Origin: Thioalkalivibrio sp. ALJ21
Lineage (GTDB): Bacteria; Pseudomonadota; Gammaproteobacteria; Ectothiorhodospirales; Ectothiorhodospiraceae
DNA length: 64,000 bases
Direction of reading: 5' to 3'
Assembly (NCBI RefSeq): GCF_000378605.1
Contig: NZ_KB905155.1
Span: 248,001-312,000 of the forward strand
Both the position numbers and the translations under genes were made by a program. The notes beneath the pieces are model-generated. The model was not told the DNA's origin. It did not search any database and was given only the letters and a program-made list of their open reading frames with translations. The number at the start of each line of letters is the position of its first letter. Positions within the stretch are counted from its first letter, which is position 1. Shown piece by piece: positions 1 to 64,000 of this stretch.

Positions 1-968
1 CCGAGTATGTCGGCTCCGAGCATTACGATGCCTTCTGTGGCTCCCGCCCACAGGCCGGTCCGGAGAAGGTTTCCGTGAGTCGCACCTGGAACCAGCAGAA
101 CGTCTCGGGTACCTCCGTAGGGCGCTCCGCAAGGGTCACCGGGGACGAGTACGGCGCATGCAAACCGGTGTCGGGTACGCCTTATATTGGCGCTGACCAG
201 TACGAGGCCTACTGCGAGCCGCGCGATATGCAGACGGCGCAGACCCGCGTGGCCGAACGCCACGCGACGCCGGGGCATCCGGTTTCCGGGAGTCAGCCGG
301 GTTACGACGAGCGCGTGACGGGCACCGAACGCGGTGCATGCCAGGACGTGTCCGGTGCGCCGTATGTCGGGGCGAACGAATTTGCCGCGACCTGTCCGAC
401 GGCCGTTGGCAGCCTGCACCCGCGGCTGCGCCCCGAAGGCCAGGCTGCTGTATCCGCGCCGGTGGCCGAGGTCCCGGCCCATGCGATGCCGAATGACGGC
501 TTCAGCGTTCAGAGTCCGGCCCGCGAGGCGTGGGCGCGCCGCGAACGTCGTGTGACGGGTACCGCCTACGGCGCTTCGGGTGGCATCACCGGCCCGATCA
601 ACAAGGCGACGGGCTTGGTGTCCGGGACCGAAGAGTTTCGTTATCAGCCGGATCGTCACCAGCCGGTACCGGCTCAGGCCGACGACGCGGCCAAGATGGG
701 CGCCGAGCGCGTGACCGTTAACGGTAGCAGCAACGGTGTGACGATTACGGGTGATGACTGGGGCCGTGGGAGCAGCGTGACCGGCACCGAAGGGTTCGCC
801 ACGCGTCGTAACGCGACGCAAAAGGGCAACCCGCGGGGTGAAGGGCGCAGTGCCTATGCCAATCGCGAGCTCGAGCGCAAGGAAGTGCCGATGAGCAAGA
901 TCACAGGTTCCTCCGGGAACAGTGGCAGCGGTTCGCTGGTGACCCTGTCCGGCGGTGCCCGCGGCTAA
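1..968 (+). CDS. csoS2: Carboxysome assembly scaffold CsoS2, C-terminal part (5' end outside window)
   Basis: The reading frame is open from base 3, so the gene starts upstream; about 321 C-terminal residues are visible. CsoS2 is the disordered scaffold that links Rubisco to the alpha-carboxysome shell. The visible part holds repeats of the [VI][TS]G type, such as VTGDEYGAC, VSGTPYIGADQYEAYC and VSGAPYVGANEFAATC, which belong to the middle and C-terminal shell-binding regions. It ends in a glycine/serine-rich tail (ITGSSGNSGSG, then VTLSGGARG) like the terminal peptide of known CsoS2. It is the first visible gene of the cso operon and lies 29 bp before csoSCA. The N-terminal Rubisco-binding repeats cannot be seen, so full length and any internal frameshift site are unknown. 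Confidence 0.97.
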   Translation, partial: EYVGSEHYDAFCGSRPQAGPEKVSVSRTWNQQNVSGTSVGRSARVTGDEYGACKPVSGTPYIGADQYEAYCEPRDMQTAQTRVAERHATPGHPVSGSQPGYDERVTGTERGACQDVSGAPYVGANEFAATCPTAVGSLHPRLRPEGQAAVSAPVAEVPAHAMPNDGFSVQSPAREAWARRERRVTGTAYGASGGITGPINKATGLVSGTEEFRYQPDRHQPVPAQADDAAKMGAERVTVNGSSNGVTITGDDWGRGSSVTGTEGFATRRNATQKGNPRGEGRSAYANRELERKEVPMSKITGSSGNSGSGSLVTLSGGARG

Positions 969-997
969 GCGGCGAATAAGGAGGCGATACGACCACG

Positions 998-2566
998 ATG
1001 GTGCGCCGAGGCCGCCGCAAGACTTCGCCCTTTGGCACGCGTTACGCGACGCCACGGGGAAGTGCCGTCCGGTCGCCGGTAGCACAAGGTGCCAATTCGG
1101 TGGCTGCGCAACCGCTGGTTAGCGCGGTGCCGCCGAAGGCGCCGGAGCCGCTGGATGTGCCTTCTGTGTTGAAGCCCGGGCATCCCCTGGCGGATGTTGC
1201 CGACAACGAAAGGCTGTATGCGTTTGAAAGCGGCTTTCGCGATCGGTTCGCGAATCTGGTGCCGGTACTGAAAGAGGTCCATGCGCTGCAACACGAGCGG
1301 GACTTCGAGGAAAAGGCGCAACGGATTGTGGAGGATAACCTCGGCTATCGGTTGCCGGAACGCGTCCTGGAAGATGCGTGGATCAACGATCTGGACACGC
1401 GCGAACTGTACCTGCACGGGACGTTCGAGCTGTTCGATCAGCTGGTCAATGAATACTGGGCGGGTCGGGATGACCTGGTGGACGAGGCGGAACGCGCGAT
1501 TGCGTATTTCCTCGACTGCGATTTCCACGAAGTGGACATCTCGCCCTGTTCCGACGGGCGGCTGTTGAGCCTGCGGCGCTTCATCCTGCGCCTGCCGGAT
1601 CTGGCCGTTCGAGTGAAGAGTTATGCCGGGGCGCAGTTCGACATCGAAGAGGATGTCCGCCACTGGACGAAACGCGAGCTGTTGCGGTTCCGCGAAGGAC
1701 GGCCGACGACGGCGGATGTGCCGAGTCGCTACCTGAAGATCGCGGCGTATCACTACAGCAGTGCGGACCCGCACCACCAGGGGTGCGCGGCGCACGGCAA
1801 CAGCGAACGGGATGCGGCGGATGCCGCGCTGCGACAGCTGCGGGCGTTTCGTCAGGCGATCGAGAACACCTACTGCTGTGGGGCCTCGGTCGACACGCTG
1901 CTGATTGGTGTGGACACGGATACGGATGCAGTGAAGATCCATATCCCCGACGCCGATACGCGGATGAGTCTGTACCGCTTCGTGGATAGCGCGAAGGTGT
2001 ATCGGGAGACGCAGGACCTGGACGGCCGTGAGGCGGAATTGCGCGTGTATCAGGCGATCCAGGACGCGATCCACCAGCAGGGCTGGGGTCACGGCAACGG
2101 GGCGCCGCACGAGGGGATGCTTCGACTGATCTCCCGTCTGCTGCTGAACAATATTTCGCAGCTCGATTACGTGGCGCGCTACCACAACGGGCATTACGCC
2201 GATGTGGGCCACCGCGAGCGAGTGATCATCGTCGGCCAGGAAGTCGAGGAGATGCAGGTACGCAACTTTGCCTACTTCGCGCACCTGGAGACGATGGAAG
2301 AAGGCGCCCACGGGATGGATGTGGGGGTGAACAAGATCTTTCGGCAGCTGAATGTCGAGCGGGGCCTGCCGGTACCGGTGGTGATCCATTACCGCTACGA
2401 CCGCAAGGTGCCGGGGTCGCGCGAGCGGGTCGAGGCCCGCTGCCGGCGGATTCGCGACCAGATCATGGCGCGCTACCGCGAACTGGCCGAGAAGGGCCTG
2501 ATCGGGTGCCACATGGTGATTCGCGACAAGCGCAGCGGCAGCCAGTTGGAACCGCTCGCCGGGTGA
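998..2566 (+). CDS. csoSCA: Carboxysome shell carbonic anhydrase CsoSCA (CsoS3)
   Basis: A 522-residue epsilon/beta-type carbonic anhydrase that converts bicarbonate to CO2 inside the carboxysome. The zinc site can be read directly: Cys184 in SPCSDGR, with the Asp186/Arg188 dyad, then His252 in YHYSSADPHHQGC and Cys263 at the end of that motif. The spacing matches the Cys-His-Cys ligands known for Halothiobacillus CsoSCA. The first 50 or so residues are basic and low in complexity, as expected of the N-terminal peptide that recruits the enzyme to Rubisco. The ATG at 998 is preceded by AAGGAGG. Length and position after csoS2 are typical of cso operons. Confidence 0.97.
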   Translation: MVRRGRRKTSPFGTRYATPRGSAVRSPVAQGANSVAAQPLVSAVPPKAPEPLDVPSVLKPGHPLADVADNERLYAFESGFRDRFANLVPVLKEVHALQHERDFEEKAQRIVEDNLGYRLPERVLEDAWINDLDTRELYLHGTFELFDQLVNEYWAGRDDLVDEAERAIAYFLDCDFHEVDISPCSDGRLLSLRRFILRLPDLAVRVKSYAGAQFDIEEDVRHWTKRELLRFREGRPTTADVPSRYLKIAAYHYSSADPHHQGCAAHGNSERDAADAALRQLRAFRQAIENTYCCGASVDTLLIGVDTDTDAVKIHIPDADTRMSLYRFVDSAKVYRETQDLDGREAELRVYQAIQDAIHQQGWGHGNGAPHEGMLRLISRLLLNNISQLDYVARYHNGHYADVGHRERVIIVGQEVEEMQVRNFAYFAHLETMEEGAHGMDVGVNKIFRQLNVERGLPVPVVIHYRYDRKVPGSRERVEARCRRIRDQIMARYRELAEKGLIGCHMVIRDKRSGSQLEPLAG

Positions 2567-2582
2567 GCTAACGGGACACGGA

Positions 2583-2834
2583 ATGAAGATCTGCAAGGTA
2601 GAGAAGACGCTGGTTTCGACCAACCGGATCCGGGATCTGGGTCACCGTCCCTTGCTGGTGGTCCAGGAGAAGGCCGGCGGGCCGCGCACGGTCGCGGTGG
2701 ATGCGGTCGGTTGTGTTCCCGGGGATTGGGTGATCGTGGTCGGCTCGTCCGCGGCGCGCGAGGCGGCCGGCAGCAAGGAATACCCCAGTGACGCGACGAT
2801 CGTCGGGATCATCGATTACTGGGAGGAGCAGTAG
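2583..2834 (+). CDS. csoS4A: Carboxysome shell vertex protein CsoS4A
   Basis: An 83-residue bacterial microcompartment vertex (BMV, EutN/CcmL) protein. Family members form pentamers that cap the vertices of the icosahedral shell. It begins MKICKVEKTLVSTNRI, contains LLVVQEK and VAVDAVGCVPGDWV, and ends ATIVGIIDYWEEQ, all typical of the pentamer fold. It follows csoSCA by 16 bp and is separated from csoS4B by 4 bp, so the pair is probably translated together. Which paralogue is A and which B is assigned from operon order and length. Confidence 0.95.
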   Translation: MKICKVEKTLVSTNRIRDLGHRPLLVVQEKAGGPRTVAVDAVGCVPGDWVIVVGSSAAREAAGSKEYPSDATIVGIIDYWEEQ

Positions 2835-2838
2835 CTCC

Positions 2839-3171
2839 ATGGAAATTATGCAGGTGCAGGACGAACTGGTGGTGACCCGTCGTGTGGACGGTCTCCAGAC
2901 CATGTCGCTGCGCGTGCTGGTGGATCAAAAGGGTGCGCTCAGCGTCGCCGTGGATCCGGTTGGTGCACACCCGGGCAACTGGGTGTTCACGATCTCTGGA
3001 TCGGCCGCGCGCTACGCGCTCGATGACCCCAAGGTGACAACCGATCTGACGATCGGCGGCATCATCGACCACTGGGACGATGGTGGCAGGAAAGCGGAAG
3101 GGTCGACGAACAAGGCTGGACAAGACCAGACCGATGCACAGCGCTCTGCTAGTGCCCACAAGGCGGCTTGA
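2839..3171 (+). CDS. csoS4B: Carboxysome shell vertex protein CsoS4B
   Basis: A 110-residue BMV-family pentamer protein, paralogous to the preceding gene (VAVDPVGAHPGNWVFTISG and TIGGIIDHW). The start at 2839 (MEIMQVQDELV) is chosen because the family fold begins there; a longer frame opens upstream inside csoS4A, and GGAGG at the end of csoS4A serves as ribosome-binding site. After the conserved HW residues there is an extra tail of roughly 30 residues, rich in Lys, Gln, Ser and Ala, that csoS4A lacks. The tail is probably disordered and its role is unknown. Confidence 0.94.
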   Translation: MEIMQVQDELVVTRRVDGLQTMSLRVLVDQKGALSVAVDPVGAHPGNWVFTISGSAARYALDDPKVTTDLTIGGIIDHWDDGGRKAEGSTNKAGQDQTDAQRSASAHKAA

Positions 3172-3215
3172 GCGTCATTTTAATTGGAAAAACTGTAACT
3201 CCAGGAGAAAGAGAA

Positions 3216-3515
3216 ATGGCAACTGAACGTTTTGGTGTGGCGCTGGGCATGATCGAGACCCGTGGTCTGGTGCCGGCGATTGAAGCCGCTGATGCGATGA
3301 CCAAGGCCTCGGAAGTGCGCCTGATCGGTCGTCAGTTCGTCGGTGGTGGTTACGTGACCGTGCTGGTCCGTGGCGAGACCGGCGCCGTGAACGCTGCGGT
3401 GCGTGCCGGTGCGGATTCCTGCGAGCGTGTGGGTGACGGCCTGGTGGCTGCGCACATCATTGCCCGCGTGCATTCCGAAGTGGAAAGCATCCTGCCCGAG
3501 CAGGTTGAAAAGTAA
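3216..3515 (+). CDS. csoS1C: Carboxysome shell hexamer protein CsoS1 (first copy, CsoS1C position)
   Basis: A 99-residue single BMC-domain protein, a major shell facet protein that forms hexagonal tiles. It carries GMIETRGLVPAIEAADAM and the ETGAVNAAVRAGADSC segment around the pore. The start at 3216 (MATERFGVALG) is set by AGGAGA seven bases upstream and by alignment with the next two paralogues; an in-frame start at 3168 is rejected. It is the first of three tandem copies. The letter C follows the Halothiobacillus gene order and is an inference. Confidence 0.95.
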   Translation: MATERFGVALGMIETRGLVPAIEAADAMTKASEVRLIGRQFVGGGYVTVLVRGETGAVNAAVRAGADSCERVGDGLVAAHIIARVHSEVESILPEQVEK

Positions 3516-3546
3516 TTCATCAGTAACGCTTGATAGGAGTTAAGTA

Positions 3547-3840
3547 ATGGCTAGCGAAAACTTTGGTGTGGCCCTCGGCATGATCGAGACCCGTGGTCTG
3601 GTGCCGGCGATTGAAGCTGCCGATGCGATGACCAAGGCCTCGGAAGTGCGCCTGATCGGTCGTCAGTTCGTCGGTGGCGGTTACGTGACCGTTCTGGTGC
3701 GTGGCGAGACCGGCGCTGTGAACGCTGCGGTGCGTGCCGGTGCGGATTCCTGCGAGCGTGTGGGTGACGGCCTGGTGGCTGCGCACATCATTGCCCGTGT
3801 GCATTCCGAGGTGGAAAACATCCTCCCGGAAAAGCCGTAA
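3547..3840 (+). CDS. csoS1A: Carboxysome shell hexamer protein CsoS1 (second copy, CsoS1A position)
   Basis: A 97-residue BMC-domain shell protein, nearly identical to the first copy between GMIETRGL and AAHIIARVHSEVE. Differences are confined to the first residues (MASENFG) and the C-terminus (NILPEKP). An AGGAG ribosome-binding site lies just upstream of the ATG. It should co-assemble with the flanking copies into shell facets. Long stretches are also identical at the DNA level, which suggests recent duplication or gene conversion. Confidence 0.95.
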   Translation: MASENFGVALGMIETRGLVPAIEAADAMTKASEVRLIGRQFVGGGYVTVLVRGETGAVNAAVRAGADSCERVGDGLVAAHIIARVHSEVENILPEKP

Positions 3841-3846
3841 GTCCCT

Positions 3847-3864
3847 GCGGCGGATAAACGCCGC
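3847..3864 (+). other. Intercistronic stem-loop between the second and third csoS1 genes
   Basis: GCGGCG (3847-3852) pairs perfectly with CGCCGC (3859-3864) around a six-base GATAAA loop. It sits 7 bp after the second csoS1 stop codon and has no T-run, so it is not a classical terminator. Such hairpins can stabilise the upstream message against 3' decay and set shell-protein ratios; that role is inferred here. Confidence 0.5.
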
Positions 3865-3908
3865 CGCGGCCAAGCGGCCCGGCGGCCCGTTTGTAAAAGA
3901 GGTTAGCA

Positions 3909-4223
3909 ATGGCGAGCGAAATTTCTGGTGTGGCCCTGGGCATGATCGAGACCCGTGGTCTGGTGCCGGCAATTGAAGCGGCGGATGCGATGACCAAGGC
4001 CTCGGAAGTGCGCCTGATCGGTCGTCAGTTCGTCGGTGGTGGTTACGTGACCGTGCTGGTCCGTGGCGAGACCGGTGCCGTGAATGCGGCGGTGCGTGCC
4101 GGTGCGGATTCCTGCGAGCGTGTGGGTGACGGCCTGGTGGCTGCGCACATCATTGCCCGCGTCCACTCCGAAGTGGAAAGCATCCTGCCGAAGGCCCCGA
4201 CCGCCGACGGCTCGGCCAGTTGA
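3909..4223 (+). CDS. csoS1B: Carboxysome shell hexamer protein CsoS1 (third copy, CsoS1B-like)
   Basis: A 104-residue BMC-domain shell protein, the third tandem paralogue (MASEISGVALGMIETRG). Its C-terminus is longer than in the other two (KAPTADGSAS after VESIL), which is the feature that separates CsoS1B from CsoS1A and CsoS1C in known operons. It is set apart from the second copy by a 68-bp spacer containing a GC-rich hairpin, so its expression may be tuned separately. The ferritin-like gene starts 10 bp downstream. Confidence 0.95.
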   Translation: MASEISGVALGMIETRGLVPAIEAADAMTKASEVRLIGRQFVGGGYVTVLVRGETGAVNAAVRAGADSCERVGDGLVAAHIIARVHSEVESILPKAPTADGSAS

Positions 4224-4233
4224 GGCAACCTCG

Positions 4234-4659
4234 ATGGCGGATCCGCGGATCGTGGGTTACCTGAACCGCGCGGTGGCGCATGAGCTGTCCGCGGTGCAGC
4301 AGTATCTGGCCCAGGCGCGATTGACCGCGATGTGGGGCATGAGCGATGTCAGCGAATGCCTGCGTCGGGACGCTCAGGAGGAACTGGACCATGCGGATCG
4401 ATTCATGACTCGCATGTTTCACCATGGGGTGGCCCCCAACGGGAGCCAGCTGGCGCCCGTGCGGCTGGGGCGCTCGATGGCCGAATTGCTGGAGCGCAAC
4501 CGCGAACTGGAGATGGAGGCCGTGCGCCTGTATGACGAGGCGGCGGTCTACTGTCGACGCGTGGGCGCGGCGGCCGATGCCGAGTTGTTCGAGGGAATCC
4601 TCGAGGAAGAACTCGAACATGTGCGCGAGATCGACGCACAGGAAGTCGCGGCCCGCTAG
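4234..4659 (+). CDS. Ferritin-like (bacterioferritin-type) protein of the carboxysome operon
   Basis: A 141-residue four-helix ferritin-like protein. Iron-ligand patterns are visible in the expected order: Glu in helix 1 (AHELSAVQQYL), ExxH in helix 2 (EELDHADRF), Glu in helix 3 (NRELEMEAVRLY) and ExxH in helix 4 (EEELEHVREI). Ferritin-like genes at this place are known in other cso operons, but their function in carboxysomes is not established; iron storage or redox protection are options. The ATG at 4234 lies 10 bp after csoS1B. A longer frame from 4084 overlaps csoS1B and is rejected. Confidence 0.9.
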   Translation: MADPRIVGYLNRAVAHELSAVQQYLAQARLTAMWGMSDVSECLRRDAQEELDHADRFMTRMFHHGVAPNGSQLAPVRLGRSMAELLERNRELEMEAVRLYDEAAVYCRRVGAAADAELFEGILEEELEHVREIDAQEVAAR

Positions 4660-4691
4660 GGGTACGCCTGTCCAACGTTCTGGAGTAGTGC

Positions 4692-4973
4692 ATGGCGGAT
4701 AGCGATCTCGTGGTGCCGGCCGGCTGGGAGCCGGGCAAGGGCTCTTCGGCGACCATCAGCAAGCAGTTCACCTTCGACCGTTACGGCATCACGCGCGAGT
4801 TTCTCGATCGGGTGGCCGAGTTGTCGGAGGAGGATGGCTATCATCCCAATATCAGTTTCGGTACGACGTATGTGAACATCACCATTGATGCGCGCGACGG
4901 CGACCGGATTGGCGAGGCGGATCAGCGTTTCGCACAGGAGGTGGATCGGCTGGCCAGCGAAACGACTGGCTGA
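4692..4973 (+). CDS. acRAF: Rubisco assembly factor acRAF (pterin carbinolamine dehydratase-like)
   Basis: A 93-residue protein with the pterin-4a-carbinolamine dehydratase fold. In alpha-carboxysome operons this family serves as a Rubisco assembly factor. The dehydratase active site normally has a His-His-Pro motif; here the equivalent segment reads EEDGYHPNISFG, with only one His, so dehydratase activity is doubtful and a chaperone role more likely. It lies 32 bp after the ferritin-like gene and 63 bp before mcdA. The function is assigned from family knowledge and operon position. Confidence 0.88.
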   Translation: MADSDLVVPAGWEPGKGSSATISKQFTFDRYGITREFLDRVAELSEEDGYHPNISFGTTYVNITIDARDGDRIGEADQRFAQEVDRLASETTG

Positions 4974-5036
4974 TCGACCATCACGTCAGAGGCTACGGGG
5001 CTGGTGCGGCCAGTTCCTGCCCAAGGAGGCTGATAC

Positions 5037-5672
5037 GTGGGTTCCCGGGTATTCGCGGTAGTCAATCAGAAAGGGGGTACCGGCAAGACCACCCTCTCCA
5101 TGAATCTCGCCGCCGGTCTAGCGCGTCGAGGACGCACCCTGGTGGTCGATGCGGATCCGCAGGGATCGGCCGGGCAATGGGCGCGGATGTCCTCGGATGA
5201 CCGTCCCTTTCCCGCCTCCGTGTTCTCCGTCGCGGGGCCGCTGGATCGCGAACTCAAGGCGCTGCGCAAGGACTACGATCACATCGTGGTCGACTGCCCG
5301 CCAACCCTGGAGGGTGGGGCGGTGAGCGCTGCGCTCGCCGGTTCGGATGTCGTGTTGATCCCCGTTCTGCCATCCCCCGTGGATCTTTGGGGCAGCGTCC
5401 GGATGGGGCGCGGTCTGGAGGAGGCGCAGATGAAGAATCGTTCGCTGCGCCCCTATGTCGTGGTCAACCAGCTCGAGGTCCGCAGTGCGCTGTCGCGTGC
5501 GATGAAGCATGCACTGATGGAGATCGACATCCCCGCCCTGGAGCAGTCGCTCCGCCGGCGGGCCATCTACCGGCGCTCCGCGCTGGAAGGCTGTTCCGTG
5601 TACGACCTGGGCAAACCGGGCGAACCGGCGGCGGCCGAGATCGAAGCCATCATCGAGGAGGTGTCGCAATGA
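5037..5672 (+). CDS. mcdA: Carboxysome-positioning ATPase McdA (ParA family)
   Basis: A 211-residue ParA/MinD-type ATPase that spaces carboxysomes along the nucleoid. Near the N-terminus it has the Walker A motif KGGTGKTT, followed by VVDADPQGSAGQW (Walker A') and HIVVDCPPT (Walker B). It starts with GTG at 5037, supported by AAGGAGG seven bases upstream. Its stop overlaps the mcdB start (ATGA), as expected for a partner pair. Earlier annotations of cso loci call this gene parA or cbbA; McdA is the current name for the alpha-carboxysome version. Confidence 0.92.
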   Translation: MGSRVFAVVNQKGGTGKTTLSMNLAAGLARRGRTLVVDADPQGSAGQWARMSSDDRPFPASVFSVAGPLDRELKALRKDYDHIVVDCPPTLEGGAVSAALAGSDVVLIPVLPSPVDLWGSVRMGRGLEEAQMKNRSLRPYVVVNQLEVRSALSRAMKHALMEIDIPALEQSLRRRAIYRRSALEGCSVYDLGKPGEPAAAEIEAIIEEVSQ

Positions 5673-6097
5673 GCAATCTGCAAGACAAGCTGGCGGCCGG
5701 TGTGCGCAGCGCCCGGGAAGACCAGAACAAGGACAACAACGCCGCGGCGGCCAGCGCGCCGAAAAAAGACACCAGTACGACCCCCGCGAGCGCGCAAACG
5801 CATCAGGCGGCCAGCACCAAGGCAGCCGCCACGAAAAAGGCCGCGACGCCAAAAAGCACGGGGCGCAAGACGGCGACCCGCAAGGCTTCGACAGCCAAGC
5901 GCAAGGCCCCGGCGAGGAAGCCAGCCGCACAGACCGCACGCAAGACGTCAGCCACGAAGACGGCGGCCAAGAAGTCCAGCGGGTCCGGCAGCAGTCGCGG
6001 AGGCCGCACCACCGCCGAGCTTGATCCGGGCAAGGCGAAGGCGACGGCCGACGAGCCGTGGAAGAACCTGCACCCGAATCGTATCTGGCCGGACTGA
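5669..6097 (+). CDS. mcdB: Carboxysome-positioning adaptor McdB
   Basis: A 142-residue, strongly basic, low-complexity protein dominated by Lys, Ala, Thr and Ser (repeated KKAAT and KTA-type units), so it is predicted disordered. It ends NLHPNRIWPD; a conserved Trp close to the C-terminus is a recognised feature of alpha-type McdB, the partner that recruits McdA to the shell. The ATG at 5669 overlaps the mcdA stop by four bases. A longer frame opens within mcdA and is rejected. A strong terminator follows, so mcdB ends this transcription unit. Confidence 0.9.
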   Translation: MSNLQDKLAAGVRSAREDQNKDNNAAAASAPKKDTSTTPASAQTHQAASTKAAATKKAATPKSTGRKTATRKASTAKRKAPARKPAAQTARKTSATKTAAKKSSGSGSSRGGRTTAELDPGKAKATADEPWKNLHPNRIWPD

Positions 6098-6112
6098 GTC
6101 AGGGCGTTTCGG

Positions 6113-6160
6113 GGCCGGGGCTGGTCGGGGTGCTGGGCATCCCGTCCCCCGGCCTTTTTT
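6113..6160 (+). terminator. Rho-independent terminator between mcdB and cbbQ
   Basis: GGCCGGGG (6113-6120) pairs with CCCCGGCC (6147-6154) and is followed directly by six Ts. The 26-base loop can fold further. This divides the cso-mcd transcription unit from cbbQO, although read-through is possible. Confidence 0.8.
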
Positions 6161-6178
6161 GATTGAGGAGTCTGGGCA

Positions 6179-6982
6179 ATGCAAGACGATCTGCGCGATC
6201 ACCTGATCACGGAAGAGCCGTATTACCAGCCGGTCGCGGACGAGATCGAGCTGTACGAGGCGGCGTATTCGGTGCGCATGCCGATGATGCTGAAGGGTCC
6301 GACGGGCTGCGGGAAGACCCGCTTCGTCGAGCACATGGCCTGGAAGCTCGGCAAGCCGCTGATTACGGTCGCCTGTAACGAGGACATGACGGCTTCCGAT
6401 CTGGTCGGGCGTTATCTGCTCGATGCCGACGGTACGCGCTGGCAGGATGGTCCGCTGACCCTGGCCGCGCGTCACGGGGCGATCTGCTATCTCGACGAGA
6501 TTGTCGAGGCCCGGCAGGACACCACGGTGGTGATCCACCCGCTGACCGACAACCGCCGCGTGCTCCCGCTGGAGAAGAAGGGCGAGATGGTCCAGGCCCA
6601 TGCGGACTTCCAGGTCGTCATTTCCTACAATCCGGGCTACCAGAGCCTGATGAAGGATCTGAAGCAGTCGACCAAGCAGCGTTTCGGTGCACTCGATTTC
6701 GACTACCCCGATCACGAGACCGAGGCGAAGATCGTCGCCCACGAGGGCAAGATCAACGAGGAGATGGCCGGCAAGCTGGTCAGCGTGGCCGAGCGCGCGC
6801 GCAACCTGAAGGGCCATGGCCTGGACGAGGGCATCTCCACCCGCATGCTGGTATACGCCGCCTCGCTGATCGCCAAGGGCGTGGAGCCCCTGGGGGCCTG
6901 CCGCATGGCACTCGTGCGCCCGATCACCGACGATCCGGACATGCGCGACGCGCTGGATTCGGCCGTCACCACGTTCTTCTAG
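6179..6982 (+). CDS. cbbQ: Rubisco activase AAA+ subunit CbbQ
   Basis: A 267-residue MoxR-type AAA+ ATPase. Walker A is GPTGCGKT at residues 40-47 and Walker B lies in ICYLDEI. With CbbO it forms an activase that removes inhibitory sugar phosphates from form I Rubisco. GAGGAG precedes the ATG, and cbbO follows 22 bp downstream, the usual pairing. Placement after mcdB suggests this is the carboxysome-associated CbbQ type. Confidence 0.95.
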
Positions 6983-7004
6983 CGCAGCTCGGGGCGCCAA
7001 ACCC

Positions 7005-9326
7005 ATGAGCATCCATCTGGAGGACTACCAGGACCTCCTCGACGATCTGGGAAACCACGCCACCGAGGTGCTGGAGAGTTCCTGGCAGGAGGCCAGTCGT
7101 GCCTTCAGCGCCAGCGGCCTCAAACGCTACTACCTTGAAGGGGCCCGCAGTCTCCAGGCGCTGGGGCGCGGTTCCGAGATGGTCGTCGCCTTCGTGCAGG
7201 AGGCGCCGGCACTGGCCCAGGAACTGGGCGAAGATGCCGTTGCGGAACTGCTCGGTTCCGCGATCAAGATGTACTCCAAGACCTCCGCGGCGGTCATCAC
7301 CCTGGTGATCGAGACTAGCCCGGTCGCGGCCCAGCGGCTTGGCGACTATTCGCTGTTCGAGGGGTATCTGCGCCTGCTGGATAACCTGCTGGGGCAGGCG
7401 CCGCGTGGTGTGCGGCCGATGCTGGAACACCTGGACGAGCTGCTGACCCACCTGACGCTGGGCGGTCTGCGGCGCTGGGCGACGTGGGGCGCGCAGGCGC
7501 ACCGCACGGACCTGGAGGGCCAGATTGCGTACTTCGGTCTGGAGTCGCCGGAGTCACGCTCGGTGTTCCAGAAGGAGCGCCGCGGCACCTTGTTTGTGGA
7601 CGTGCAGCGCCGCATCAACCTCTACCTGCGCTCGTTGTGGGCACGCGATTTCTTTATGCGCCCGACCAGTGGTGACTTCGAGTCCCGCGAGGGATATCGG
7701 CCTTACATCGAGGGCTTCACGATCTTCCTGCCGGATGCCTACGACGATGTCGAGGGCCTGACCGGGCTGGACCTCTATCGCGCGGCGGCCGCGCATGCGG
7801 CGTCCCATGTGGTGCATACCCGCGAGATGCAGGCGGAGGAGGGCCCGCGGGGCGTAGTCGGCATCCTGACCGAGCTGTTCGAGGACGCGCGCATCGAGGC
7901 CCTGGCGATCGCGGCGTTCCCGGGCCTGCGCCAGATCTGGGTGCCGCTGCACACCGCCACGGCGGAGGATGGCGAGACGCCGCAGTCATTGCTGGCGCGC
8001 ACCGCGCGAGCCCTGCTCGATCCGCAATACCACGACCCGCATGCATTCGTGCAGAAGGCCGTGCGCGCGTTTGCGGAACGCCTGGACGACCTCGAGGCCG
8101 CAGGGCTGGCCCGCGAGCTGGCCGAGGCGCTGGCGTCCGAGTTCCCCGAGCAGGGCTACATGAATCCGGCCAAGGTCGCGCCGGAGGTGCTCTATCGCGA
8201 CGACAACCGCTATCTCTGGAACTTCGGGCGCGAAGAGGAAGAGGCGGAGGTCCTGGCCGCGCATGGCTCCGGGCAGGAGCGTTTCTATGTCACGCCGATG
8301 CAGATGATCAATACGCTGGACGTGCCGAACGCCGGCGACGACGCCCAGCAGATCTTGGTGCTGGCGACCGAGTGGTTCCGCGACGGCGAAGACGAAAGCA
8401 TCAACCAGCAGGAAGGCAAGGAGCCGATCTCGCTGCCGTTCCACTATCACGAGTGGGACTATCAGATGCAGCTGGAACGGCCGCACTGGGTCACGCTGCT
8501 GGAGCGGCGCCCGCGAAAGGGCGACATCGAGGAAATCGAGGCGATTTACGACAAGCACAAGCCGCTGGTCTCGCGCCTGAAGTTCCTGATCGAGGCGATG
8601 CAGCCCCAGGGTGTGCAACGCATGCGCAAGCAGCCGGAGGGTGACGAGCTGGACGTGAACGCGCTGGTCGAGGCCCAGATCGACGTCCGCATGCGGCGCC
8701 AGCCTGACGAACGCATCTATGTGCGCAATCTGCGTCATGTGCGCGACCTGTCCGTGCTGGTGCTGCTGGACCTGTCGGAGTCGACCAACGAGACGATCGG
8801 CGACGGCGAGACGACCGTGGTGCAACTGGCGCGCGAAGCGGCCACACTGCTGTCTGGCGCGATCTCGCGCATTGGCGACCCGTTCGCCATCCACGGCTTC
8901 GCCTCCGACGGGCGTCACGACGTCGAGTACTACCGCTTCAAGGATTTCGACGCCCCGTTCGACGACACCGCGAAAGCGCGTCTCGCCGGGATGAAAGGCC
9001 AGCTATCCACCCGCATGGGAGCGGCCATCCGCCATGCCGGCCAGTTGCTGCACAATCAGGGCACGGCGAAAAAGCTGCTGCTGATCATCACCGACGGCGA
9101 ACCGGCGGATACCGACGTGCGTGACCCACAGTACCTGCGTCAGGATGCGAAGCGGGCGGTAGAGGAGGTCGGGCGCAAAGGCGTGTACACCTTCTGCATG
9201 AGTCTCGATCCGAACGCCGACGAGTACGTCGAGCGCATCTTCGGGGCCCAGCATTTCATGGTGCTGGACCAGATCGACCGGCTACCGGAGAAGCTGCCGA
9301 TGCTGTACGCGGGTCTCACGCGGTAA
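7005..9326 (+). CDS. cbbO: Rubisco activase adaptor CbbO (von Willebrand A domain)
   Basis: A 773-residue CbbO that docks the CbbQ hexamer onto Rubisco. The C-terminal third is a von Willebrand A domain with an intact metal-ion-dependent adhesion motif DLSES (in LVLLDLSEST), followed by a conserved Thr-Asp segment (IITDGEP). The N-terminal two thirds are helical and acidic. Length matches carboxysomal CbbO proteins. cbbR starts 13 bp downstream on the same strand. Confidence 0.95.
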   Translation: MSIHLEDYQDLLDDLGNHATEVLESSWQEASRAFSASGLKRYYLEGARSLQALGRGSEMVVAFVQEAPALAQELGEDAVAELLGSAIKMYSKTSAAVITLVIETSPVAAQRLGDYSLFEGYLRLLDNLLGQAPRGVRPMLEHLDELLTHLTLGGLRRWATWGAQAHRTDLEGQIAYFGLESPESRSVFQKERRGTLFVDVQRRINLYLRSLWARDFFMRPTSGDFESREGYRPYIEGFTIFLPDAYDDVEGLTGLDLYRAAAAHAASHVVHTREMQAEEGPRGVVGILTELFEDARIEALAIAAFPGLRQIWVPLHTATAEDGETPQSLLARTARALLDPQYHDPHAFVQKAVRAFAERLDDLEAAGLARELAEALASEFPEQGYMNPAKVAPEVLYRDDNRYLWNFGREEEEAEVLAAHGSGQERFYVTPMQMINTLDVPNAGDDAQQILVLATEWFRDGEDESINQQEGKEPISLPFHYHEWDYQMQLERPHWVTLLERRPRKGDIEEIEAIYDKHKPLVSRLKFLIEAMQPQGVQRMRKQPEGDELDVNALVEAQIDVRMRRQPDERIYVRNLRHVRDLSVLVLLDLSESTNETIGDGETTVVQLAREAATLLSGAISRIGDPFAIHGFASDGRHDVEYYRFKDFDAPFDDTAKARLAGMKGQLSTRMGAAIRHAGQLLHNQGTAKKLLLIITDGEPADTDVRDPQYLRQDAKRAVEEVGRKGVYTFCMSLDPNADEYVERIFGAQHFMVLDQIDRLPEKLPMLYAGLTR

Positions 9327-9339
9327 ACGATCGTCACGC

Positions 9340-10362
9340 ATGGCCCAGTCCCCTACGCCAAAGGAGTCCGGTCTCCCGCAGGTGATGCTCAAGTCGGAGC
9401 TGCCGGCGCACCTGATCCGGCATGCCACGCTGCGTCAGCTGCAGGTGTTCGAGGCGATCGTGCGCCTGGGGAGCTTTACCCGCGCGGCCGAAGAGCTGCA
9501 TCTGACCCAGCCGACCGTCTCGATCCAGATCAAGAAGCTCTCCACGGCACTGGGGCTCCCGCTGTTCGAATACGTGGGGCGCAAGGCCTTCCCGACCGAG
9601 GTCGGTCTGCTGCTGTACGACACCTGCCGCGAGATGCTCGGCGCGCTGACCAACCTCGAGATGAAACTGGCCGAGATGCACGGCCTCAAGCGCGGGCGTC
9701 TGCGTCTCGCGGTGATCACCACGGCGCAGTACTTCGCGCCCAGCATCCTCGGTCAGTTCGCCCGGCGGTATCCCGATATCGAGCTGTCGCTGGAGGTCAG
9801 CAACTTTGACCGGGTGCTGGAGCGGCTGTCGAACAACGACGACGACCTCTACATCATCGGGCATGTCCCCGAGCGGTTGACTGATGTCGCGGTGCACCCG
9901 TTCGCGCCCAATCCGCTGGTGGTGATGGCCAGCCGTGACCACCCGCTGGTCGGCCGGCGCAATATCCCGCTGAAGGAGCTGGAGCAGGAGACGTTCCTGA
10001 TGCGCGAACCCGGCTCGGGTATCCGCGAGGCGACGCTCAAGCTGTTCCAGGAGCACGGGATCAGCCCGCCCGTGCGCATGGAGCTGGGCAGTAACGAGGC
10101 GATCAAGCAGGCGGTGATCGGCGGTCTGGGGATTGCCGTGCTGTCGCTGCACACCCTCAGTGCCGAGGGGGCCGAGGGTCCGGTGGCGCTACTGGATGTG
10201 GAACACTTCCCGATCCATCGCCAGTGGCACATCGTCTACCCGAAAAAGAAGGTCCTGTCCGTCGTCGCCCAGACCTTTCTCGACTTCGCCATCCAGGACG
10301 AGGCCCGGGTGCGCGGGCAGGTCGAGGACCTGCTGGCCGCGTTCAAGGCCCAGGCCGGCTGA
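9340..10362 (+). CDS. cbbR: LysR-family regulator, CbbR type
   Basis: A 340-residue LysR-type transcription factor. The winged helix-turn-helix lies near residues 28-90 (TLRQLQVFEAIV, AEELHLTQPTVSIQIKKL), followed by a two-lobed effector domain (LAVITTAQYFAP, VSNFDRVLERL). The sequence pattern is that of CbbR, which activates Calvin-cycle operons in response to metabolites. It is encoded 3' of cbbO in the same direction rather than divergently from the operon, so it may be co-transcribed with cbbQO. Targets are inferred. Confidence 0.88.
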   Translation: MAQSPTPKESGLPQVMLKSELPAHLIRHATLRQLQVFEAIVRLGSFTRAAEELHLTQPTVSIQIKKLSTALGLPLFEYVGRKAFPTEVGLLLYDTCREMLGALTNLEMKLAEMHGLKRGRLRLAVITTAQYFAPSILGQFARRYPDIELSLEVSNFDRVLERLSNNDDDLYIIGHVPERLTDVAVHPFAPNPLVVMASRDHPLVGRRNIPLKELEQETFLMREPGSGIREATLKLFQEHGISPPVRMELGSNEAIKQAVIGGLGIAVLSLHTLSAEGAEGPVALLDVEHFPIHRQWHIVYPKKKVLSVVAQTFLDFAIQDEARVRGQVEDLLAAFKAQAG

Positions 10363-10395
10363 GCGGCGGCCAAGACAGGCCCTGAGGGGTCCCTT

Positions 10396-10423
10396 GGGAA
10401 ACGCTGATTGATCGGCGTTTCCC
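10396..10423. repeat. Minimal palindrome of the AGGGAAACRC repeat family
   Basis: GGGAAACGC (10396-10404) and GCGTTTCCC (10415-10423) are perfect inverted copies around TGATTGATCG. The half-sites equal the tips of the larger elements at 26884, 27503 and 35626. Lying 33 bp after cbbR, it could also act as a transcription-stopping hairpin, though no T-run follows. Confidence 0.75.
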
Positions 10424-10443
10424 TGCGGCACAGGGACGTGCCG

Positions 10444-10476
10444 CCGGAATCGACCGCCGTAGGCGGTTGATTCCGG
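10444..10476. other. Strong 15-bp stem-loop in the cbbR-downstream spacer
   Basis: Bases 10444-10458 pair with 10462-10476 around a GTA loop: fourteen Watson-Crick pairs and one G-T pair. No T-run follows, so it is not a standard terminator. It lies 150 bp before the next gene and may be a processing signal, a leader structure or part of a small RNA. Confidence 0.6.
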
Positions 10477-10534
10477 AGCAAGCTGCAAACCCCTTTGCCC
10501 GTGCAAAGAGATGCAAGACGATGCAGCGCCGCGT

Positions 10535-10576
10535 GCGCTGAGAAAGCCGGGATGGCTTTATTCAGCGCTTTCTTTA
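10535..10576 (+). terminator. Probable terminator downstream of cbbR
   Basis: GCGCTGA (10535-10541) pairs with TCAGCGC (10562-10568), AAAGCC (10543-10548) pairs with GGCTTT (10554-10559), and TTTCTTT follows. It probably ends the cbbQO-cbbR transcript. With the two hairpins above, it accounts for most of the 263-bp gap; no clear promoter for the following gene was found. Confidence 0.6.
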
Positions 10577-10625
10577 AAATTCACGCTTTACCCGGCCGCC
10601 ATCGGCCCGAGTGGGAGAACGCGCA

Positions 10626-11192
10626 GTGAGCACCGTGACCCGTCCGCGTATCAGCGGTACCCAGTTCATCAACGCCGACGAGGCCCCGCGTTCGCGCCTG
10701 AGCCTGAGCGCCTCGCACCGCGACCAGCATCACCCGGTGACCGGGACGGGCAGTGACATGCTCGCCGCCGCGATCGATACCCCGCCGAACGAGAGCTGTG
10801 TGGTCTGCGCACCCGCCACGCGCCGTCTGGCCGAGGAACTGTTCGACGCCTGGAACGACGCCCTGCAGACGGGTGACGCCCGCCGCGTGACCGCGTTGTA
10901 CGCCGACGACGCGGTGCTGCTGCCGACCGTGTCCAATGTCCCGCGCACCAACCATGCCGAGATCCAGGACTACTTTGAGCATTTCCTCGAGAAGAAGCCC
11001 TTCGGCACGATCAATACGCGCAACGTGAAGCTCGGCTGCAACAAGCTGACCGACGCCGGCACCTATACCTTCCGCGTGACCGACGGCAACGAGACGCAGG
11101 AAGTCCCCGCGCGCTACACCTTCGTCTACGAGAACCGCGACGGGGAATGGAAAATCGTGCACCACCACTCCTCGATGATGCCCACTGCGTGA
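10626..11192 (+). CDS. SnoaL-like (SgcJ/CaMKII-association type) protein with CsoS2-like N-terminal repeats
   Basis: A 188-residue protein in two parts. Residues about 65-186 look like a SnoaL/CaMKII-association (cystatin-like cone) domain: ELFDAWNDALQTGD, VTALYADDAVLLPT and a final WKIVHHHSS. Such domains form dimers or oligomers and bind small ligands or act as assembly domains. Residues 1-61 are different: ISGTQFINADE (9-19) lines up with VSGTPYIGADQ of the CsoS2 encoded at 168-200, HPVTGTG (36-42) resembles CsoS2 HPVSGSQ, and a Cys pair follows (58, 61). This suggests shell or carboxysome targeting. The GTG at 10626 is chosen because GGGAG lies eight bases upstream; GTG 10611 is possible. 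Enzymatic function is not known. Confidence 0.75.
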   Translation: MSTVTRPRISGTQFINADEAPRSRLSLSASHRDQHHPVTGTGSDMLAAAIDTPPNESCVVCAPATRRLAEELFDAWNDALQTGDARRVTALYADDAVLLPTVSNVPRTNHAEIQDYFEHFLEKKPFGTINTRNVKLGCNKLTDAGTYTFRVTDGNETQEVPARYTFVYENRDGEWKIVHHHSSMMPTA

Positions 11193-11269
11193 CCCGGTAA
11201 TCGGTGAACGTTTGTTCCCGGCAGGGCGAGTCGCGATACTGGGCGCTCGCTACCATCGGGAGAAAGGGA

Positions 11270-11752
11270 ATGTCCAAACGCTCATTCGTGATCCTGGCCG
11301 CTGCTGGCCTGGCACTGGCCGGTGCCGGTAGCGCGCAGGCCTCCAACAGCGCCGAGCTGGAACTGGACGGCGAGACCTACACGCTGGATGTTCAGGTCTG
11401 TGACTTCTCCGGCGAGGCAGACGAGGGCGATCTTCAGACCCTGGTCGGGGATGCCGAGACCGATGATGGCCCGATGCGTGTGTTTGTCTCGCGCAATGAG
11501 GTCAGCGGCATGCTGATGCATACGGTCAGCGTTCAGGTCGGGGATGTGATGTCCCCCGAGGGCGAGGTGCTGGAGGCCAACCGCAGCCGTTCCGGCGATC
11601 AGTGGTTCTCGGCTGCAGACGGCCCCTCCGAACCCCTGATCCGGATCGACGGTGCGGAACTGGTCGCCGAGGGGCTGTTTTCCGATACCGGAATGACGCG
11701 GGATCCGGTCGAGGGGCGCCTGACCGCGACCTGCAACGACCCGGGTGTCTGA
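11270..11752 (+). CDS. Putative exported protein of unknown function
   Basis: A 160-residue protein with a clear signal peptide ([20 protein letters not shown], cleavage probably after SAQA). The mature part is acidic, predicted beta-rich, and contains two Cys (VQVCDFSGE and the terminal TATCNDPGV) that could form a disulfide. It resembles no family I can name. The start at 11270 follows GGGAGAAAGGGA; an upstream in-frame start at 11204 would bury the signal peptide. Its end overlaps the GTG start of the next gene, so the two may be co-translated. Confidence 0.7.
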
Positions 11753-12743
11753 GCCAGGCCGCGACCGATCGCAGGCGGCGGTTGCTGCTGCAGTATGCGC
11801 AGCCACGGGCGCCCGCCGCGCGACCCCCATTGAGCGTGTCCAGACCCTCTGGAGCGGCTATGGCGAGATCGTTCGCTATCATCTGGAAGACGCGTACGTT
11901 CCCACCGTTATAGCCAAGCACATTGTGTTCCCCGATGATCGTCGCCACCCACGCGGCTGGTCGGGAGCGCGAGGGCATGAGCGCAAGCGACACTCCTATC
12001 AGGTCGAGATGCACTGGTATCGCGACTGGGCGGGGCGCTGCAGCGACGCCTGTCGTGTCCCGCTTTGTCACCTCGCGCAGGACCTGGGCGATTCCCACCT
12101 GATTGTGCTGGAGGACCTGGATGCCGCCGGTTTTCCACTTCGCCACGATCACCTTTCGGTGGAGCAGACCGGCGTTTGTCTGGCTTGGCTTGCGGCCTTC
12201 CACGCGACCTTTCTGGGCGCCAGGCCCTCGGGGCTATGGACTACGGGTACCTACTGGCACCTCGCGACCCGGCCGGACGAGTGGGCGGCCATTGCCGATC
12301 CCCAGCTGCGCGAAGCGGCCCCAACGCTCGATCAGCGGCTCAATGCAGCGCGCTTTCAGACGCTGGTGCATGGCGATGCCAAGGTCGCGAACTTCTGTTT
12401 CAGCGAACGCGGTGATCGTGTGGCCGCGGTGGACTTCCAGTATGTCGGCGGTGGCTGCGGGATGAAGGATGTCGCGTACTTCATCGGCAGCTGTCTGGAC
12501 GAGGCCGATCAGGAACGCTTCGAAGCAAGACTGCTGGAGGGGTATTTCAAGGCGCTGCGCTCGGTGGTTGCCGCCACGCACGGCACAGGTTTGGATTTGG
12601 GCGCACTGGAGCAGGAATGGCGCGAGCTGTTCCCGCTGGCCCAGGCGGATTTCCAGCGTTTTCTGGCCGGCTGGAGTCCGGAGCACTGGAAACGCAATGA
12701 CTACGCCGAGCGCGTGACACGCAAGGCGCTGGATCAGTTGTAG
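11745..12743 (+). CDS. Aminoglycoside-phosphotransferase/ecdysteroid-kinase-like protein
   Basis: A 332-residue protein with the choline/aminoglycoside kinase fold. The catalytic loop is [14 protein letters not shown] and the metal-binding segment [12 protein letters not shown]; the CHK-kinase-like (ecdysteroid kinase) family has this arrangement. It presumably phosphorylates a small molecule, but no substrate can be assigned. The annotated start is a GTG overlapping the upstream stop by eight bases; a later start near residue 25 is possible because the first residues are low in conservation signals. It converges with ettA. Confidence 0.75.
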
Positions 12744-12745
12744 GC

Positions 12746-12778
12746 CCGGGCTCTTCGGGCGCCGCGCGGGACGCCCGG
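12746..12778. terminator. Possible bidirectional terminator between convergent genes
   Basis: CCGGGC (12746-12751) and GCCCGG (12773-12778) form a stem in the 48-bp gap between the kinase-like gene and ettA, with further GC pairing inside. No T-run is seen on either strand, so this is only a weak candidate. Confidence 0.3.
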
Positions 12779-12791
12779 AGAGTGGGTTCGG

Positions 12792-14459
12792 TCAGGAGGC
12801 CAGCCGCTTGTACTTGACCCGGTGCGGCTGGTCGGCCTCGGCACCCAGGCGCTTGTGGCGGTCTTCCTCGTATTCCTGGTAGTTGCCGTCGAAGAACACC
12901 ACGTTGCCATCCTCCTCGAACGCGAGGATGTGGGTGGCGATGCGGTCCAGGAACCAGCGGTCATGCGAGATCACGATCGCGGAGCCGGGGAAGTCCAGCA
13001 GGGCCTCTTCCAGCGCGCGCAGGGTCTCCACGTCCAGATCGTTGGTCGGTTCGTCGAGCAGCAGGAAGTTGCCGCCGCTTTGCAGCAGCTTGGCGAGATG
13101 CACGCGGTTGCGTTCCCCGCCTGAGAGTTCCTTCATGCGTTTCTGCTGGTCGGTGCCCTTGAAGTTGAAGCGACCGACATAGGCGCGTGACGGCATCTGG
13201 AAATTGCCGACCTGGATGATGTCCTGGCCGTTGGAGATCTCCTCCCAGACGGTTTTCTCGTCCTGCAGCGCGTCGCGGCTCTGGTCCACATAGGCCAGCT
13301 GCACGGTCTCGCCCAGTTCGATCGTGCCTTCGTCCGGCTGTTCCTGTTCGGCGATCATGCGGAACAGGGTGGTCTTGCCGACGCCGTTCGGGCCGATCAC
13401 GCCGATCAGCGCGCCGCGTGGCACGGAGAACGACAGGCCCTGGTAGAGCACGCGGTCGCCGAAGTTCTTGGACAGGCCGTCCACCTCCAGCACCTTGTCG
13501 CCCAGGCGCGGGCCCGGCGGGATGTAGATTTCCTTGGTCTCGGAGCGCTTCTGGTAGTCGGTGGAGGCGATCTCCTCGAAGCGCTTCAGGCGCGCCTTGC
13601 TCTTGGCGCCGCGGCCCTTCGGGTTGGAACGCACCCACTCGAGCTCCGACTCCATCGCCTTCACGCGGGCGGCCTCGGCCTTTTCTTCCTGCTTCAGGCG
13701 CTTTTCCTTCTGCTCCAGCCACTGCGAGTAGTTGCCCTGGAACGGGATGCCCTGGCCGCGGTCGAGCTCGAGAATCCAGCCGGCCACGTTGTCGAGGAAG
13801 TAACGGTCATGGGTGACCGCGACCACGGTGCCCTGGAACTCCTGCAGGAAGCGTTCCAGCCAGGCCACGGATTCGGCGTCCAGGTGGTTGGTCGGCTCGT
13901 CGAGGATCAGCATGTCCGGGCTGGACAGCAGCAGGCGGCACAGGGCCACGCGGCGGCGTTCCCCCCCGGACAGGGTCTTCACGTCCGCATCCCACGGCGG
14001 CAGGCGCAGGGCGTCTGCGGCGACCTCCAGCTTGCGCTCGAGGTTGTGGCCGTCGGCCGCTTCGATCTTCGCCTCCAGCTCGCCCTGCTTGGCGGCCAGG
14101 GCATCGAAGTCGGCATCGGCCTCGGCATAGGCGGCATACACCTGATCCAGCTCGGCCAGCGCCTCCTTGATCGGGGCCACGGCCTCCTCGACATTGCCGC
14201 GCACGTCCTTGCTCTCGTCGAGCTGCGGCTCCTGCGGCAGGTAGCCGATATTGATGCCCGGCTGCGGCCGCGCCTCGCCGACGATCTCGGTGTCCACGCC
14301 CGCCATGATGCGCAGCAGTGTGGATTTCCCCGCACCGTTGTAACCCAGCACGCCGATCTTGGCGCCCGGGAAGAAGTTCAGGTTGATGTCCTTGAGGATG
14401 TACTTCTTCGGCGGGACGATCTTGCCCACACCGTTCATCGTGAAGATGTACTGCGCCAT
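12792..14459 (-). CDS. ettA: Energy-dependent translational throttle protein EttA (ABC-F)
   Basis: A 555-residue ABC-F ATPase with two nucleotide-binding domains and no membrane part. Walker A motifs are GYNGAGKST and GPNGVGKTT, and each half has an LSGGE signature (TLSGGERRR, ELSGGERNR). The linker between domains and the P-site tRNA-interaction motif identify EttA, which binds the ribosomal E site and gates the first peptide bond according to ADP/ATP ratio. Length matches the family. It is monocistronic here. Confidence 0.95.
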   Translation of the reverse strand: MAQYIFTMNGVGKIVPPKKYILKDINLNFFPGAKIGVLGYNGAGKSTLLRIMAGVDTEIVGEARPQPGINIGYLPQEPQLDESKDVRGNVEEAVAPIKEALAELDQVYAAYAEADADFDALAAKQGELEAKIEAADGHNLERKLEVAADALRLPPWDADVKTLSGGERRRVALCRLLLSSPDMLILDEPTNHLDAESVAWLERFLQEFQGTVVAVTHDRYFLDNVAGWILELDRGQGIPFQGNYSQWLEQKEKRLKQEEKAEAARVKAMESELEWVRSNPKGRGAKSKARLKRFEEIASTDYQKRSETKEIYIPPGPRLGDKVLEVDGLSKNFGDRVLYQGLSFSVPRGALIGVIGPNGVGKTTLFRMIAEQEQPDEGTIELGETVQLAYVDQSRDALQDEKTVWEEISNGQDIIQVGNFQMPSRAYVGRFNFKGTDQQKRMKELSGGERNRVHLAKLLQSGGNFLLLDEPTNDLDVETLRALEEALLDFPGSAIVISHDRWFLDRIATHILAFEEDGNVVFFDGNYQEYEEDRHKRLGAEADQPHRVKYKRLAS

Positions 14460-14677
14460 GATGCTCCTGCGACCAATGCGGTTTGAATGAGGGGCAGGCC
14501 ATTAACGACCCGCGCTGGGTCCGCACTTTACCATTCCGAGGGGTGCAGGGGCGCATGATCCCGGCGTTAAGCAGCGATTGGGGACTCAGGGCCTGATTGC
14601 TGGCGTGACCGGGTCAGTACCCGCTACCAGTGTACTGGTGTTCGGGCGCTGCGTTCCCGGGCATGAAATCATCGCCT

Positions 14678-15004
14678 TCAGCCCTTGAACTTCACCAGGC
14701 GGCTGACCTGGATGTCGGAGATGAAGACGACACCGCTGTGCTGGTTGAAGAAGGGCGTGAACCCTTCGAGGATCGGCTGGACCAGCTCTTCGGGGATTGC
14801 GGCGATGATCATGATCAGCACCTCGTCCTCATTGAACATCAGGTGGCCTTCGTGGAAGCCCTGGCTACCCTTTCCGGAGAGGTTGCCAATGATTGTGTAG
14901 CCCTTCACTCCGGCGCGGTCCAGCAGATCGGTGGCGAAGGCCTGGTGTTCGCCTTCGAGGATGATCTCGATTTTTTTCAGTGGTTTGAGATTCAGGTCGT
15001 TCAT
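14678..15004 (-). CDS. PII-like protein of the DAB inorganic-carbon operon
   Basis: A 108-residue small protein with the alpha/beta ferredoxin-like fold of PII-like proteins: KKIEIILEGEHQAFATDLL, GVKGYTIIGNLSGKG, and a C-terminal strand GVVFISDIQVSRL. PII-like proteins often sense nucleotides or bicarbonate and regulate transporters; control of DAB is inferred from its being the last gene of the dab operon. Its ATG (15004) overlaps the dabA stop (ATGA). A longer frame running into dabA is rejected. The 218-bp gap to ettA holds nothing I can identify. Confidence 0.85.
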   Translation of the reverse strand: MNDLNLKPLKKIEIILEGEHQAFATDLLDRAGVKGYTIIGNLSGKGSQGFHEGHLMFNEDEVLIMIIAAIPEELVQPILEGFTPFFNQHSGVVFISDIQVSRLVKFKG

Positions 15005-18000
15005 GCAGGGTGGTCCTCCACAGCAGGTCGATCGGTTGCGCCTTGCGCGGTGTCGGGCAGGGGTTCGTCGCGCCATTCGCCGTCGACGTATCGGTGCAGT
15101 CCGCCGGTTTCGGGGTCCAGGATGACGCACTGCACCCAGCCATTCGCGATCAGGCTGCGCACCTTGGGCACGTTCTCGATGGCCCGGCGCGCGTGGGCGA
15201 GCGGCGCCTCGATGAGGGCCAGCAGGCGAACCGGGTCGTGGTAGGGCAAGCCGTCGTAGAGCACGGTCTGCGCGGGCAAGCCGGTGCGCAGGTCCGACAG
15301 GTTGCCGGTCATGACCCCGATGCGACAGGCAACGTTGTGGTAGGCCTTGCTGCCGGAGCCGTAGTGTTCATTGTCGACCGCCGAGAAGTAGTGTTCCATG
15401 TTGATCCACTGGGCGACGATCAGCGGGCCGGTGAGGATGCTTTCCAGCAGTCGGCCCCTGGGGTCTACCCGGTAGTCGTAGGAATGCAGGAAGGTGCGTC
15501 CTTGCAGGTCGGTGGTCTCGGTCCGGTGTCGTTGGCCGATGATGAAGCCCGCATTGCGCGCCAGGCCCCATTCGGGACGTACTTGCGCCCAGTCGACCGT
15601 ATTGCGCTGCGCCTTGCGCGTGGCCTTGACGGCATCCGCGGCGGGCCCGAGTTCCGGTTCCAGGGTCTGCAGCCGCTCGCGGGCCGCGAGGCGCGTAGCT
15701 GAGCGCAGGCCGTTGCGCAGGCGTTCGAGGTAGACCAGGTGGCTGGCCGGCAGCAGATCGAGATCGTGCAGCCGGATCTCGTCGGAGGTGGTGTTGTGCA
15801 TGGCCGGCAGAAACCACGCGTCATCCGGGATGTCGATGCCCTGGGCACGCAGCCGTCGGCGCACCTCCGGCTTGTTGCCCATGTGCGCGAGTACTCGGGC
15901 GCTGACGATCCCGTGGCTGCCTCCGCAGGCGCCACAGTCGAGCGCTGATTCGTAGGGGTTGTTGTCCGACCGGCTGCCATGGCCGGTAAGGATGATGAAG
16001 CGCGAGAACTGTTCGGTCAGGCCGATCGAGCGCAGCGCCTGGGCGACGAAGTAGGTCTGCTCGTCCAGCGAAAACCCGATCCGGCCCAGGCGCTCCAGCT
16101 GCATCTGCGCATAGGAACGGTTGATGCGGTAGTCATCTTGCAAGGTCTTGATGAACGCCGACTCGTCACTCTCGTTCAGGCCAAAGTCGCGGGCGAAATG
16201 GGTTTGTCCGCTGCGGTTGCCCAATGCCGTCTCGCGCAGCTCGCGGATCATGGCATCGGTGATGGCTTCACGCTCGATGTCGAACGCCTGGTGGATCGCC
16301 TGGACGATGATGGCCCGTTGCTGGGCGCGAACGACCGAGTCCGCCTGCTCGCGGGTGAGTTTGTCGACCATCAGGCGGGTCGAGGGCTGGTCCGCTTCGA
16401 TCCTGTCGCGCCATCGGTGGTAGGCCGCCGGAGCGATGGTCTTGCCGATCATGTCAAAGCCGAACAGCAGGCCAATGGCCTCGACGGTGAAGTACGGCGA
16501 GAGAACGGAGTTCTTCAGGTCGTGCAGCAGATGCTCGGCCGAGGAGTACAGGTCGAGGTCGGGCGGCTCGGCACCGGTGGTGACTTCCAGTACGACATTC
16601 CTGGGTGTAACGACGACCGGACAGAGGTGATCCTCGCTGCCCTTGCCAAGCGCGATAAAGCTCACCGGGACGCCGAAGAAGCCGGCAATGCCGTAGGTCT
16701 GGTAGTCGCCGATGGTCTCGAGTTGACGGCGCACGCGTTCGGAGCGCACGTCGATGCAGAAGAGCAATTGCGCGAACGGGCGTTTCGCGCGCGGCGCGGG
16801 CGGTTCGAGCCGCAGGCTGGACAGCATGCTGCGGCGGTAGGTCGCCTCCATGGCTTCCAGCCAGACCATACCCTCGTGCTGCTCGAAGTCGCCCAGCTGT
16901 TCAAGCACCGCGGCGAGTTGGCTGCGATCGAGATCGGCAAACAGCGACGGATTGCCAGTGAGCGAGGCCAGCGAGCCGAGGGCGCGGGCCTGCTCGCGGC
17001 CTTCGGCGCGGCGCTTGGCCGGCAGGTATTGGTCCAGCTGCCGGGCGATTACGTTGGATTTGCCGCGCGCAATGACGGCCTCAACGGTCTCGGCGTAGGC
17101 GGGCAGTACCCCGCCGCCGAAAAACTCGCGGCGCAGGTAACACTCGGCGGGGCGCTCATGGAGGAGTGTTTCGAGGGCCTCGCGGTCGCCCGGCATGTTG
17201 TGGCGACGGCTGTGTTCGCGGATCAGGGACAGCCCGAGCACCAGGCGGATGGCGAGAAAATCAATCAGGTCGGCCGGGTGCTCGCGTGCCCAGTGATAGT
17301 GGTTTGCCGTCGAGCGCCAGCGGATGAAGCCGGCCCAGCCGTGCAGGCGGGTCAGTTCGCGCACGATCAGATCGGGCCAGGTCTCTTCGGGGATGCCGAT
17401 CTCGCCCAGGACATGGGCGATGATCGCCTCGGGGCTGTCGTGGTCTGCCAGGATCGTTTGGGTGTGCAGGCCAAGCAGGAACAGGCGCGGGTGGTGATGG
17501 ACGATCGTCTTCCATGCGGCAAACAGGCCGTGTTCGCGGCCGGGCATCTGCCATGCCGACTGACCCTCGTCGAAGTAGTCCAGGCAGATCCTGGTGAGCT
17601 GTTCGTCCAGCGTGGCGCCGATACGTGTGCCGAACAGCGAATCGAGTGCCTCGTAGAGCGGCTGCATGACCGGAAAGGCGGCATGCAGCCGTTCGGCGAG
17701 CGCGCCGGTATCGGTCGCAGAGGGGGTGTGTTCGCGGCCGTTCAGGGCGGCCGCCACGTCGTCGATATTGGCGAGCGTGCGCGGTGTGATGACCGGATCA
17801 TGGCATTCGGTCAGCAGCGTGCAGAGCAGGTCGATCCCGCCGATCGCCTGGAGGGCCGGGCGGTTCTCGAGGGCGGCATCGACGCGTGTCTCGAGGGTGT
17901 CGCGGTCCACGCGGCCCTCGCGGAACAGGCGCTGGTAGTCGGCTCGTGGCAGGAATCCCCGCCCGTGAAACAGCTCTTCGCCGCGCCGGACGGCTTCCGG

Positions 18001-18135
18001 GAACGGCAGGTCTTCCAGCCCGTGGAGCGGGTTGTGATGGATGAAGGTGCGCATGGGCCAGAAGTTGGGAATGGGCTCGGCCGCCATGTGCACCATCGAG
18101 CGGATCTTGAGCTTGCGTCCTAGCGTCAGCTTCAC
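15001..18135 (-). CDS. dabA: DAB bicarbonate-accumulation complex, carbonic-anhydrase-like subunit DabA (DUF2309)
   Basis: A 1044-residue DUF2309 protein, the cytoplasmic beta-carbonic-anhydrase-like half of the DAB pump, which hydrates CO2 vectorially using energy from DabB. The zinc site is intact: Cys460 and Asp462 in LLFCIDVRSE, His719 in LTGHGSRSDNNP and Cys734 in SALDCGACGG; the His-Cys spacing of 15 equals that of Halothiobacillus DabA. The start is the GTG at 18135, preceded by GGAGGT and overlapping the upstream stop (GTGA). An ATG at 18291 inside the upstream gene is rejected. Confidence 0.95.
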   Translation of the reverse strand: MKLTLGRKLKIRSMVHMAAEPIPNFWPMRTFIHHNPLHGLEDLPFPEAVRRGEELFHGRGFLPRADYQRLFREGRVDRDTLETRVDAALENRPALQAIGGIDLLCTLLTECHDPVITPRTLANIDDVAAALNGREHTPSATDTGALAERLHAAFPVMQPLYEALDSLFGTRIGATLDEQLTRICLDYFDEGQSAWQMPGREHGLFAAWKTIVHHHPRLFLLGLHTQTILADHDSPEAIIAHVLGEIGIPEETWPDLIVRELTRLHGWAGFIRWRSTANHYHWAREHPADLIDFLAIRLVLGLSLIREHSRRHNMPGDREALETLLHERPAECYLRREFFGGGVLPAYAETVEAVIARGKSNVIARQLDQYLPAKRRAEGREQARALGSLASLTGNPSLFADLDRSQLAAVLEQLGDFEQHEGMVWLEAMEATYRRSMLSSLRLEPPAPRAKRPFAQLLFCIDVRSERVRRQLETIGDYQTYGIAGFFGVPVSFIALGKGSEDHLCPVVVTPRNVVLEVTTGAEPPDLDLYSSAEHLLHDLKNSVLSPYFTVEAIGLLFGFDMIGKTIAPAAYHRWRDRIEADQPSTRLMVDKLTREQADSVVRAQQRAIIVQAIHQAFDIEREAITDAMIRELRETALGNRSGQTHFARDFGLNESDESAFIKTLQDDYRINRSYAQMQLERLGRIGFSLDEQTYFVAQALRSIGLTEQFSRFIILTGHGSRSDNNPYESALDCGACGGSHGIVSARVLAHMGNKPEVRRRLRAQGIDIPDDAWFLPAMHNTTSDEIRLHDLDLLPASHLVYLERLRNGLRSATRLAARERLQTLEPELGPAADAVKATRKAQRNTVDWAQVRPEWGLARNAGFIIGQRHRTETTDLQGRTFLHSYDYRVDPRGRLLESILTGPLIVAQWINMEHYFSAVDNEHYGSGSKAYHNVACRIGVMTGNLSDLRTGLPAQTVLYDGLPYHDPVRLLALIEAPLAHARRAIENVPKVRSLIANGWVQCVILDPETGGLHRYVDGEWRDEPLPDTAQGATDRPAVEDHPA

Positions 18136-18884
18136 AGGACACCTCCAGTCCACAGCAGGCCGGACACCACCAGCAATACCACCAGGCTGGTGAAGGTCCA
18201 TGTCGTGGTGGCCGACAGGTCCTCGGCGATGGGGCCGCTGCGCGGGCCGAACACCGTGCCTTGCAGCAGCCGCGCTCCCGCCCAGCTCCACAGCAACCAG
18301 GTCAGCAGCACCCCGAGGGCGATCCCGGGCGTGGCGCCACCCAGCAGCGCCAGCAGGGCAAAGAAGCCCGGGAACAGTGGCAGGGCCATGGCTGCCAGCG
18401 TGGTCACCACGATCACACCCGACAGACGCGGAAGGTCGCGGGCCAATCCGCCATGCAGTCCGGTATAGGCCGCCTCCAGCCGCCGAGCAAGCGCACTGCG
18501 TACCAGGAGCATCAGAACCGGAGCGGCCGACATCGCGAGGGCGAAGCCGATCACGTTGGCATCAGACGGCCGCTGCATCACGAACAGCCATACCAGGGGC
18601 CAGGCGGAGCTTGCCAGCATGGCCGCCCAGCGCCCCGCCTCGCGTATGGTCAGCAGGCGAAAGGCATACAGGATCGCACTGAGGATCGCCCAGGCGACAA
18701 GCAATCCGCCGGCCGGTGCCAGATCGCCCCAGAGGATGATCGCGACGCCGATCTGCGGCCAGGCGATGAAGAGTGCCACCTGCACGTAGGTGCTGGTGAT
18801 GCGCGCGGCAAGGGCATTGAACGCCAGGCTCATCGGGAACAGTGGCAGGAAGACTGCCGCGAGGAGGATCAGCAGAACGGACAT
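18132..18884 (-). CDS. Membrane protein of the DAB operon (NDH-subunit-like)
   Basis: A 250-residue protein with about six or seven hydrophobic segments and few polar stretches, resembling a shortened proton-translocating NADH-dehydrogenase-type membrane subunit. It sits between dabB and dabA, separated by one base from dabB and overlapping dabA by four bases, so stoichiometric expression is likely. Classic DAB needs only DabA and DabB, so this may be a third subunit or the remainder of a split DabB. The family assignment is tentative. Confidence 0.75.
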   Translation of the reverse strand: MSVLLILLAAVFLPLFPMSLAFNALAARITSTYVQVALFIAWPQIGVAIILWGDLAPAGGLLVAWAILSAILYAFRLLTIREAGRWAAMLASSAWPLVWLFVMQRPSDANVIGFALAMSAAPVLMLLVRSALARRLEAAYTGLHGGLARDLPRLSGVIVVTTLAAMALPLFPGFFALLALLGGATPGIALGVLLTWLLWSWAGARLLQGTVFGPRSGPIAEDLSATTTWTFTSLVVLLVVSGLLWTGGVL

Positions 18885-18885
18885 C

Positions 18886-20568
18886 TCAACCCCACCTCAG
18901 CCAGCTATTCAGGCGCCGGGACAGCGCCAGCATCGAGACCGTCATGCGGTTGTAGAGGTCTGCGACATAGAACTCGTGGGAGAACAGCGAGTACAGCGTC
19001 AGCCAGGTGCGTCCATGTTCCCTGTCGACCCGCTGGCGGCGCACATGGGTCAGGTAGGCACCCAGCCAGCCGGCCACCATGACCAGCGCCAGCAGCACGA
19101 TGAGCACGCCGAAGGTGATCTGATCAATGCCCGCCGCGGCATAAAGCGCTTCGCGGAACTCGGTATCTGGATACAGGAAACTCTCGAAGCTGTGTCCGAT
19201 GACGCTGTAGCCGACCACGATCACCGCGAACGACAGCACGATCAGGGCCATCATGCGCAAGGGGTTCTCGGTATCCAGCCGGTGCGAGGCGAAAAGCACC
19301 TGGACGCCCGTGATCCAGCCAAAGAACAGGAGCACGATCGCGCCCTGTTTCTGGAAGAAGTCCGGGGCCACCCAGGCATGTGCCAGCACCAGGATCACCA
19401 GCGGCACGATCAGCATCGCAGCCCCGATCAACAGCCACGGCAGTCGGGCGGGGGCTGGCTTGCGTTCGACCAGGAAGTCATAGAGCGGGTCGTTGGGCAC
19501 GCCGTCGTGCTTGCGTGCGGCGCCAATCACCTTGCCGGCGCCGAGGAACAGGGTGCCCTTGAACAGGCCGTGGGCAATCAGGTGGAAGATCGCCAGCGCG
19601 AACGCACCCGCACCGGTCTCCATGATCATGAAGCCCATCTGGCCGACCGTAGAATAGCCCAGCGACTTCTTGATGTCGTTCTGCGCGAGCATCAGCATCG
19701 AACCGAGCACCGCCGTGAACAGGCCCACGACGAACAGCAGATGCAGAACCTCGCTGCTGTGGACGAATACCGGCGCGAAGCGATTGATGATGATGCCGCC
19801 GGCGTTGACGATCCCCGCGTGCATCAATGCCGAAACCGGCGTCGGGCCCTCCATGGAATAGGGCAGCCAGGTGTGCAGCGGGAACTGGGCGGATTTGGCA
19901 AAGGCTGCCAGGGCCACCAGGAAGGCCACGGTTCCGGCGACCGGCAGGTCCAGGAACGTACGGGCATCCGGCGTCGCTTCGATGCGGGCGAACAGGGTGG
20001 GGAAGTCCAGCGCCCCGTAGGCCTGGAACAGCACCATCGCGGCCAGTACCAGCGGCAGGTCACCCAGGCGATAGGTAATGAACGTCCAGAACGCGTAGCG
20101 CTGCGCGTTGACGGGTTCGGTGTTGTGCGCCAGCAGGAAATAGAGGAAGACGCCGATCAGATGCCAGGCCACCAGCAGGGTGATCAGATCGCCGGCCATG
20201 ACCATCAGCAGGATCGAGCCGGTCATCAGGTCCAGCAGCATGAAAAAGCGGGCGTAGCCCGGCTCCTCGATCATGTAGCGGATCGAGTAGATATGGACCA
20301 CCAGGCTGATGCCGGCGACCACCAGCGCCATGATCGCGCTCAGCGGGTCGATCTGCAGACTGCCCCAGCCGCCGGCCATGGCCGTCCACTGCGGCCCTGT
20401 GTCTCTGGCGATGTAGGTGATCAGTTGGAAAACGGCCACCAGCACCACGACCAGGTTGATGCCGACACTCAGTTGCGCAACGCGCTTGCCCCGCCGGGCA
20501 CCAAACAAATGGACCAGTAACGCCGAAAGGAAGGGGAGGAAAGGGATCAGCCACTGCGTCTCGATCAT
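18886..20568 (-). CDS. dabB: DAB bicarbonate-accumulation complex, membrane subunit DabB
   Basis: A 560-residue polytopic protein of the NADH:quinone oxidoreductase subunit L/antiporter family, with about 14 hydrophobic segments. Typical segments include VHIYSIRYMIEEPGYARFF, a Lys-bearing helix near FAKSAQFPLHTWLPYSMEG and the HAGIVNAGGIIINR motif. In DAB it conducts cations to energise DabA. It is the first gene of the - strand dab operon; the 231-bp region upstream (20569-20799) is AT-richer and should hold the promoter, but no convincing -35/-10 pair was found. Confidence 0.93.
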   Translation of the reverse strand: MIETQWLIPFLPFLSALLVHLFGARRGKRVAQLSVGINLVVVLVAVFQLITYIARDTGPQWTAMAGGWGSLQIDPLSAIMALVVAGISLVVHIYSIRYMIEEPGYARFFMLLDLMTGSILLMVMAGDLITLLVAWHLIGVFLYFLLAHNTEPVNAQRYAFWTFITYRLGDLPLVLAAMVLFQAYGALDFPTLFARIEATPDARTFLDLPVAGTVAFLVALAAFAKSAQFPLHTWLPYSMEGPTPVSALMHAGIVNAGGIIINRFAPVFVHSSEVLHLLFVVGLFTAVLGSMLMLAQNDIKKSLGYSTVGQMGFMIMETGAGAFALAIFHLIAHGLFKGTLFLGAGKVIGAARKHDGVPNDPLYDFLVERKPAPARLPWLLIGAAMLIVPLVILVLAHAWVAPDFFQKQGAIVLLFFGWITGVQVLFASHRLDTENPLRMMALIVLSFAVIVVGYSVIGHSFESFLYPDTEFREALYAAAGIDQITFGVLIVLLALVMVAGWLGAYLTHVRRQRVDREHGRTWLTLYSLFSHEFYVADLYNRMTVSMLALSRRLNSWLRWG

Positions 20569-20799
20569 TGTCTCGACCTTGGTTGGCGCTGTTGACTGCC
20601 CGTCGGGGTGTTGACTTCGATGTACCGGATAATAGGTAAAGAAATATCCAAAAACACGCCGTCCGGATACAAAACAGGTGGGCCGATTGCAAACTCTGGC
20701 CCTTCATCACGGGAGACGTACGCGGGGCCCGGCGGGTTGTCCGGCGTGAGCCAGTCGCTGACGGTGGCGGCCGGGGCGGGCTGTCGGCTCGGGGCTCCT

Positions 20800-23508
<2,709 letters not shown>

Positions 23509-23645
23509 GCGTCTCCCTGATGCATGACCACTCGGGGGGTTGCCAGTGTCTCCATCATGCGCCGGGACGCTCGTGTTGTCAGGGCATCCCGCCCTGCCGG
23601 GTGCGCAGGCTCGACAGGTCGACCGAGGCCACGGACAATGCCGGC

Positions 23646-24041
23646 ATGATCGCGTGGTGGGAGGGCCTTTTGCTGGTGGGAGCGGGGGGCGCGCTGGGGG
23701 GGCTTGCGCGCTTCTGGCTGTCGCAGTGGATCGACAGCTGCACCGGGGGCCATTTCCCGTGGGGGACATTGGCCGTGAATACTTCGGGCGCGCTGCTGAT
23801 TGGCCTAGCGCTTGGCCTGGTGGTGGATCCCTCGGGCGCGTCCTGGCTCTGGTTGTTGCTGGTCGTGGGCGTGCTCGGCAGTTTTACGACGGTCTCTTCG
23901 TTCAGCCTGCAGACGGTGGGAGTCGCGGAACGGGACGGCCCGCGCCCTGCGATCGTCTACGTCCTGCTCACACTGGGTGGCGGGTTGGCGCTGGCGTATA
24001 TCGGCCATGCGCTGGGCCGTGCCGCGGGTGGCGCGGGATGA
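23646..24041 (+). CDS. crcB: Fluoride channel subunit FluC/CrcB (first copy)
   Basis: A 131-residue protein with four predicted membrane helices. Family motifs are GGALGGLARFWLS, WGTLAVNTSGALLIG (with the conserved Asn) and GSFTTVSSFSLQ (the Phe-box loop). Fluc channels are dual-topology dimers that export fluoride passively. It overlaps the second copy by four bases (ATGA). Two adjacent copies usually mean a heterodimeric channel. Confidence 0.92.
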   Translation: MIAWWEGLLLVGAGGALGGLARFWLSQWIDSCTGGHFPWGTLAVNTSGALLIGLALGLVVDPSGASWLWLLLVVGVLGSFTTVSSFSLQTVGVAERDGPRPAIVYVLLTLGGGLALAYIGHALGRAAGGAG

Positions 24042-24454
24042 CCGGGTACTCGCTGCGCCTGTCCGCGTTCGTCGCCCTGGGGGCCGCGCTGGGCAGCATG
24101 GCGCGTTATGGCCTGTCATGGACCGGGCTGCACCTGATGGGAACCGGGTTTCCCTGGGACACGCTGGCGGTGAATGTGGCCGGATCCTGGCTGATCGGGC
24201 TTTACGCCGTGATCAGTGCCCCGGAGGGTAGCCGGCCCGCCGATCCGGTGACCCGCCAGTTTGTCCTGGCCGGCTTCTGCGGCGGCTTCACGACCTTTTC
24301 GGTGTTCAGCCTGGAGAGCTTGTGGCTGATCGAGACGGGCGATCCCGGGCGTGCGGCGCTGTATGTGTCCGTATCCCTGGTGCTGTGGCTGGCGGGCGTG
24401 TGGCTGGGGAGCGCGCAGGGGCGTCGCTGGAATGCCGCCGCGTCACGCGGCTGA
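24038..24454 (+). CDS. crcB: Fluoride channel subunit FluC/CrcB (second copy)
   Basis: A 138-residue four-helix protein paralogous to the preceding gene: GAALGSMARYGLS, WDTLAVNVAGSWLIG, and GGFTTFSVFSLES, which carries both Phe-box phenylalanines. The first copy has V and S changes in the same loop, so the pair has diverged as expected for subunits fixed in opposite topologies. No fluoride riboswitch consensus was recognised in the 137-bp region upstream of the first copy. Confidence 0.92.
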   Translation: MTGYSLRLSAFVALGAALGSMARYGLSWTGLHLMGTGFPWDTLAVNVAGSWLIGLYAVISAPEGSRPADPVTRQFVLAGFCGGFTTFSVFSLESLWLIETGDPGRAALYVSVSLVLWLAGVWLGSAQGRRWNAAASRG

Positions 24455-24470
24455 GGTCGGTCGGGCCTGA

Positions 24471-25829
<1,359 letters not shown>

Positions 25830-25850
25830 GTTGATTCAGACGGAGTGGGT

Positions 25851-26879
25851 GTGAAACCAATCGGAAAGCCAGTCGCGATCGCCAGCCTGCTGGCGCTGCT
25901 GCTGTGCTGGCCGCTGTGGGCGCAGGCCGAGATCGAGGAGGGCTTCGATTTCGACGATGCGCCGCGCATCATCGGCCTGCACACCCCGGACTGGTTCGAA
26001 CTGAGCTTTCTCGACCTGCCGGAAGACCTGGAGCGCGCCGTGGAGCGCGGCAAGCAGGGGCTGGCCGTGTACTACGGGATGGACGACTGCCCGTACTGCG
26101 AACAGCTGTTCGAGGTGAATTTCGAGAAAGAGGACATTCGCGCGCAACTGTCGGACAACTTCGATGTGGTGGCGATCGATGTGCTCGGAAACCGCGAAGT
26201 GACCGGGCTGGACGGCGAGATCAAGTTTGAACGCGAATACGCTTCTGAACAACGACTTAATTTCACTCCTTCAATTGCTTTCTATGATGCTGACGGCGAG
26301 CGCATCCATCAGATGCGGGGCTACTATCCACCGTATCGGTTCCGTGCGCTGCTCGACTACGTGACCGAGCGTCACGACCGCGAGATGAGTTTTCGTGATT
26401 ATCTCGACCGCGCCGATCCTCCACCCAAGTTCGACACGGACGACATCAACGAGCGCGACTTCTTCATCAACGAGCCGTATGCGCTGGATCGGAGCAAGAT
26501 CCCCGCTCAACGGCCCTTGGTGGTGTTCTTCGAGCGCGAGGCCTGCCATGCCTGCGATATCCTGCATACCGAGCCGCTGCAGGAAGACGAGGTGCTGGAC
26601 CGCATCGCCCTGATGGATGCCGTCCAGCTGGACGCCGAGGACAGAGACACGCCGGTACTGACCCCGGACGGTCAGCGCACCAATCCGCGCGACTGGGCGG
26701 CGGAACTCGATGTGCACTGGGCGCCGACGATGATCTTCTTTGACGAGGCGGGCGAGGAGATCATCCGCATTGACTCGGTCGTGCACCTGAACCGGCTGCG
26801 CAACGTGATGGACTATGTGCTCACGCGCGGCTATGAGGACTATCCGACCTTCGAACGCTGGCGCGCCCAGCAACCATAG
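25851..26879 (+). CDS. Exported protein with two thioredoxin-like domains
   Basis: A 342-residue protein with a signal peptide (KPVAIASLLALLLCW, then AQA) and two thioredoxin-fold domains in tandem. The first has a CPYC active site (MDDCPYCEQLF) and a cis-Pro segment NFTPSIAFYD; the second has CHAC (REACHACDILH) and HWAPTMIFFD. It resembles SoxW-type periplasmic thioredoxins but is duplicated. A role in periplasmic disulfide reduction is inferred. The GTG at 25851 is preferred because GGAG ends five bases before it. A locally AT-rich patch lies at about 26228-26300. A repeat element starts five bases after the stop. Confidence 0.75.
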   Translation: MKPIGKPVAIASLLALLLCWPLWAQAEIEEGFDFDDAPRIIGLHTPDWFELSFLDLPEDLERAVERGKQGLAVYYGMDDCPYCEQLFEVNFEKEDIRAQLSDNFDVVAIDVLGNREVTGLDGEIKFEREYASEQRLNFTPSIAFYDADGERIHQMRGYYPPYRFRALLDYVTERHDREMSFRDYLDRADPPPKFDTDDINERDFFINEPYALDRSKIPAQRPLVVFFEREACHACDILHTEPLQEDEVLDRIALMDAVQLDAEDRDTPVLTPDGQRTNPRDWAAELDVHWAPTMIFFDEAGEEIIRIDSVVHLNRLRNVMDYVLTRGYEDYPTFERWRAQQP

Positions 26880-26883
26880 CCGT

Positions 26884-27076
26884 TAGGGAAACACTGATTC
26901 ATGCACACGTTCGCGTTGGTACCCCAAGGGGCTCGGCCGCCCGTTGTTATCAAAAACTGGCGCGCGCACCGCGTTGCGGCTCCCTTGTGCAGAATGACTG
27001 CACGGCGGTCACCGCGCCTTGTTCGCACGCAAAAGCGACTCGAGCGCGAGCGTGTACATGAATCAGTGTTTCCCTA
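26884..27076. repeat. MITE-like inverted-repeat element, copy A (193 bp, internally deleted)
   Basis: Starts TAGGGAAACACTGATTCATG and ends with the inverse complement; the roughly 25-bp terminal inverted repeats differ at one base. TA dinucleotides at both ends suggest TA target duplication. The right two thirds match copies B and C, including a GTGCAG-AATGA-CTGCAC hairpin, but the segment present in B between GGTRCCCC and GGGGCTCGG is missing. No transposase or other gene is encoded. Confidence 0.85.
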
Positions 27077-27097
27077 GGCGGCCGAGGACCGAACTGC

Positions 27098-27505
27098 ATG
27101 CATTTTGAACGTGACTTCGTCGTGCGCAATCGCGATGTGCTGGAGGCCATTGTGGCCCGCGCTCATCGTGTCGCGCTGGGGATCTTTGTGCTGACCTTCA
27201 GCGGCTACGGGATCGCCGTCTGGCTGTGGTTCCAGGAACAGATGTGGGCGGCGCTGATCACCGCGACCGTCAGCTACCTGGTGTTTCGCCAGTTCCGCAT
27301 GCTGGCGCTGGGGATCGCGCGCATGCCGTTGCGCGGCGATCCCGAGGCGCTGGAGGCGACCCGGGCACTGGATAACGCGCTGGAAGAGGATCGGCCGCAC
27401 CCGGTGCTGGCGGAGCTGGAGGCCCACCTGCGGGCGCTGGATGAGGAGGGATCTCCGGAGGCGCCGTCGCAGGAGGGTGAAGACGGCCGGTCGGGCCGAG
27501 ACTAG
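27098..27505 (+). CDS. Small membrane protein of unknown function
   Basis: A 135-residue protein with two hydrophobic segments (ALGIFVLTFSGYGIAVWLWF and MWAALITATVSYLVF) and a long acidic C-terminal tail. I do not recognise the family. It lies between two repeat elements, copy A ending 21 bp upstream and copy B starting at its stop codon; the stop TAG is formed by the first bases of copy B. The ATG at 27098 is the only reasonable start. Confidence 0.65.
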   Translation: MHFERDFVVRNRDVLEAIVARAHRVALGIFVLTFSGYGIAVWLWFQEQMWAALITATVSYLVFRQFRMLALGIARMPLRGDPEALEATRALDNALEEDRPHPVLAELEAHLRALDEEGSPEAPSQEGEDGRSGRD

Positions 27506-27788
27506 GGAGACGCTGATTTAATCGCACGTCCGCGTTGGTGCCCCCTATTTTCCGAGACAAGGCGCGTCGTGGAGCGGGTAGTGGTTCTACCCGCAAGCGG
27601 CGCAACGCAGGATCGGGGAACAGGGGGCACCAACCCCACAAGCTATTGAAAGCAGGGGCTCGGCCGCTTTTGCGCGGGAACGGCGTTGCGGCTCCTTTGT
27701 GCAGAATGACTGCACGGCAGTCACCGCGCCTTGTTCGCACGCAAAAGCGACTCGAGCGCGGACGTGCGATTAAATCAGCGTCTCCCTA
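27503..27788. repeat. MITE-like inverted-repeat element, copy B (286 bp)
   Basis: Bases 27503-27534 and 27757-27788 are perfect 32-bp terminal inverted repeats bounded by TA. Compared with copy A, the tip reads GGGAGACGC instead of GGGAAACAC on both ends, so the arms changed together. Nested hairpins are visible: 27534-27546 with 27622-27634 (13 bp) and GCGGGTAG (27574-27581) with CTACCCGC (27587-27594). The tips supply the TAG stop codons of the genes on both sides. No coding capacity is supported. Confidence 0.88.
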
Positions 27789-28109
27789 GAGCTCGACGCG
27801 TACGCCCAGCTTCTGCCCGATCACGCGGGCTACGGTCTCGTGCAGGTCGTCCCCGTTACGGTCATCCAGCCAGGCATCTTCGTCCTCGTTGTAGCCGAAG
27901 TGGGCCGGGCCCTCGGGGGAGGACAGCCAGATCTGCTGCGCAGCCTCCTGGCGGTTCAGGATCATCTGCGCGCCGTCCTCGAACTCGAGGGTCAGGACAC
28001 CATCGATCAGGTCGATGTCCAGGTCGTCGAGACCGTCCTGGTCGCTCAGGCGGTTGTAGATCTCGTCGAGGGTCTGTTCGGCAAATACGGCGAAGGAGGG
28101 CTGGCTCAT
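27786..28109 (-). CDS. cyaY: Frataxin homologue CyaY
   Basis: A 107-residue bacterial frataxin that binds iron and regulates Fe-S cluster assembly with IscS. The acidic first helix (FAEQTLDEIYNRLSD) and the central sheet (LDIDLIDGVLTLEF, ILNRQEAAQQIWLSS, FGYNEDEDAW) are typical. The TAG stop codon lies in the right tip of repeat copy B, so the C-terminus (VRVEL) abuts the element. Promoter not identified. Confidence 0.93.
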   Translation of the reverse strand: MSQPSFAVFAEQTLDEIYNRLSDQDGLDDLDIDLIDGVLTLEFEDGAQMILNRQEAAQQIWLSSPEGPAHFGYNEDEDAWLDDRNGDDLHETVARVIGQKLGVRVEL

Positions 28110-28207
28110 GGGTCTCTCGGTTCGGTCGATGCTTGTGGCGCGGGCAGTATAAAGGAGGAAGCGCTGAAGGAAGCGATGTCGGCGTTCCGGACGGGGTCAA
28201 CGTCTTC

Positions 28208-28576
28208 TTATGCTCGCCAGGCGGCGATGGCCAGGCCCAGCCAGCCGAGGATGAAGGCGGTGCCGCCCAGTGGCGCGATGGCCCCCAGTACGCGCGGGGC
28301 GCCCAGTGCCAGGGCATACAGGCTGCCGGCAAAGAGCAGGATGCCAAGCACGAAGGCTACGGCGCTGGCGGTGGCCCAGCCGCTGGCCAGGTGCGACCAC
28401 AGCGCTGCCAGCAGCAGCAGGGCGAGGGCGTGGATGAAGTGATACTGGACGCCAGTGTGCCAGGTGGTCAGAGCGCGCTCGGACAGCCGTTCCTGCAGGG
28501 CGTGCGCGCCGAAGGCACCGAGCACCACCGCGATGGCGGCGAGCAGGGCCCCGATCACGACCAGGGCGCGGATCAT
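28208..28576 (-). CDS. DUF423 family membrane protein (YgdD-like)
   Basis: A 122-residue protein with four hydrophobic helices and the DUF423 signature VVLGAFGAHALQERL. Function is unknown in the family. The start at 28576 (MIRALVV) gives the family's usual N-terminus; an ATG at 28600 that shares a base with the upstream stop (TAATG) would add eight residues and is a fair alternative. It is downstream of, and probably co-transcribed with, the next gene. Confidence 0.82.
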   Translation of the reverse strand: MIRALVVIGALLAAIAVVLGAFGAHALQERLSERALTTWHTGVQYHFIHALALLLLAALWSHLASGWATASAVAFVLGILLFAGSLYALALGAPRVLGAIAPLGGTAFILGWLGLAIAAWRA

Positions 28577-28599
28577 CGGCTCGGTCTCCGTACCTGGCA

Positions 28600-28938
28600 T
28601 TAGGCGTCGTCGCCCATCTCGCTGTCGTAGTCCTTCCCGGGGATCCAGCCGTGCTCGCGGGCGCGCTCGATCGCTGCATCGTGGATGCGCGTGTGGCGCT
28701 CGCGAAGCTCGGGCGGGAGGTTGGCGATGCGCAGGTCGTACTTGTCCCACTCGGCGTTCACCTGGTCGTGCAGCTGCTGGATGCGCCCGAGGTCCCAGCC
28801 CTCGCAGGTCTCGGTCTCCGGCAGGAAGCCGAAGACCCAGGCATCGCGGATAATATTGCCGACCGGTGTCATCCCGCCGTACAAGTCATTGTGGATGCCG
28901 ATGTAGTGGCGGCGTCCGGAGCGTCTGGCTGTAGTCAT
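28600..28938 (-). CDS. Conserved hypothetical protein
   Basis: A 112-residue soluble protein with no signal peptide. It contains HYIGIHNDLYGGMTPVGN and DAWVFGFLPETETCEGW followed by a helical, charged C-terminal half. The wording of the first motif is familiar from uncharacterised proteobacterial proteins, but no function is known to me. The start at 28938 (MTTARRSGRR) is preferred over an upstream in-frame ATG because the segment between is rich in Cys/Trp and looks non-coding. Confidence 0.65.
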   Translation of the reverse strand: MTTARRSGRRHYIGIHNDLYGGMTPVGNIIRDAWVFGFLPETETCEGWDLGRIQQLHDQVNAEWDKYDLRIANLPPELRERHTRIHDAAIERAREHGWIPGKDYDSEMGDDA

Positions 28939-29003
28939 GCGCGTAGTGTAGAGGCACGCCGGCCAGGCGCAAAGCACATTCTTTACAGACCGGAGAACTC
29001 ACG

Positions 29004-29564
29004 ATGCAACCTGCGGGCGACAGCCTGAATCGAATGCGGATCCGCGTCCTGCTGAAGCTGATGGTGCTGGGCGGTGTAATTGTGTTCGCCGGTATTCTGG
29101 CGAGCTACGCGCTGTCCATGCTGGGGGGCGGTGAGGCCGAGCGCCGCGTTGTCGAGCTGGATGCGATCGCCCCCGGCGAGCTCAAGCGGCTGGACTGGGA
29201 GGGTCGGCGCATTCTGGTGCTGCACAGGGACTCGGCCCTGCAACAGGCGCTGGGCGAGGATGACGAGCTGGTCGATCCGCGCGCCCGCCGGGGCCAGCAG
29301 CCGGATGGACTGGAACTGCCGCTGCGCAGTCTGCGGCCGGAGTGGCTGGTCGTGATCGGCGAGAGCACTGATCTCGGCTGTGAGCTGGACCTGGTGCATC
29401 CGGACGTGGCGGAGGACTGGTCCGGCGGGTTTGTGGATCGCTGCCGCGGGGGGCGCTATGACGCCGCCGGACGGGTGTATGACGGGCAGGACGCCCGGCG
29501 CAACTTGCCCATCCCCGAGTACCGCTTCTCCGGAGACGACCGGCTGATTCTGGGTGGTTCGTGA
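29004..29564 (+). CDS. Rieske-fold membrane-anchored protein lacking cluster ligands
   Basis: A 186-residue protein with one N-terminal membrane helix (LMVLGGVIVFAGILASYALS) and a C-terminal region that follows the Rieske fold of cytochrome bc1 iron-sulfur subunits: ELDLVHP, GGFVDRCRGGRYDAAGRVYDG, then LPIPEYRFSGDDRLILG. The two cluster-binding loops are altered. The usual CTHLGC reads STDLGC and the usual CPCHGS reads DRCRGG, so both His and two of the Cys ligands are absent and a [2Fe-2S] cluster is not expected. Function unknown. Confidence 0.65.
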   Translation: MQPAGDSLNRMRIRVLLKLMVLGGVIVFAGILASYALSMLGGGEAERRVVELDAIAPGELKRLDWEGRRILVLHRDSALQQALGEDDELVDPRARRGQQPDGLELPLRSLRPEWLVVIGESTDLGCELDLVHPDVAEDWSGGFVDRCRGGRYDAAGRVYDGQDARRNLPIPEYRFSGDDRLILGGS

Positions 29565-29598
29565 CCGGTGAGCCGGGCGTGGGTCCCGCGGGTCGGAC

Positions 29599-30354
29599 TC
29601 AGGATTGCGCAGCGGGTGCGTAGACATCGAAACGCACGCTCTTGCCCCTGACGCTGCCCTGGGGTGTGTCGGGACCCAGGGCAGGGGCATGCAGGGGCCG
29701 CTTGACGACGACCCGCCGCGTGGCCGCCTCGCGCAGCCGTTGCAGAGTGGTTTCCGGCTCGGGGTCCGGGTCGCCCTCCATCAAGGCCTGGGTCAGCTGC
29801 ATGTCCTTCTTGACCGCGGCGCGCTTGGCCCGCTCCGGAAACATGGGATCGAATACGGCGGCGACGGGCGGCGTGCTCAGGGTCGCCGGCGCGGCCAGGC
29901 CCGCGTGCAGCGTGATGCGCTCGACGATCGGGGCCAGCGCCTCGTCATGGGCGGCGCGCTGCAGGGCATCCGCCAGCAGCAGGTAGACGACCGGGTGGCG
30001 TTCCCAGGCATCCACGCGGAAGCCGTGCGCGGCCAGCAGCAGCGTATCGCGCCCCAGGCCGGCGGTGGCGTCCACCACATGGCTGTCCCGCGCGATGTTG
30101 CCCATGGCCCGGATCAGGCCCTCTCGCTGATGCCCGCTATGGGCCAGACGATACCCCTGACGACCGGTGGCAAAGTCCAGATGCAGGCACAGTTCGCGCC
30201 GACCCTCCTCACGGATCAGTGACAGACCGTGTGCGCCGACCTCCAGTACCAGGGGCGCCTTGCCCGGGTGACGATAGCCCTGGGCGTGCAGGTAGCGGTC
30301 GATCTCCCGGGCTCGGACCTCCTGCCCGGGTTCTGCGCGGACTTGAAGGGTCAC
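29599..30354 (-). CDS. rsmJ: 16S rRNA (guanine-1516-N2)-methyltransferase RsmJ
   Basis: A 251-residue SAM-dependent methyltransferase. The SAM site is VVDATAGLGRDTLLL and the catalytic-region motif AVFDPMFPERAKRAAVKK is diagnostic of RsmJ (YhiQ), which methylates G1516 of 16S rRNA. The GTG at 30354 is chosen because it lies two bases after the slyX stop; the frame extends further upstream but overlaps slyX. It converges with the Rieske-like gene. Confidence 0.9.
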   Translation of the reverse strand: MTLQVRAEPGQEVRAREIDRYLHAQGYRHPGKAPLVLEVGAHGLSLIREEGRRELCLHLDFATGRQGYRLAHSGHQREGLIRAMGNIARDSHVVDATAGLGRDTLLLAAHGFRVDAWERHPVVYLLLADALQRAAHDEALAPIVERITLHAGLAAPATLSTPPVAAVFDPMFPERAKRAAVKKDMQLTQALMEGDPDPEPETTLQRLREAATRRVVVKRPLHAPALGPDTPQGSVRGKSVRFDVYAPAAQS

Positions 30355-30356
30355 GG

Positions 30357-30599
30357 TCAGTAGTGCGGCGGAGGCGGCTCGTTGCCGTCTCCGGGGCCGC
30401 CGCCCTGGTCCTCGAGTTCCCGCAATCGGTCGCGGAGCCATTGGAGCTGGCGGCGCAGCGCCTGATTCTCCTGCTGGAGCTCGTGCTGGACGCGAGCCTG
30501 CTCGTCCTGGGTGTACTCCTGATGCGCCAGGCGGACTTCCAGCGCCTCGATCCGCGCGATCAGCTCGCGATCGGTACGGGATGGATCAGCTGACGACAT
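30357..30599 (-). CDS. slyX: SlyX family coiled-coil protein
   Basis: An 80-residue protein that is nearly all coiled coil (ELIARIEALEVRLAHQEYT, with QQENQALRRQLQWLRDRL), then a Pro/Gly tail ending PPPPHY, which is the SlyX pattern. Function is unclear in the family. It overlaps the end of the dehydrogenase gene by 14 bp and is followed at two bases by rsmJ, so the three genes form an operon. Confidence 0.9.
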   Translation of the reverse strand: MSSADPSRTDRELIARIEALEVRLAHQEYTQDEQARVQHELQQENQALRRQLQWLRDRLRELEDQGGGPGDGNEPPPPHY

Positions 30600-31566
30600 G
30601 GCGGGGCTGTCCCTGGGCGAAAGAGCGGATGTTGGCCGCGACCTCCTCGATCACGCGCTGGCGGGCACTGCGAGCCGCCCAGGCCGTATGCGGGGTCAGC
30701 ACAAGGTTCGGGATGTCCGCTGCCAGCAGGGGGTGGTCCGCGGGTGGGGGCTCGGGCTCCAGGACGTCGATGCCGGCACCGCCCAGGTGGCCTGCTCGCA
30801 AGTGCCGTGCGAGGGCCTCGGGATCGACCAGACCGCCCCGGGCGGTATTGAGCAGGATTGCCCCAGCGGGCATCTGCCGCAGAGCGTTGTCATCGATCAG
30901 GTTGCGGGTCTCCGGGGACAGCGGGCAATGCAGGCTGATCACGTCGCTGGTCGCCAGGAGCTCGGGCAGCGGGATTAGATCCGCGTCACCCGCAGGCGAG
31001 GGCACCACCTTCCGCAGGCTGGCGGCCACTTGGATCTGCATGCCGAAGGCCCGGGCGACGCGGGCCGTGGCCTGGCCCAGTACGCCATAGCCGATGATGC
31101 CCAGGCGCATGCCCGCCAGGGTCCGGATCGGGTGATCGAGCAGGCAGAACTGGTCGGAGGTGCTCCAGTGGCCGGCGCGGATATCGGCGCGGTAGTCGTC
31201 CAGCCGCGTGACCAGCGTCAGTAGCAGGGCAAATACATGCTGTACCACGGAGTCCGTTGCGTAGTCGCGCGCGTTGCTGACGGTGATGCCGAGCCGGCTG
31301 GCGGCGGCAACATCGATATTGTTGGTGCCCGTAGCTGCCGCGCAGACCAGCTTCAGGTTTGTGGCCGCGGCCAGAAGCGAGTCGTCCAGTACCACCTTGT
31401 TCGTGACCACTACCTCGGCATTTGCAATGCGGGCGGCGATGTCGTCTGTCTCTGTGCGCGGGTGCAGATCCCAGTTGGGTAGCGCCTCGTGCAGGGGGGC
31501 GAGGTCCAGGTCGTCACGATCCACCGTGGACAGGTCGAGAAATACCCCGTGTCGCAGTTCAGTCAT
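30586..31566 (-). CDS. D-2-hydroxyacid dehydrogenase (glycerate/hydroxypyruvate reductase-like)
   Basis: A 326-residue NAD(P)-dependent dehydrogenase. The Rossmann motif is GIIGYGVLGQATARVARAF; catalytic Arg lies in LLNTARGG, Glu downstream, and His in LTPHTAW. The pattern is closest to hydroxypyruvate reductase/glycerate dehydrogenase, which would suit photorespiratory salvage in an autotroph, but other 2-hydroxyacids are possible. The ATG at 31566 (MTELRHGVFLD) is favoured over one four codons earlier. A decayed repeat copy lies just upstream. Confidence 0.85.
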   Translation of the reverse strand: MTELRHGVFLDLSTVDRDDLDLAPLHEALPNWDLHPRTETDDIAARIANAEVVVTNKVVLDDSLLAAATNLKLVCAAATGTNNIDVAAASRLGITVSNARDYATDSVVQHVFALLLTLVTRLDDYRADIRAGHWSTSDQFCLLDHPIRTLAGMRLGIIGYGVLGQATARVARAFGMQIQVAASLRKVVPSPAGDADLIPLPELLATSDVISLHCPLSPETRNLIDDNALRQMPAGAILLNTARGGLVDPEALARHLRAGHLGGAGIDVLEPEPPPADHPLLAADIPNLVLTPHTAWAARSARQRVIEEVAANIRSFAQGQPRHVVS

Positions 31567-31576
31567 GGCGGTTACC

Positions 31577-31693
31577 AAGGGAAAATGACGTTGCGACGCT
31601 TGCGGATAGGAGCAGTACCCCCGGCACGACGCGGCTTGTCTCGGAAAACCTGGGGTACCAACGCGAGCGTGTACATTGATCAGTGTTTCCCAA
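31577..31693. repeat. Decayed copy D of the inverted-repeat element
   Basis: The right end (about 31613-31691) matches copy C closely, including TCGGAAAACCTGGGGTACCA and the tip ATCAGTGTTTCCC. The left side retains only a GGGAAA tip (31579-31584) and has lost the rest, so the element is truncated to about 117 bp. It lies upstream of the dehydrogenase gene and directly next to the terminator of yccA. Confidence 0.7.
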
Positions 31694-31694
31694 C

Positions 31695-31719
31695 AAAAGG
31701 GCCCCGCATCGCGGGGCCC
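31695..31719 (-). terminator. Rho-independent terminator of the yccA-like gene
   Basis: Nine-base arms GGGCCCCGC (31699-31707) and GCGGGGCCC (31711-31719) enclose a three-base loop. On the - strand the stem is followed by TTTTGTT, a classic terminator for the gene ending at 31748. Confidence 0.85.
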
Positions 31720-31747
31720 GAATCGCTTGCCTGCCAGCCTGCGACTG

Positions 31748-32437
31748 TTAGTTGTCGCCCATGAAGGCGTGGAACAGGTTCAGCAGGTGGAGGAACATCA
31801 CATAGAGGTTCGCGTACAGCGAGACCGTCATCATGATGTAGTTGGCCTCCGGGTCGTGGATCATGCGGCTGGTGTCGAACAGGATCGCAGCCGACAGCAG
31901 CAGCACCACGGCCGCCGAGATGGTCAGCGACAGCGCCGGGATCGCCAGGAAGATGTTGGCGACGATCGCCAGTAGCGCGACGATTAGGCCGACCACCAGG
32001 AAGCCACCCAGGAAGCTGAAGTCCTTCTTGGTGGCCAGGGCGTAGCCGGACAGCGCGACAAAGGCGACCGCCGTGGCGGTAAAGGCGTTGCCGACGATCT
32101 GCGGCCCGTTGGGCAGGCCCAGGTACATGCTGAGGATCGGGCCGAGGAAGAAGCCCAGTACGCCGGTGAAGGCGAAGGTCAGCACCAGCCCGAGCGCGGA
32201 ATTGCGCGCGGCATGGATGGCGAACGGCCCGCCAATCAGAACCGCCAGCAGGACCAGCCAGTGCACCGCCGGGGCGCCCACGGCCATTGCCACGAAGGCC
32301 ATCACTGCGCTGAATGCCAGCGTCACAGACAGCAGCATGTAGGTCTGGCGGATGACCTTGTTGGTCGAGATGGTCTCGCTGATGGAACCGGTACTGGACG
32401 GGTTGCGGCTCGAGCGAACGATCTGGTCTCGGGACAC
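31748..32437 (-). CDS. yccA: Bax inhibitor-1/YccA family membrane protein
   Basis: A 229-residue protein with about seven membrane helices (LSVTLAFSAVMAFVAMAVG, ALGLVLTFAFTGVLGFFLG, and others) and the acidic C-terminal region AAILFDTSRMIHDPEANYI typical of the BI-1/YccA family. In E. coli YccA modulates FtsH proteolysis; other members leak calcium. The N-terminal segment is hydrophilic as usual. It is probably monocistronic, ended by the terminator above. Confidence 0.92.
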   Translation of the reverse strand: MSRDQIVRSSRNPSSTGSISETISTNKVIRQTYMLLSVTLAFSAVMAFVAMAVGAPAVHWLVLLAVLIGGPFAIHAARNSALGLVLTFAFTGVLGFFLGPILSMYLGLPNGPQIVGNAFTATAVAFVALSGYALATKKDFSFLGGFLVVGLIVALLAIVANIFLAIPALSLTISAAVVLLLSAAILFDTSRMIHDPEANYIMMTVSLYANLYVMFLHLLNLFHAFMGDN

Positions 32438-32533
32438 GGGTCAACTCCTCATTGGGTTCGTAACCTGCTCAGTGTAGCGATTGACGCGGGTGGGTGCAGC
32501 CCTTTTCGCCGTCCGTGGCGCGGGCTTTCGCCA

Positions 32534-34606
32534 TCACTTGATCGGTTCACCTACACGTTCGGAGATTTCCTTCACCGCGTGGTCGGTGGACTTGAAGATG
32601 TTGTCCTTGCCGATGATGTCCTCGAGCCCGGTACGCTGCATGACCTCCAGTACCTGCGCCTTCACGCCGGCGAAGACCAGGGTGATGCCGCGCGCCTTCA
32701 GGCGGTGCACCAACTGGTGGATGACTTCCTCGCCGGAGGCGTCGATCTCGTTGATGCCCTTGCCGACCACGATCAGATACTTGGCCTGCGGGTGGCGGGC
32801 AATCAGGTCCAGTACCGCGTCCTCGAAGTAGGGGACGTTGGCGAAGTACAGCGAGCCGTCGAAGCGCATCAGGCCGACCTTCTCGTTGGTCTCCAGCCCG
32901 TAGCGCTGGGCCTCGCGAAGCGTCCCGTCGTCGTAGCGGGCCAGTTCGCACACGCGCGGCTGCATGGTGCGGTACAGGTACAGCACGATCGCCAGACCGG
33001 CGCCCATCAGGATGCCGTAGTCGAGGTTCGGGGCCATCGCCAGGGTGGCGATGAAGGTGACCACCGCGGCCGCCCCGTCATGCTTGTTGGCGACCCAGGC
33101 GTGCTTGATCGCCTTGAAGTTGATCAGTCCGACCACGGCCATCATGATGATCGCCGCCAGCACCGACTGCGGCAGGTGATAGATCAGCGGTGTCAGGAAG
33201 AGCAGCGCGATCCCGATAATCACGGCCGTGAATACCGACGCCAGACCGGTGCGGGCACCCGAATTCAGGTTGACCGCCGAGCGCGAGAATGAACCACTGA
33301 CGGGGTAGCCCTGGGTGAAGCCGCCGGCGATGTTGGCCAGGCCCTGTCCCATCAGCTCCTTGCTCGGGTCCAGACGCTGGCCGGTGCGGGCGGCCATGGC
33401 CTTGGCGATCGCAATGGCCTCGGTAAAGCCAACCAGCGCGATTACGAAGGCCGTGGTCAGGAGCGTGGTGATCGTGCCGAAGGTGATCTCCGGGGCGGTG
33501 ATGGACGGCAGACCCTGGGGCACGTTGCCCACGACAGCGCCACCGCCATTGAGCGAGACCTCATCGCCGTCCACTTGCTCGATCCGCCACGAGGTGCGCT
33601 CGGCGCGTTCGCGTTCGGCATCCGTCATGTGATCATCGGCGATGAAGCGTTCGGGTTCGTCGTCCGTCGCCGGGAGTCGGCGCAACGTCGTGTTGCGCAA
33701 CTCGTCGCGCAGCGGGGCGAGCTCGGCGCGCAGTTCGTCACGCTGCAGTTCGGCCTGCTCCTGCTCGAAGCGCAGGGCTGGTGCATCGCCACGGGCCGCC
33801 TCCTGGATCTCGAGTTCCAGTTCGCGCACGCGGTCATCCAGATCGGCCGCCTGTCCCCGCTTCTCCTCGATCTGCTGGGCGAGTTCGACCAACTCGCCAG
33901 GCGCGATCTGGGCCAGCGTGGTGTCGGCCTTGCGCTCGTACCCGATCAGCCAGGAGACCAGGATGGTGACGACCACTGCGACCAGGACGCCCGGAATCTT
34001 CGGGGCGACGCGCTTCATGCCAACCATCAGGGCGATCGCGCCCAGGCCAAAGGCGAGGGTGGGCCAGTGGGTGTGGCCCAGCTCCAGCACGACACCCCAG
34101 AGACCCAGGAGGAAGTGGCCGGAGGTGTCGATCGGAACCCCCAGTAGCTTGTTGATCTGGGACAGCCCGATGATGATCGCGGCGGCGTTGGTAAAGCCGA
34201 CAATCACCGGGTGGGAAATGAAGCTTACCAGCGCGCCCAGCTTGAACAGGCCCATGACCAGCTGGATCACGCCCACGATCAGGGCGAGCGCAATCGCCAG
34301 CATGATGAATTCGGATGAGCCCTCGGCCGCAAGCGGCACCAGGGCCGATGCCGTGAGCAGGGATACCACTGCCACCGGGCCGGTGGCGAGCTGATTCGAG
34401 GAACCCCACAGCGCGGCCACCATTACCGGCAGCAGTGAGGCATAGAGCCCGTATACCGGGGGCAGGCCGGCCAGCTGCGCATAGGCCATGGATTGCGGGA
34501 TCAGGACCAGGGCCACCGAGATCCCGGCGATCAGATCCGCGTTGAGCGTTTCCTTGGTGGGACGCCAGCTCAGGAACGGAAAGATGCGCAGCAGGATCGA
34601 ATTCAT
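32534..34606 (-). CDS. SulP-family anion (sulfate/bicarbonate) transporter with STAS domain and coiled-coil insertion
   Basis: A 690-residue SulP transporter. The N-terminal half has family helices (GISVALVLIPQSMAYAQLAG) and the C-terminus is a STAS domain (YLIVVGKGINEIDASGEEVI). Residues about 225-355 are an insertion not usual in SulP: a charged predicted coiled coil (ELAQQIEEKRGQAADLDDRV and onward) followed by a hydrophilic segment, placed between two membrane blocks. Substrate may be bicarbonate, sulfate or another anion; proximity to carbon genes is weak evidence for bicarbonate. A -10-like TATAAT lies 160 bp upstream. Confidence 0.88.
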   Translation of the reverse strand: MNSILLRIFPFLSWRPTKETLNADLIAGISVALVLIPQSMAYAQLAGLPPVYGLYASLLPVMVAALWGSSNQLATGPVAVVSLLTASALVPLAAEGSSEFIMLAIALALIVGVIQLVMGLFKLGALVSFISHPVIVGFTNAAAIIIGLSQINKLLGVPIDTSGHFLLGLWGVVLELGHTHWPTLAFGLGAIALMVGMKRVAPKIPGVLVAVVVTILVSWLIGYERKADTTLAQIAPGELVELAQQIEEKRGQAADLDDRVRELELEIQEAARGDAPALRFEQEQAELQRDELRAELAPLRDELRNTTLRRLPATDDEPERFIADDHMTDAERERAERTSWRIEQVDGDEVSLNGGGAVVGNVPQGLPSITAPEITFGTITTLLTTAFVIALVGFTEAIAIAKAMAARTGQRLDPSKELMGQGLANIAGGFTQGYPVSGSFSRSAVNLNSGARTGLASVFTAVIIGIALLFLTPLIYHLPQSVLAAIIMMAVVGLINFKAIKHAWVANKHDGAAAVVTFIATLAMAPNLDYGILMGAGLAIVLYLYRTMQPRVCELARYDDGTLREAQRYGLETNEKVGLMRFDGSLYFANVPYFEDAVLDLIARHPQAKYLIVVGKGINEIDASGEEVIHQLVHRLKARGITLVFAGVKAQVLEVMQRTGLEDIIGKDNIFKSTDHAVKEISERVGEPIK

Positions 34607-34766
34607 GGCGGTACTCGCTTGGCCTGTTCGTGACGAAGACGACGGCTAGTCGAGCGATCCCGCGCACCCGGCGCACCCGGGCCGTATGGCTGCCAGGGCC
34701 GTCGTCACGTGATTGGCAGCCATGTCTGGCCCGGGGTTGGGCCGGGCGCAGTCAGGGGAGGGGGGG

Positions 34767-34772
34767 ATTATA
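34767..34772 (-). promoter_or_regulatory. Candidate -10 element for the SulP gene
   Basis: On the - strand this reads TATAAT, a perfect -10 hexamer, within an unusually AT-rich stretch (34767-34850) of the 320-bp gap 34607-34926. No good -35 is found at 16-18 bases, so the call is weak. The rest of the gap contains the terminator at 34866-34901 and no gene. Confidence 0.35.
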
Positions 34773-34865
34773 GAAGGTCGGCTTATTTTCTTCTATCAAA
34801 GGTATTCAATGCGACATATAGCGTAGAGGATATGTGCAAGCGATCGGTTGAACGCCAAAGACCGC

Positions 34866-34901
34866 AAAAAAAAAGCCCCGGTCACCAGTGGCGACCGAGG
34901 C
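34866..34901 (-). terminator. Rho-independent terminator of the Gln-rich exported protein gene
   Basis: GCCCCGGTC (34875-34883) pairs with GACCGAGGC (34893-34901) with one wobble pair. On the - strand the stem is followed by nine Ts. Confidence 0.88.
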
Positions 34902-34926
34902 CTTTCAGCGTATGCTTCGGCGTGGC

Positions 34927-35496
34927 TTACTGCGGGGGTGCCATGCCCGGGCTGCCGCCCTGCTGCATCTCCTGCTGCAGGGTTTCCAGACGCGCGATGA
35001 TGTCATCGATGTCTGGATTCTCTTCGCGCATCGCGGCCATCAGGTCTTCACGCAGTGATTCCTGAGCGGAGATGATCTCCTCGTCCTGCGCAACCGCCTG
35101 CTGGGCCTCCTGCAGGTTCATCTGCGCCTGCTGGACGTCTTCGGACTGGATCACCTGCTGGCGTTCTTCGGCACTCAGGTCCGGGTCGCGCAGGCGTTCT
35201 TCGGCGCCTTCTAGGGTTTCAAGATCCTGGCGCGGCTGGTAACCGGCCTGTTCCATCTTGTCGAGCACGAGGTTTTCAAGCTCTTCGCCCTTGCGCTCCA
35301 GATCGGGGTTGTTCTCGATCGCCTGCTGCTGGGTCTCGGCCAGGGTTTGCTGCAGCTGCTGCATTTCCATTTGCGGGTTGGCTCCGCCTTCCTGCTGCCC
35401 CTGCTGGCCCATGCCCTGGGCCATCACCAGCGGGCTGGCGAGCGCGAGCGCGGCGGCGGCAATCAAACCGGCTAGAGGCCGGGAACGGTTCGTCAT
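34927..35496 (-). CDS. Exported Gln/Glu-rich helical protein of unknown function
   Basis: A 189-residue protein with a signal peptide (LAGLIAAAALALASPLVMA, cleaved near AQG). The mature part is rich in Gln and Glu, largely predicted helical or coiled coil (LQQTLAETQQQAIENN, MNLQEAQQAVAQDEEII), with a Met/Gln/Gly-rich N-terminal segment and a GGSPGMAPP tail. No cysteines or known domain are seen. It may be a periplasmic chaperone-like or DUF4168-type protein; that is a guess. It is monocistronic with its own terminator. Confidence 0.7.
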   Translation of the reverse strand: MTNRSRPLAGLIAAAALALASPLVMAQGMGQQGQQEGGANPQMEMQQLQQTLAETQQQAIENNPDLERKGEELENLVLDKMEQAGYQPRQDLETLEGAEERLRDPDLSAEERQQVIQSEDVQQAQMNLQEAQQAVAQDEEIISAQESLREDLMAAMREENPDIDDIIARLETLQQEMQQGGSPGMAPPQ

Positions 35497-35625
35497 AACA
35501 ACTCTCCTCGTGAAAGTACGGTGGGAAGCTTAGTGCGTGGCGACTTAACAACAGCTTAACAGGGGCAGGCCGAGGTTTCCGGGGCACCCCGGTTTCCGTT
35601 GCAGGCTTCTCGTTTTTCGCCGCTC

Positions 35626-35941
35626 TCGGGAAACCCTGATCCATGTACACGCTCGCGCTCGAGTCGCTTTTGCGTGCGAACAAGGCGCGGTGACTGCCGC
35701 GCAGTCATTCTGCACAAGGGAGCCGCAACGCCGTGCGCGCGCCCGTTTTTGATAACAACGGGCGGCCGAGCCCCTTCGTTCATTAAGTTGCGGGGTTGGT
35801 ACCCTAGGTTCCCCGATCCTGCGTTGCGCCCCGATTCAATCAAGAACGGGCGGGTAGAACCACTACCCTCTGCACGACGCGTCTTGCCTCGGAAAACCTG
35901 GGGTACCAACGCGAGTGTGTACATTAATCAGTGTTTCCCTT
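35626..35941. repeat. MITE-like inverted-repeat element, copy C (316 bp, inverted relative to A and B)
   Basis: The longest copy. Its ends read GGGAAACCCTGATCCATG and, at the right, CATTAATCAGTGTTTCCC, so the terminal repeats have diverged at several positions and the flanking TA is lost. Internally it has the GTTGGTACCC...GGGTACCAAC pairing, the GGGTAG-CTACCC hairpin, and the GTGCAG-CTGCGC hairpin of the family. It fills most of the 427-bp gap between the exported protein gene and the methyltransferase; its right tip encodes the last residues and stop of the latter. Confidence 0.85.
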
Positions 35942-36592
35942 GGGCCGTGGGGTTCCGAAAAGCGCAATATCCGGCGCCGGCAGGTGGATCTCCCAGCCAA
36001 GATGCGCGGCGATCCAGTGCAGGGTGTCGGGCCCGTAGAAGGCCACATGGGTGGGGTCGCGACGGTAGTGCCAGCGATGAAAGGCCGCCGCGGGGGGCGG
36101 CCAGCCAGTCATGATCGCAAGCGTGCCGCCGGGGCGCAGCAGGGTGGCCATCTCGCCAAGGGTGGCGATCGGGTCATGGAGGTGCTCAAGGACCTCGGTA
36201 CAGGTGACGAGATCGAAACGGTCGGCGGGAGCGGGCCGTGCGGGGGTGAACACCGGGTCATATGACTGCATGGCATAGCCGTGCGCACGCAGCATGTTCG
36301 CCAGCACCGGATGGGGGCCGCAGCCCCAGTCGACGCCCTGCGCCGGTGGTGGGCAGTGTGCCTCCAGCGGTGCAAGCAGGCGGCCCAGAAACCGCCGATA
36401 TCCGGGGTCATCCGGCCGGTTTTCGTGCGTCTGGTAGTACTCGCGCTCGAACGCGGGGGTGGGCCAGCAACGGCGCTCCAGAACAATCAGCGAGCAGGCC
36501 CGGCAGCGCTGGTAGTCCCCGGGCGAGGGGTCGCGCACCCCGCGGCTGAAAAACGGGCGCAGAAGGCTGGCGCACAACGGACATCGGGCCAT
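35924..36592 (-). CDS. Class I SAM-dependent methyltransferase with N-terminal zinc-ribbon
   Basis: A 222-residue protein. The N-terminus has paired cysteines (CPLCASLLRPF and YQRCRACSLIVLE), a zinc ribbon. The SAM site follows (VDWGCGPHPVLANML) with a FDLVTCTEVLEHLHDP motif, as in UbiG/UbiE-like type-11 methyltransferases. Substrate unknown. The final residues (KGNTD) and the TAA stop are encoded by the tip of repeat copy C, and a solo repeat tip lies just before the start codon, so the gene is bracketed by element ends. Confidence 0.78.
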   Translation of the reverse strand: MARCPLCASLLRPFFSRGVRDPSPGDYQRCRACSLIVLERRCWPTPAFEREYYQTHENRPDDPGYRRFLGRLLAPLEAHCPPPAQGVDWGCGPHPVLANMLRAHGYAMQSYDPVFTPARPAPADRFDLVTCTEVLEHLHDPIATLGEMATLLRPGGTLAIMTGWPPPAAAFHRWHYRRDPTHVAFYGPDTLHWIAAHLGWEIHLPAPDIALFGTPRPKGNTD

Positions 36593-36596
36593 GCGT

Positions 36597-36609
36597 CAGT
36601 GTTTCCCTA
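36597..36609. repeat. Solo tip E of the inverted-repeat element
   Basis: CAGTGTTTCCCTA matches the right tip of the larger copies but has no partner arm nearby. It fills the 14-bp gap between the methyltransferase start and the protease stop; its last three bases form the TAG stop of the protease gene. Confidence 0.65.
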
Positions 36610-37293
36610 GCGGCGCAAAAAGCGGAACCAGGACGCGATGTTCAACAGGCTCATCAGGGACTGGGCGAGGTAGGTATAGGCCGCGGCCTTCAGGATGCGC
36701 TGGGCATGGGGATAGTCCGGCGGGTGCAGGTAATTGCCCCGGCGCAGCATCGGCAGGGCGCGGCGAAAGCTCGCATCGAACTCGGTGGGCAGGGTGACGA
36801 AGTGCACCAGCGCGGCGATCCCCATCGACAGGATCCCGGCCAGGAAAAACAGGATGCCCGGCGCCGGGTGCCGGGCGATCAGCGTGATGATGGGGATCGC
36901 AACCAGCAGCCAGGCCCCGATCTGCTGTCCGTAACGGGACAGGCAGACCAGGTTGCTGCGCATGCGCAGGGGTGGGTAGTCCTGGGCGTGCTGGACCGCG
37001 TGCCCGACCTCGTGCGCAGCCACCGTGATCGCAGTGAGCGAGCGACCGTCGTGGTTGTCCTCCGACAGCCGCACGGCGCGATCGAACGGGTCGTAGTGGT
37101 CGCCATCGCGGGTGGATTCGACGCGCACGTGGTGCAGGCCATGGCGATCCAGAAGGTCACGCGCCAGCTCGGCGCCGGTGCCGTCGTAGCGGTCCTCCGG
37201 CTGGCTGTACTTCTTCATCGTCTGGCGTACCCACCAGCTCGGTGCCCAGGCCAGAAGCAGCACGAGCGGTGCGAGCAGAATCAGCAGTCGCAT
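36607..37293 (-). CDS. YugP-type neutral zinc metallopeptidase
   Basis: A 228-residue membrane protein. An N-terminal helix is followed by the zinc-binding motif AAHEVGHAVQHAQ (HExxH type) and by three further hydrophobic segments (AWLLVAIPIITLIA, LFFLAGILSMGIAAL, and a C-terminal one). TLPTEFDASFRRAL, characteristic of the YugP family, is present. Physiological substrates are unknown. Its stop codon overlaps a solo repeat tip. Confidence 0.88.
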   Translation of the reverse strand: MRLLILLAPLVLLLAWAPSWWVRQTMKKYSQPEDRYDGTGAELARDLLDRHGLHHVRVESTRDGDHYDPFDRAVRLSEDNHDGRSLTAITVAAHEVGHAVQHAQDYPPLRMRSNLVCLSRYGQQIGAWLLVAIPIITLIARHPAPGILFFLAGILSMGIAALVHFVTLPTEFDASFRRALPMLRRGNYLHPPDYPHAQRILKAAAYTYLAQSLMSLLNIASWFRFLRR

Positions 37294-37366
37294 GCCTTCA
37301 TCATGGCGCGACTTCCCCTTCGGGGGAAGTCACCCGGGCGAATCCTTCCGGCAGGGTGCTGCGTGC

Positions 37367-39670
37367 TCAGTCCTCGGCTTCGTCGTAATCGCCCTTGTGC
37401 TTCGGATTGGGGCGTGCCCTCTGGTCCTTCGAGTAGTCGCGACCGTCGTCCGTGTTTTCGCCCTGCTCCTGCGTGAGACGCAGGTGCGCGGGCGGAGCGC
37501 TGCCGTCCTTTTCCTGACCGAAGTAGATGGTCTGATGCGGGAACGGGATCTCGATACCGGCGGCGTCGAAGTGCTTCTTCACCAGGCGGTTGAACGCACG
37601 GCCCAGGCCAAACTGCGTACCGGGCAGCGCCTTGATGCGGATGCGCACGTTGACCGAGCTGTCGGCCAGTGCAGTCACCCCGTGTACCTCCATCTCGTCG
37701 AGGATGTTCGGACCCTGGTCCGGGTCTTCCTTGAGTTCTTCGAAGGCCTCGCGCAGGCGCACGATGACCTCGTCGATGTCCTCGCGATAGGCCACGCCGT
37801 ACTCGCCTACGTGATAGCCATACTCGCGCATGTAGTTGGAGACGGCATCCACCGACGAGAACGGGATCAGGTGGTAGGTGCCGGACAGGTCACGCAGGCC
37901 CATGGAACGGATCGTGAGCTTCTCGACCACCCCGGTCATGCCGGCCACCGTGACCACGTCCCCGGTGTTGATGGCTTTCTCCAGCTGAATGAACACCCCG
38001 GTGATGATGTCCTGCACCAGCTTTTGTGCGCCGAAGCCAACCGCCAGGCCGAGCACACCGGCGCCGGCCAGCAGCGGGCCGATGTTCACGCCAATCTCGG
38101 CCAGCACGATCATGGTGGTCATCACGGCCAGCACAACGGCGACCGCGTTGCGGAACAAGGTCAGCAGGGTCTTCTCGCGAGCCCCGGGCTCGCCCTCGCC
38201 GGTATTCGGGCTCAGGCGGTGCTCGATCCAGCTGGCGAACACGAGCCAGATGGCCAGGGCGCCGATCAGGATCAGGGCGACCGAGATCGCGGTGCCCAGC
38301 ACGTACATGCCCGCATCGGAAGCAATCCAGGCGCCGAGATTGAACGCGCCCCAGGCATCCGCGATCACCGCCAGCACGATGAGCAGGATCACCAGGCGCA
38401 TCGTCTTCAGCGCCTTGGGGATATAGGAGTTCAGGCGTGCCTCGAGCATCGGGAACTTCATGCGAGTCTCGTCCGGTACCCGGATCTCGCGGCCGATGAT
38501 CTGGCTGAGCACGTTGGCGACGAAGACCCCGATGAATACGGCCAGTACCGTTTGTCCGGTGGCCTTGGCCATGAAGGGCAGGGCATCTTCCGGGCGGGTA
38601 ATGCTGACGATCGCCAGGGTCAGGAAGTAGATCAGCGCGATCCAGTGCCAGGCGTTCGCCAGGAAGGTCAGCGTCATGCGCGTGAAAGCGAACCCGGCGC
38701 GGTTGGCGACCAGGATCAGGCGGTCATGCACGCGCTGGCGGTTTTGCAGGATGATGACCGCGGCGTAGAGGAAGGCGGTCAGCATGACCAGCAGGCCCAG
38801 CGAGCGCCCGGCCTCGCTGGAGAGGTGATTGTTGGCCAGCGGGACCAGCAGCAGCAGGCCGTAGCCGATGTAGGTGACCAGGCGTGCCAGCCAGGCATTC
38901 CAGTAGGCGGCCTCGTCGCCGGCCATGGGCAGCAGGCGCAGACCCTGGTAGCGCGTGGCGAAGATCAGGCGCAGGGCCGCTTTGGTGACCTCGATCAGCA
39001 GGAAGGCGTTGAGGAACAGCGAGTGCCGCGTCAGCATCTCCCCGGAATCCCCAAGCACAAAGAGCGCGAGGCCATAACCCCCGACCCAGGCCAGGATCAC
39101 GATCAGGAAATCGATCAGCGCGGCCAGGAGTACGGCGGGGAGTGCGCGCAGCAGGTGATACTGCTCCGGCGAGTTGATCACCCAGCGGTCCAGCGCAGCG
39201 AACATCGGGCTGCCAAGACGCCGCAGGATGAGGAAGGCGGCGATCGTCAGGACAATCAGGATCGCGAGGTCCAGCACGCCCGCGCCGAATACCACCGGGT
39301 CGATCGAGCTCAGCTTGTCGCCAATGTCCACGGCGATCTCGTTCAGGGCCCGAATCTCCTGCACCGTGCCTTCGGCCAGCGATTGGGTGAGCTGGGCGAT
39401 CTGGCGCGGGATCGACGTCGGTTCGTCGGTGTCGACCGCCGCCTCATCGTCTGCCGTGCTTTCGTCGTCCCCGGTACGCTCGGCACGCAGTGTCTCGAGC
39501 AGGCGTTCGCGTGCCTCTTCGTTTTCCAGTGCCTCGATCAGCGCGTCATGCAGATCGCGTCCATCGCCACCCTCCTGGGCCTGGACGGTCCCCAGGGGCA
39601 TGAGCAGCGACAGCGAGAAGAGGGTGAGGAGGAGGACGAAGGGGAGACGCAAGAAGCGGCTGGGGGACAC
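37367..39670 (-). CDS. Mechanosensitive channel of the MscS/MscK type
   Basis: A 767-residue protein with a signal peptide (FVLLLTLFSLSLLMPLG), a hydrophilic acidic periplasmic part, about ten membrane helices, and the MscS core near residues 570-740: LAVGFGAQKLVQDIITGVF (pore helix), then the beta domain VVTVAGMTGVVEKLTIRSM and the C-terminal cage with TIYFGQEKDG. It releases solutes on hypo-osmotic shock, which suits a halophile or alkaliphile. The GTG at 39670 is chosen because AGGT precedes it and the signal peptide follows; an ATG at 39781 lies in the solo repeat tip region. Confidence 0.88.
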   Translation of the reverse strand: MSPSRFLRLPFVLLLTLFSLSLLMPLGTVQAQEGGDGRDLHDALIEALENEEARERLLETLRAERTGDDESTADDEAAVDTDEPTSIPRQIAQLTQSLAEGTVQEIRALNEIAVDIGDKLSSIDPVVFGAGVLDLAILIVLTIAAFLILRRLGSPMFAALDRWVINSPEQYHLLRALPAVLLAALIDFLIVILAWVGGYGLALFVLGDSGEMLTRHSLFLNAFLLIEVTKAALRLIFATRYQGLRLLPMAGDEAAYWNAWLARLVTYIGYGLLLLVPLANNHLSSEAGRSLGLLVMLTAFLYAAVIILQNRQRVHDRLILVANRAGFAFTRMTLTFLANAWHWIALIYFLTLAIVSITRPEDALPFMAKATGQTVLAVFIGVFVANVLSQIIGREIRVPDETRMKFPMLEARLNSYIPKALKTMRLVILLIVLAVIADAWGAFNLGAWIASDAGMYVLGTAISVALILIGALAIWLVFASWIEHRLSPNTGEGEPGAREKTLLTLFRNAVAVVLAVMTTMIVLAEIGVNIGPLLAGAGVLGLAVGFGAQKLVQDIITGVFIQLEKAINTGDVVTVAGMTGVVEKLTIRSMGLRDLSGTYHLIPFSSVDAVSNYMREYGYHVGEYGVAYREDIDEVIVRLREAFEELKEDPDQGPNILDEMEVHGVTALADSSVNVRIRIKALPGTQFGLGRAFNRLVKKHFDAAGIEIPFPHQTIYFGQEKDGSAPPAHLRLTQEQGENTDDGRDYSKDQRARPNPKHKGDYDEAED

Positions 39671-39756
39671 GGGCGGACCTCGGGTTTGGACGGGGTTCGC
39701 GGGTCGCCAGGAGGACGCCAGTGCGAGCATCCGTGCGACAGCGGAGGAATGTAGTC

Positions 39757-39767
39757 TAGGGAAACGC
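39757..39767. repeat. Solo tip F of the inverted-repeat element
   Basis: TAGGGAAACGC matches the outer 11 bases of the family tip with the leading TA; no second arm is seen. It lies in the short gap between mscS-like and mtgA. At 11 bp a chance match is possible. Confidence 0.4.
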
Positions 39768-39803
39768 CAAGGCATTTTCACGCCCGCGGAGCGAGCGCAG
39801 GGA

Positions 39804-40526
39804 CTATTCCAGCAGCATCGGGTCCAGCCATGCGATTCCCAGCTGGTTCATCTGGCGCTCGATCCAGGCGATACGCTGGCTGAGGCGCGGGCCGGGGTTG
39901 ACCGGGTTGTAGCTGCCCGGGCTGGGCAGAATCGCGGCAAGGCGTGCGGACTGGTGCCGGTCCAGTTCGCGCGCGGACACGCCAAAGTAGTGTTGTGCTG
40001 CATGTTCGATGCCATAGATGCCCGGACCCCACTCGGCCAGGTTCAGGTAGACCTCGAAGATGCGGCGCTTGGGCCAGATGGTTTCCATCCCCGCCGTGAA
40101 TCCGGCCTCCAGCGTCTTGCGGACCCAGGAGCGCTTGTGCCACAGGAACAGGTTCTTGGCCGTTTGCTGGCTGATGGTGCTGGCCCCGCGCAGGCGCTGG
40201 CCGTGCAGCATGTGGTCATCTACCGCCTGGCGCATGGAGCCCCAGTCGAAACCGCGATGTACCGGGAAGTGCTGGTCTTCCGCTGCGATCACGGCCAGCA
40301 TCAGGTGACGCGGAAGGTCATCCAGGCGCTGCCATTCCGGCCGCAGGCGGGATGCGGTCTGCCAGTCCGTGGCGACGACCATGGCCATGCCGTAGGGCGG
40401 GTTGACCTTGGCAAACAGCACGATCAGGCCGAGCGCGAACGTGATCGCGAGTGTGAGTGTCCCGGCCAGCAGCCAGGTCAGTGCGCGGAGCAGACGGGCG
40501 ATCGGTCCGCGTCGTCGACGGGCCAT
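39804..40526 (-). CDS. mtgA: Monofunctional peptidoglycan transglycosylase MtgA
   Basis: A 240-residue GT51 glycosyltransferase that polymerises lipid II. One N-terminal membrane helix (LTWLLAGTLTLAITFALGLI) precedes the domain with the catalytic motif AAEDQHFPVHRGFDW and the second motif GASTISQQTAKNLFLW, followed by KRRIFEVYLNLAEWG. No transpeptidase domain follows, which separates it from class A PBPs. The ATG at 40526 has AGGG eight bases upstream; a GTG three codons earlier is possible. Confidence 0.94.
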   Translation of the reverse strand: MARRRRGPIARLLRALTWLLAGTLTLAITFALGLIVLFAKVNPPYGMAMVVATDWQTASRLRPEWQRLDDLPRHLMLAVIAAEDQHFPVHRGFDWGSMRQAVDDHMLHGQRLRGASTISQQTAKNLFLWHKRSWVRKTLEAGFTAGMETIWPKRRIFEVYLNLAEWGPGIYGIEHAAQHYFGVSARELDRHQSARLAAILPSPGSYNPVNPGPRLSQRIAWIERQMNQLGIAWLDPMLLE

Positions 40527-40578
40527 CAGTGCCACCCTGTGTGTAGGTGCAGTCCCATGTTCATCGAGGTCAAGAATA

Positions 40579-40591
40579 CCGCGACTCGCGG
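40579..40591. other. 13-nt palindrome in the divergent mtgA/40783 spacer
   Basis: CCGCGACTCGCGG is a perfect palindrome around one central base. The 256-bp spacer (40527-40782) between divergent genes should hold promoters for both; this could be an operator, but no -35/-10 pair was convincing. Confidence 0.3.
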
Positions 40592-40782
40592 TTTGATCGA
40601 GTATCTAGTCGGTGCGGTCTGATACGGTAAAGCCCAGTAACGATGCAGACCCAATCTTGACCGACGGGGAAACTCGTTCCCGGTTGAACTGTTTCCGTCA
40701 TGCGTGGCCCAACCACGTAAGCCTAAGCCGGCGTTCGGCCCGGCGATACCATCCGACCCACACGAACAAGAAGGAGAGACCC

Positions 40783-41112
40783 ATGGACGTGATGCCCTAT
40801 CGGTATACCACCCCCAGTGGAGAGGCCGTTTCCTTCGAGTTTCGTTTGCATCCCGAGACCGGGTCCGCGGTGCGTGTCCAGCAGCTGCTGGACCGGCTGG
40901 TGGAGACCCTGGATCACGAGATCGGACTGCTGGGTGATACCTGCAATGGGGATGTGCTGCAGGCGCTGGCAATGGCGCTGGCCGTGCGCACCGACATGAT
41001 CCCCGCGCACCCGGAGATGACCCGCGATCTGGCGCGCGACGTGGTTGAACGTGCATTGGGCTCGCTGCCGGAGGCCGAGTATCAGTATCTGGGCCCGGTT
41101 GGCCATGCCTGA
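40783..41112 (+). CDS. Hypothetical protein
   Basis: A 109-residue soluble protein beginning MDVMPYRYTTPSGEAVSFEF. It has a predicted beta N-terminus and two or three helices (VQQLLDRLVETLDHEIGLL and DVLQALAMALAVR). I do not recognise the family. Start and reality are supported by AAGGAGA five bases before the ATG and by an eight-base overlap with the next gene, indicating an operon with the DCC-family gene. Confidence 0.65.
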   Translation: MDVMPYRYTTPSGEAVSFEFRLHPETGSAVRVQQLLDRLVETLDHEIGLLGDTCNGDVLQALAMALAVRTDMIPAHPEMTRDLARDVVERALGSLPEAEYQYLGPVGHA

Positions 41113-41500
41113 CCATGCATTATCCGGGCGGCGCCCCATCGTCTTTTTCGATGGTGGCTGCCCGCTTTGCCGCCGCGAGATCAGCCACTACCGGCGGCTG
41201 GACAAGGCCGGTCGCGTGGACTGGCAGGACATCCATGCCGACGCGGCGCCCTTGAAGGCATGGCGCATCGACTGGGACGCGGCGATGCGGCGGATGCATG
41301 TGGTCGATGCCCGGGGGCAGATCCATAGTGGGGCCTGGGCGTTTGTCGTCGTCTGGCGGCATTTGCCGTACTACCGCTTGCTGGGACGGGTTCTGTCGCG
41401 CGTGCCGCCCGTGGTGCGTCTGATGGATCGGGTTTACAACGGGATTGCGCGTCGACGCTGGCGGTCGCGTTGTGGTGACGGGCTCTGCCGGCCCGATTAG
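41105..41500 (+). CDS. DCC-family (DUF393) thiol-disulfide oxidoreductase-like protein
   Basis: A 131-residue protein with the DCC signature VFFDGGCPLCRREISHYR (conserved Asp, CxxC) followed by VDWQDIHADAAPL and a basic C-terminus. The family is thioredoxin-like and predicted redox-active; its substrates are unknown. The start at 41105 overlaps the previous stop. A rho-independent terminator follows at 41583. Confidence 0.88.
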   Translation: MPDHALSGRRPIVFFDGGCPLCRREISHYRRLDKAGRVDWQDIHADAAPLKAWRIDWDAAMRRMHVVDARGQIHSGAWAFVVVWRHLPYYRLLGRVLSRVPPVVRLMDRVYNGIARRRWRSRCGDGLCRPD

Positions 41501-41582
41501 CCCGGCGGCGATGAAGGCTGTGCAAGGCGCAGTCTCGCGCCAACATGCCAAGTAATCGCCAGGGCGACCTGGATGAGTGCGA

Positions 41583-41605
41583 CGGCACCTGTCGGTGCCG
41601 TTTTT
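41583..41605 (+). terminator. Rho-independent terminator after the DCC-family gene
   Basis: CGGCACC (41583-41589) and GGTGCCG (41594-41600) form a seven-base stem with a TGTC loop, followed by TTTTT. Confidence 0.82.
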
Positions 41606-41624
41606 GATCGAGGAAATCGGAACC

Positions 41625-42200
41625 GTGAAACGGCTGCTGGCGGGGCTGGCCCTGGTCGTGGGATGTGTGTTCGGCATGCCGGTTTGGGCGGACAGCCTGG
41701 TGGCTGAGCGAGCTATTGTGGCCCAGTTGCAGGAGCCCCATCGGATCCTGTTAATGCGGCATGCCGCGGCTCCGGGGATTGGTGACCCTGCGGGTTTCGA
41801 TCTCGAGGACTGCACAACCCAGCGCAACCTCTCCGAGGAGGGTCGTGATCAGGCGCGCGATCTTGGTGAGCGTCTGCGCGCCGCCGGGCTGGCGGAGATC
41901 CGCGTGTTTGCCGGCCCGTGGTGCCGCAATGCGGATACGGCGCGCCTGCTGGGCTATGGCGAGCCGGAGATCCTCGATGCGCTGGGTTCGATCTTTCGCA
42001 CCAATGAATCCGACCGGGAGCGCCGGATGCGTGCCTGGCACCAGCATCTTGCGGAGGCCTTCGCGCGCGAGGCGGGCCCGGCGGTGTATGTCACGCATCG
42101 CGCGAACATCATGGAGCTGTCCGGTCGCAGCATCGGTGCGGGCGACATGCTGGTGGTGGAGATCGATGCCGATGGTGGCGCCCGGCCCATCGCTGACTGA
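41625..42200 (+). CDS. Exported histidine phosphatase family protein
   Basis: A 191-residue protein with a signal peptide (LLAGLALVVGCVFGMPVWA, cleaved near ADS) and a histidine-phosphatase core: ILLMRHAAAPG (catalytic RHG-type motif, here RHA), RNLSEEGRDQARDLGERL and VYVTHRANIMELSG (second His). Such periplasmic members dephosphorylate small molecules, but substrate is unknown. The GTG at 41625 is chosen because GAGGA lies upstream and the signal peptide starts there. Confidence 0.82.
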   Translation: MKRLLAGLALVVGCVFGMPVWADSLVAERAIVAQLQEPHRILLMRHAAAPGIGDPAGFDLEDCTTQRNLSEEGRDQARDLGERLRAAGLAEIRVFAGPWCRNADTARLLGYGEPEILDALGSIFRTNESDRERRMRAWHQHLAEAFAREAGPAVYVTHRANIMELSGRSIGAGDMLVVEIDADGGARPIAD

Positions 42201-42226
42201 TGCCACAGGCCCCGGCAAGGGGCGCC

Positions 42227-43516
42227 CTACATGTACGGCCCGATGATGCGCGCGATCCAGCCGTAGATACGGTACTTCCAGGGCCGGTTTTCCCAGGCCT
42301 CGATGGTCATGCGCTCGGCCTCGGTCTCGGCCTTGTCTTCCTCGATCAGTTCCCGGATCGAGCGGGCGAAATCTTCGTCATAGATGTTCAGATTGGTTTC
42401 GTCGTTCAGACGGAACGAGCGGTTGTGCAGGTTGGCCGAGCCAATGCTGGCCCAGCGATCGTCCACGCTCATCAGCTTGGAGTGATACATCCGCGGATGG
42501 TATTCGTACAGCTCCACGCCGGCTTCCAGTATTGGTCGCCAGCGATTGACCGAGGCGTGGCGCACGAAGCCGAAGGTCATCGTGTCGCCCGGCATCAGCA
42601 CGCGGATCCGGACACCGCGTTCGGCGGTTTCGGTCAGGGCATCGAGAAAGTCCGGATCGGGATAGAAATACGCCGTTCCAATCGTCACCTGCTCTTCGGC
42701 TGCGGCCAGGGCGTGCAGGAACATCTTGCGGATGCGATGGCGACCCTCGCGTGGGGCGCTGACGACGACCTGCGCATCCAGTTCGCCTTGCTCTTCGAGT
42801 TCCGGGTAGTAGGTATCGCCCAGCAGTAGTTCGCCCATGGCATCCAGCCAGGTCTCCATGAAGGCCGCCTGCAGGTTACCCACCACGGGTCCGGTAACGC
42901 GGAAATGGTTGTCGCGGTAGGGTTCGCGATCCTCACCGGGCACCCAGGAGTCGGCCACGTTGGCGCCGCCAATAAATCCGGTTCTGCCGTCCACGACCAG
43001 TATCTTGCGGTGGGTGCGATGGTTGAACCGCGACATCTCGTACCAGGAGGGTTTGCGCCAGCGCACGACCTCCGCGCCTGCGTCGGTCATGCGGTCGAAT
43101 TTTTCCTGGGAGGCCGCCACGGAGCCGATGTAGTCGATGACCACGTGCACCTTCACGCCACGCTCGGCGGCGCGCGCAAAGGCCTCCGCGAAGCGGGCCG
43201 CCTGATAGCCCCAGAATTCGTATACCTCGAAGGTAACCGTATGCTCGGCGCCCTCGATCGCCTCGATCTTGGCGTCGTAGATGGCCTCGCCGTCGCGCAG
43301 CAGCTCCAGCGCGTTGCCGGAGACGATCGGCTGCTGCAGCGTGAGACCCATTCCGCGGCGAAATGCACTGTCCGACGTCCCATAGTCGATGGCCACCGGG
43401 ACCTTCACCCGGTCGGGTTTCGGGAGGAGGTTAAACAGGGCAACATTCGCCAGCACGAAGGCGAGCGCGAGGCCCAGGAGGATACCGACAGGAATGCCGA
43501 TGACGCGGCGGCGCAT
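42227..43516 (-). CDS. Phospholipase D-domain protein, cardiolipin-synthase-like
   Basis: A 429-residue membrane-anchored enzyme with two HKD motifs: HRKILVVDGRTGFIGG and HSKLMSVDDRWASIGSANL. One N-terminal membrane helix (GIPVGILLGLALAFVLAN) anchors it. Architecture fits bacterial cardiolipin synthases of the ClsB/ClsC group, which condense phosphatidylglycerol or phosphatidylethanolamine head groups. Which Cls subtype is not clear from sequence alone. Confidence 0.88.
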   Translation of the reverse strand: MRRRVIGIPVGILLGLALAFVLANVALFNLLPKPDRVKVPVAIDYGTSDSAFRRGMGLTLQQPIVSGNALELLRDGEAIYDAKIEAIEGAEHTVTFEVYEFWGYQAARFAEAFARAAERGVKVHVVIDYIGSVAASQEKFDRMTDAGAEVVRWRKPSWYEMSRFNHRTHRKILVVDGRTGFIGGANVADSWVPGEDREPYRDNHFRVTGPVVGNLQAAFMETWLDAMGELLLGDTYYPELEEQGELDAQVVVSAPREGRHRIRKMFLHALAAAEEQVTIGTAYFYPDPDFLDALTETAERGVRIRVLMPGDTMTFGFVRHASVNRWRPILEAGVELYEYHPRMYHSKLMSVDDRWASIGSANLHNRSFRLNDETNLNIYDEDFARSIRELIEEDKAETEAERMTIEAWENRPWKYRIYGWIARIIGPYM

Positions 43517-43634
43517 GGTAGGCCTCTTGTATAGAACCCGTTATAGGGATGGTGGGGAAGGGTTGGATGGTGCCGGTGTGGAACCCGCGTGTTGCAGTGT
43601 ACACAATGCGCTGCGGACAACCCTGGAAGATGTC

Positions 43635-44075
43635 ATGAATCCTTTTTTGGAAGCAGCACTGGACGAGGCGCGAACCGGCTGGGATGAAGGGGGTATCCCG
43701 ATTGGTTCGGTCATCGAGCATGGCGGCCGCATCGTCGGCCGCGGACACAATCGGCGAGTACAGAACGGCAGCGCCATCCTGCATGCCGAAATGGATGCCC
43801 TGGAGAACGCCGGACGCCAGCCCGCAGGCGTCTACCGCGAGTGCACGCTCTACACCACGCTCTCGCCCTGCGCGATGTGCAGCGGGGCGATCGTGCTGTA
43901 CGGCATCCCGCGTGTGGTGATTGGTGAAAATGCCACCTTCATGGGGGAGGAGGACTGGCTACGCTCGCATGGAGTTCAGGTCGATGTGCTGCAGGACGCC
44001 GCCTGCCAGGAACTGATGACCGCGTTTATCGAACGCCACCCCGACCTGTGGCACGAGGATATCGGTTGCGAATAG
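43635..44075 (+). CDS. Cytosine deaminase of the yeast (FCY1) type
   Basis: A 146-residue zinc-dependent deaminase. Zinc ligands are in ILHAEMDALENAGR (H-[AC]-E) and LSPCAMCSGAIVLYG (PCxxC). The wording around these motifs (TLYTTLSPC, AIVLYGIPRVVIGEN, and the C-terminal ending ERHPDLWHEDIG) resembles yeast cytosine deaminase Fcy1 much more than tRNA deaminase TadA or guanine deaminase. It would convert cytosine to uracil in pyrimidine salvage. The ATG at 43635 fits the family N-terminus. Confidence 0.8.
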   Translation: MNPFLEAALDEARTGWDEGGIPIGSVIEHGGRIVGRGHNRRVQNGSAILHAEMDALENAGRQPAGVYRECTLYTTLSPCAMCSGAIVLYGIPRVVIGENATFMGEEDWLRSHGVQVDVLQDAACQELMTAFIERHPDLWHEDIGCE

Positions 44076-44252
44076 CGCTGGTTTGACCGGAACGCCCTTG
44101 CTGGCGGGCGGAGCGGGCTTGCCGCCTCGGACAAGGCAGCGACAAGGGGCAGGCGCCCGGTGAGCGCCTCATGGTGCCCTTCGCGGTGAACGCCACTGTT
44201 CTGGCATGGTCGCTGCTTGGGTGCCGGGTGTAACGAAAACCGGGAGCACCCC

Positions 44253-44735
44253 ATGATCGACGGCATTGGAATGAATCAGGCGGCCCTGCCACGGCCAGTC
44301 CATTCGGCGCAGGCCCCGAACAACGCCGGGCAGGCCGGCAACCAGGCGGCACAGATGGGGCGTGCGGCCCACGCTCAGCCCGCCCAGCAGGCCCAGGCCG
44401 CCACGCAAGCGCAGGCGAACGGTCAGATCAACGGGCAGGGCGCGGGCGTCTCGACGTCTCCACATGTCGCCCAGCCGGCATCCACCACGCAGGCCCCCTC
44501 GGCACACGAGGCGGCATTCTCGCCCCAGGGCGTTAACGCGACCCCGCCGACACAGGCCACCGCGATGCCGCTGGCCGGTGGCCAGGTCAACGGGGCGCCG
44601 CAGGCCGACGATGTCCCCCAGAGGGACGCTGACCTGGACGAAGAAACGGACATGGGTCAGACCTTCATGCCCGACGGCTCGGTGCAGTCCAACTCCAACG
44701 AGCACCTCGGATCGCACTTTGACCTGCAGGCCTGA
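44253..44735 (+). CDS. Low-complexity Ala/Gln/Asn-rich hypothetical protein
   Basis: A 160-residue protein of strongly biased composition (Ala, Gln, Pro, Thr, Asn), with repeated AQ-rich runs (NNAGQAGNQAAQMG, QPAQQAQAATQAQ) and an acidic C-terminal segment (DADLDEETDMGQTFMPDGSV). No signal peptide or membrane segment is seen; it is predicted disordered. GGGAG precedes the ATG, and codon use follows the GC-rich pattern of real genes, but function is unknown. It ends just before a minimal repeat palindrome. Confidence 0.6.
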   Translation: MIDGIGMNQAALPRPVHSAQAPNNAGQAGNQAAQMGRAAHAQPAQQAQAATQAQANGQINGQGAGVSTSPHVAQPASTTQAPSAHEAAFSPQGVNATPPTQATAMPLAGGQVNGAPQADDVPQRDADLDEETDMGQTFMPDGSVQSNSNEHLGSHFDLQA

Positions 44736-44738
44736 GGC

Positions 44739-44764
44739 TTAAGGAAACGCTTGCGTCTCCTTAA
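44739..44764. repeat. Minimal palindrome G of the repeat family
   Basis: TTAAGGAAACGC and GCGTCTCCTTAA are inverted with one A/G mismatch around TT. The core GGAAACGC/GCGTCTCC matches the family tips. It lies between two convergent genes and provides the TAA stop of srkA (44761-44763), so it may also act as a bidirectional terminator. Confidence 0.6.
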
Positions 44765-45786
44765 AGATCCCAGTAGTCCCTGCCCGCGGCCCCCGGGCTG
44801 TCCAGTTCCAGTACAGGCTCGTCCAGCGCAGCGGCCTGCTCCCGCAGGGTCAGGATGTGTTCTTCCCAGTAGCGCGGCGTGTAGAACACGGGGAATCCGT
44901 CGATGAACGCGGGATCATCCGCCCGGCGGGCCAGCCAGGCGGCGTGGCGCAAGATGCGCAGGGTGCGCAGGGTGCTGATCAGGCCCAGCTCGCGGCGGTC
45001 GAAGCGCATGAACGTCTCGTAGCCCTCCAGCAGGTCGCGCAGCTGCCCCGCCATCTCCGGAGGTTCGCCGGAGAGGAACATCCACAGATCCTGCATTGCG
45101 GGTCCGTTGCAGGCGTCGTCGAGGTCGACGAAGTGGGGGCCGGCGTCGGTCCACAGGATGTTGCCCGGGTGGGTGTCGCCGTGCAGCCGCAGCTGCGGGA
45201 CGGGGCCCACGGCCTCGGTGTTTCGCTGCATGCGGCTGATCAGGTCCGCGCTGAGGTCGCGATAGACTGACTGCAACTCGGGGGGCAGGTAGCCGGAGGC
45301 GAGCACGTCCTGCCGCGCCTGTTCGCCCAGTGCCACCGGCTCCAGCGTGATGCGTTCGTGGAATGAGGCGCTGAGGCCCACTTCGTGGATTCGCGCAATG
45401 AAGCGTCCGATACGCTGGAGCGTGTCCGACTGCTCCAGGTCCGGCGTACGCCCGCCGCAGCGCGGATAAACCGCAAAGCGAAAGCCCTGATGATGGTGCA
45501 GGGTCGCCCCGTCGTCTGCGACCAGTGGGGCGACGACGGGAACCTCCCGCGCGGCCAGTTCCTGGCTGAATGCATGCTCCTCGAGGATCGCGCGGTCGGT
45601 CCAGCGGCCGGGCCGGTAGAACTTGGCAATCACCGGCGTCGCATCCTCGATGCCAATCTGATACACCCGGTTCTCGTAGCTGTTCAGGGCGAGCAGGCGG
45701 CCATCGCAGCGCAGGCCGGTGGTTTCCACCGCGTCGAGAATCACGGTGGGTTTGAGGGCATCGTATGGGTGGGGCTGTGTATTCAT
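44761..45786 (-). CDS. srkA: Stress response kinase SrkA (YihE)
   Basis: A 341-residue kinase of the aminoglycoside-phosphotransferase fold: catalytic loop LRLHGDTHPGNILW, metal-binding HFVDLDDACNGPAMQDLW, and an N-terminal lobe with VIAKFYRPGRWTD. SrkA is a Ser/Thr kinase that counters stress-induced death in E. coli, where length is about 330. The ATG at 45786 (MNTQPHPYDALKP) is preferred; the open frame extends further in poor sequence. Confidence 0.92.
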   Translation of the reverse strand: MNTQPHPYDALKPTVILDAVETTGLRCDGRLLALNSYENRVYQIGIEDATPVIAKFYRPGRWTDRAILEEHAFSQELAAREVPVVAPLVADDGATLHHHQGFRFAVYPRCGGRTPDLEQSDTLQRIGRFIARIHEVGLSASFHERITLEPVALGEQARQDVLASGYLPPELQSVYRDLSADLISRMQRNTEAVGPVPQLRLHGDTHPGNILWTDAGPHFVDLDDACNGPAMQDLWMFLSGEPPEMAGQLRDLLEGYETFMRFDRRELGLISTLRTLRILRHAAWLARRADDPAFIDGFPVFYTPRYWEEHILTLREQAAALDEPVLELDSPGAAGRDYWDL

Positions 45787-45856
45787 GCGGCCAATGTACG
45801 CACGCGGGCAGCGTCCGGGTCCAGCGTTTTGACGAATGTGTGTCGGGAGAGGGCCG

Positions 45857-46555
45857 GTGAATCGAGCGTACTGGGTGGTGGCCATCCTTGCAGTGGCCGC
45901 ATTGATCGCGTTCTTCGCGCTCGACTTGAGCCGCTTCCTGGAGTTCGAGCGTCTGCAGGCGGCCCAGGGGGATCTGGAGGACCAGCGTGCGGCCCGGCCG
46001 CTGTTGGCGGCGGTGGTGTTCTTCTTCGTGTATGTGGTGGTCGCGGCGTTGTCGTTGCCCGGTATCGTGATCATGACGCTGGCGGGCGGGGCCATCTTTG
46101 GCGTGTTCTGGGGCAGCGTGCTGTCGTCCTTCGCCTCCACACTGGGCGCGACGCTGACATTTCTGGTGGCGCGCACGATCGCGCGCGAGCCCCTTCAGCG
46201 CCGGTTCGCGGATCGCCTGGACCCCATCAACCGTGGCTTCGAGCGCGAGGGGGCCTATTACCTGTTCGCGCTGCGTCTGACCCCGGCCTTCCCCTTCTTT
46301 GTGATCAACGCAGGCATGGGCCTGATGCGCATCCGGACGTGGACGTATTACTGGGTGTCGCAACTGGGCATGCTCCCGGCCACGATCGTCTTTGCCAATG
46401 CCGGTACTCAGATCAGTCGACTGGACGGGCCCGAAGGGATTTTCTCGCCCGGCTTGATTGCCTCACTGGTAGCGGTCGGTCTGTTCCCGCTGGCGGCGCG
46501 GTGGGTCGTTCGTGCGCTGCATGGTTCGACAGGAGACTCGCAGCCACGGTGCTGA
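45857..46555 (+). CDS. TVP38/TMEM64-family (DedA-like) membrane protein
   Basis: A 232-residue protein with about six membrane helices. The family region is LPGIVIMTLAGGAIFGVFWG, followed by LVARTIAREPLQRRF and FALRLTPAFPFFVINAGMG, typical of SNARE-associated/TVP38 proteins, possibly lipid scramblases. The GTG at 45857 follows GGGAGAGGG; the frame opens seven codons earlier without support. Confidence 0.85.
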   Translation: MNRAYWVVAILAVAALIAFFALDLSRFLEFERLQAAQGDLEDQRAARPLLAAVVFFFVYVVVAALSLPGIVIMTLAGGAIFGVFWGSVLSSFASTLGATLTFLVARTIAREPLQRRFADRLDPINRGFEREGAYYLFALRLTPAFPFFVINAGMGLMRIRTWTYYWVSQLGMLPATIVFANAGTQISRLDGPEGIFSPGLIASLVAVGLFPLAARWVVRALHGSTGDSQPRC

Positions 46556-46564
46556 TGTGAACCC

Positions 46565-46594
46565 TGTCTAAATATGTGCGAAAGCGCATATAAT
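46565..46594 (+). promoter_or_regulatory. Candidate promoter for the MBL-fold gene with overlapping palindrome
   Basis: TATAAT (46589-46594) is a perfect -10. TGTCTA at 46565-46570 is a weak -35 with 18-base spacing. A 20-base imperfect palindrome, ATATGTGCGAAAGCGCATAT (46572-46591), overlaps the spacer and -10 and could be an operator for a repressor. Confidence 0.5.
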
Positions 46595-46702
46595 CGCTGA
46601 AAACCAATAACGGTCCGAACGGGCGTTCCAAGGCCGGGGTACACGCGACACGTTTTCAGGCTCTCCAACCGGGGGCGAAACCCGCTTATTGAGGATGTTT
46701 GG

Positions 46703-47695
46703 ATGGATAGGCAATTGAAGAGGCGCTGGACCGTGGGGCCAGTGCTGGCCGTTGTGCTGATGGGCCTGGCCCTGATTGCACAGGCCGGGGACGAAAACGA
46801 CGAGCCGCGCGACCGGCCCATCGAGAAGGTGCTGGAGCCGATCCAGCTGACGGATCGCGTCTGGTATTTCTACGGCTCGCTGGAGAACCGCACGCCGGAG
46901 AATCTTGGTTTCACCAACAACACGGGCTTTGTCGTGACCGACGAGGGCGTGGTCCTGATCGACTCGGGGCCGAGCTACAAGGTCGCCGAACGCATGGCCG
47001 AGGCCATCGCCGAGGTCACGGATCAGCCGATCACGCATGTGATCTCGGTGGGTTCGCAGGATCATCGCTGGCTGGGCAATGGCTTCTTCCAGGAGCAGGG
47101 TGCGGAGCTGGTTGCGCTCAAGCGCACTGCCAGCACCCAGGCCGAGCGAGGCGAGAGTCAGATCGCCTCGCTGGCGAATGCAGTCGGCGAAGAGGCGATG
47201 GAAGGTACCGAGCCGGTGCCGGCATCCGATCCCATTGATGCCGACGAATACACCTTGACGGTGGGCGGGGTCGACTTCGAGTTGATCTATGCCGGGGACG
47301 CCCATTTCCCGGGCGATATCATGGTCCACCTGCCAGGCGAGGATGTTGTGTTCACCGGCGACATCGTCTACACCGAGCGCATGCTGGGGATCCATCCGTT
47401 CAGCAACCCGGTGGAGAAGCTGGAGGCGTTCCGGCATCTGGAATCCATCGATCCGGAGATCGTGGTGCCGGGCCACGGGCGGGCCACCGACATGGCCGAG
47501 GCGCGCCAGGATACCGGCGACTACCTGGAGCTGCTGGTGCGCGAGGTGAGCGCCGGGATCGAGGACTGGGAGTCGCTGGACGAGGTAGTGGAGCGGCTCG
47601 CGGACCTTGAAGAGTTCAAGCACCTGCGCCATTACGACGACTGGCACCGCCCCAACGTGAACCGGACCTATCTGTTCATCGAAGAGAACATGTAA
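46703..47695 (+). CDS. Exported metallo-beta-lactamase-fold protein with altered metal motif
   Basis: A 330-residue protein with a signal peptide (VGPVLAVVLMGLALIAQA) and an MBL fold. Later motifs are intact (GDAHFPGDIMVH, TGDIVYTERMLG, VVPGHGRATDM), but the usual HxHxDH reads ISVGSQDHRWLGN, so the first two His are absent and one metal site should be lost. Related proteins occur near sulfur and quinoprotein genes (SoxH-like). A strong -10 and palindrome lie upstream, suggesting regulated expression. Substrate unknown. Confidence 0.75.
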   Translation: MDRQLKRRWTVGPVLAVVLMGLALIAQAGDENDEPRDRPIEKVLEPIQLTDRVWYFYGSLENRTPENLGFTNNTGFVVTDEGVVLIDSGPSYKVAERMAEAIAEVTDQPITHVISVGSQDHRWLGNGFFQEQGAELVALKRTASTQAERGESQIASLANAVGEEAMEGTEPVPASDPIDADEYTLTVGGVDFELIYAGDAHFPGDIMVHLPGEDVVFTGDIVYTERMLGIHPFSNPVEKLEAFRHLESIDPEIVVPGHGRATDMAEARQDTGDYLELLVREVSAGIEDWESLDEVVERLADLEEFKHLRHYDDWHRPNVNRTYLFIEENM

Positions 47696-47710
47696 GGGGC
47701 TATCCGGGAA

Positions 47711-47729
47711 TCCCGGCTGCAGGCCGGGA
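47711..47729 (+). other. Stem-loop after the MBL-fold gene
   Basis: TCCCGGC (47711-47717) pairs perfectly with GCCGGGA (47723-47729) around TGCAG. It lies 15 bp past the stop codon. No T-run follows, so it is at best a weak terminator or an mRNA-stabilising hairpin; the remaining spacer up to thrS shows no clear promoter. Confidence 0.4.
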
Positions 47730-47845
47730 AACCTGCCGCGGCGCGGGGTGTGTGATACGCTTCGCGCCGTTGTCGTTTCCGGCAATCCCCAATTTATGAC
47801 ACGCGACGTTCGACCCCGCGTATGGGTCGGCGAAGGAGCCTCGCA

Positions 47846-49762
47846 ATGCCCGCAGTAACCCTCCCCGACGGCAGCCGCCGCGAGTTCGATCATCCAGTCA
47901 CCGTGCTGGATGTGGCCAAGGACATCGGTCCGGGCCTCGCCAAGGCGACCCTGGCCGGCAAGGTGAATGGCCAGCTGGTCGATGCCCGCCACGAGATCGA
48001 CGATGACGCCGAACTCGCGATCGTGACCGACCGCGACCCGGAGGGGGTGGAGATCATCCGGCATTCGACCGCGCACCTGATGGCGCAAGCGGTCAAGCAG
48101 CTCTTTCCCGAGGCCCAGGTCACCATCGGCCCGACCATCGAGAACGGCTTCTACTACGACTTTGCCTATGACCGCGGCTTTACGCCGGAGGATCTGGAGA
48201 AGATCGAGAAGCGCATGAAGGAGCTGGCCAAGCAGGACCTGCCGGTGGAGCGCTCGCTGATGGATCGCGACGAGGCGGTGAAGTACTTCCGCGATATGGG
48301 CGAGGAGTACAAGGCCGAGATCATTGCCAGCATCCCGCAGGGCGAAAACATCTCGCTGTACAAGCAGGGCGACTTTGTCGATCTCTGCCGCGGCCCGCAT
48401 ATCCCGTCCACCGGCAAGCTGAAGGCCTTCAAGCTGACCAAGGTGGCCGGTGCCTACTGGCGCGGCGACTCCGACAACGAGATGCTGCAGCGCATCTACG
48501 GCACCGCTTGGGCGAACAAGGACCAGCTGAAGGAATACCTGGAACGCCTGAAGGAGGCCGAACGCCGCGACCATCGCAAGATCGGCCAGGAGTTGGACCT
48601 GTTCTCGATCCAGGACGAGGCCGGTGGCGGCCTGGTGTTCTGGCACCCGAAGGGCGCGCGCATTCGCCGCGAGATCGAGAAGTACTGGTACGACATGCAC
48701 GAGAAGGCGGGTTACGACTTCGTGGTCTCGCCGCACATCGCGAACCTCGAGCTGTGGAAGACCTCCGGCCACGCGGACTTCTACGCCGAGTCCATGTACG
48801 AGCCGATGGAAGACGAGCACCAGGCCTTCCAGCTAAAGCCGATGAACTGCCCGTTCCATGTGCTGATGTACAAGGACCGGCTGCATTCCTATCGCGACCT
48901 GCCGCTGCGCTGGGCGGAGATGGGCACGGTCTACCGCCGCGAGATGTCTGGTGCGCTGCACGGGCTGATGCGTGTGCGCGGCTTCACCCAGGACGACGCC
49001 CACATCTTCTGCCGCGAGGACCAGATCGAGGCCGAGGTGATGGCGGTGATCGATCTGACGCTGGAGGTCCTGCAGACCTTCGGCTTCGAGAAATTCGACG
49101 TGAACCTCTCGACCAAGCCCGAGGACGCGGTCGGCTCCGACGCGATCTGGGAGCACGCGACCGCCTCGCTGCGTTCGGCGATCGAGAAGAAGGGGCTGGA
49201 GTATTCGGTTGACGAGGGCGGCGGCGCCTTCTACGGCCCGAAGATCGACATCAAGATCCACGACGCGATCGGCCGCGAATGGCAGTGCTCCACGGTACAG
49301 CTGGACTTCAACCTGCCCGAGCGCTTCGACATGGAATACGTGGCCGAGGATAACGATCGCCGCCGTCCGATCATGATCCACCGCGCGCTGCTGGGTTCGG
49401 TAGAGCGCTTCTTCGGCGTGCTGATCGAGCACTACGCCGGTCATTTTCCGACCTGGCTGGCCCCGGTGCAGGCCGAGGTACTGACGATCACCGAACGCCA
49501 GGACGACTACGCGCGCGAGGTCACCAAGACGCTGCGGGACAAGGGATTCCGGGTCGAGTCCGACTTGAGAAACGAGAAGATCGGCTTTAAGATTCGCGAG
49601 CACACGCTCAAGCGCGTGCCGTACCTGCTGGTCCTTGGTGACAAGGAAATGGAAAACGGGCAGGTCGCGGTGCGTACACGAAGCGGAGAAGACCTTGGCG
49701 TGATGAGCGTCGAGGCCTTCGGCGAGCGCCTCCGGGAGGAGGTCGCCAGTCGCCAACACTGA
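47846..49762 (+). CDS. thrS: Threonyl-tRNA synthetase
   Basis: A 638-residue class II synthetase with TGS domain ([20 protein letters not shown]), editing domain ([16 protein letters not shown]), and catalytic core with zinc ligands (MNCPFH near residue 332) and class II motifs. AAGGAG precedes the ATG at 47846. It leads the classic gammaproteobacterial order thrS-infC-rpmI-rplT-pheS-pheT-ihfA. Possible autoregulation through its leader was not evident. Confidence 0.97.
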
Positions 49763-49784
49763 ACCTTGAACTGGAGAGAAGGCT

Positions 49785-50303
49785 ATTAGCGCAGCGAAAA
49801 CGGTCCGCCTGAACGATCAGATCACGTGCCCGCAAATCCGACTGATCGACGCCGAGGGCGAGAATCGCGGCGTCTGCAGTACTGCAGAGGCCCTGGAAAT
49901 GGCCCAGGAAAGCGGCCTGGACCTGGTCGAGATCTCACCGAATGCCGAGCCACCCGTGGCCCGGATCATGGACTACGGCAAGTTCAAGTTCGAGCAGGCG
50001 AAGAAGGCGCAGGAAGCCAAGAAGAAGCAGAAACAGATCCAGATCAAGGAAGTGAAGTTCCGTCCGGGTACAGACGAGGGCGACTACAAGGTCAAGCTTC
50101 GCAACCTGCGCCGCTTCATCGAGGGCGGCGACAAGGGCAAGGTGACCATCCGCTTCCGCGGCCGCGAAATGCGCCACCAGGAGCTGGGTGGCGAGCTGCT
50201 GGACAAGATCGAGCAGGACATGTCCGATATCGCGGTCGTCGAGCAGCGGCCGAAGATGGAAGGGCGCCAGATGATCATGGTGCTGACCGGCAAGAAGAAG
50301 TAG
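49785..50303 (+). CDS. infC: Translation initiation factor IF-3 (AUU start)
   Basis: A 172-residue factor that prevents premature 30S-50S joining and proofreads initiator tRNA and start codons. The conserved core includes [39 protein letters not shown] and [14 protein letters not shown]. No ATG or GTG gives the full N-terminal domain; reading from ATT at 49785 gives [14 protein letters not shown], matching IF-3 of other species, after GGAGAGAAGG. The rare AUU start is the basis of IF-3 autoregulation in E. coli. It lies 22 bp after thrS. Confidence 0.95.
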
Positions 50304-50326
50304 GCCGGTCAGACAACAAGGATTGC

Positions 50327-50386
50327 GCAGGTCTCCGCATACCTGCCGGTCCTCCCATAAACGGCCGGCCCGAATCGGGTACGGCC
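50327..50386 (+). promoter_or_regulatory. Structured leader between infC and rpmI
   Basis: Two hairpins can form: GCAGGT (50327-50332) with ACCTGC (50341-50346), and GGCCG (50363-50367) with CGGCC (50382-50386), the latter enclosing CCCG-AAT-CGGG. In E. coli L20 represses rpmI-rplT by binding this region; a similar role is inferred. Confidence 0.45.
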
Positions 50387-50405
50387 CCAAATGCCGGAGA
50401 AAGTA

Positions 50406-50603
50406 ATGCCAAAGATCAAGACCAATCGGGGTGCGGCCAAGCGCTTCGCCCGTACCGGGTCTGGGAAGTACAAGCGGTTCCAGTCGCACCGCAGCCACAT
50501 CCTGACCAAGAAATCCACCAAGCGTAAGCGTCAACTGCGCAGTCCGGCCATGGTGCACGAGGCGGATGTCGCCGCCGTGCGCAAAATGCTGCCGTACCGT
50601 TGA
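50406..50603 (+). CDS. rpmI: Large ribosomal subunit protein bL35
   Basis: A 65-residue basic ribosomal protein ([20 protein letters not shown], and [16 protein letters not shown]). The start at 50406 is favoured over an in-frame ATG five codons upstream because GGAGA lies six bases before it and the family begins MPKIKT. Co-transcribed with rplT. Confidence 0.97.
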
Positions 50604-50623
50604 TCTGACCGAGGAAGAAAGAC

Positions 50624-50983
50624 ATGCCACGAGTCAAGCGCGGTGTAACCGCTCACGCCCGTCACAAGAAGGTCCTCAAGCAGGCCAAGGGCTACTACGG
50701 CGCCCGGAAGAACGTCTTCCGCGTTGCCAACCAGGCCGTCATCAAGGCCGGCCAGTATGCCTACCGTGACCGTCGCCAGAAAAAACGCCAGTTCCGGTCG
50801 CTGTGGATCGTCCGCATCAATGCGGCGGCCCGTCAGTTCGATCTGTCCTACAGCCGCCTGATGGCGGGTCTGAAGAAGGCCGAGATCGAGATCGACCGCA
50901 AGAGCCTGGCCGATCTGGCCGTGCACGACCTGACCGCCTTCGGCAAGATTGCCGAAAAGGCCAAGGCCGCACTGCCGGCCTGA
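50624..50983 (+). CDS. rplT: Large ribosomal subunit protein bL20
   Basis: A 119-residue basic protein beginning [18 protein letters not shown], essential for early 50S assembly and, in E. coli, a repressor of its own operon. GAGGAAGAAAG precedes the ATG. It is followed by two hairpins, the second a terminator, before pheS. Confidence 0.97.
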
Positions 50984-52152
<1,169 letters not shown>

Positions 52153-52153
<1 letters not shown>

Positions 52154-54513
52154 TGCGTATCAGTATTCAGTGGCTGCGGGACTGGCTGCAGATCGACGAG
52201 ACCCCCGAGGAGCTGGGCCACCGGCTGACCATGGCGGGGCTGGAGCTGGACGCGATCGAGGCGGCAGCGCCCGCGTTCAGTGGTGTACGCGTGGGGCGGG
52301 TGGCGAAGGTGGAGCCGCACCCGGATGCTGATCGCCTGCGCGTCTGTCAGGTCGAGGCGGGCGAGGCCGACCCGCTGACCATCGTCTGTGGCGCGCCCAA
52401 TGTGCACGAGGGCATGGTGGCGCCGGTCGCGGTGGTTGGCGCGGTGCTGCCCGACAACTTCAAGATCAAGAAATCCAAGCTGCGCGGCGTCGCCTCCGCG
52501 GGCATGCTGTGTTCGGCACGCGAACTGGGCCTTGCGGAGGATGCCGAGGGTCTGCTCGCACTGCCCGCGGACCTCAAGATCGGCGCGGATCTGCGCGCGG
52601 CACTGGGCCTGGATGATTACATCCTGGAGGTGGATCTGACGCCGAACCGGGCCGACTGTCTCGGGATGCGGGGGATTGCCCGTGAATGCTCGGCGCTGCT
52701 CGATCGGCCGCTGAACGAGAATGTGGCCGAGCCGACCGGGGCAGAGCTGGACGCAGGTGTTGCGATCCAGGTCGAGGATGCCGAGGCCTGCCCGCTGTAT
52801 GCGGCGCGCGTGGTCGACGGCCTGGATGCGCGTGCGCCCACACCGCTGTGGATGACCGAACGCCTGCGGCGGGCCGGGGTGCGGCCGCTCAGCGCGATCG
52901 TGGATGTGACCAACTACGTGATGCTGGAACTCGGGCAGCCCCTGCATGCGTTCGACGCGGGCCGTCTGGGGGGCGCCATCGAGGTGCGCTGGGCGCGCTC
53001 CGGCGAGGCGCTGACCCTGCTGGGCGGGGACCAGAAAGTCGAGCTCGCCGAGCAGGACCTGGTGGTCGCCTCGGCCACCGCTCCGGTGGCGCTGGCCGGG
53101 ATCATGGGCGGCGCCGACAGCGCCGTGGACGATGACACGACGCGGGTGGTGCTCGAGTGTGCCCACTTTGCCCCGCTGGCACTGGCCGGGCGCGCGCGGG
53201 CCCATGGGCTGCATACCGATGCCTCGCATCGCTTTGAACGTGGCGTGGATCCGACGCTGGTCGAGCAGGCCATGGAGCGCACCACGCGTCTGTTGCTGGA
53301 GATCTGTGGCGGGCAATGCGGGCCGGTGGAGCGCGTCGGCGAGCTGCCGTCGTCTCATTTCGAACAACCGATCCAGCTGCGCCGGCCTCGTATCGAGCGG
53401 CTGCTGGGGACGACGTTCGCGGATGACGAGGTCGAGCGTATCCTGGGTGCCCTGGGTTGCCAGGTTGCGTCGACGGCCGAGGGCTGGCAGGTCCGGGCCC
53501 CGCGTGCCCGCTTCGACATGGAACGCGAGGAAGACCTGATCGAGGAACTGGCCCGGGTGCATGGCTACGACCGGCTGCCGCAGCGTCTGCCGTCCCCGGT
53601 GGCGCCGGCCGAGAGGCCGCCGGCCTTGCGTGGTCTGCGCGATCAGCTGGCGAGCCAGGGGTTTCACGAGGTCATCAGCTTCAGCTTTATCGATGCCGAG
53701 GCCTCGCGGGCCTTCTATCCCACGGTGGAGCCGCTGGCACTGGCCAACCCGATCTCCAGCGACCTGGCGGTGATGCGCCCCGGCCTGTGGCCCGGTCTGG
53801 TCGCAACGGCGGCCTATAACCAGGCGCGCCAGCAGCCGGATCTGCGGCTTTTCGAGCATGGCCTGCGTTTTGTGCCGGATGCCTCCGGCCTGCGCCAGGA
53901 GTCGCGTCTCGCAGGTCTGCTGGGCGGACGGGCGCAGCCGGAGCACTGGGAGACCGCGTCGCGCCGCATCGATTTCTTTGATGCCAAGGGTGTCGTCGAG
54001 GCGCTTTGCGCCTCCGTGGAAGCGCCGCTGGGCTTTCGATCGGAGAAACATCCTGCGCTCCACGACGGGCAGTCCGCGCGGATTCTGGCGGGTGATCGTC
54101 CCATCGGCTGGGTCGGTCGCCTGCACCCGGCGCTTTGCAAGCGGTTCGATGTGGAGCCGGTGTATCTGTTCGATCTCGATGCCCGGGTGATCCTGCATGC
54201 ACCGGTCGCGCAGTTCGCACCGCTGTCGCCATATCCGTCGATCCGGCGTGATCTGGCCCTGGTGGTGAAGGAGACCGTTCCGGCCGGTGATGTGCTGAGC
54301 GCGATCGAAGAACTGGGGCTGGAGCTGGTGCAGGATGTCCGGCTGTTTGATGTCTACCAGGGCAAGGGCTTGAATCCGGACGAAAAGAGCCTCGCTTTGG
54401 GCTTGATTTTGCGGGCTTTTGATCGCACCCTAGGCGAACAGGACGTGGCAAACGTCACCGACAAGGTCGTCGAGCATCTGCACGCTCGCTTCCAGGCAAC
54501 CCTGAGGCAGTGA
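52153..54513 (+). CDS. pheT: Phenylalanyl-tRNA synthetase beta subunit
   Basis: A 786-residue subunit with tRNA-binding (OB) domain near residues 40-145, B3/B4 editing domain, B5, and a C-terminal anticodon-binding FDX-ACB domain ([29 protein letters not shown]). Length is normal. It ends four bases before ihfA, so the genes are coupled. Confidence 0.97.
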
Positions 54514-54517
54514 TTCC

Positions 54518-54817
54518 ATGGCAGCAGTGACGAAGGCGGATCTTGCCGCCACGCTGAACGAAGAACTGGGTCTTAACAAGCGCGAGGCCAAGGAATTCGT
54601 CGAGATGTTCTTCGAGGAGATGCGCCAGTCGCTGGAGGATGGCGAGGGTGTGAAACTCTCCGGCTTCGGCAACTTCATCCTCCGCGACAAGAACCAGCGG
54701 CCCGGTCGCAATCCAAAGACCGGCGAGGAAATCCCGGTCTCGGCGCGCCGTGTCGTCACCTTCCGACCGGGTCAAAAGCTGCGCGAGCGGGTCGAAAGCT
54801 ATGCTGGAAGCGAGTAA
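54518..54817 (+). CDS. ihfA: Integration host factor alpha subunit
   Basis: A 99-residue DNA-bending protein of the HU/IHF family: [40 protein letters not shown] (with the conserved intercalating Pro) and [15 protein letters not shown]. The position after pheT is universal in gammaproteobacteria. IHF assists sigma-54 promoters, which occur in the flagellar genes nearby. It overlaps the MerR gene by 17 bases. Confidence 0.97.
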
Positions 54818-55157
54818 CCACCAGGAACTGCCCGCGATCCCGGGCAAGCGCTACTTCACCATTGGCGAGGTTGCCGAGCTGTGCCAGGTGAAACCTCACG
54901 TGCTGCGCTACTGGGAGCAGGAGTTCCCGATGCTCGAGCCGGTCAAGCGGCGGGGCAATCGGCGCTACTATCAGCGCCAGGACGTGATCCTGATCCGCCA
55001 GATCCGGGCCCTGCTGTACGAAGAGGGGTACACCATTAATGGCGCGCGGCAGAAGCTCTCCGGCGACGAGGCCAAGGGTGATCGCCAGCAGGCACGCCAG
55101 ATCATCCAGGACACGATCTCGGAGCTGGAATCGGTGTTGCGCGTATTGCGCGCCTGA
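54801..55157 (+). CDS. MerR-family transcriptional regulator downstream of ihfA
   Basis: A 118-residue regulator. The N-terminal winged helix is [28 protein letters not shown], of which [12 protein letters not shown] is the recognition helix region, followed by [20 protein letters not shown] and a dimerisation coiled coil. It is the standard small MerR gene seen after ihfA; its regulon is unknown. The ATG at 54801 gives a normal N-terminus. A minimal repeat palindrome follows the stop. Confidence 0.9.
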
Positions 55158-55162
55158 GGTTC

Positions 55163-55188
55163 AGGGAAACACTGATCAGCGTTTCCCT
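55163..55188. repeat. Minimal palindrome I of the repeat family
   Basis: AGGGAAACACTGA and TCAGCGTTTCCCT are adjoining inverted halves, identical apart from one A/G difference. It is the family tip pair with nothing between, four bases after the MerR stop, and may act as a terminator-like hairpin. Confidence 0.75.
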
Positions 55189-55240
55189 GGCCGCTCGGGT
55201 CCTTTCGTGGGCGCGGGGAATGGGATATGATTCGCGGCTT

Positions 55241-55317
55241 CGGGGCGTAGCGCAGTCTGGTAGCGCATCTGCATGGGGTGCAGAGGGTCGCAGGTTCAAA
55301 TCCTGCCGTCCCGACCA
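55241..55317 (+). tRNA. tRNA-Pro (anticodon GGG)
   Basis: A 77-base cloverleaf with encoded CCA. The acceptor stem CGGGGCG pairs with CGTCCCG (one G-T), the anticodon stem is TCTGC/GCAGA with loop ATGGGGT (anticodon GGG), and the T-arm is GCAGGTTCAAATCCTGC. It reads CCC and CCU proline codons. A terminator follows. Confidence 0.97.
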
Positions 55318-55330
55318 AATTCAACGGCTT

Positions 55331-55344
55331 GAAGAATATTCTTC
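55331..55344. other. 14-nt perfect palindrome downstream of tRNA-Pro
   Basis: GAAGAATATTCTTC is fully self-complementary and AT-rich, between the tRNA and its terminator. It could form a small hairpin or be chance. Confidence 0.3.
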
Positions 55345-55349
55345 AGGTG

Positions 55350-55378
55350 AAAAAAGGCCGCATTGAGCGGCCTTTTTT
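55350..55378. terminator. Bidirectional rho-independent terminator
   Basis: GGCCGC (55356-55361) and GCGGCC (55367-55372) with a run of As before and six Ts after, so it works on both strands: for tRNA-Pro on + and for ycgR on -. Confidence 0.9.
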
Positions 55379-55412
55379 GTGTCTGGAGTGAGGGGGAGGC
55401 GGGCCTCGTCTG

Positions 55413-56129
55413 TTACTCCATCGAACGCCGCCGGGCCTCGCGCTGATAGTGCAGCAGGGCGATATTGAACTGCCGTTCAAGCCACTGGTTCATGCCGGTG
55501 ACCTGGAAGCCGGCATACACGTATCCGTCGCGCGGGCTGCGACGGCGGTTGGCCAGGCGCAGGTCGCCGCCCAGGCGTTCGCCAACGTCGGGCAGCAGCA
55601 GGTTCTCGAACCGCATCGCGGTCCCGATCTCGAGCGCTTCGACCCAGTCTTGCGGTACCTCCACGCACATCCCCTGAGCGGACAGGTCGGCCAGGTCCCC
55701 GATACCGGGTTCTTTCCATTCGCGGTACTGCAACTCGATGCGTGGGCGCTCGCTGATCGGGATATGCACGCGAAAGGTCTCGCGTCGCTGCAGATACTCC
55801 AGAGTGTCGGGGTAGGGGCAGACATAGAGGGCCCCCGCGTCCTCGCGTTCGATGCGCGAGACGGCGGTGGAGAAGCGTACGGCCACCCCGCGCAGGCTGG
55901 CGAACACCCGCATACCGGTGCCTTCCTGGGCGTGGCGATTCGCTTCGATGGGCGTGAGTTCGTCGAGGAAGAGCTCGCGTGCACCTGAATCAAGGCGAAC
56001 CAGCGCGGAGTTGTACAGCGGGCCATCGTCGTCGAGGCGGACGTTGACGAGGGTGAGCTTGTGATCCAGATCCTTGAGGATGCCGGCAATCCGCTCCGGC
56101 TTGTCGACGGTGTAGTCGGTCTCTTCCAT
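55413..56129 (-). CDS. ycgR: Flagellar brake protein YcgR (PilZ domain)
   Basis: A 238-residue two-domain protein: an N-terminal YcgR domain and a C-terminal PilZ domain with both cyclic-di-GMP motifs, RRETFRVHIP (RxxxR) and DLSAQGMCVEVP (DxSxxG). When bound to c-di-GMP it slows the flagellar motor. The ATG at 56129 (MEETDYTVDKPERIAG) is preferred over one 12 codons earlier. It is the last gene of flgA-flgM-flgN-ycgR; the spacing to flgN is 118 bp. Confidence 0.9.
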   Translation of the reverse strand: MEETDYTVDKPERIAGILKDLDHKLTLVNVRLDDDGPLYNSALVRLDSGARELFLDELTPIEANRHAQEGTGMRVFASLRGVAVRFSTAVSRIEREDAGALYVCPYPDTLEYLQRRETFRVHIPISERPRIELQYREWKEPGIGDLADLSAQGMCVEVPQDWVEALEIGTAMRFENLLLPDVGERLGGDLRLANRRRSPRDGYVYAGFQVTGMNQWLERQFNIALLHYQREARRRSME

Positions 56130-56247
56130 GCGTGGCGTTGTTTTAGTTATTGGGCCAAGCCGCACGGTACTGCCGGGCCGTCCGGAATACCAGCCCCGGA
56201 CGCGGAGCGGAGAAGGGCGCAGAGGTGTCGCGCAGGGCGCGCGCGGG

Positions 56248-56733
56248 TCATGCGCGGGTGATGCGCCGACCGGTACGGCTGCTGGACTGGGTGCGGCCGT
56301 AGGGGTCGTAGGTAGGAGCCGGGCCGGGTTCCTCGCCGCGGAGGATCTGGATGGACATCTCCACGCGACGACGGTCGCGATCGATCAGTCGGGCATTCCC
56401 CTGGTTGAGGGTATTGCAGCGCTCCACCGAGCGGCGCAGCGCCTGCCAGTGGTCCTCCAACTCGGCGCCGCTCTCGAGCCGGCTGAACAGCCGTGCGAGG
56501 CCCTCGGGCGTATAGGTTTCGCCGGCAGCCTCGATCGTCTCGCGCTGTCGCCGGCTCTCGGTCTCGAGCTCGTGCAGGAGTGTCTGTTTCTGGGCCACGA
56601 CGTCGCTCAGGGTCTCGGCTGCCCGCGATTCTACGGCGCGGGTCTCCTGCAACAGGATGTCTTCCATCTGGTGGCTCAGCCGAATCGAGGCCTCCAGCGA
56701 GCGGAGGAAGGCGTGGCGTTGTTCGGGCGACAT
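56248..56733 (-). CDS. flgN: Flagellar export chaperone FlgN
   Basis: A 161-residue, mostly helical protein (LRSLEASIRLSHQMEDILL, AETLSDVVAQKQTLLHELE) of the FlgN family, which escorts hook-associated proteins FlgK and FlgL to the export gate. It directly follows flgM, the usual order. Its C-terminus is Arg/Ser-rich and probably disordered. Confidence 0.9.
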   Translation of the reverse strand: MSPEQRHAFLRSLEASIRLSHQMEDILLQETRAVESRAAETLSDVVAQKQTLLHELETESRRQRETIEAAGETYTPEGLARLFSRLESGAELEDHWQALRRSVERCNTLNQGNARLIDRDRRRVEMSIQILRGEEPGPAPTYDPYGRTQSSSRTGRRITRA

Positions 56734-56748
56734 CGTCGGGGTTCTCTG

Positions 56749-57066
56749 TTAGCGCAACAGGCTTTCCAGCTCGATCATGCGATCGGCGAGCTGCTCGTTG
56801 TCTACCGGGTACTGGCCGTTGGAGATGGCCTCGCGCAATTCGGCGACACGCGCCTCGTCGAACGGGGTGTTGCCAGCGGCCCCGGAGGCGGCGTTCATTG
56901 CCTGCGCCGCACCGGTCAGAGTGACGGAGTCATCCTGGCGTGCGGGCGCGGATGCATTGCCCTGGGCGCCTGCGTCGGGCCGGGAGGTCTCGTCGCGGCC
57001 CTTTACGCTCGAGCTGTTGCCGTCCGGGCGCAGGCCGGGGGAGTTCGGGCCTTTGATATCCATCAT
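56749..57066 (-). CDS. flgM: Anti-sigma-28 factor FlgM
   Basis: A 105-residue protein, disordered at the N-terminus, with the FlgM C-terminal helices (DEARVAELREAISNGQYPVD, EQLADRMIELESLL). It holds FliA inactive until the hook is complete. An AGGAA element precedes two adjacent ATGs; the first is used here. A sigma-28-like promoter lies at 57101-57127, giving feedback control of its own inhibitor target. Confidence 0.93.
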   Translation of the reverse strand: MMDIKGPNSPGLRPDGNSSSVKGRDETSRPDAGAQGNASAPARQDDSVTLTGAAQAMNAASGAAGNTPFDEARVAELREAISNGQYPVDNEQLADRMIELESLLR

Positions 57067-57100
57067 TCGGTTTCCTGTTTTTGCAATTCTACTGCAGGGG

Positions 57101-57127
57101 TTAGCGGCAGCGCCGGCTGAAACTGTA
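57101..57127 (-). promoter_or_regulatory. Sigma-28 (FliA) promoter for flgM
   Basis: On the - strand TACAGTTT, eleven bases, then GCCGCTAA: seven of eight matches to each half of the consensus TAAAGTTT-N11-GCCGATAA. The flgM start is about 27 bases beyond the expected transcription start. Confidence 0.7.
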
Positions 57128-57194
57128 GCCCCTTGAGCCGTGAATTTTCGATTCGCTTCACAGTTTGTGGATGGTGACGAGACACACTGCCATT

Positions 57195-57929
57195 CTACAG
57201 GGCTACGCGTACATGTCCGGACTCGAGTACCTCGCCTTCCACGACGCGTCCGGACGAGGTGTTCTTCACGCGGATGCGATCGCCCAGTATGCCGTTCTCC
57301 AGCGCCTCGCCCTGCATGCGGATCACCACTGAGCCGTTCTCGGCCAGGATGGTGACGCGCTGACCGCGGCTGACCACCTCGCGCTGGGTGACGTGCTGCT
57401 GGCCCAGGATCTGACCGGGCCGGATGTTGCGCCGGGTCTGCAGTCCCACCAGTTCGCTTTTGGTCTCGAAATAGCTACCGGCATGGCGCGAGGTCTGAAT
57501 GCGCTTGGTGCGCAGATCGCCGGGGAGGATCGTGTGCTGGCGTCGCAGGCTGCGGCTGGCGACCAGGACCTCGGCGTAGCGCTCGACCGTCACTGGCACA
57601 TAGATCGACCAGCTGACGGGGGCCTCGCACTGGACCTGTACCGCTGTATTGCCATCGCGCCGTCCGCCAGGCGGGAAACGGGTCTCCAGCGCCTCGCTGC
57701 ATCGGGCCAGGCGCAGGCGGTTGTCCAGGCGGCCAATCTGAACTTCTACCGCCTCGTCGCCCGGTTCGACGTTCAGCTCCTCCTGGATGAAGCGCTCTGC
57801 CGCCAGGCGGATGTTCTCGACTGCCTCGATCTCGGCCTGTGCCGTTATGGAGACCAGAGCCAGAACAACGCCCATGGCGGCCGAAAGCCACCAGGAGCGA
57901 ATAGAAGGTTTGAGTGCTGGCTGGTTCAT
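57195..57929 (-). CDS. flgA: Flagella basal body P-ring formation protein FlgA
   Basis: A 244-residue periplasmic chaperone for P-ring assembly. A signal peptide (WLSAAMGVVLALVSITAQA) precedes a mature protein with a C-terminal SAF domain (LPGDLRTKRIQTSRHAGSYF, VTQREVVSRGQRVTILAENG). The ATG at 57929 (MNQPALKPS) is preferred over a longer frame. A sigma-54 promoter lies at 57984-57999, and flgM follows 128 bp downstream with its own sigma-28 promoter. Confidence 0.94.
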   Translation of the reverse strand: MNQPALKPSIRSWWLSAAMGVVLALVSITAQAEIEAVENIRLAAERFIQEELNVEPGDEAVEVQIGRLDNRLRLARCSEALETRFPPGGRRDGNTAVQVQCEAPVSWSIYVPVTVERYAEVLVASRSLRRQHTILPGDLRTKRIQTSRHAGSYFETKSELVGLQTRRNIRPGQILGQQHVTQREVVSRGQRVTILAENGSVVIRMQGEALENGILGDRIRVKNTSSGRVVEGEVLESGHVRVAL

Positions 57930-57983
57930 TGGTCTGGATGCGCGTCGGCTCGTCAGGACTCGAGAGGTTTGAACAGACGTGCA

Positions 57984-57999
57984 AGCAGAAAACATGCCA
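57984..57999 (-). promoter_or_regulatory. Sigma-54 (RpoN) promoter for flgA
   Basis: On the - strand TGGCATGTTTTCTGCT: the invariant GG and GC are separated by exactly ten bases, as in the -24/-12 consensus TGGCACG-N4-TTGCW. The flgA start codon is about 45 bases beyond the expected start site. Confidence 0.72.
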
Positions 58000-58018
58000 G
58001 GCAATCAGGGTCGTACCC

Positions 58019-58045
58019 TCAAGAGTGACTACGGCCGGCCGTTAT
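58019..58045 (+). promoter_or_regulatory. Candidate sigma-28 promoter for cheV-cheR
   Basis: TCAA, fifteen bases, then GCCGTTAT: three of four and six of eight consensus positions. It is weaker than the flgM promoter but lies well placed in the divergent flgA/cheV spacer. Confidence 0.45.
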
Positions 58046-58172
58046 CGGGTCTAGAACGCGTGCAATCGGCATGCGACGGCGGTTTGTGGCATGACAGCGT
58101 CGGTCCGCGGGGTGCACACTGGGGACGGCGAGTCGAGGTGGCTGGCCGCTGGGCGAGGGGGAGAGCAGGACA

Positions 58173-59102
58173 ATGAGTCAATTCATTGACGATGTGAATC
58201 AGCGCACCCAACTGGTGGGGCAGAACCGTATGGAGCTGCTCCTGTTTCATCTGGGGAGCTCGCAGACTTTCGGTATTAACGTATTCAAGGTGCGCGAGGT
58301 GATCCCGTCGCCGCCGCTGCGGCAGATCCCCGGGTCGCTGAGCGTCGTGCGTGGTGTGGCCACCCTGCGTGGCGGGACCGTCCCCATCATCGATCTTGCG
58401 CGCGCGATGGGGTTGCGTACCACTGTGGGCGAGACGGACGACCACAAGGTCGTGGTGACCGAGTTCAACCGGTCGGTGCAGGGCTTCTGGGTGTCCGCGG
58501 TCGACCGGATCGTCAACGTCAACTGGGAAGACGTGAAATCACCGCCTCGGGGGACTGGACGCGAGTCGTTTTTGGTGGCGGTTACGGAGATCGACAACAA
58601 GCTGGTCGAGATCATTGACGTCGAACGAGTGCTGTCAATCGTCAATCCGTTGCCGTCCAGTGTCTCCGACGAGGTACGTGCGGAGGCCGAGGAAGAGCGT
58701 GCACGGCATGGACAGCGCAAGATCGTGATCGTCGATGACTCCGTGGTTGCCCGCAAGCAGATCGAGGGTGCGATCAAGGGCCTGGGCTGGGAGTACGTGG
58801 TCTTCAAGGACGGTCGCGAGGCGCTGGATTTCCTGGAGGAGCAGGCCGAGGCCGGCACCGTGGACGAGGTGGTGGAACTGGTGATCTCGGATATCGAGAT
58901 GCCGCGCATGGACGGCTACACCCTCACCGCTCGAATTCGTGCGAACGATCGCCTGAAAGACCTTCGGGTTCTGCTGCACTCGTCATTGAGCGGGGAGTTC
59001 AATACGGATATGGTCAAGCGTGCCGGGGCAGACGCCTTCCTGTCCAAGTTCAACCCCGACGAGTTGGCCGAGGCTGTGCTTGATCAGACCCGAAAGGACT
59101 GA
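58173..59102 (+). CDS. cheV: Chemotaxis protein CheV (CheW-receiver hybrid)
   Basis: A 309-residue protein: an N-terminal CheW-like domain (LFHLGSSQTFGINVFKVREV, SVVRGVATLRGGTVPIIDLA) that couples receptors and CheA, and a C-terminal receiver domain (KIVIVDDSVVARKQIEGAI, phosphoacceptor Asp in VISDIEMPRMDGYTL, Lys in DAFLSKF). It adjusts chemoreceptor sensitivity. Pairing with cheR before flgB is a common pattern in gammaproteobacteria such as Pseudomonas and Vibrio. Confidence 0.95.
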   Translation: MSQFIDDVNQRTQLVGQNRMELLLFHLGSSQTFGINVFKVREVIPSPPLRQIPGSLSVVRGVATLRGGTVPIIDLARAMGLRTTVGETDDHKVVVTEFNRSVQGFWVSAVDRIVNVNWEDVKSPPRGTGRESFLVAVTEIDNKLVEIIDVERVLSIVNPLPSSVSDEVRAEAEEERARHGQRKIVIVDDSVVARKQIEGAIKGLGWEYVVFKDGREALDFLEEQAEAGTVDEVVELVISDIEMPRMDGYTLTARIRANDRLKDLRVLLHSSLSGEFNTDMVKRAGADAFLSKFNPDELAEAVLDQTRKD

Positions 59103-59228
59103 TGGCGGTGCCTGTGCCGTTTGCGTTGATCGACCGATTCGACCCTGGCGGCATGGAAGCGGTAACGGATTGCCGGTCGCATGAACATCGGCGGCCATGG
59201 CGCGCCGCATCCAGCACTCGTTGGGATG

Positions 59229-59259
59229 TTGTCGGCGTCCGCGCGGTTGCACGTATACT
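59229..59259 (+). promoter_or_regulatory. Weak candidate promoter upstream of cheR
   Basis: TATACT (59254-59259) is a near-consensus -10, with TTGTCG 19 bases upstream. The spacing is long, so this is a low-confidence call. The 273-bp region 59103-59375 contains no other gene; cheR may also be transcribed from cheV. Confidence 0.3.
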
Positions 59260-59375
59260 GCACCCGTCCGCCATGGGGGATCGCGTGCCCCTCGGCCGGG
59301 TTTTCCGACACGCTGTCAAGGATTCGTCATCAACGTGCCCGTCCGCCTGCACCGTCGACTTTCAAGGATGACTTC

Positions 59376-60191
59376 GTGATCGACTCGCGTGACTACGAGG
59401 AGTTCTCGCGTTTTCTTTCCGAGTGCTGTGGCCTGGTGCTGGGCGACAGCCGTCAGTATCTCGTGTCGAGCCGACTGTCGCGGCTGCTGGACGAGTTCGG
59501 CTACAAGAGTGTGCCGGAGCTGCTGCACGCAATGCGCCAGGCACCCAATCCGCGCCTGCGCACGCGTGTGATCGATGCGATGACCACGAACGAAACCTCC
59601 TGGTTTCGCGATGGCTTCCCGTTCGAGATCCTGCGCCATGTACTGCTCCCGGAGCGTGCGGAGAAAGGCGCAGCGATTAAGGTCTGGTCGTCCGGCTGCT
59701 CCAGCGGTCAGGAGGCCTACAGCATCTCCATGGTGGCGTCCGAGTGGGAGGAATCGCGGCCCAAGCGTGTGGTGCCGGTATCGATTCTGGGTACGGACCT
59801 CTCGGAGAAGATCCTGGACGATGCCCGGCGTGCGGTGTACGACGGGCTGAGTATCGTGCGCGGCCTGAGCGAGGCGCGGCGTGCCCGCTTCTTCGAAACT
59901 GTGGCAGAGGGCCATCGCGTACGCCCGGAGATCCAGCGCCGCTGCCGCTTTCAGAAGCTCAACCTGATCGACAGCTACGCGGCCCTGGGCAAGTTCGACA
60001 TCGTGTTCTGTCGCAACGTGCTGATCTATTTCTCCGCAGAGACCAAGCGACAGGTTCTTGACGGAATCGCCCGCCAGATGAACCCCGGTGGTTATCTGTT
60101 TCTTGGCGCTTCCGAGACCGCAGGCCCTTACACCCAGGCCTTCGAAACCGTTCGCACCGAGTACGGCTCCGTCCTTCGCCTGAAGGGCTGA
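59376..60191 (+). CDS. cheR: Chemotaxis protein methyltransferase CheR
   Basis: A 271-residue SAM-dependent enzyme that methylates chemoreceptor glutamates. It has the N-terminal helical domain (DYEEFSRFLSECCGLVLG), IDAMTTNETSWFRDGFPFE, and the SAM motif IKVWSSGCSSGQEAYSI. The GTG at 59376 follows AAGGA by about seven bases and gives a normal N-terminus; the frame extends further upstream in sequence that does not look coding. Confidence 0.94.
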   Translation: MIDSRDYEEFSRFLSECCGLVLGDSRQYLVSSRLSRLLDEFGYKSVPELLHAMRQAPNPRLRTRVIDAMTTNETSWFRDGFPFEILRHVLLPERAEKGAAIKVWSSGCSSGQEAYSISMVASEWEESRPKRVVPVSILGTDLSEKILDDARRAVYDGLSIVRGLSEARRARFFETVAEGHRVRPEIQRRCRFQKLNLIDSYAALGKFDIVFCRNVLIYFSAETKRQVLDGIARQMNPGGYLFLGASETAGPYTQAFETVRTEYGSVLRLKG

Positions 60192-60268
60192 CGCGCCTTG
60201 TAGCGCTTCGCCATCCGGTCGCTCCCCGCGACCTCGACACCCCTCTCCAGACATCCGTCAGCCCATAG

Positions 60269-60284
60269 TGGCACACCAATTGCT
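60269..60284 (+). promoter_or_regulatory. Sigma-54 (RpoN) promoter for the flgBCDEF(G) operon
   Basis: TGGCACACCAATTGCT matches the -24/-12 consensus, with GG and GC ten bases apart. flgB starts about 78 bases downstream. Rod and hook genes under RpoN/FleQ control are typical of Pseudomonas- and Vibrio-like flagellar hierarchies. Confidence 0.78.
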
Positions 60285-60361
60285 TTGTCCCTGTCATGCG
60301 GGGCGAAGCGGTTTCGTCCCGAGGAACCTGAAGTTCGCCAGTGGCGGACGGGGTACGACGG

Positions 60362-60772
60362 ATGAGTCTCTCTCTCGACAAGGCGATGGGCATTCTCCCG
60401 GAGGCGGTCAACGTCCGCGCGAAGCGGATGGAACTGCTGGCCTCGAATATCGCGAATGCCGACACGCCCAACTACAAGGCGCGCGATATCGACTTTCGCT
60501 CGGCATTGCAGGCGGCGGCCGGCGAGGGCGGCAATCTGCCCATGGCGCGCACCCAGCAGGGCCATATTGGTCCTGGTGGAGCGGGCGGCGCGAACGGGTC
60601 GCTGGAGACGCTTTATCGCGTGCCATCACAGCCGTCTCTGGATGGCAACACGGTGGACCCGCAGCTGGAGCGAGCAGCCTTTGCGGAGAACTCCCTGCAG
60701 TACCAGAGCAGCCTCGAGTTCCTGAACCGCCGGGTTTCCGGCATCCGTGACGCGCTGCGGGGCGAGCGCTAA
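60362..60772 (+). CDS. flgB: Flagellar basal-body rod protein FlgB
   Basis: A 136-residue proximal rod subunit. The N-terminal heptad helix (VNVRAKRMELLASNIANADT) and PNYKARDIDF are family hallmarks; the C-terminal helix (SSLEFLNRRVSGIRDAL) completes the rod motif. The start at 60362 (MSLSLDKAMGIL) is chosen over an in-frame ATG seven codons upstream. First gene of the RpoN-controlled operon. Confidence 0.95.
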   Translation: MSLSLDKAMGILPEAVNVRAKRMELLASNIANADTPNYKARDIDFRSALQAAAGEGGNLPMARTQQGHIGPGGAGGANGSLETLYRVPSQPSLDGNTVDPQLERAAFAENSLQYQSSLEFLNRRVSGIRDALRGER

Positions 60773-60808
60773 TGCGAGCGCCAACGCTGGGACCAGGAGA
60801 GTGATGTC

Positions 60809-61228
60809 GTGAGTGATCTGTTCAAGCTGTTCAACACCTCGGCCTCCGCGCTGACCGCGCAGTCGGTGCGGCTGAATACGGTCGCGTCGAATCTGGCCAA
60901 CGCCAACACCGTCGCGACCAACCCGGACGAGGCCTACCGGGCGAAGCAGGTACTGTTTCAGACCGTGATGAACCAGGCCGACCCGAACGGCGCATCCAAC
61001 GGCGTGCGGGTGGCTGGTATTGACGAGTCGCGCGCGCCGCCACAGGCGCACTACGAACCGAATCACCCGCAGGCCAATGAAGACGGCTACATCTTCCGTC
61101 CCGCGATCAGTGTGGTGGAGGAGATGGCCAACATGATGTCGGCCTCGCGCAACTACGAAGCGAATGTCGAGGTGATGGAAACCTCGCGCCAGCTGCTGCA
61201 GCGCACGTTGCAGATCGGCCAGGGCTAA
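60809..61228 (+). CDS. flgC: Flagellar basal-body rod protein FlgC
   Basis: A 139-residue proximal rod subunit: LFNTSASALTAQSVRLNTVA and NLANANTVATNPDEAYRAKQ at the N-terminus, ASRNYEANVEVMETSRQLL at the C-terminus. It starts with GTG at 60809 behind AGGAGAG. It follows flgB by 36 bp and precedes flgD by 13 bp. Confidence 0.95.
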   Translation: MSDLFKLFNTSASALTAQSVRLNTVASNLANANTVATNPDEAYRAKQVLFQTVMNQADPNGASNGVRVAGIDESRAPPQAHYEPNHPQANEDGYIFRPAISVVEEMANMMSASRNYEANVEVMETSRQLLQRTLQIGQG

Positions 61229-61241
61229 ACCGGAGCGCCGC

Positions 61242-61913
61242 ATGACACAGATTTCACCGGACATGCTGGATCGACTGGGCCTGTCACGTCCCAGGCAGGA
61301 CGACAAGGAAACGGATCGCCTGGGTCAGGACGACTTCCTGAAGCTGATGGTGACGCAGCTGCAGAACCAGGACCCGTTCGAACCGATGGAAAACGGCGAA
61401 TTCATTGGACAAATGGCCCAGTTCTCGACCGTGACCGGAATCGAGGAGCTGTCCAAGTCCTTCCAGCAACTGGCGCAGTCCATGGGGCAGAGCCAGACCT
61501 TGCAGGCGGCCTCCCTGGTCGGGAAAGACGTACTGGTACCGACAGATTTCAGCGAGCTGGGGCCGGAGGGCATGGTGCGTGGTGCCGTGGACCTTGATCA
61601 GTCCACCGGTCAGTTGCAGGTCGAGGTGTACAGCCCCACGGGTGAACGCATCCGCAGCATGAACCTCGGCTCGGCCAGTGAGGGGCTGCAGGAATTTACG
61701 TGGGACGGGCTGCGCGATGACGGGACGCCTGCGGCCCCGGGCGTATATGAGTTCCGGGCCTCGACCCGGAGTGGATCCGGCAGTGAATCAGTAGATGTCT
61801 TTCTCGACGCACGCGTCGAGAGTGTTTCGGTAGGTGACGATTCCAGCCTGGGCCTGATGGTAAGGGGCCTGGGCGAGATCAATTTCTCGGATGTCCGGCG
61901 CATCAGCAGCTGA
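61242..61913 (+). CDS. flgD: Flagellar hook assembly (cap) protein FlgD
   Basis: A 223-residue hook scaffold protein. The conserved N-terminal segment DDFLKLMVTQLQNQDPFEPM and GEFIGQMAQFSTVTGIEEL are present, with the FlgD Ig-like domain behind (EVYSPTGERIRSM, EFTWDGLRDDGTPAAPG). FlgD caps the growing hook and is discarded at completion. Confidence 0.95.
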   Translation: MTQISPDMLDRLGLSRPRQDDKETDRLGQDDFLKLMVTQLQNQDPFEPMENGEFIGQMAQFSTVTGIEELSKSFQQLAQSMGQSQTLQAASLVGKDVLVPTDFSELGPEGMVRGAVDLDQSTGQLQVEVYSPTGERIRSMNLGSASEGLQEFTWDGLRDDGTPAAPGVYEFRASTRSGSGSESVDVFLDARVESVSVGDDSSLGLMVRGLGEINFSDVRRISS

Positions 61914-61938
61914 CGGACTCTAACGGAGGTAGACCAGC

Positions 61939-63186
61939 ATGCCCTTCAATATCGGATTGAGCGGACTGAACTCGGCACAGGCCGATCTGCAGACCACCGG
62001 CAACAACGTCTCGAATGCCGGCACCACGGGCTTCAAGCGCTCGCGCGCCGAGTTCGGTGACGTCTTCGCCCAGAGCTTTGGTGGCGTCAGCCAGACCGCG
62101 ACCGGTGGTGGCTCGCGTCTGATGGCTGTGACCCAGCAGTTTTCGCAGGGACGCACGGAGTTCACCGAGAACGGCCTAGATCTCGCGATTGATGGTGAGG
62201 GCTTTTTCGTGATGAACGATGGTGGCAATCGTGTTTATACGCGCGCTGGCGAATTTCAGGTAAACCGTGAAGGCAACTTGGTGAACAATCAGGGTCAGCA
62301 GCTGCAGGGCTATCCGCCGATCAATCCGGGCAGCACGGATACCGATTTCAACACTGGACAGCTTGGGGATTTGCGTCTCCAGACTGGGGCCTCTGCGCCA
62401 CAGGCTACCAGTGAGATCGAGGCCTTGGTGAACCTTCAGTCCGGCGCTGTACCCCCGGAAGAGGCTTTCGACTTTGATGACCCGGATACCTACAACTACT
62501 CCACCTCCCTGACGGTTTACGACTCACTGGGGACATCTCGGGATGCTCGGCTCTACTTCGTTAAATCCGAAGACGGACGCGAGTGGGATGCTCATATCCG
62601 AGTGAATGACGGTGTCGATAGCGACGGAAATACGACCTACTTTGAAGGAGGCCCCTTCGAGCTCGATTTTGACCCAAATGGTCAATTGTCCAGCGATTCC
62701 GATTTCAATTTTACGACTGGTGATTTTGAGAACGGAGCCGCGGCACTGGATATTGACATTGATTTCACAGGAACCACTCAGTTTGGTGGTGACTTTGCGG
62801 TGAACGACCTTGGTCAGGACGGGTTCGCGTCGGGTCGTCTGACCGGTGTCGACATTGATTCCAGTGGCGTGGTGTTCGCGCGCTTCACCAATGGCCAATC
62901 TTCCGTTCTAGGGCAGGTCGCTCTGGCCAACTTCACCAACCCACAGGGCCTGGAGCAGCTGGGCAACAACAACTGGGCCGAGACCTTTGCGGCCGGTGAT
63001 CCAGTGTTTGCCTCTCCGGGTACCGGCAATCTGGGCCAGATCCAGGCCGGCGCCCTGGAGGCCTCGAACGTCGATATCGCTCAGGAGCTGGTGAATCTGA
63101 TCACCGCGCAGCGCAACTTCCAGGCGAACGCGCAGACGATCTCCACGGCCGATCAGGTCACCCAGACCATCATCAACATCCGCTAG
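61939..63186 (+). CDS. flgE: Flagellar hook protein FlgE
   Basis: A 415-residue hook subunit. The N-terminus (NIGLSGLNSAQADLQTTGNN, STNGFKRSRAEFGD-type segment) and C-terminus (VDIAQELVNLITAQRNFQAN, with STADQVTQTIINI) are the conserved rod-like helices; between them the surface-exposed domain is variable. DNA composition drops markedly in AT-poor content at about 62470-62900, where the variable domain lies, suggesting recombination there. Most abundant product of the operon; AGGAG-like element precedes the ATG. Confidence 0.95.
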   Translation: MPFNIGLSGLNSAQADLQTTGNNVSNAGTTGFKRSRAEFGDVFAQSFGGVSQTATGGGSRLMAVTQQFSQGRTEFTENGLDLAIDGEGFFVMNDGGNRVYTRAGEFQVNREGNLVNNQGQQLQGYPPINPGSTDTDFNTGQLGDLRLQTGASAPQATSEIEALVNLQSGAVPPEEAFDFDDPDTYNYSTSLTVYDSLGTSRDARLYFVKSEDGREWDAHIRVNDGVDSDGNTTYFEGGPFELDFDPNGQLSSDSDFNFTTGDFENGAAALDIDIDFTGTTQFGGDFAVNDLGQDGFASGRLTGVDIDSSGVVFARFTNGQSSVLGQVALANFTNPQGLEQLGNNNWAETFAAGDPVFASPGTGNLGQIQAGALEASNVDIAQELVNLITAQRNFQANAQTISTADQVTQTIINIR

Positions 63187-63215
63187 GTCAGGGACAGGGA
63201 TACGAGGGCACAGGC

Positions 63216-63956
63216 ATGGATCGATTCCTCTACATCGCGATGTCCGGCGCGAAGGAGACCATGCACGCGCAGGCGGTAAACAACCACAACCTGGCGAATG
63301 CCAATACCGACGGCTTTCGTCAGGCGCTGGCCAACGCCAATACCGTGCCCGTGCGCGGGCCGGTGTTCGACTCGCGTGACTACGCACAGCTGGGCACCGA
63401 CGGCACGGACTTCTCCAAGGGCCAGATGCAAAGCACGGGGCGCGATCTCGACATCGCAATCGAGGACCAGGGCTTTATCGCGGTGCAGGGTCCGGATGGC
63501 GAGGAAGGTTACACCCGTGCGGGTTCCCTGCATGTGGATGCGTTCGGGCTCTTGCGCACCGCACAGGGGCACCAGGTCCTGGGGGATGGCGGCCCGATCG
63601 CGATCCCGCCGTCGGAGAAGATCGAGATCGGCACGGACGGCACGATCAGCGTGCGCCCGCAGGGGGTGGGTCCGGAGGCCCTGGCCGCGATCGAGCGTAT
63701 CCGCCTGGTGAACCCGAACGTGAACGAACTGGAGCGCGGCGATGACGGCCTGTTCCGCATGGCTGATGGCGGCGAGGCGCCGCCGGATGCCGAGGTGCGG
63801 GTGGTCTCGGGCATGCTCGAGGGCAGCAACGTGAACACGGTCGAGGCGCTGACCCGGATGATCGAGCTGTCTCGCCACTTCGAGATGCAGGTGAAGATGA
63901 TGGACAGCGCCAACACGCTGGAACAAAGCAGCAACCGGCTGCTGGGCCTCGGCTGA
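63216..63956 (+). CDS. flgF: Flagellar basal-body rod protein FlgF
   Basis: A 246-residue proximal rod subunit of the FlgG family: YIAMSGAKETMHAQAVNNHN, NLANANTDGFRQALANANT and the C-terminal VEALTRMIELSRHFEMQVKM. The RGPVFDSRDYAQLGTDGTDF region is typical of FlgF. It lies 29 bp after flgE and 35 bp before flgG. Confidence 0.94.
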   Translation: MDRFLYIAMSGAKETMHAQAVNNHNLANANTDGFRQALANANTVPVRGPVFDSRDYAQLGTDGTDFSKGQMQSTGRDLDIAIEDQGFIAVQGPDGEEGYTRAGSLHVDAFGLLRTAQGHQVLGDGGPIAIPPSEKIEIGTDGTISVRPQGVGPEALAAIERIRLVNPNVNELERGDDGLFRMADGGEAPPDAEVRVVSGMLEGSNVNTVEALTRMIELSRHFEMQVKMMDSANTLEQSSNRLLGLG

Positions 63957-63991
63957 CGCGGCCCCCATTGCAGGACTGACAGGAGAACACC

Positions 63992-64000
63992 ATGAACCAG
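63992..64000 (+). CDS. flgG: Flagellar distal rod protein FlgG, first codons only
   Basis: The window ends three codons into a gene (Met-Asn-Gln) that begins behind an AGGAG ribosome-binding site seven bases upstream. Position after flgF and the family's usual N-terminus make flgG very likely, but almost nothing of the protein is visible. Confidence 0.75.

Follow-up and report, generated by a model that had tools for sequence, protein, structure and literature searches.

Wieschollek et al. 2024 (AEM 90:e0107524) are said to have found an iota-class carbonic anhydrase (iota-CA) in carboxysome enrichments and to have described a mutant needing high CO2. According to one paper, which credits Wieschollek 2024, the carboxysomes of Thiomicrospira contain an iota-CA instead of CsoSCA (PMC12628692); its presence in purified Thiomicrospira carboxysomes is given at second hand (PMC12628692, PMC12918739), and iota-CA is likewise placed in the carboxysomes of sulfur oxidizers (PMC12918739, PMC13159521). 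All members of Thiomicrospira are reported to be without csoSCA (PMC9164163). According to a 2026 review, the carbonic anhydrases of carboxysomes are of the beta and gamma types only (PMC13370225), and the available sections of two Thioalkalivibrio surveys assign the role of carbonic anhydrase in the carboxysome cluster to csoS3 (CsoSCA), naming no other there (PMC5328954, PMC5744179). Concerning the entry of cargo, both recruitment by way of Rubisco and non-specific recruitment by way of the shell are in print for CsoSCA (PMC12646314, PMC12918739). The [IV]TG triplet of CsoS2 contacts His79 of CsoS1A (PMC10484944), and mutations of the CsoS2 VTG or Tyr perturb shell binding and growth in air (PMC11365436). 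Moreover, an encapsulation peptide derived from the C-terminus of CsoS2 directs cargo into the shell as an engineered fusion (PMC10938918, PMC13370225).

The DNA analyzed here, referred to as the window, is a stretch of 64,000 nucleotides from Thioalkalivibrio sp. ALJ21. It contains a carboxysome locus followed by a gene for an iota-CA with a CsoS2-type N-terminal tag; the tag would be a natural cargo's own, N-terminal version of the engineered encapsulation peptide. The features of the locus are as follows.

1..968, plus strand: 3' part of csoS2, whose start lies upstream of the window (PF12288 match, 2.1e-41).
998..2566, plus strand: csoSCA, encoding the usual carbonic anhydrase of carboxysomes (complete set of three CsoSCA Pfam domains; residues 60-521 align to solved CsoSCA).
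2583..4223, plus strand: shell genes csoS4A, csoS4B and three csoS1 (PF03319 twice, PF00936 three times).
9340..10362, plus strand: cbbR, LysR-type regulator, the upstream neighbor of the iota-CA gene (domain match).
10626..11192, plus strand: gene of the tagged iota-class carbonic anhydrase, 188 residues, GTG start.

The order of genes before the iota-CA gene is csoS2, csoSCA, csoS4A/B, three csoS1, a bacterioferritin-like gene, a pterin dehydratase-like gene (called acRAF in carboxysome loci), parA, cbbQ, a putative cbbO (a VWA-domain gene) and cbbR. The sequence-only reading had placed the gene in the carbon-fixation cluster just after cbbR, and this is indeed its position. The GGGAGAA at 10613-10619 is its likely ribosome site; a consensus scan, uninformative for this purpose, gave no promoter or terminator between cbbR and the iota-CA gene. 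The whole csoS2 frame, taken from the genome (G000), encodes 1005 residues with 28 [VI][TS]G triplets. Downstream, at 11204-11752 of the plus strand, lies an open reading frame with a signal-peptide-like start and no Pfam or NCBIfam match, and frames resembling its product flank the iota-CA gene at L029, L030 and L038, three further Thioalkalivibrio loci. The closest named relatives, among the best 80 of 207, are from Thioalkalivibrio.

The closest described system is the carboxysomal iota-CA of Thiomicrospira, an enzyme of the same class: three loci recorded for that genus (L064, L068, L070) share with the window the domain, the kind of tag and the cso locus after cbbR. The two differ in that CsoSCA is absent or degenerate in Thiomicrospira (PMC9164163), whereas in the window it appears intact within the same locus. 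The protein had initially been proposed as a new carboxysome component; as a class of enzyme it is not, the iota-CA having already been published for Thiomicrospira carboxysomes (PMC12628692, PMC13159521, PMC12918739). What seems new, as far as the available literature goes, is that the tag probably serves for encapsulation, that it is found almost strictly together with CsoS2 and irrespective of gene linkage, and that the enzyme commonly coexists with CsoSCA. No account of an N-terminal motif on a carboxysomal iota-CA was found in the parts of the literature available, a search in which papers printing only the Greek letter may be missed.

The protein consists of a disordered N-terminal segment and an enzyme domain, with the following features. 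Conservation counts refer to an alignment of 49 rows, including 36 tagged ones (the window, L028 and 34 of the 45 tagged loci described below).

10626..10772, plus strand: disordered N-terminal tag, residues 1-49 (pLDDT below 50 in 1-11, 13-19 and 24-49).
10650..10670, plus strand: first CsoS2-type motif, ISGTQFI, residues 9-15 (motif class in 45/45 tagged loci and 0/35 relatives).
10701..10721, plus strand: third conserved element of the tag, S26-x5-R32 (S26 in 36/36, R32 in 34/36 rows).
10737..10745, plus strand: second triplet, VTG, residues 38-40 (N-terminus with two or more [VI][TS]G triplets in 43/45 loci).
10806-10808 and 11037-11039, plus strand: Cys61 and Cys138 (perfect co-occurrence).
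10821..11183, plus strand: iota-CA (CaMKII-AD/NTF2-like) domain, residues 66-186 (high pLDDT; Foldseek best match 3h51).
10926..10928, plus strand: Thr101, proposed catalytic Thr (invariant in 49/49 rows).
10971..10973, plus strand: Tyr116, proposed catalytic Tyr (invariant in 49/49 rows).
11163..11174, plus strand: HHSS signature, His180-His181-Ser182-Ser183 (invariant in 49/49 rows; aligned by HMMER to the HHSS of 7c5x).

The domain had been described as an otherwise unremarkable cystatin-fold domain, a view that has to be abandoned, as it is by sequence and fold an iota-class carbonic anhydrase, presumably an active one. The protein matches CaMKII_AD PF08332 (1.4e-21) and the SgcJ/EcaC family TIGR02246 (2.5e-18). 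A profile built from ten orthologues retrieves PDB 3h51 with an E-value of 2.5e-47 and the solved iota-CA 7c5x with 4.2e-07, in the latter case with no single stretch passing alone; using the 49-row profile, 7c5x is reached at 1.7e-12 over three stretches. Neither profile retrieved all2909. The AlphaFold2 model contains a confident domain and no secondary structure before residue 66, and its best Foldseek match is 3h51 (E 1.1e-16, 53% identity); 7c5x is absent from the 50 matches listed of 1332. Among the residues invariant in the alignment are T101, Y116, H181 and S183, where the His and Ser are aligned to 7c5x, while for Thr and Tyr the match is one of position alone. Judged by position without superposition, Thr101 would correspond to Thr106 and Tyr116 to Tyr124 of all2909, an enzyme in which Thr106, Tyr124, His197 and Ser199 are needed, and His-His-Ser-Ser is the motif common to both iota-CA branches (PMC8132391). 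From its likeness to 3h51 we infer that the protein belongs to the COG4875 branch. In the same source 3H51 is shown as a dimer and termed an apparent iota-CA of unconfirmed activity, the metal use of the branch seemingly containing it is disputed, and two COG4337 iota-CAs displayed very low bicarbonate dehydration in vitro (PMC8132391). The exported iota-CAs of Burkholderia territorii and Xanthomonas (3H51) share the domain, the HHSS motif and the fold with the protein of the window. They differ from it at the N-terminus: 35 untagged relatives carry an export-type segment where the window's protein has the tag, and such a segment is also stated for prokaryotic COG4875 and COG4337 proteins (PMC8132391).

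Two cysteines following the motif had been taken as a further feature of CsoS2 repeats, an interpretation that does not hold, since Cys58 is present in only 14 of the 49 rows and Cys61 goes together with Cys138 of the enzyme domain. In the 80 loci, searched with loose windows, 48 have both Cys61 and Cys138, 32 have neither and none is mixed; by aligned column the numbers are 41, 8 and 0 over the 49 rows. The pair is also present in 3 of the 35 untagged relatives. This pattern suggests a Cys61-Cys138 disulfide common to all tagged and a few exported iota-CAs.

Turning to the tag, residues 9-19 (ISGTQFINADE) were said to align without gaps to VSGTPYIGADQ of the CsoS2 encoded at 168-200, which was confirmed exactly, as was the resemblance of HPVTGTG (residues 36-42) to HPVSGSQ of the same CsoS2. 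The triplets are those of the middle and C-terminal repeats of CsoS2, and the first is followed by an aromatic residue at +5 as in VTGTxY. We scored this likeness with a matrix built from 114 aromatic-repeat windows of 20 CsoS2 proteins. The window's N-terminus, scored on a 99% identical copy (L029), reaches 14.1 bits; of 1060 N-termini of other open reading frames from the relatives' loci, a set that includes non-gene frames, only three lie above this value, all of them CsoS2 fragments, and 0 of 2000 shuffles attain it. With a matrix from all 423 CsoS2 windows the signal is weaker (6/1060 frames, 6/2000 shuffles). The motif of the Piscirickettsiaceae, ITGTxGI or similar, scores low: L064 obtains -3.5 bits, with 31 of the 1060 background N-termini at or above this value, and by eye the motif is closer to the VTGTxG type near the C-terminus of CsoS2. 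A degenerate DNA pattern of the motif occurs at 12 places in the whole genome: six in CsoS2, one in the iota-CA gene and five others. Of these five, three fall into frames 32, 38 and 97 residues long, a fourth comes late in a frame of 150 residues and the fifth is inside a frame of 458 residues, which we take to be SecY; in two of the five a Cys replaces the Thr/Ser. Thus no further plausible tagged protein was recovered from the genome with this pattern, which demands Thr followed by Phe/Tyr and passes over the glycine type.

Within the 36 tagged rows the motif stands out from a variable N-terminus. G11 is identical in 36/36, T12 and I15 in 34/36 and I9 in 33/36 rows, and Gly11, Ser26 and Asp51 are invariant. 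The mean identity of the eight motif columns, which were named after the motif had been seen, is 0.87 as against 0.46 for residues 1-60; when eight columns were drawn at random 20000 times, no draw attained 0.87. The second triplet is found elsewhere in three of the 43 loci that have at least two (L063, L067, L071), and L056 and L057 have a single one. Ser26 and Arg32 have no recognized counterpart in CsoS2 and possibly mark a further contact. Compared with CsoS2, the tag holds two triplets and not many, spaced 29 residues apart instead of 8, and it lacks paired cysteines of the CsoS2 kind. The Pfam search gave no PF12288 match in the protein, which, without this domain and without triplet repeats at 8 residues, would not be counted as a member of the CsoS2 family. 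With its [VI][TS]G triplets lying in a disordered stretch, it does qualify as carrying a CsoS2-type tag, one that presumably binds the shell.

We then looked at the distribution of the tag. A pattern-based scan of one genome per species (84,980 species) yielded 207 relatives, of which the best 80 were kept. The tag motif [VI][TS]G[TS]xx[FIYLV] precedes the domain in 45/45 of the loci L029-L073 and in 0/35 of L074-L108; conversely, a strongly hydrophobic export-type segment is present in 0/45 and 35/35, respectively, and one of the 35 untagged relatives has a bare VTG. The tagged loci are from Thioalkalivibrio, Guyparkeria, Halothiobacillus, Methylonatrum, Thiomicrospira, Thiomicrorhabdus, Hydrogenovibrio and other MAGs, the untagged ones from Pseudomonas, Xanthomonas, actinobacteria, a cyanobacterium and Polaromonas. 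CsoS2 was searched with the same query in both sets, the tagged one serving as positive control, and is present in 42 of the 44 genomes with the tag and in none of the 34 without it (L057 and L083 being left out of the genome counts as they share their genomes with L056 and L078). The two tagged genomes without detected CsoS2, G162 and G173, are both MAGs; a BMC-domain gene was found in G173 (1.1 Mb) and none in G162. Since the clean split between L073 and L074 partly reflects the ranking by whole-protein likeness, a class draw of 369 evenly sampled genomes was added. It contains 18 carriers (E 1e-30 or better), 10 tagged and 8 untagged, with CsoS2 in 9/10 and 0/8 of them, respectively (Fisher p 4e-4). 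Among 144 relatives, a set overlapping in part with the class draw, a tagged copy is found in 19/57 genomes with CsoS2 and in 1/87 without; the tagged genome without CsoS2 is the same in both draws, namely G104, whose MAG-like assembly is 84% complete. A phylum draw of 398 genomes, covering the tag only and without CsoS2 scoring, gave 22 carriers besides the window, of which 0/20 readable ones are tagged and two (L176, L177) are unreadable. Most genomes with CsoS2 have no tagged copy (38/57 of the relatives, 63 of the 72 CsoS2-containing genomes among the 369 of the class draw), so that the tagged iota-CA is an accessory component.

In the 44 and 34 genomes and in the class draw these figures bear out the suggested check that the tag occurs only together with CsoS2, and support the idea that the protein is linked to the carboxysome and bears a CsoS2-type tag at its N-terminus. 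In the 44 and 34 genomes compared, the tagged protein occurs only with carboxysomes, the exceptions being G162 and G173. Of the outcomes named as speaking against the idea, two were seen to a small extent: these two MAGs have tagged loci without detected CsoS2, and the paralogue L027 lacks the tag and has an export-type start.

The association with CsoS2 extends beyond the neighborhood of the gene. With the proteins of the window as tblastn queries, genes for shell proteins or CsoSCA were found near 22 of the 45 tagged loci, and a CbbR match near 23 of the 45, in the flanking DNA examined. Eleven loci are cut by contig ends. The remaining 12 have about 10 kb on both sides without a shell gene, yet keep the tag, and in 12/12 of these genomes CsoS2 is encoded elsewhere. 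That the tag simply comes along with membership of the operon can thus be dismissed; it tracks the presence of the carboxysome and not the neighborhood.

CsoSCA matched over the cut-off in 38 of the 44 tagged genomes. Those without a match are G178, G182 and G184 (Thiomicrospira L064, L068 and L070), G187, G162 and G173. G187 (contig C34; L073, L126), a MAG of the Gammaproteobacteria that has CsoS2 as well as a tagged iota-CA, may reflect another loss of CsoSCA, one outside Thiomicrospira, or a gap in the assembly. On the other hand, two genomes recorded as Thiomicrospira (L061 and L069, from G175 and G183), under titles that may be outdated, do have CsoSCA, and the DNA examined around their iota-CA gave no shell gene; the presence of CsoSCA speaks against the simple rule that Thiomicrospira lost CsoSCA.

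A tree of the domain only (66 rows, midpoint root) was calculated from 117 columns, which are few; of the 35 untagged loci it includes 14, the 21 others being mainly additional Pseudomonas and Xanthomonas, and it omits L025 and L026. The tagged proteins form one group with a support of 99/97 and one untagged member inside, L027, and a tree holding all tagged rows together is not rejected (AU p 0.34). L027 (1414-1890, on contig C61 of G020) is a tandem iota-CA paralogue located about 70 bp after a tagged gene. Given its export-type start amid tagged proteins, the tag and the signal peptide look like exchangeable modules; the root being a midpoint and the columns few, a gain of the tag with loss of the signal is a presumed direction of the first change. 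Duplicated copies occur in two further genomes: L021 and L028 (G099) are two tagged copies about 1.4 kb apart, the second with its second triplet lost and on a long branch, and Thiomicrorhabdus marina has two tagged copies (L056, L057).

Taken together, we propose, at a probability of roughly 0.72, that a disordered tag mimicking CsoS2 docks the iota-CA on the inner face of the alpha-carboxysome shell. The enzyme, probably dimeric, would work inside the alpha-carboxysome. Its disordered tag of about 50 residues, which has two [VI][TS]G motifs and, behind the first, an aromatic residue (glycine in other lineages) and a conserved Ile/Leu, would dock at the site of CsoS1 used by CsoS2, around His79, so that the enzyme would be captured during shell assembly. 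Docking at the CsoS2 sites is proposed because of the contact between the CsoS2 triplet and His79 and because the equivalent His is kept in the CsoS1 proteins of the window, whose numbering fits the published CsoS1A segment. As 3H51 is a dimer (PMC8132391), two tails per enzyme are likely, which would amount to four motifs per enzyme, and the spacing of 29 residues would make these separate weak sites on each tail, two in number, rather than one repeat of the CsoS2 type. Once inside, the iota-CA would probably make CO2 from bicarbonate for Rubisco, beside CsoSCA or, in Thiomicrospira, in its place. Several points call for caution. The carboxysome needs bicarbonate dehydration, which is reported to be low in COG4337-type iota-CAs, and metal use is disputed for the branch (PMC8132391). 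The triplet spacing, 29 residues as against 8 in CsoS2, and the low-scoring motif of the Piscirickettsiaceae count against the proposal, as do the many CsoS2 genomes lacking a tagged copy, the two tagged MAGs without detected CsoS2, and the absence of 7c5x from the 50 listed Foldseek matches and of all2909 from the profile matches.

Alternatively, the iota-CA could be carboxysomal while its tag binds Rubisco or CsoS2 itself, or co-condenses with CsoS2, instead of binding the shell. CsoSCA indeed uses a flexible N-terminal peptide for Rubisco (PMC12646314), and the conserved S26-x5-R32 is without a recognized counterpart in CsoS2. Nevertheless, the Rubisco-binding [RK]X5[HKR]R of CsoS2 (PMC9164163) was sought in the tag and found in 0/36 rows (its one-longer form in 9/36), and the conserved positions of the tag are mostly the shell-binding triplets, so that we regard such other contacts as unlikely. 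Still less probable is a carboxysomal protein that is not an active carbonic anhydrase, its NTF2-like domain having another small-molecule or scaffold role: CaMKII-AD and ketosteroid isomerase domains do have the same fold and the activity of 3h51 was unconfirmed in PMC8132391, but HHSS, Thr101 and Tyr116 are invariant in 49/49 rows and the Thiomicrospira genomes G178, G182 and G184 have no CsoSCA match over the cut-off. Finally, the protein might be an iota-CA of the cytosol or elsewhere that resembles CsoS2 at its N-terminus by chance or through shared composition. This would fit the shortness of the motif, the 6/1060 and 6/2000 obtained with the all-window matrix and the weak match in Piscirickettsiaceae, but is very improbable in view of the distribution of the motif (45/45 vs. 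0/35) and of CsoS2 (42/44 vs. 0/34 genomes), the conservation of the motif within an otherwise variable N-terminus, and the argument that a free cytosolic carbonic anhydrase would short-circuit the bicarbonate pool (PMC10880623).

Under the preferred reading, docking on the shell through a tag mimicking CsoS2, an evolutionary scenario can be drawn that we consider slightly more probable than not. A formerly exported iota-CA would have swapped its signal peptide, once, for a CsoS2-mimicking tail, a natural portable encapsulation tag. The carboxysomes of many sulfur oxidizers would then hold two unrelated carbonic anhydrases by different contacts, CsoSCA through Rubisco and shell and the iota-CA through the CsoS2 site, and Thiomicrospira would thereby have been able to lose CsoSCA. 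The tag of the iota-CA bears on how the alpha-carboxysome chooses its non-Rubisco cargo. If the proposal is true, the tag would be a natural encapsulation peptide, short enough for engineering use, and many carboxysomes would contain two carbonic anhydrases, one of them perhaps metal-free. This would matter for growth in alkaline waters, which PMC12918739 brings up as an idea, and would show how CsoSCA could be lost.
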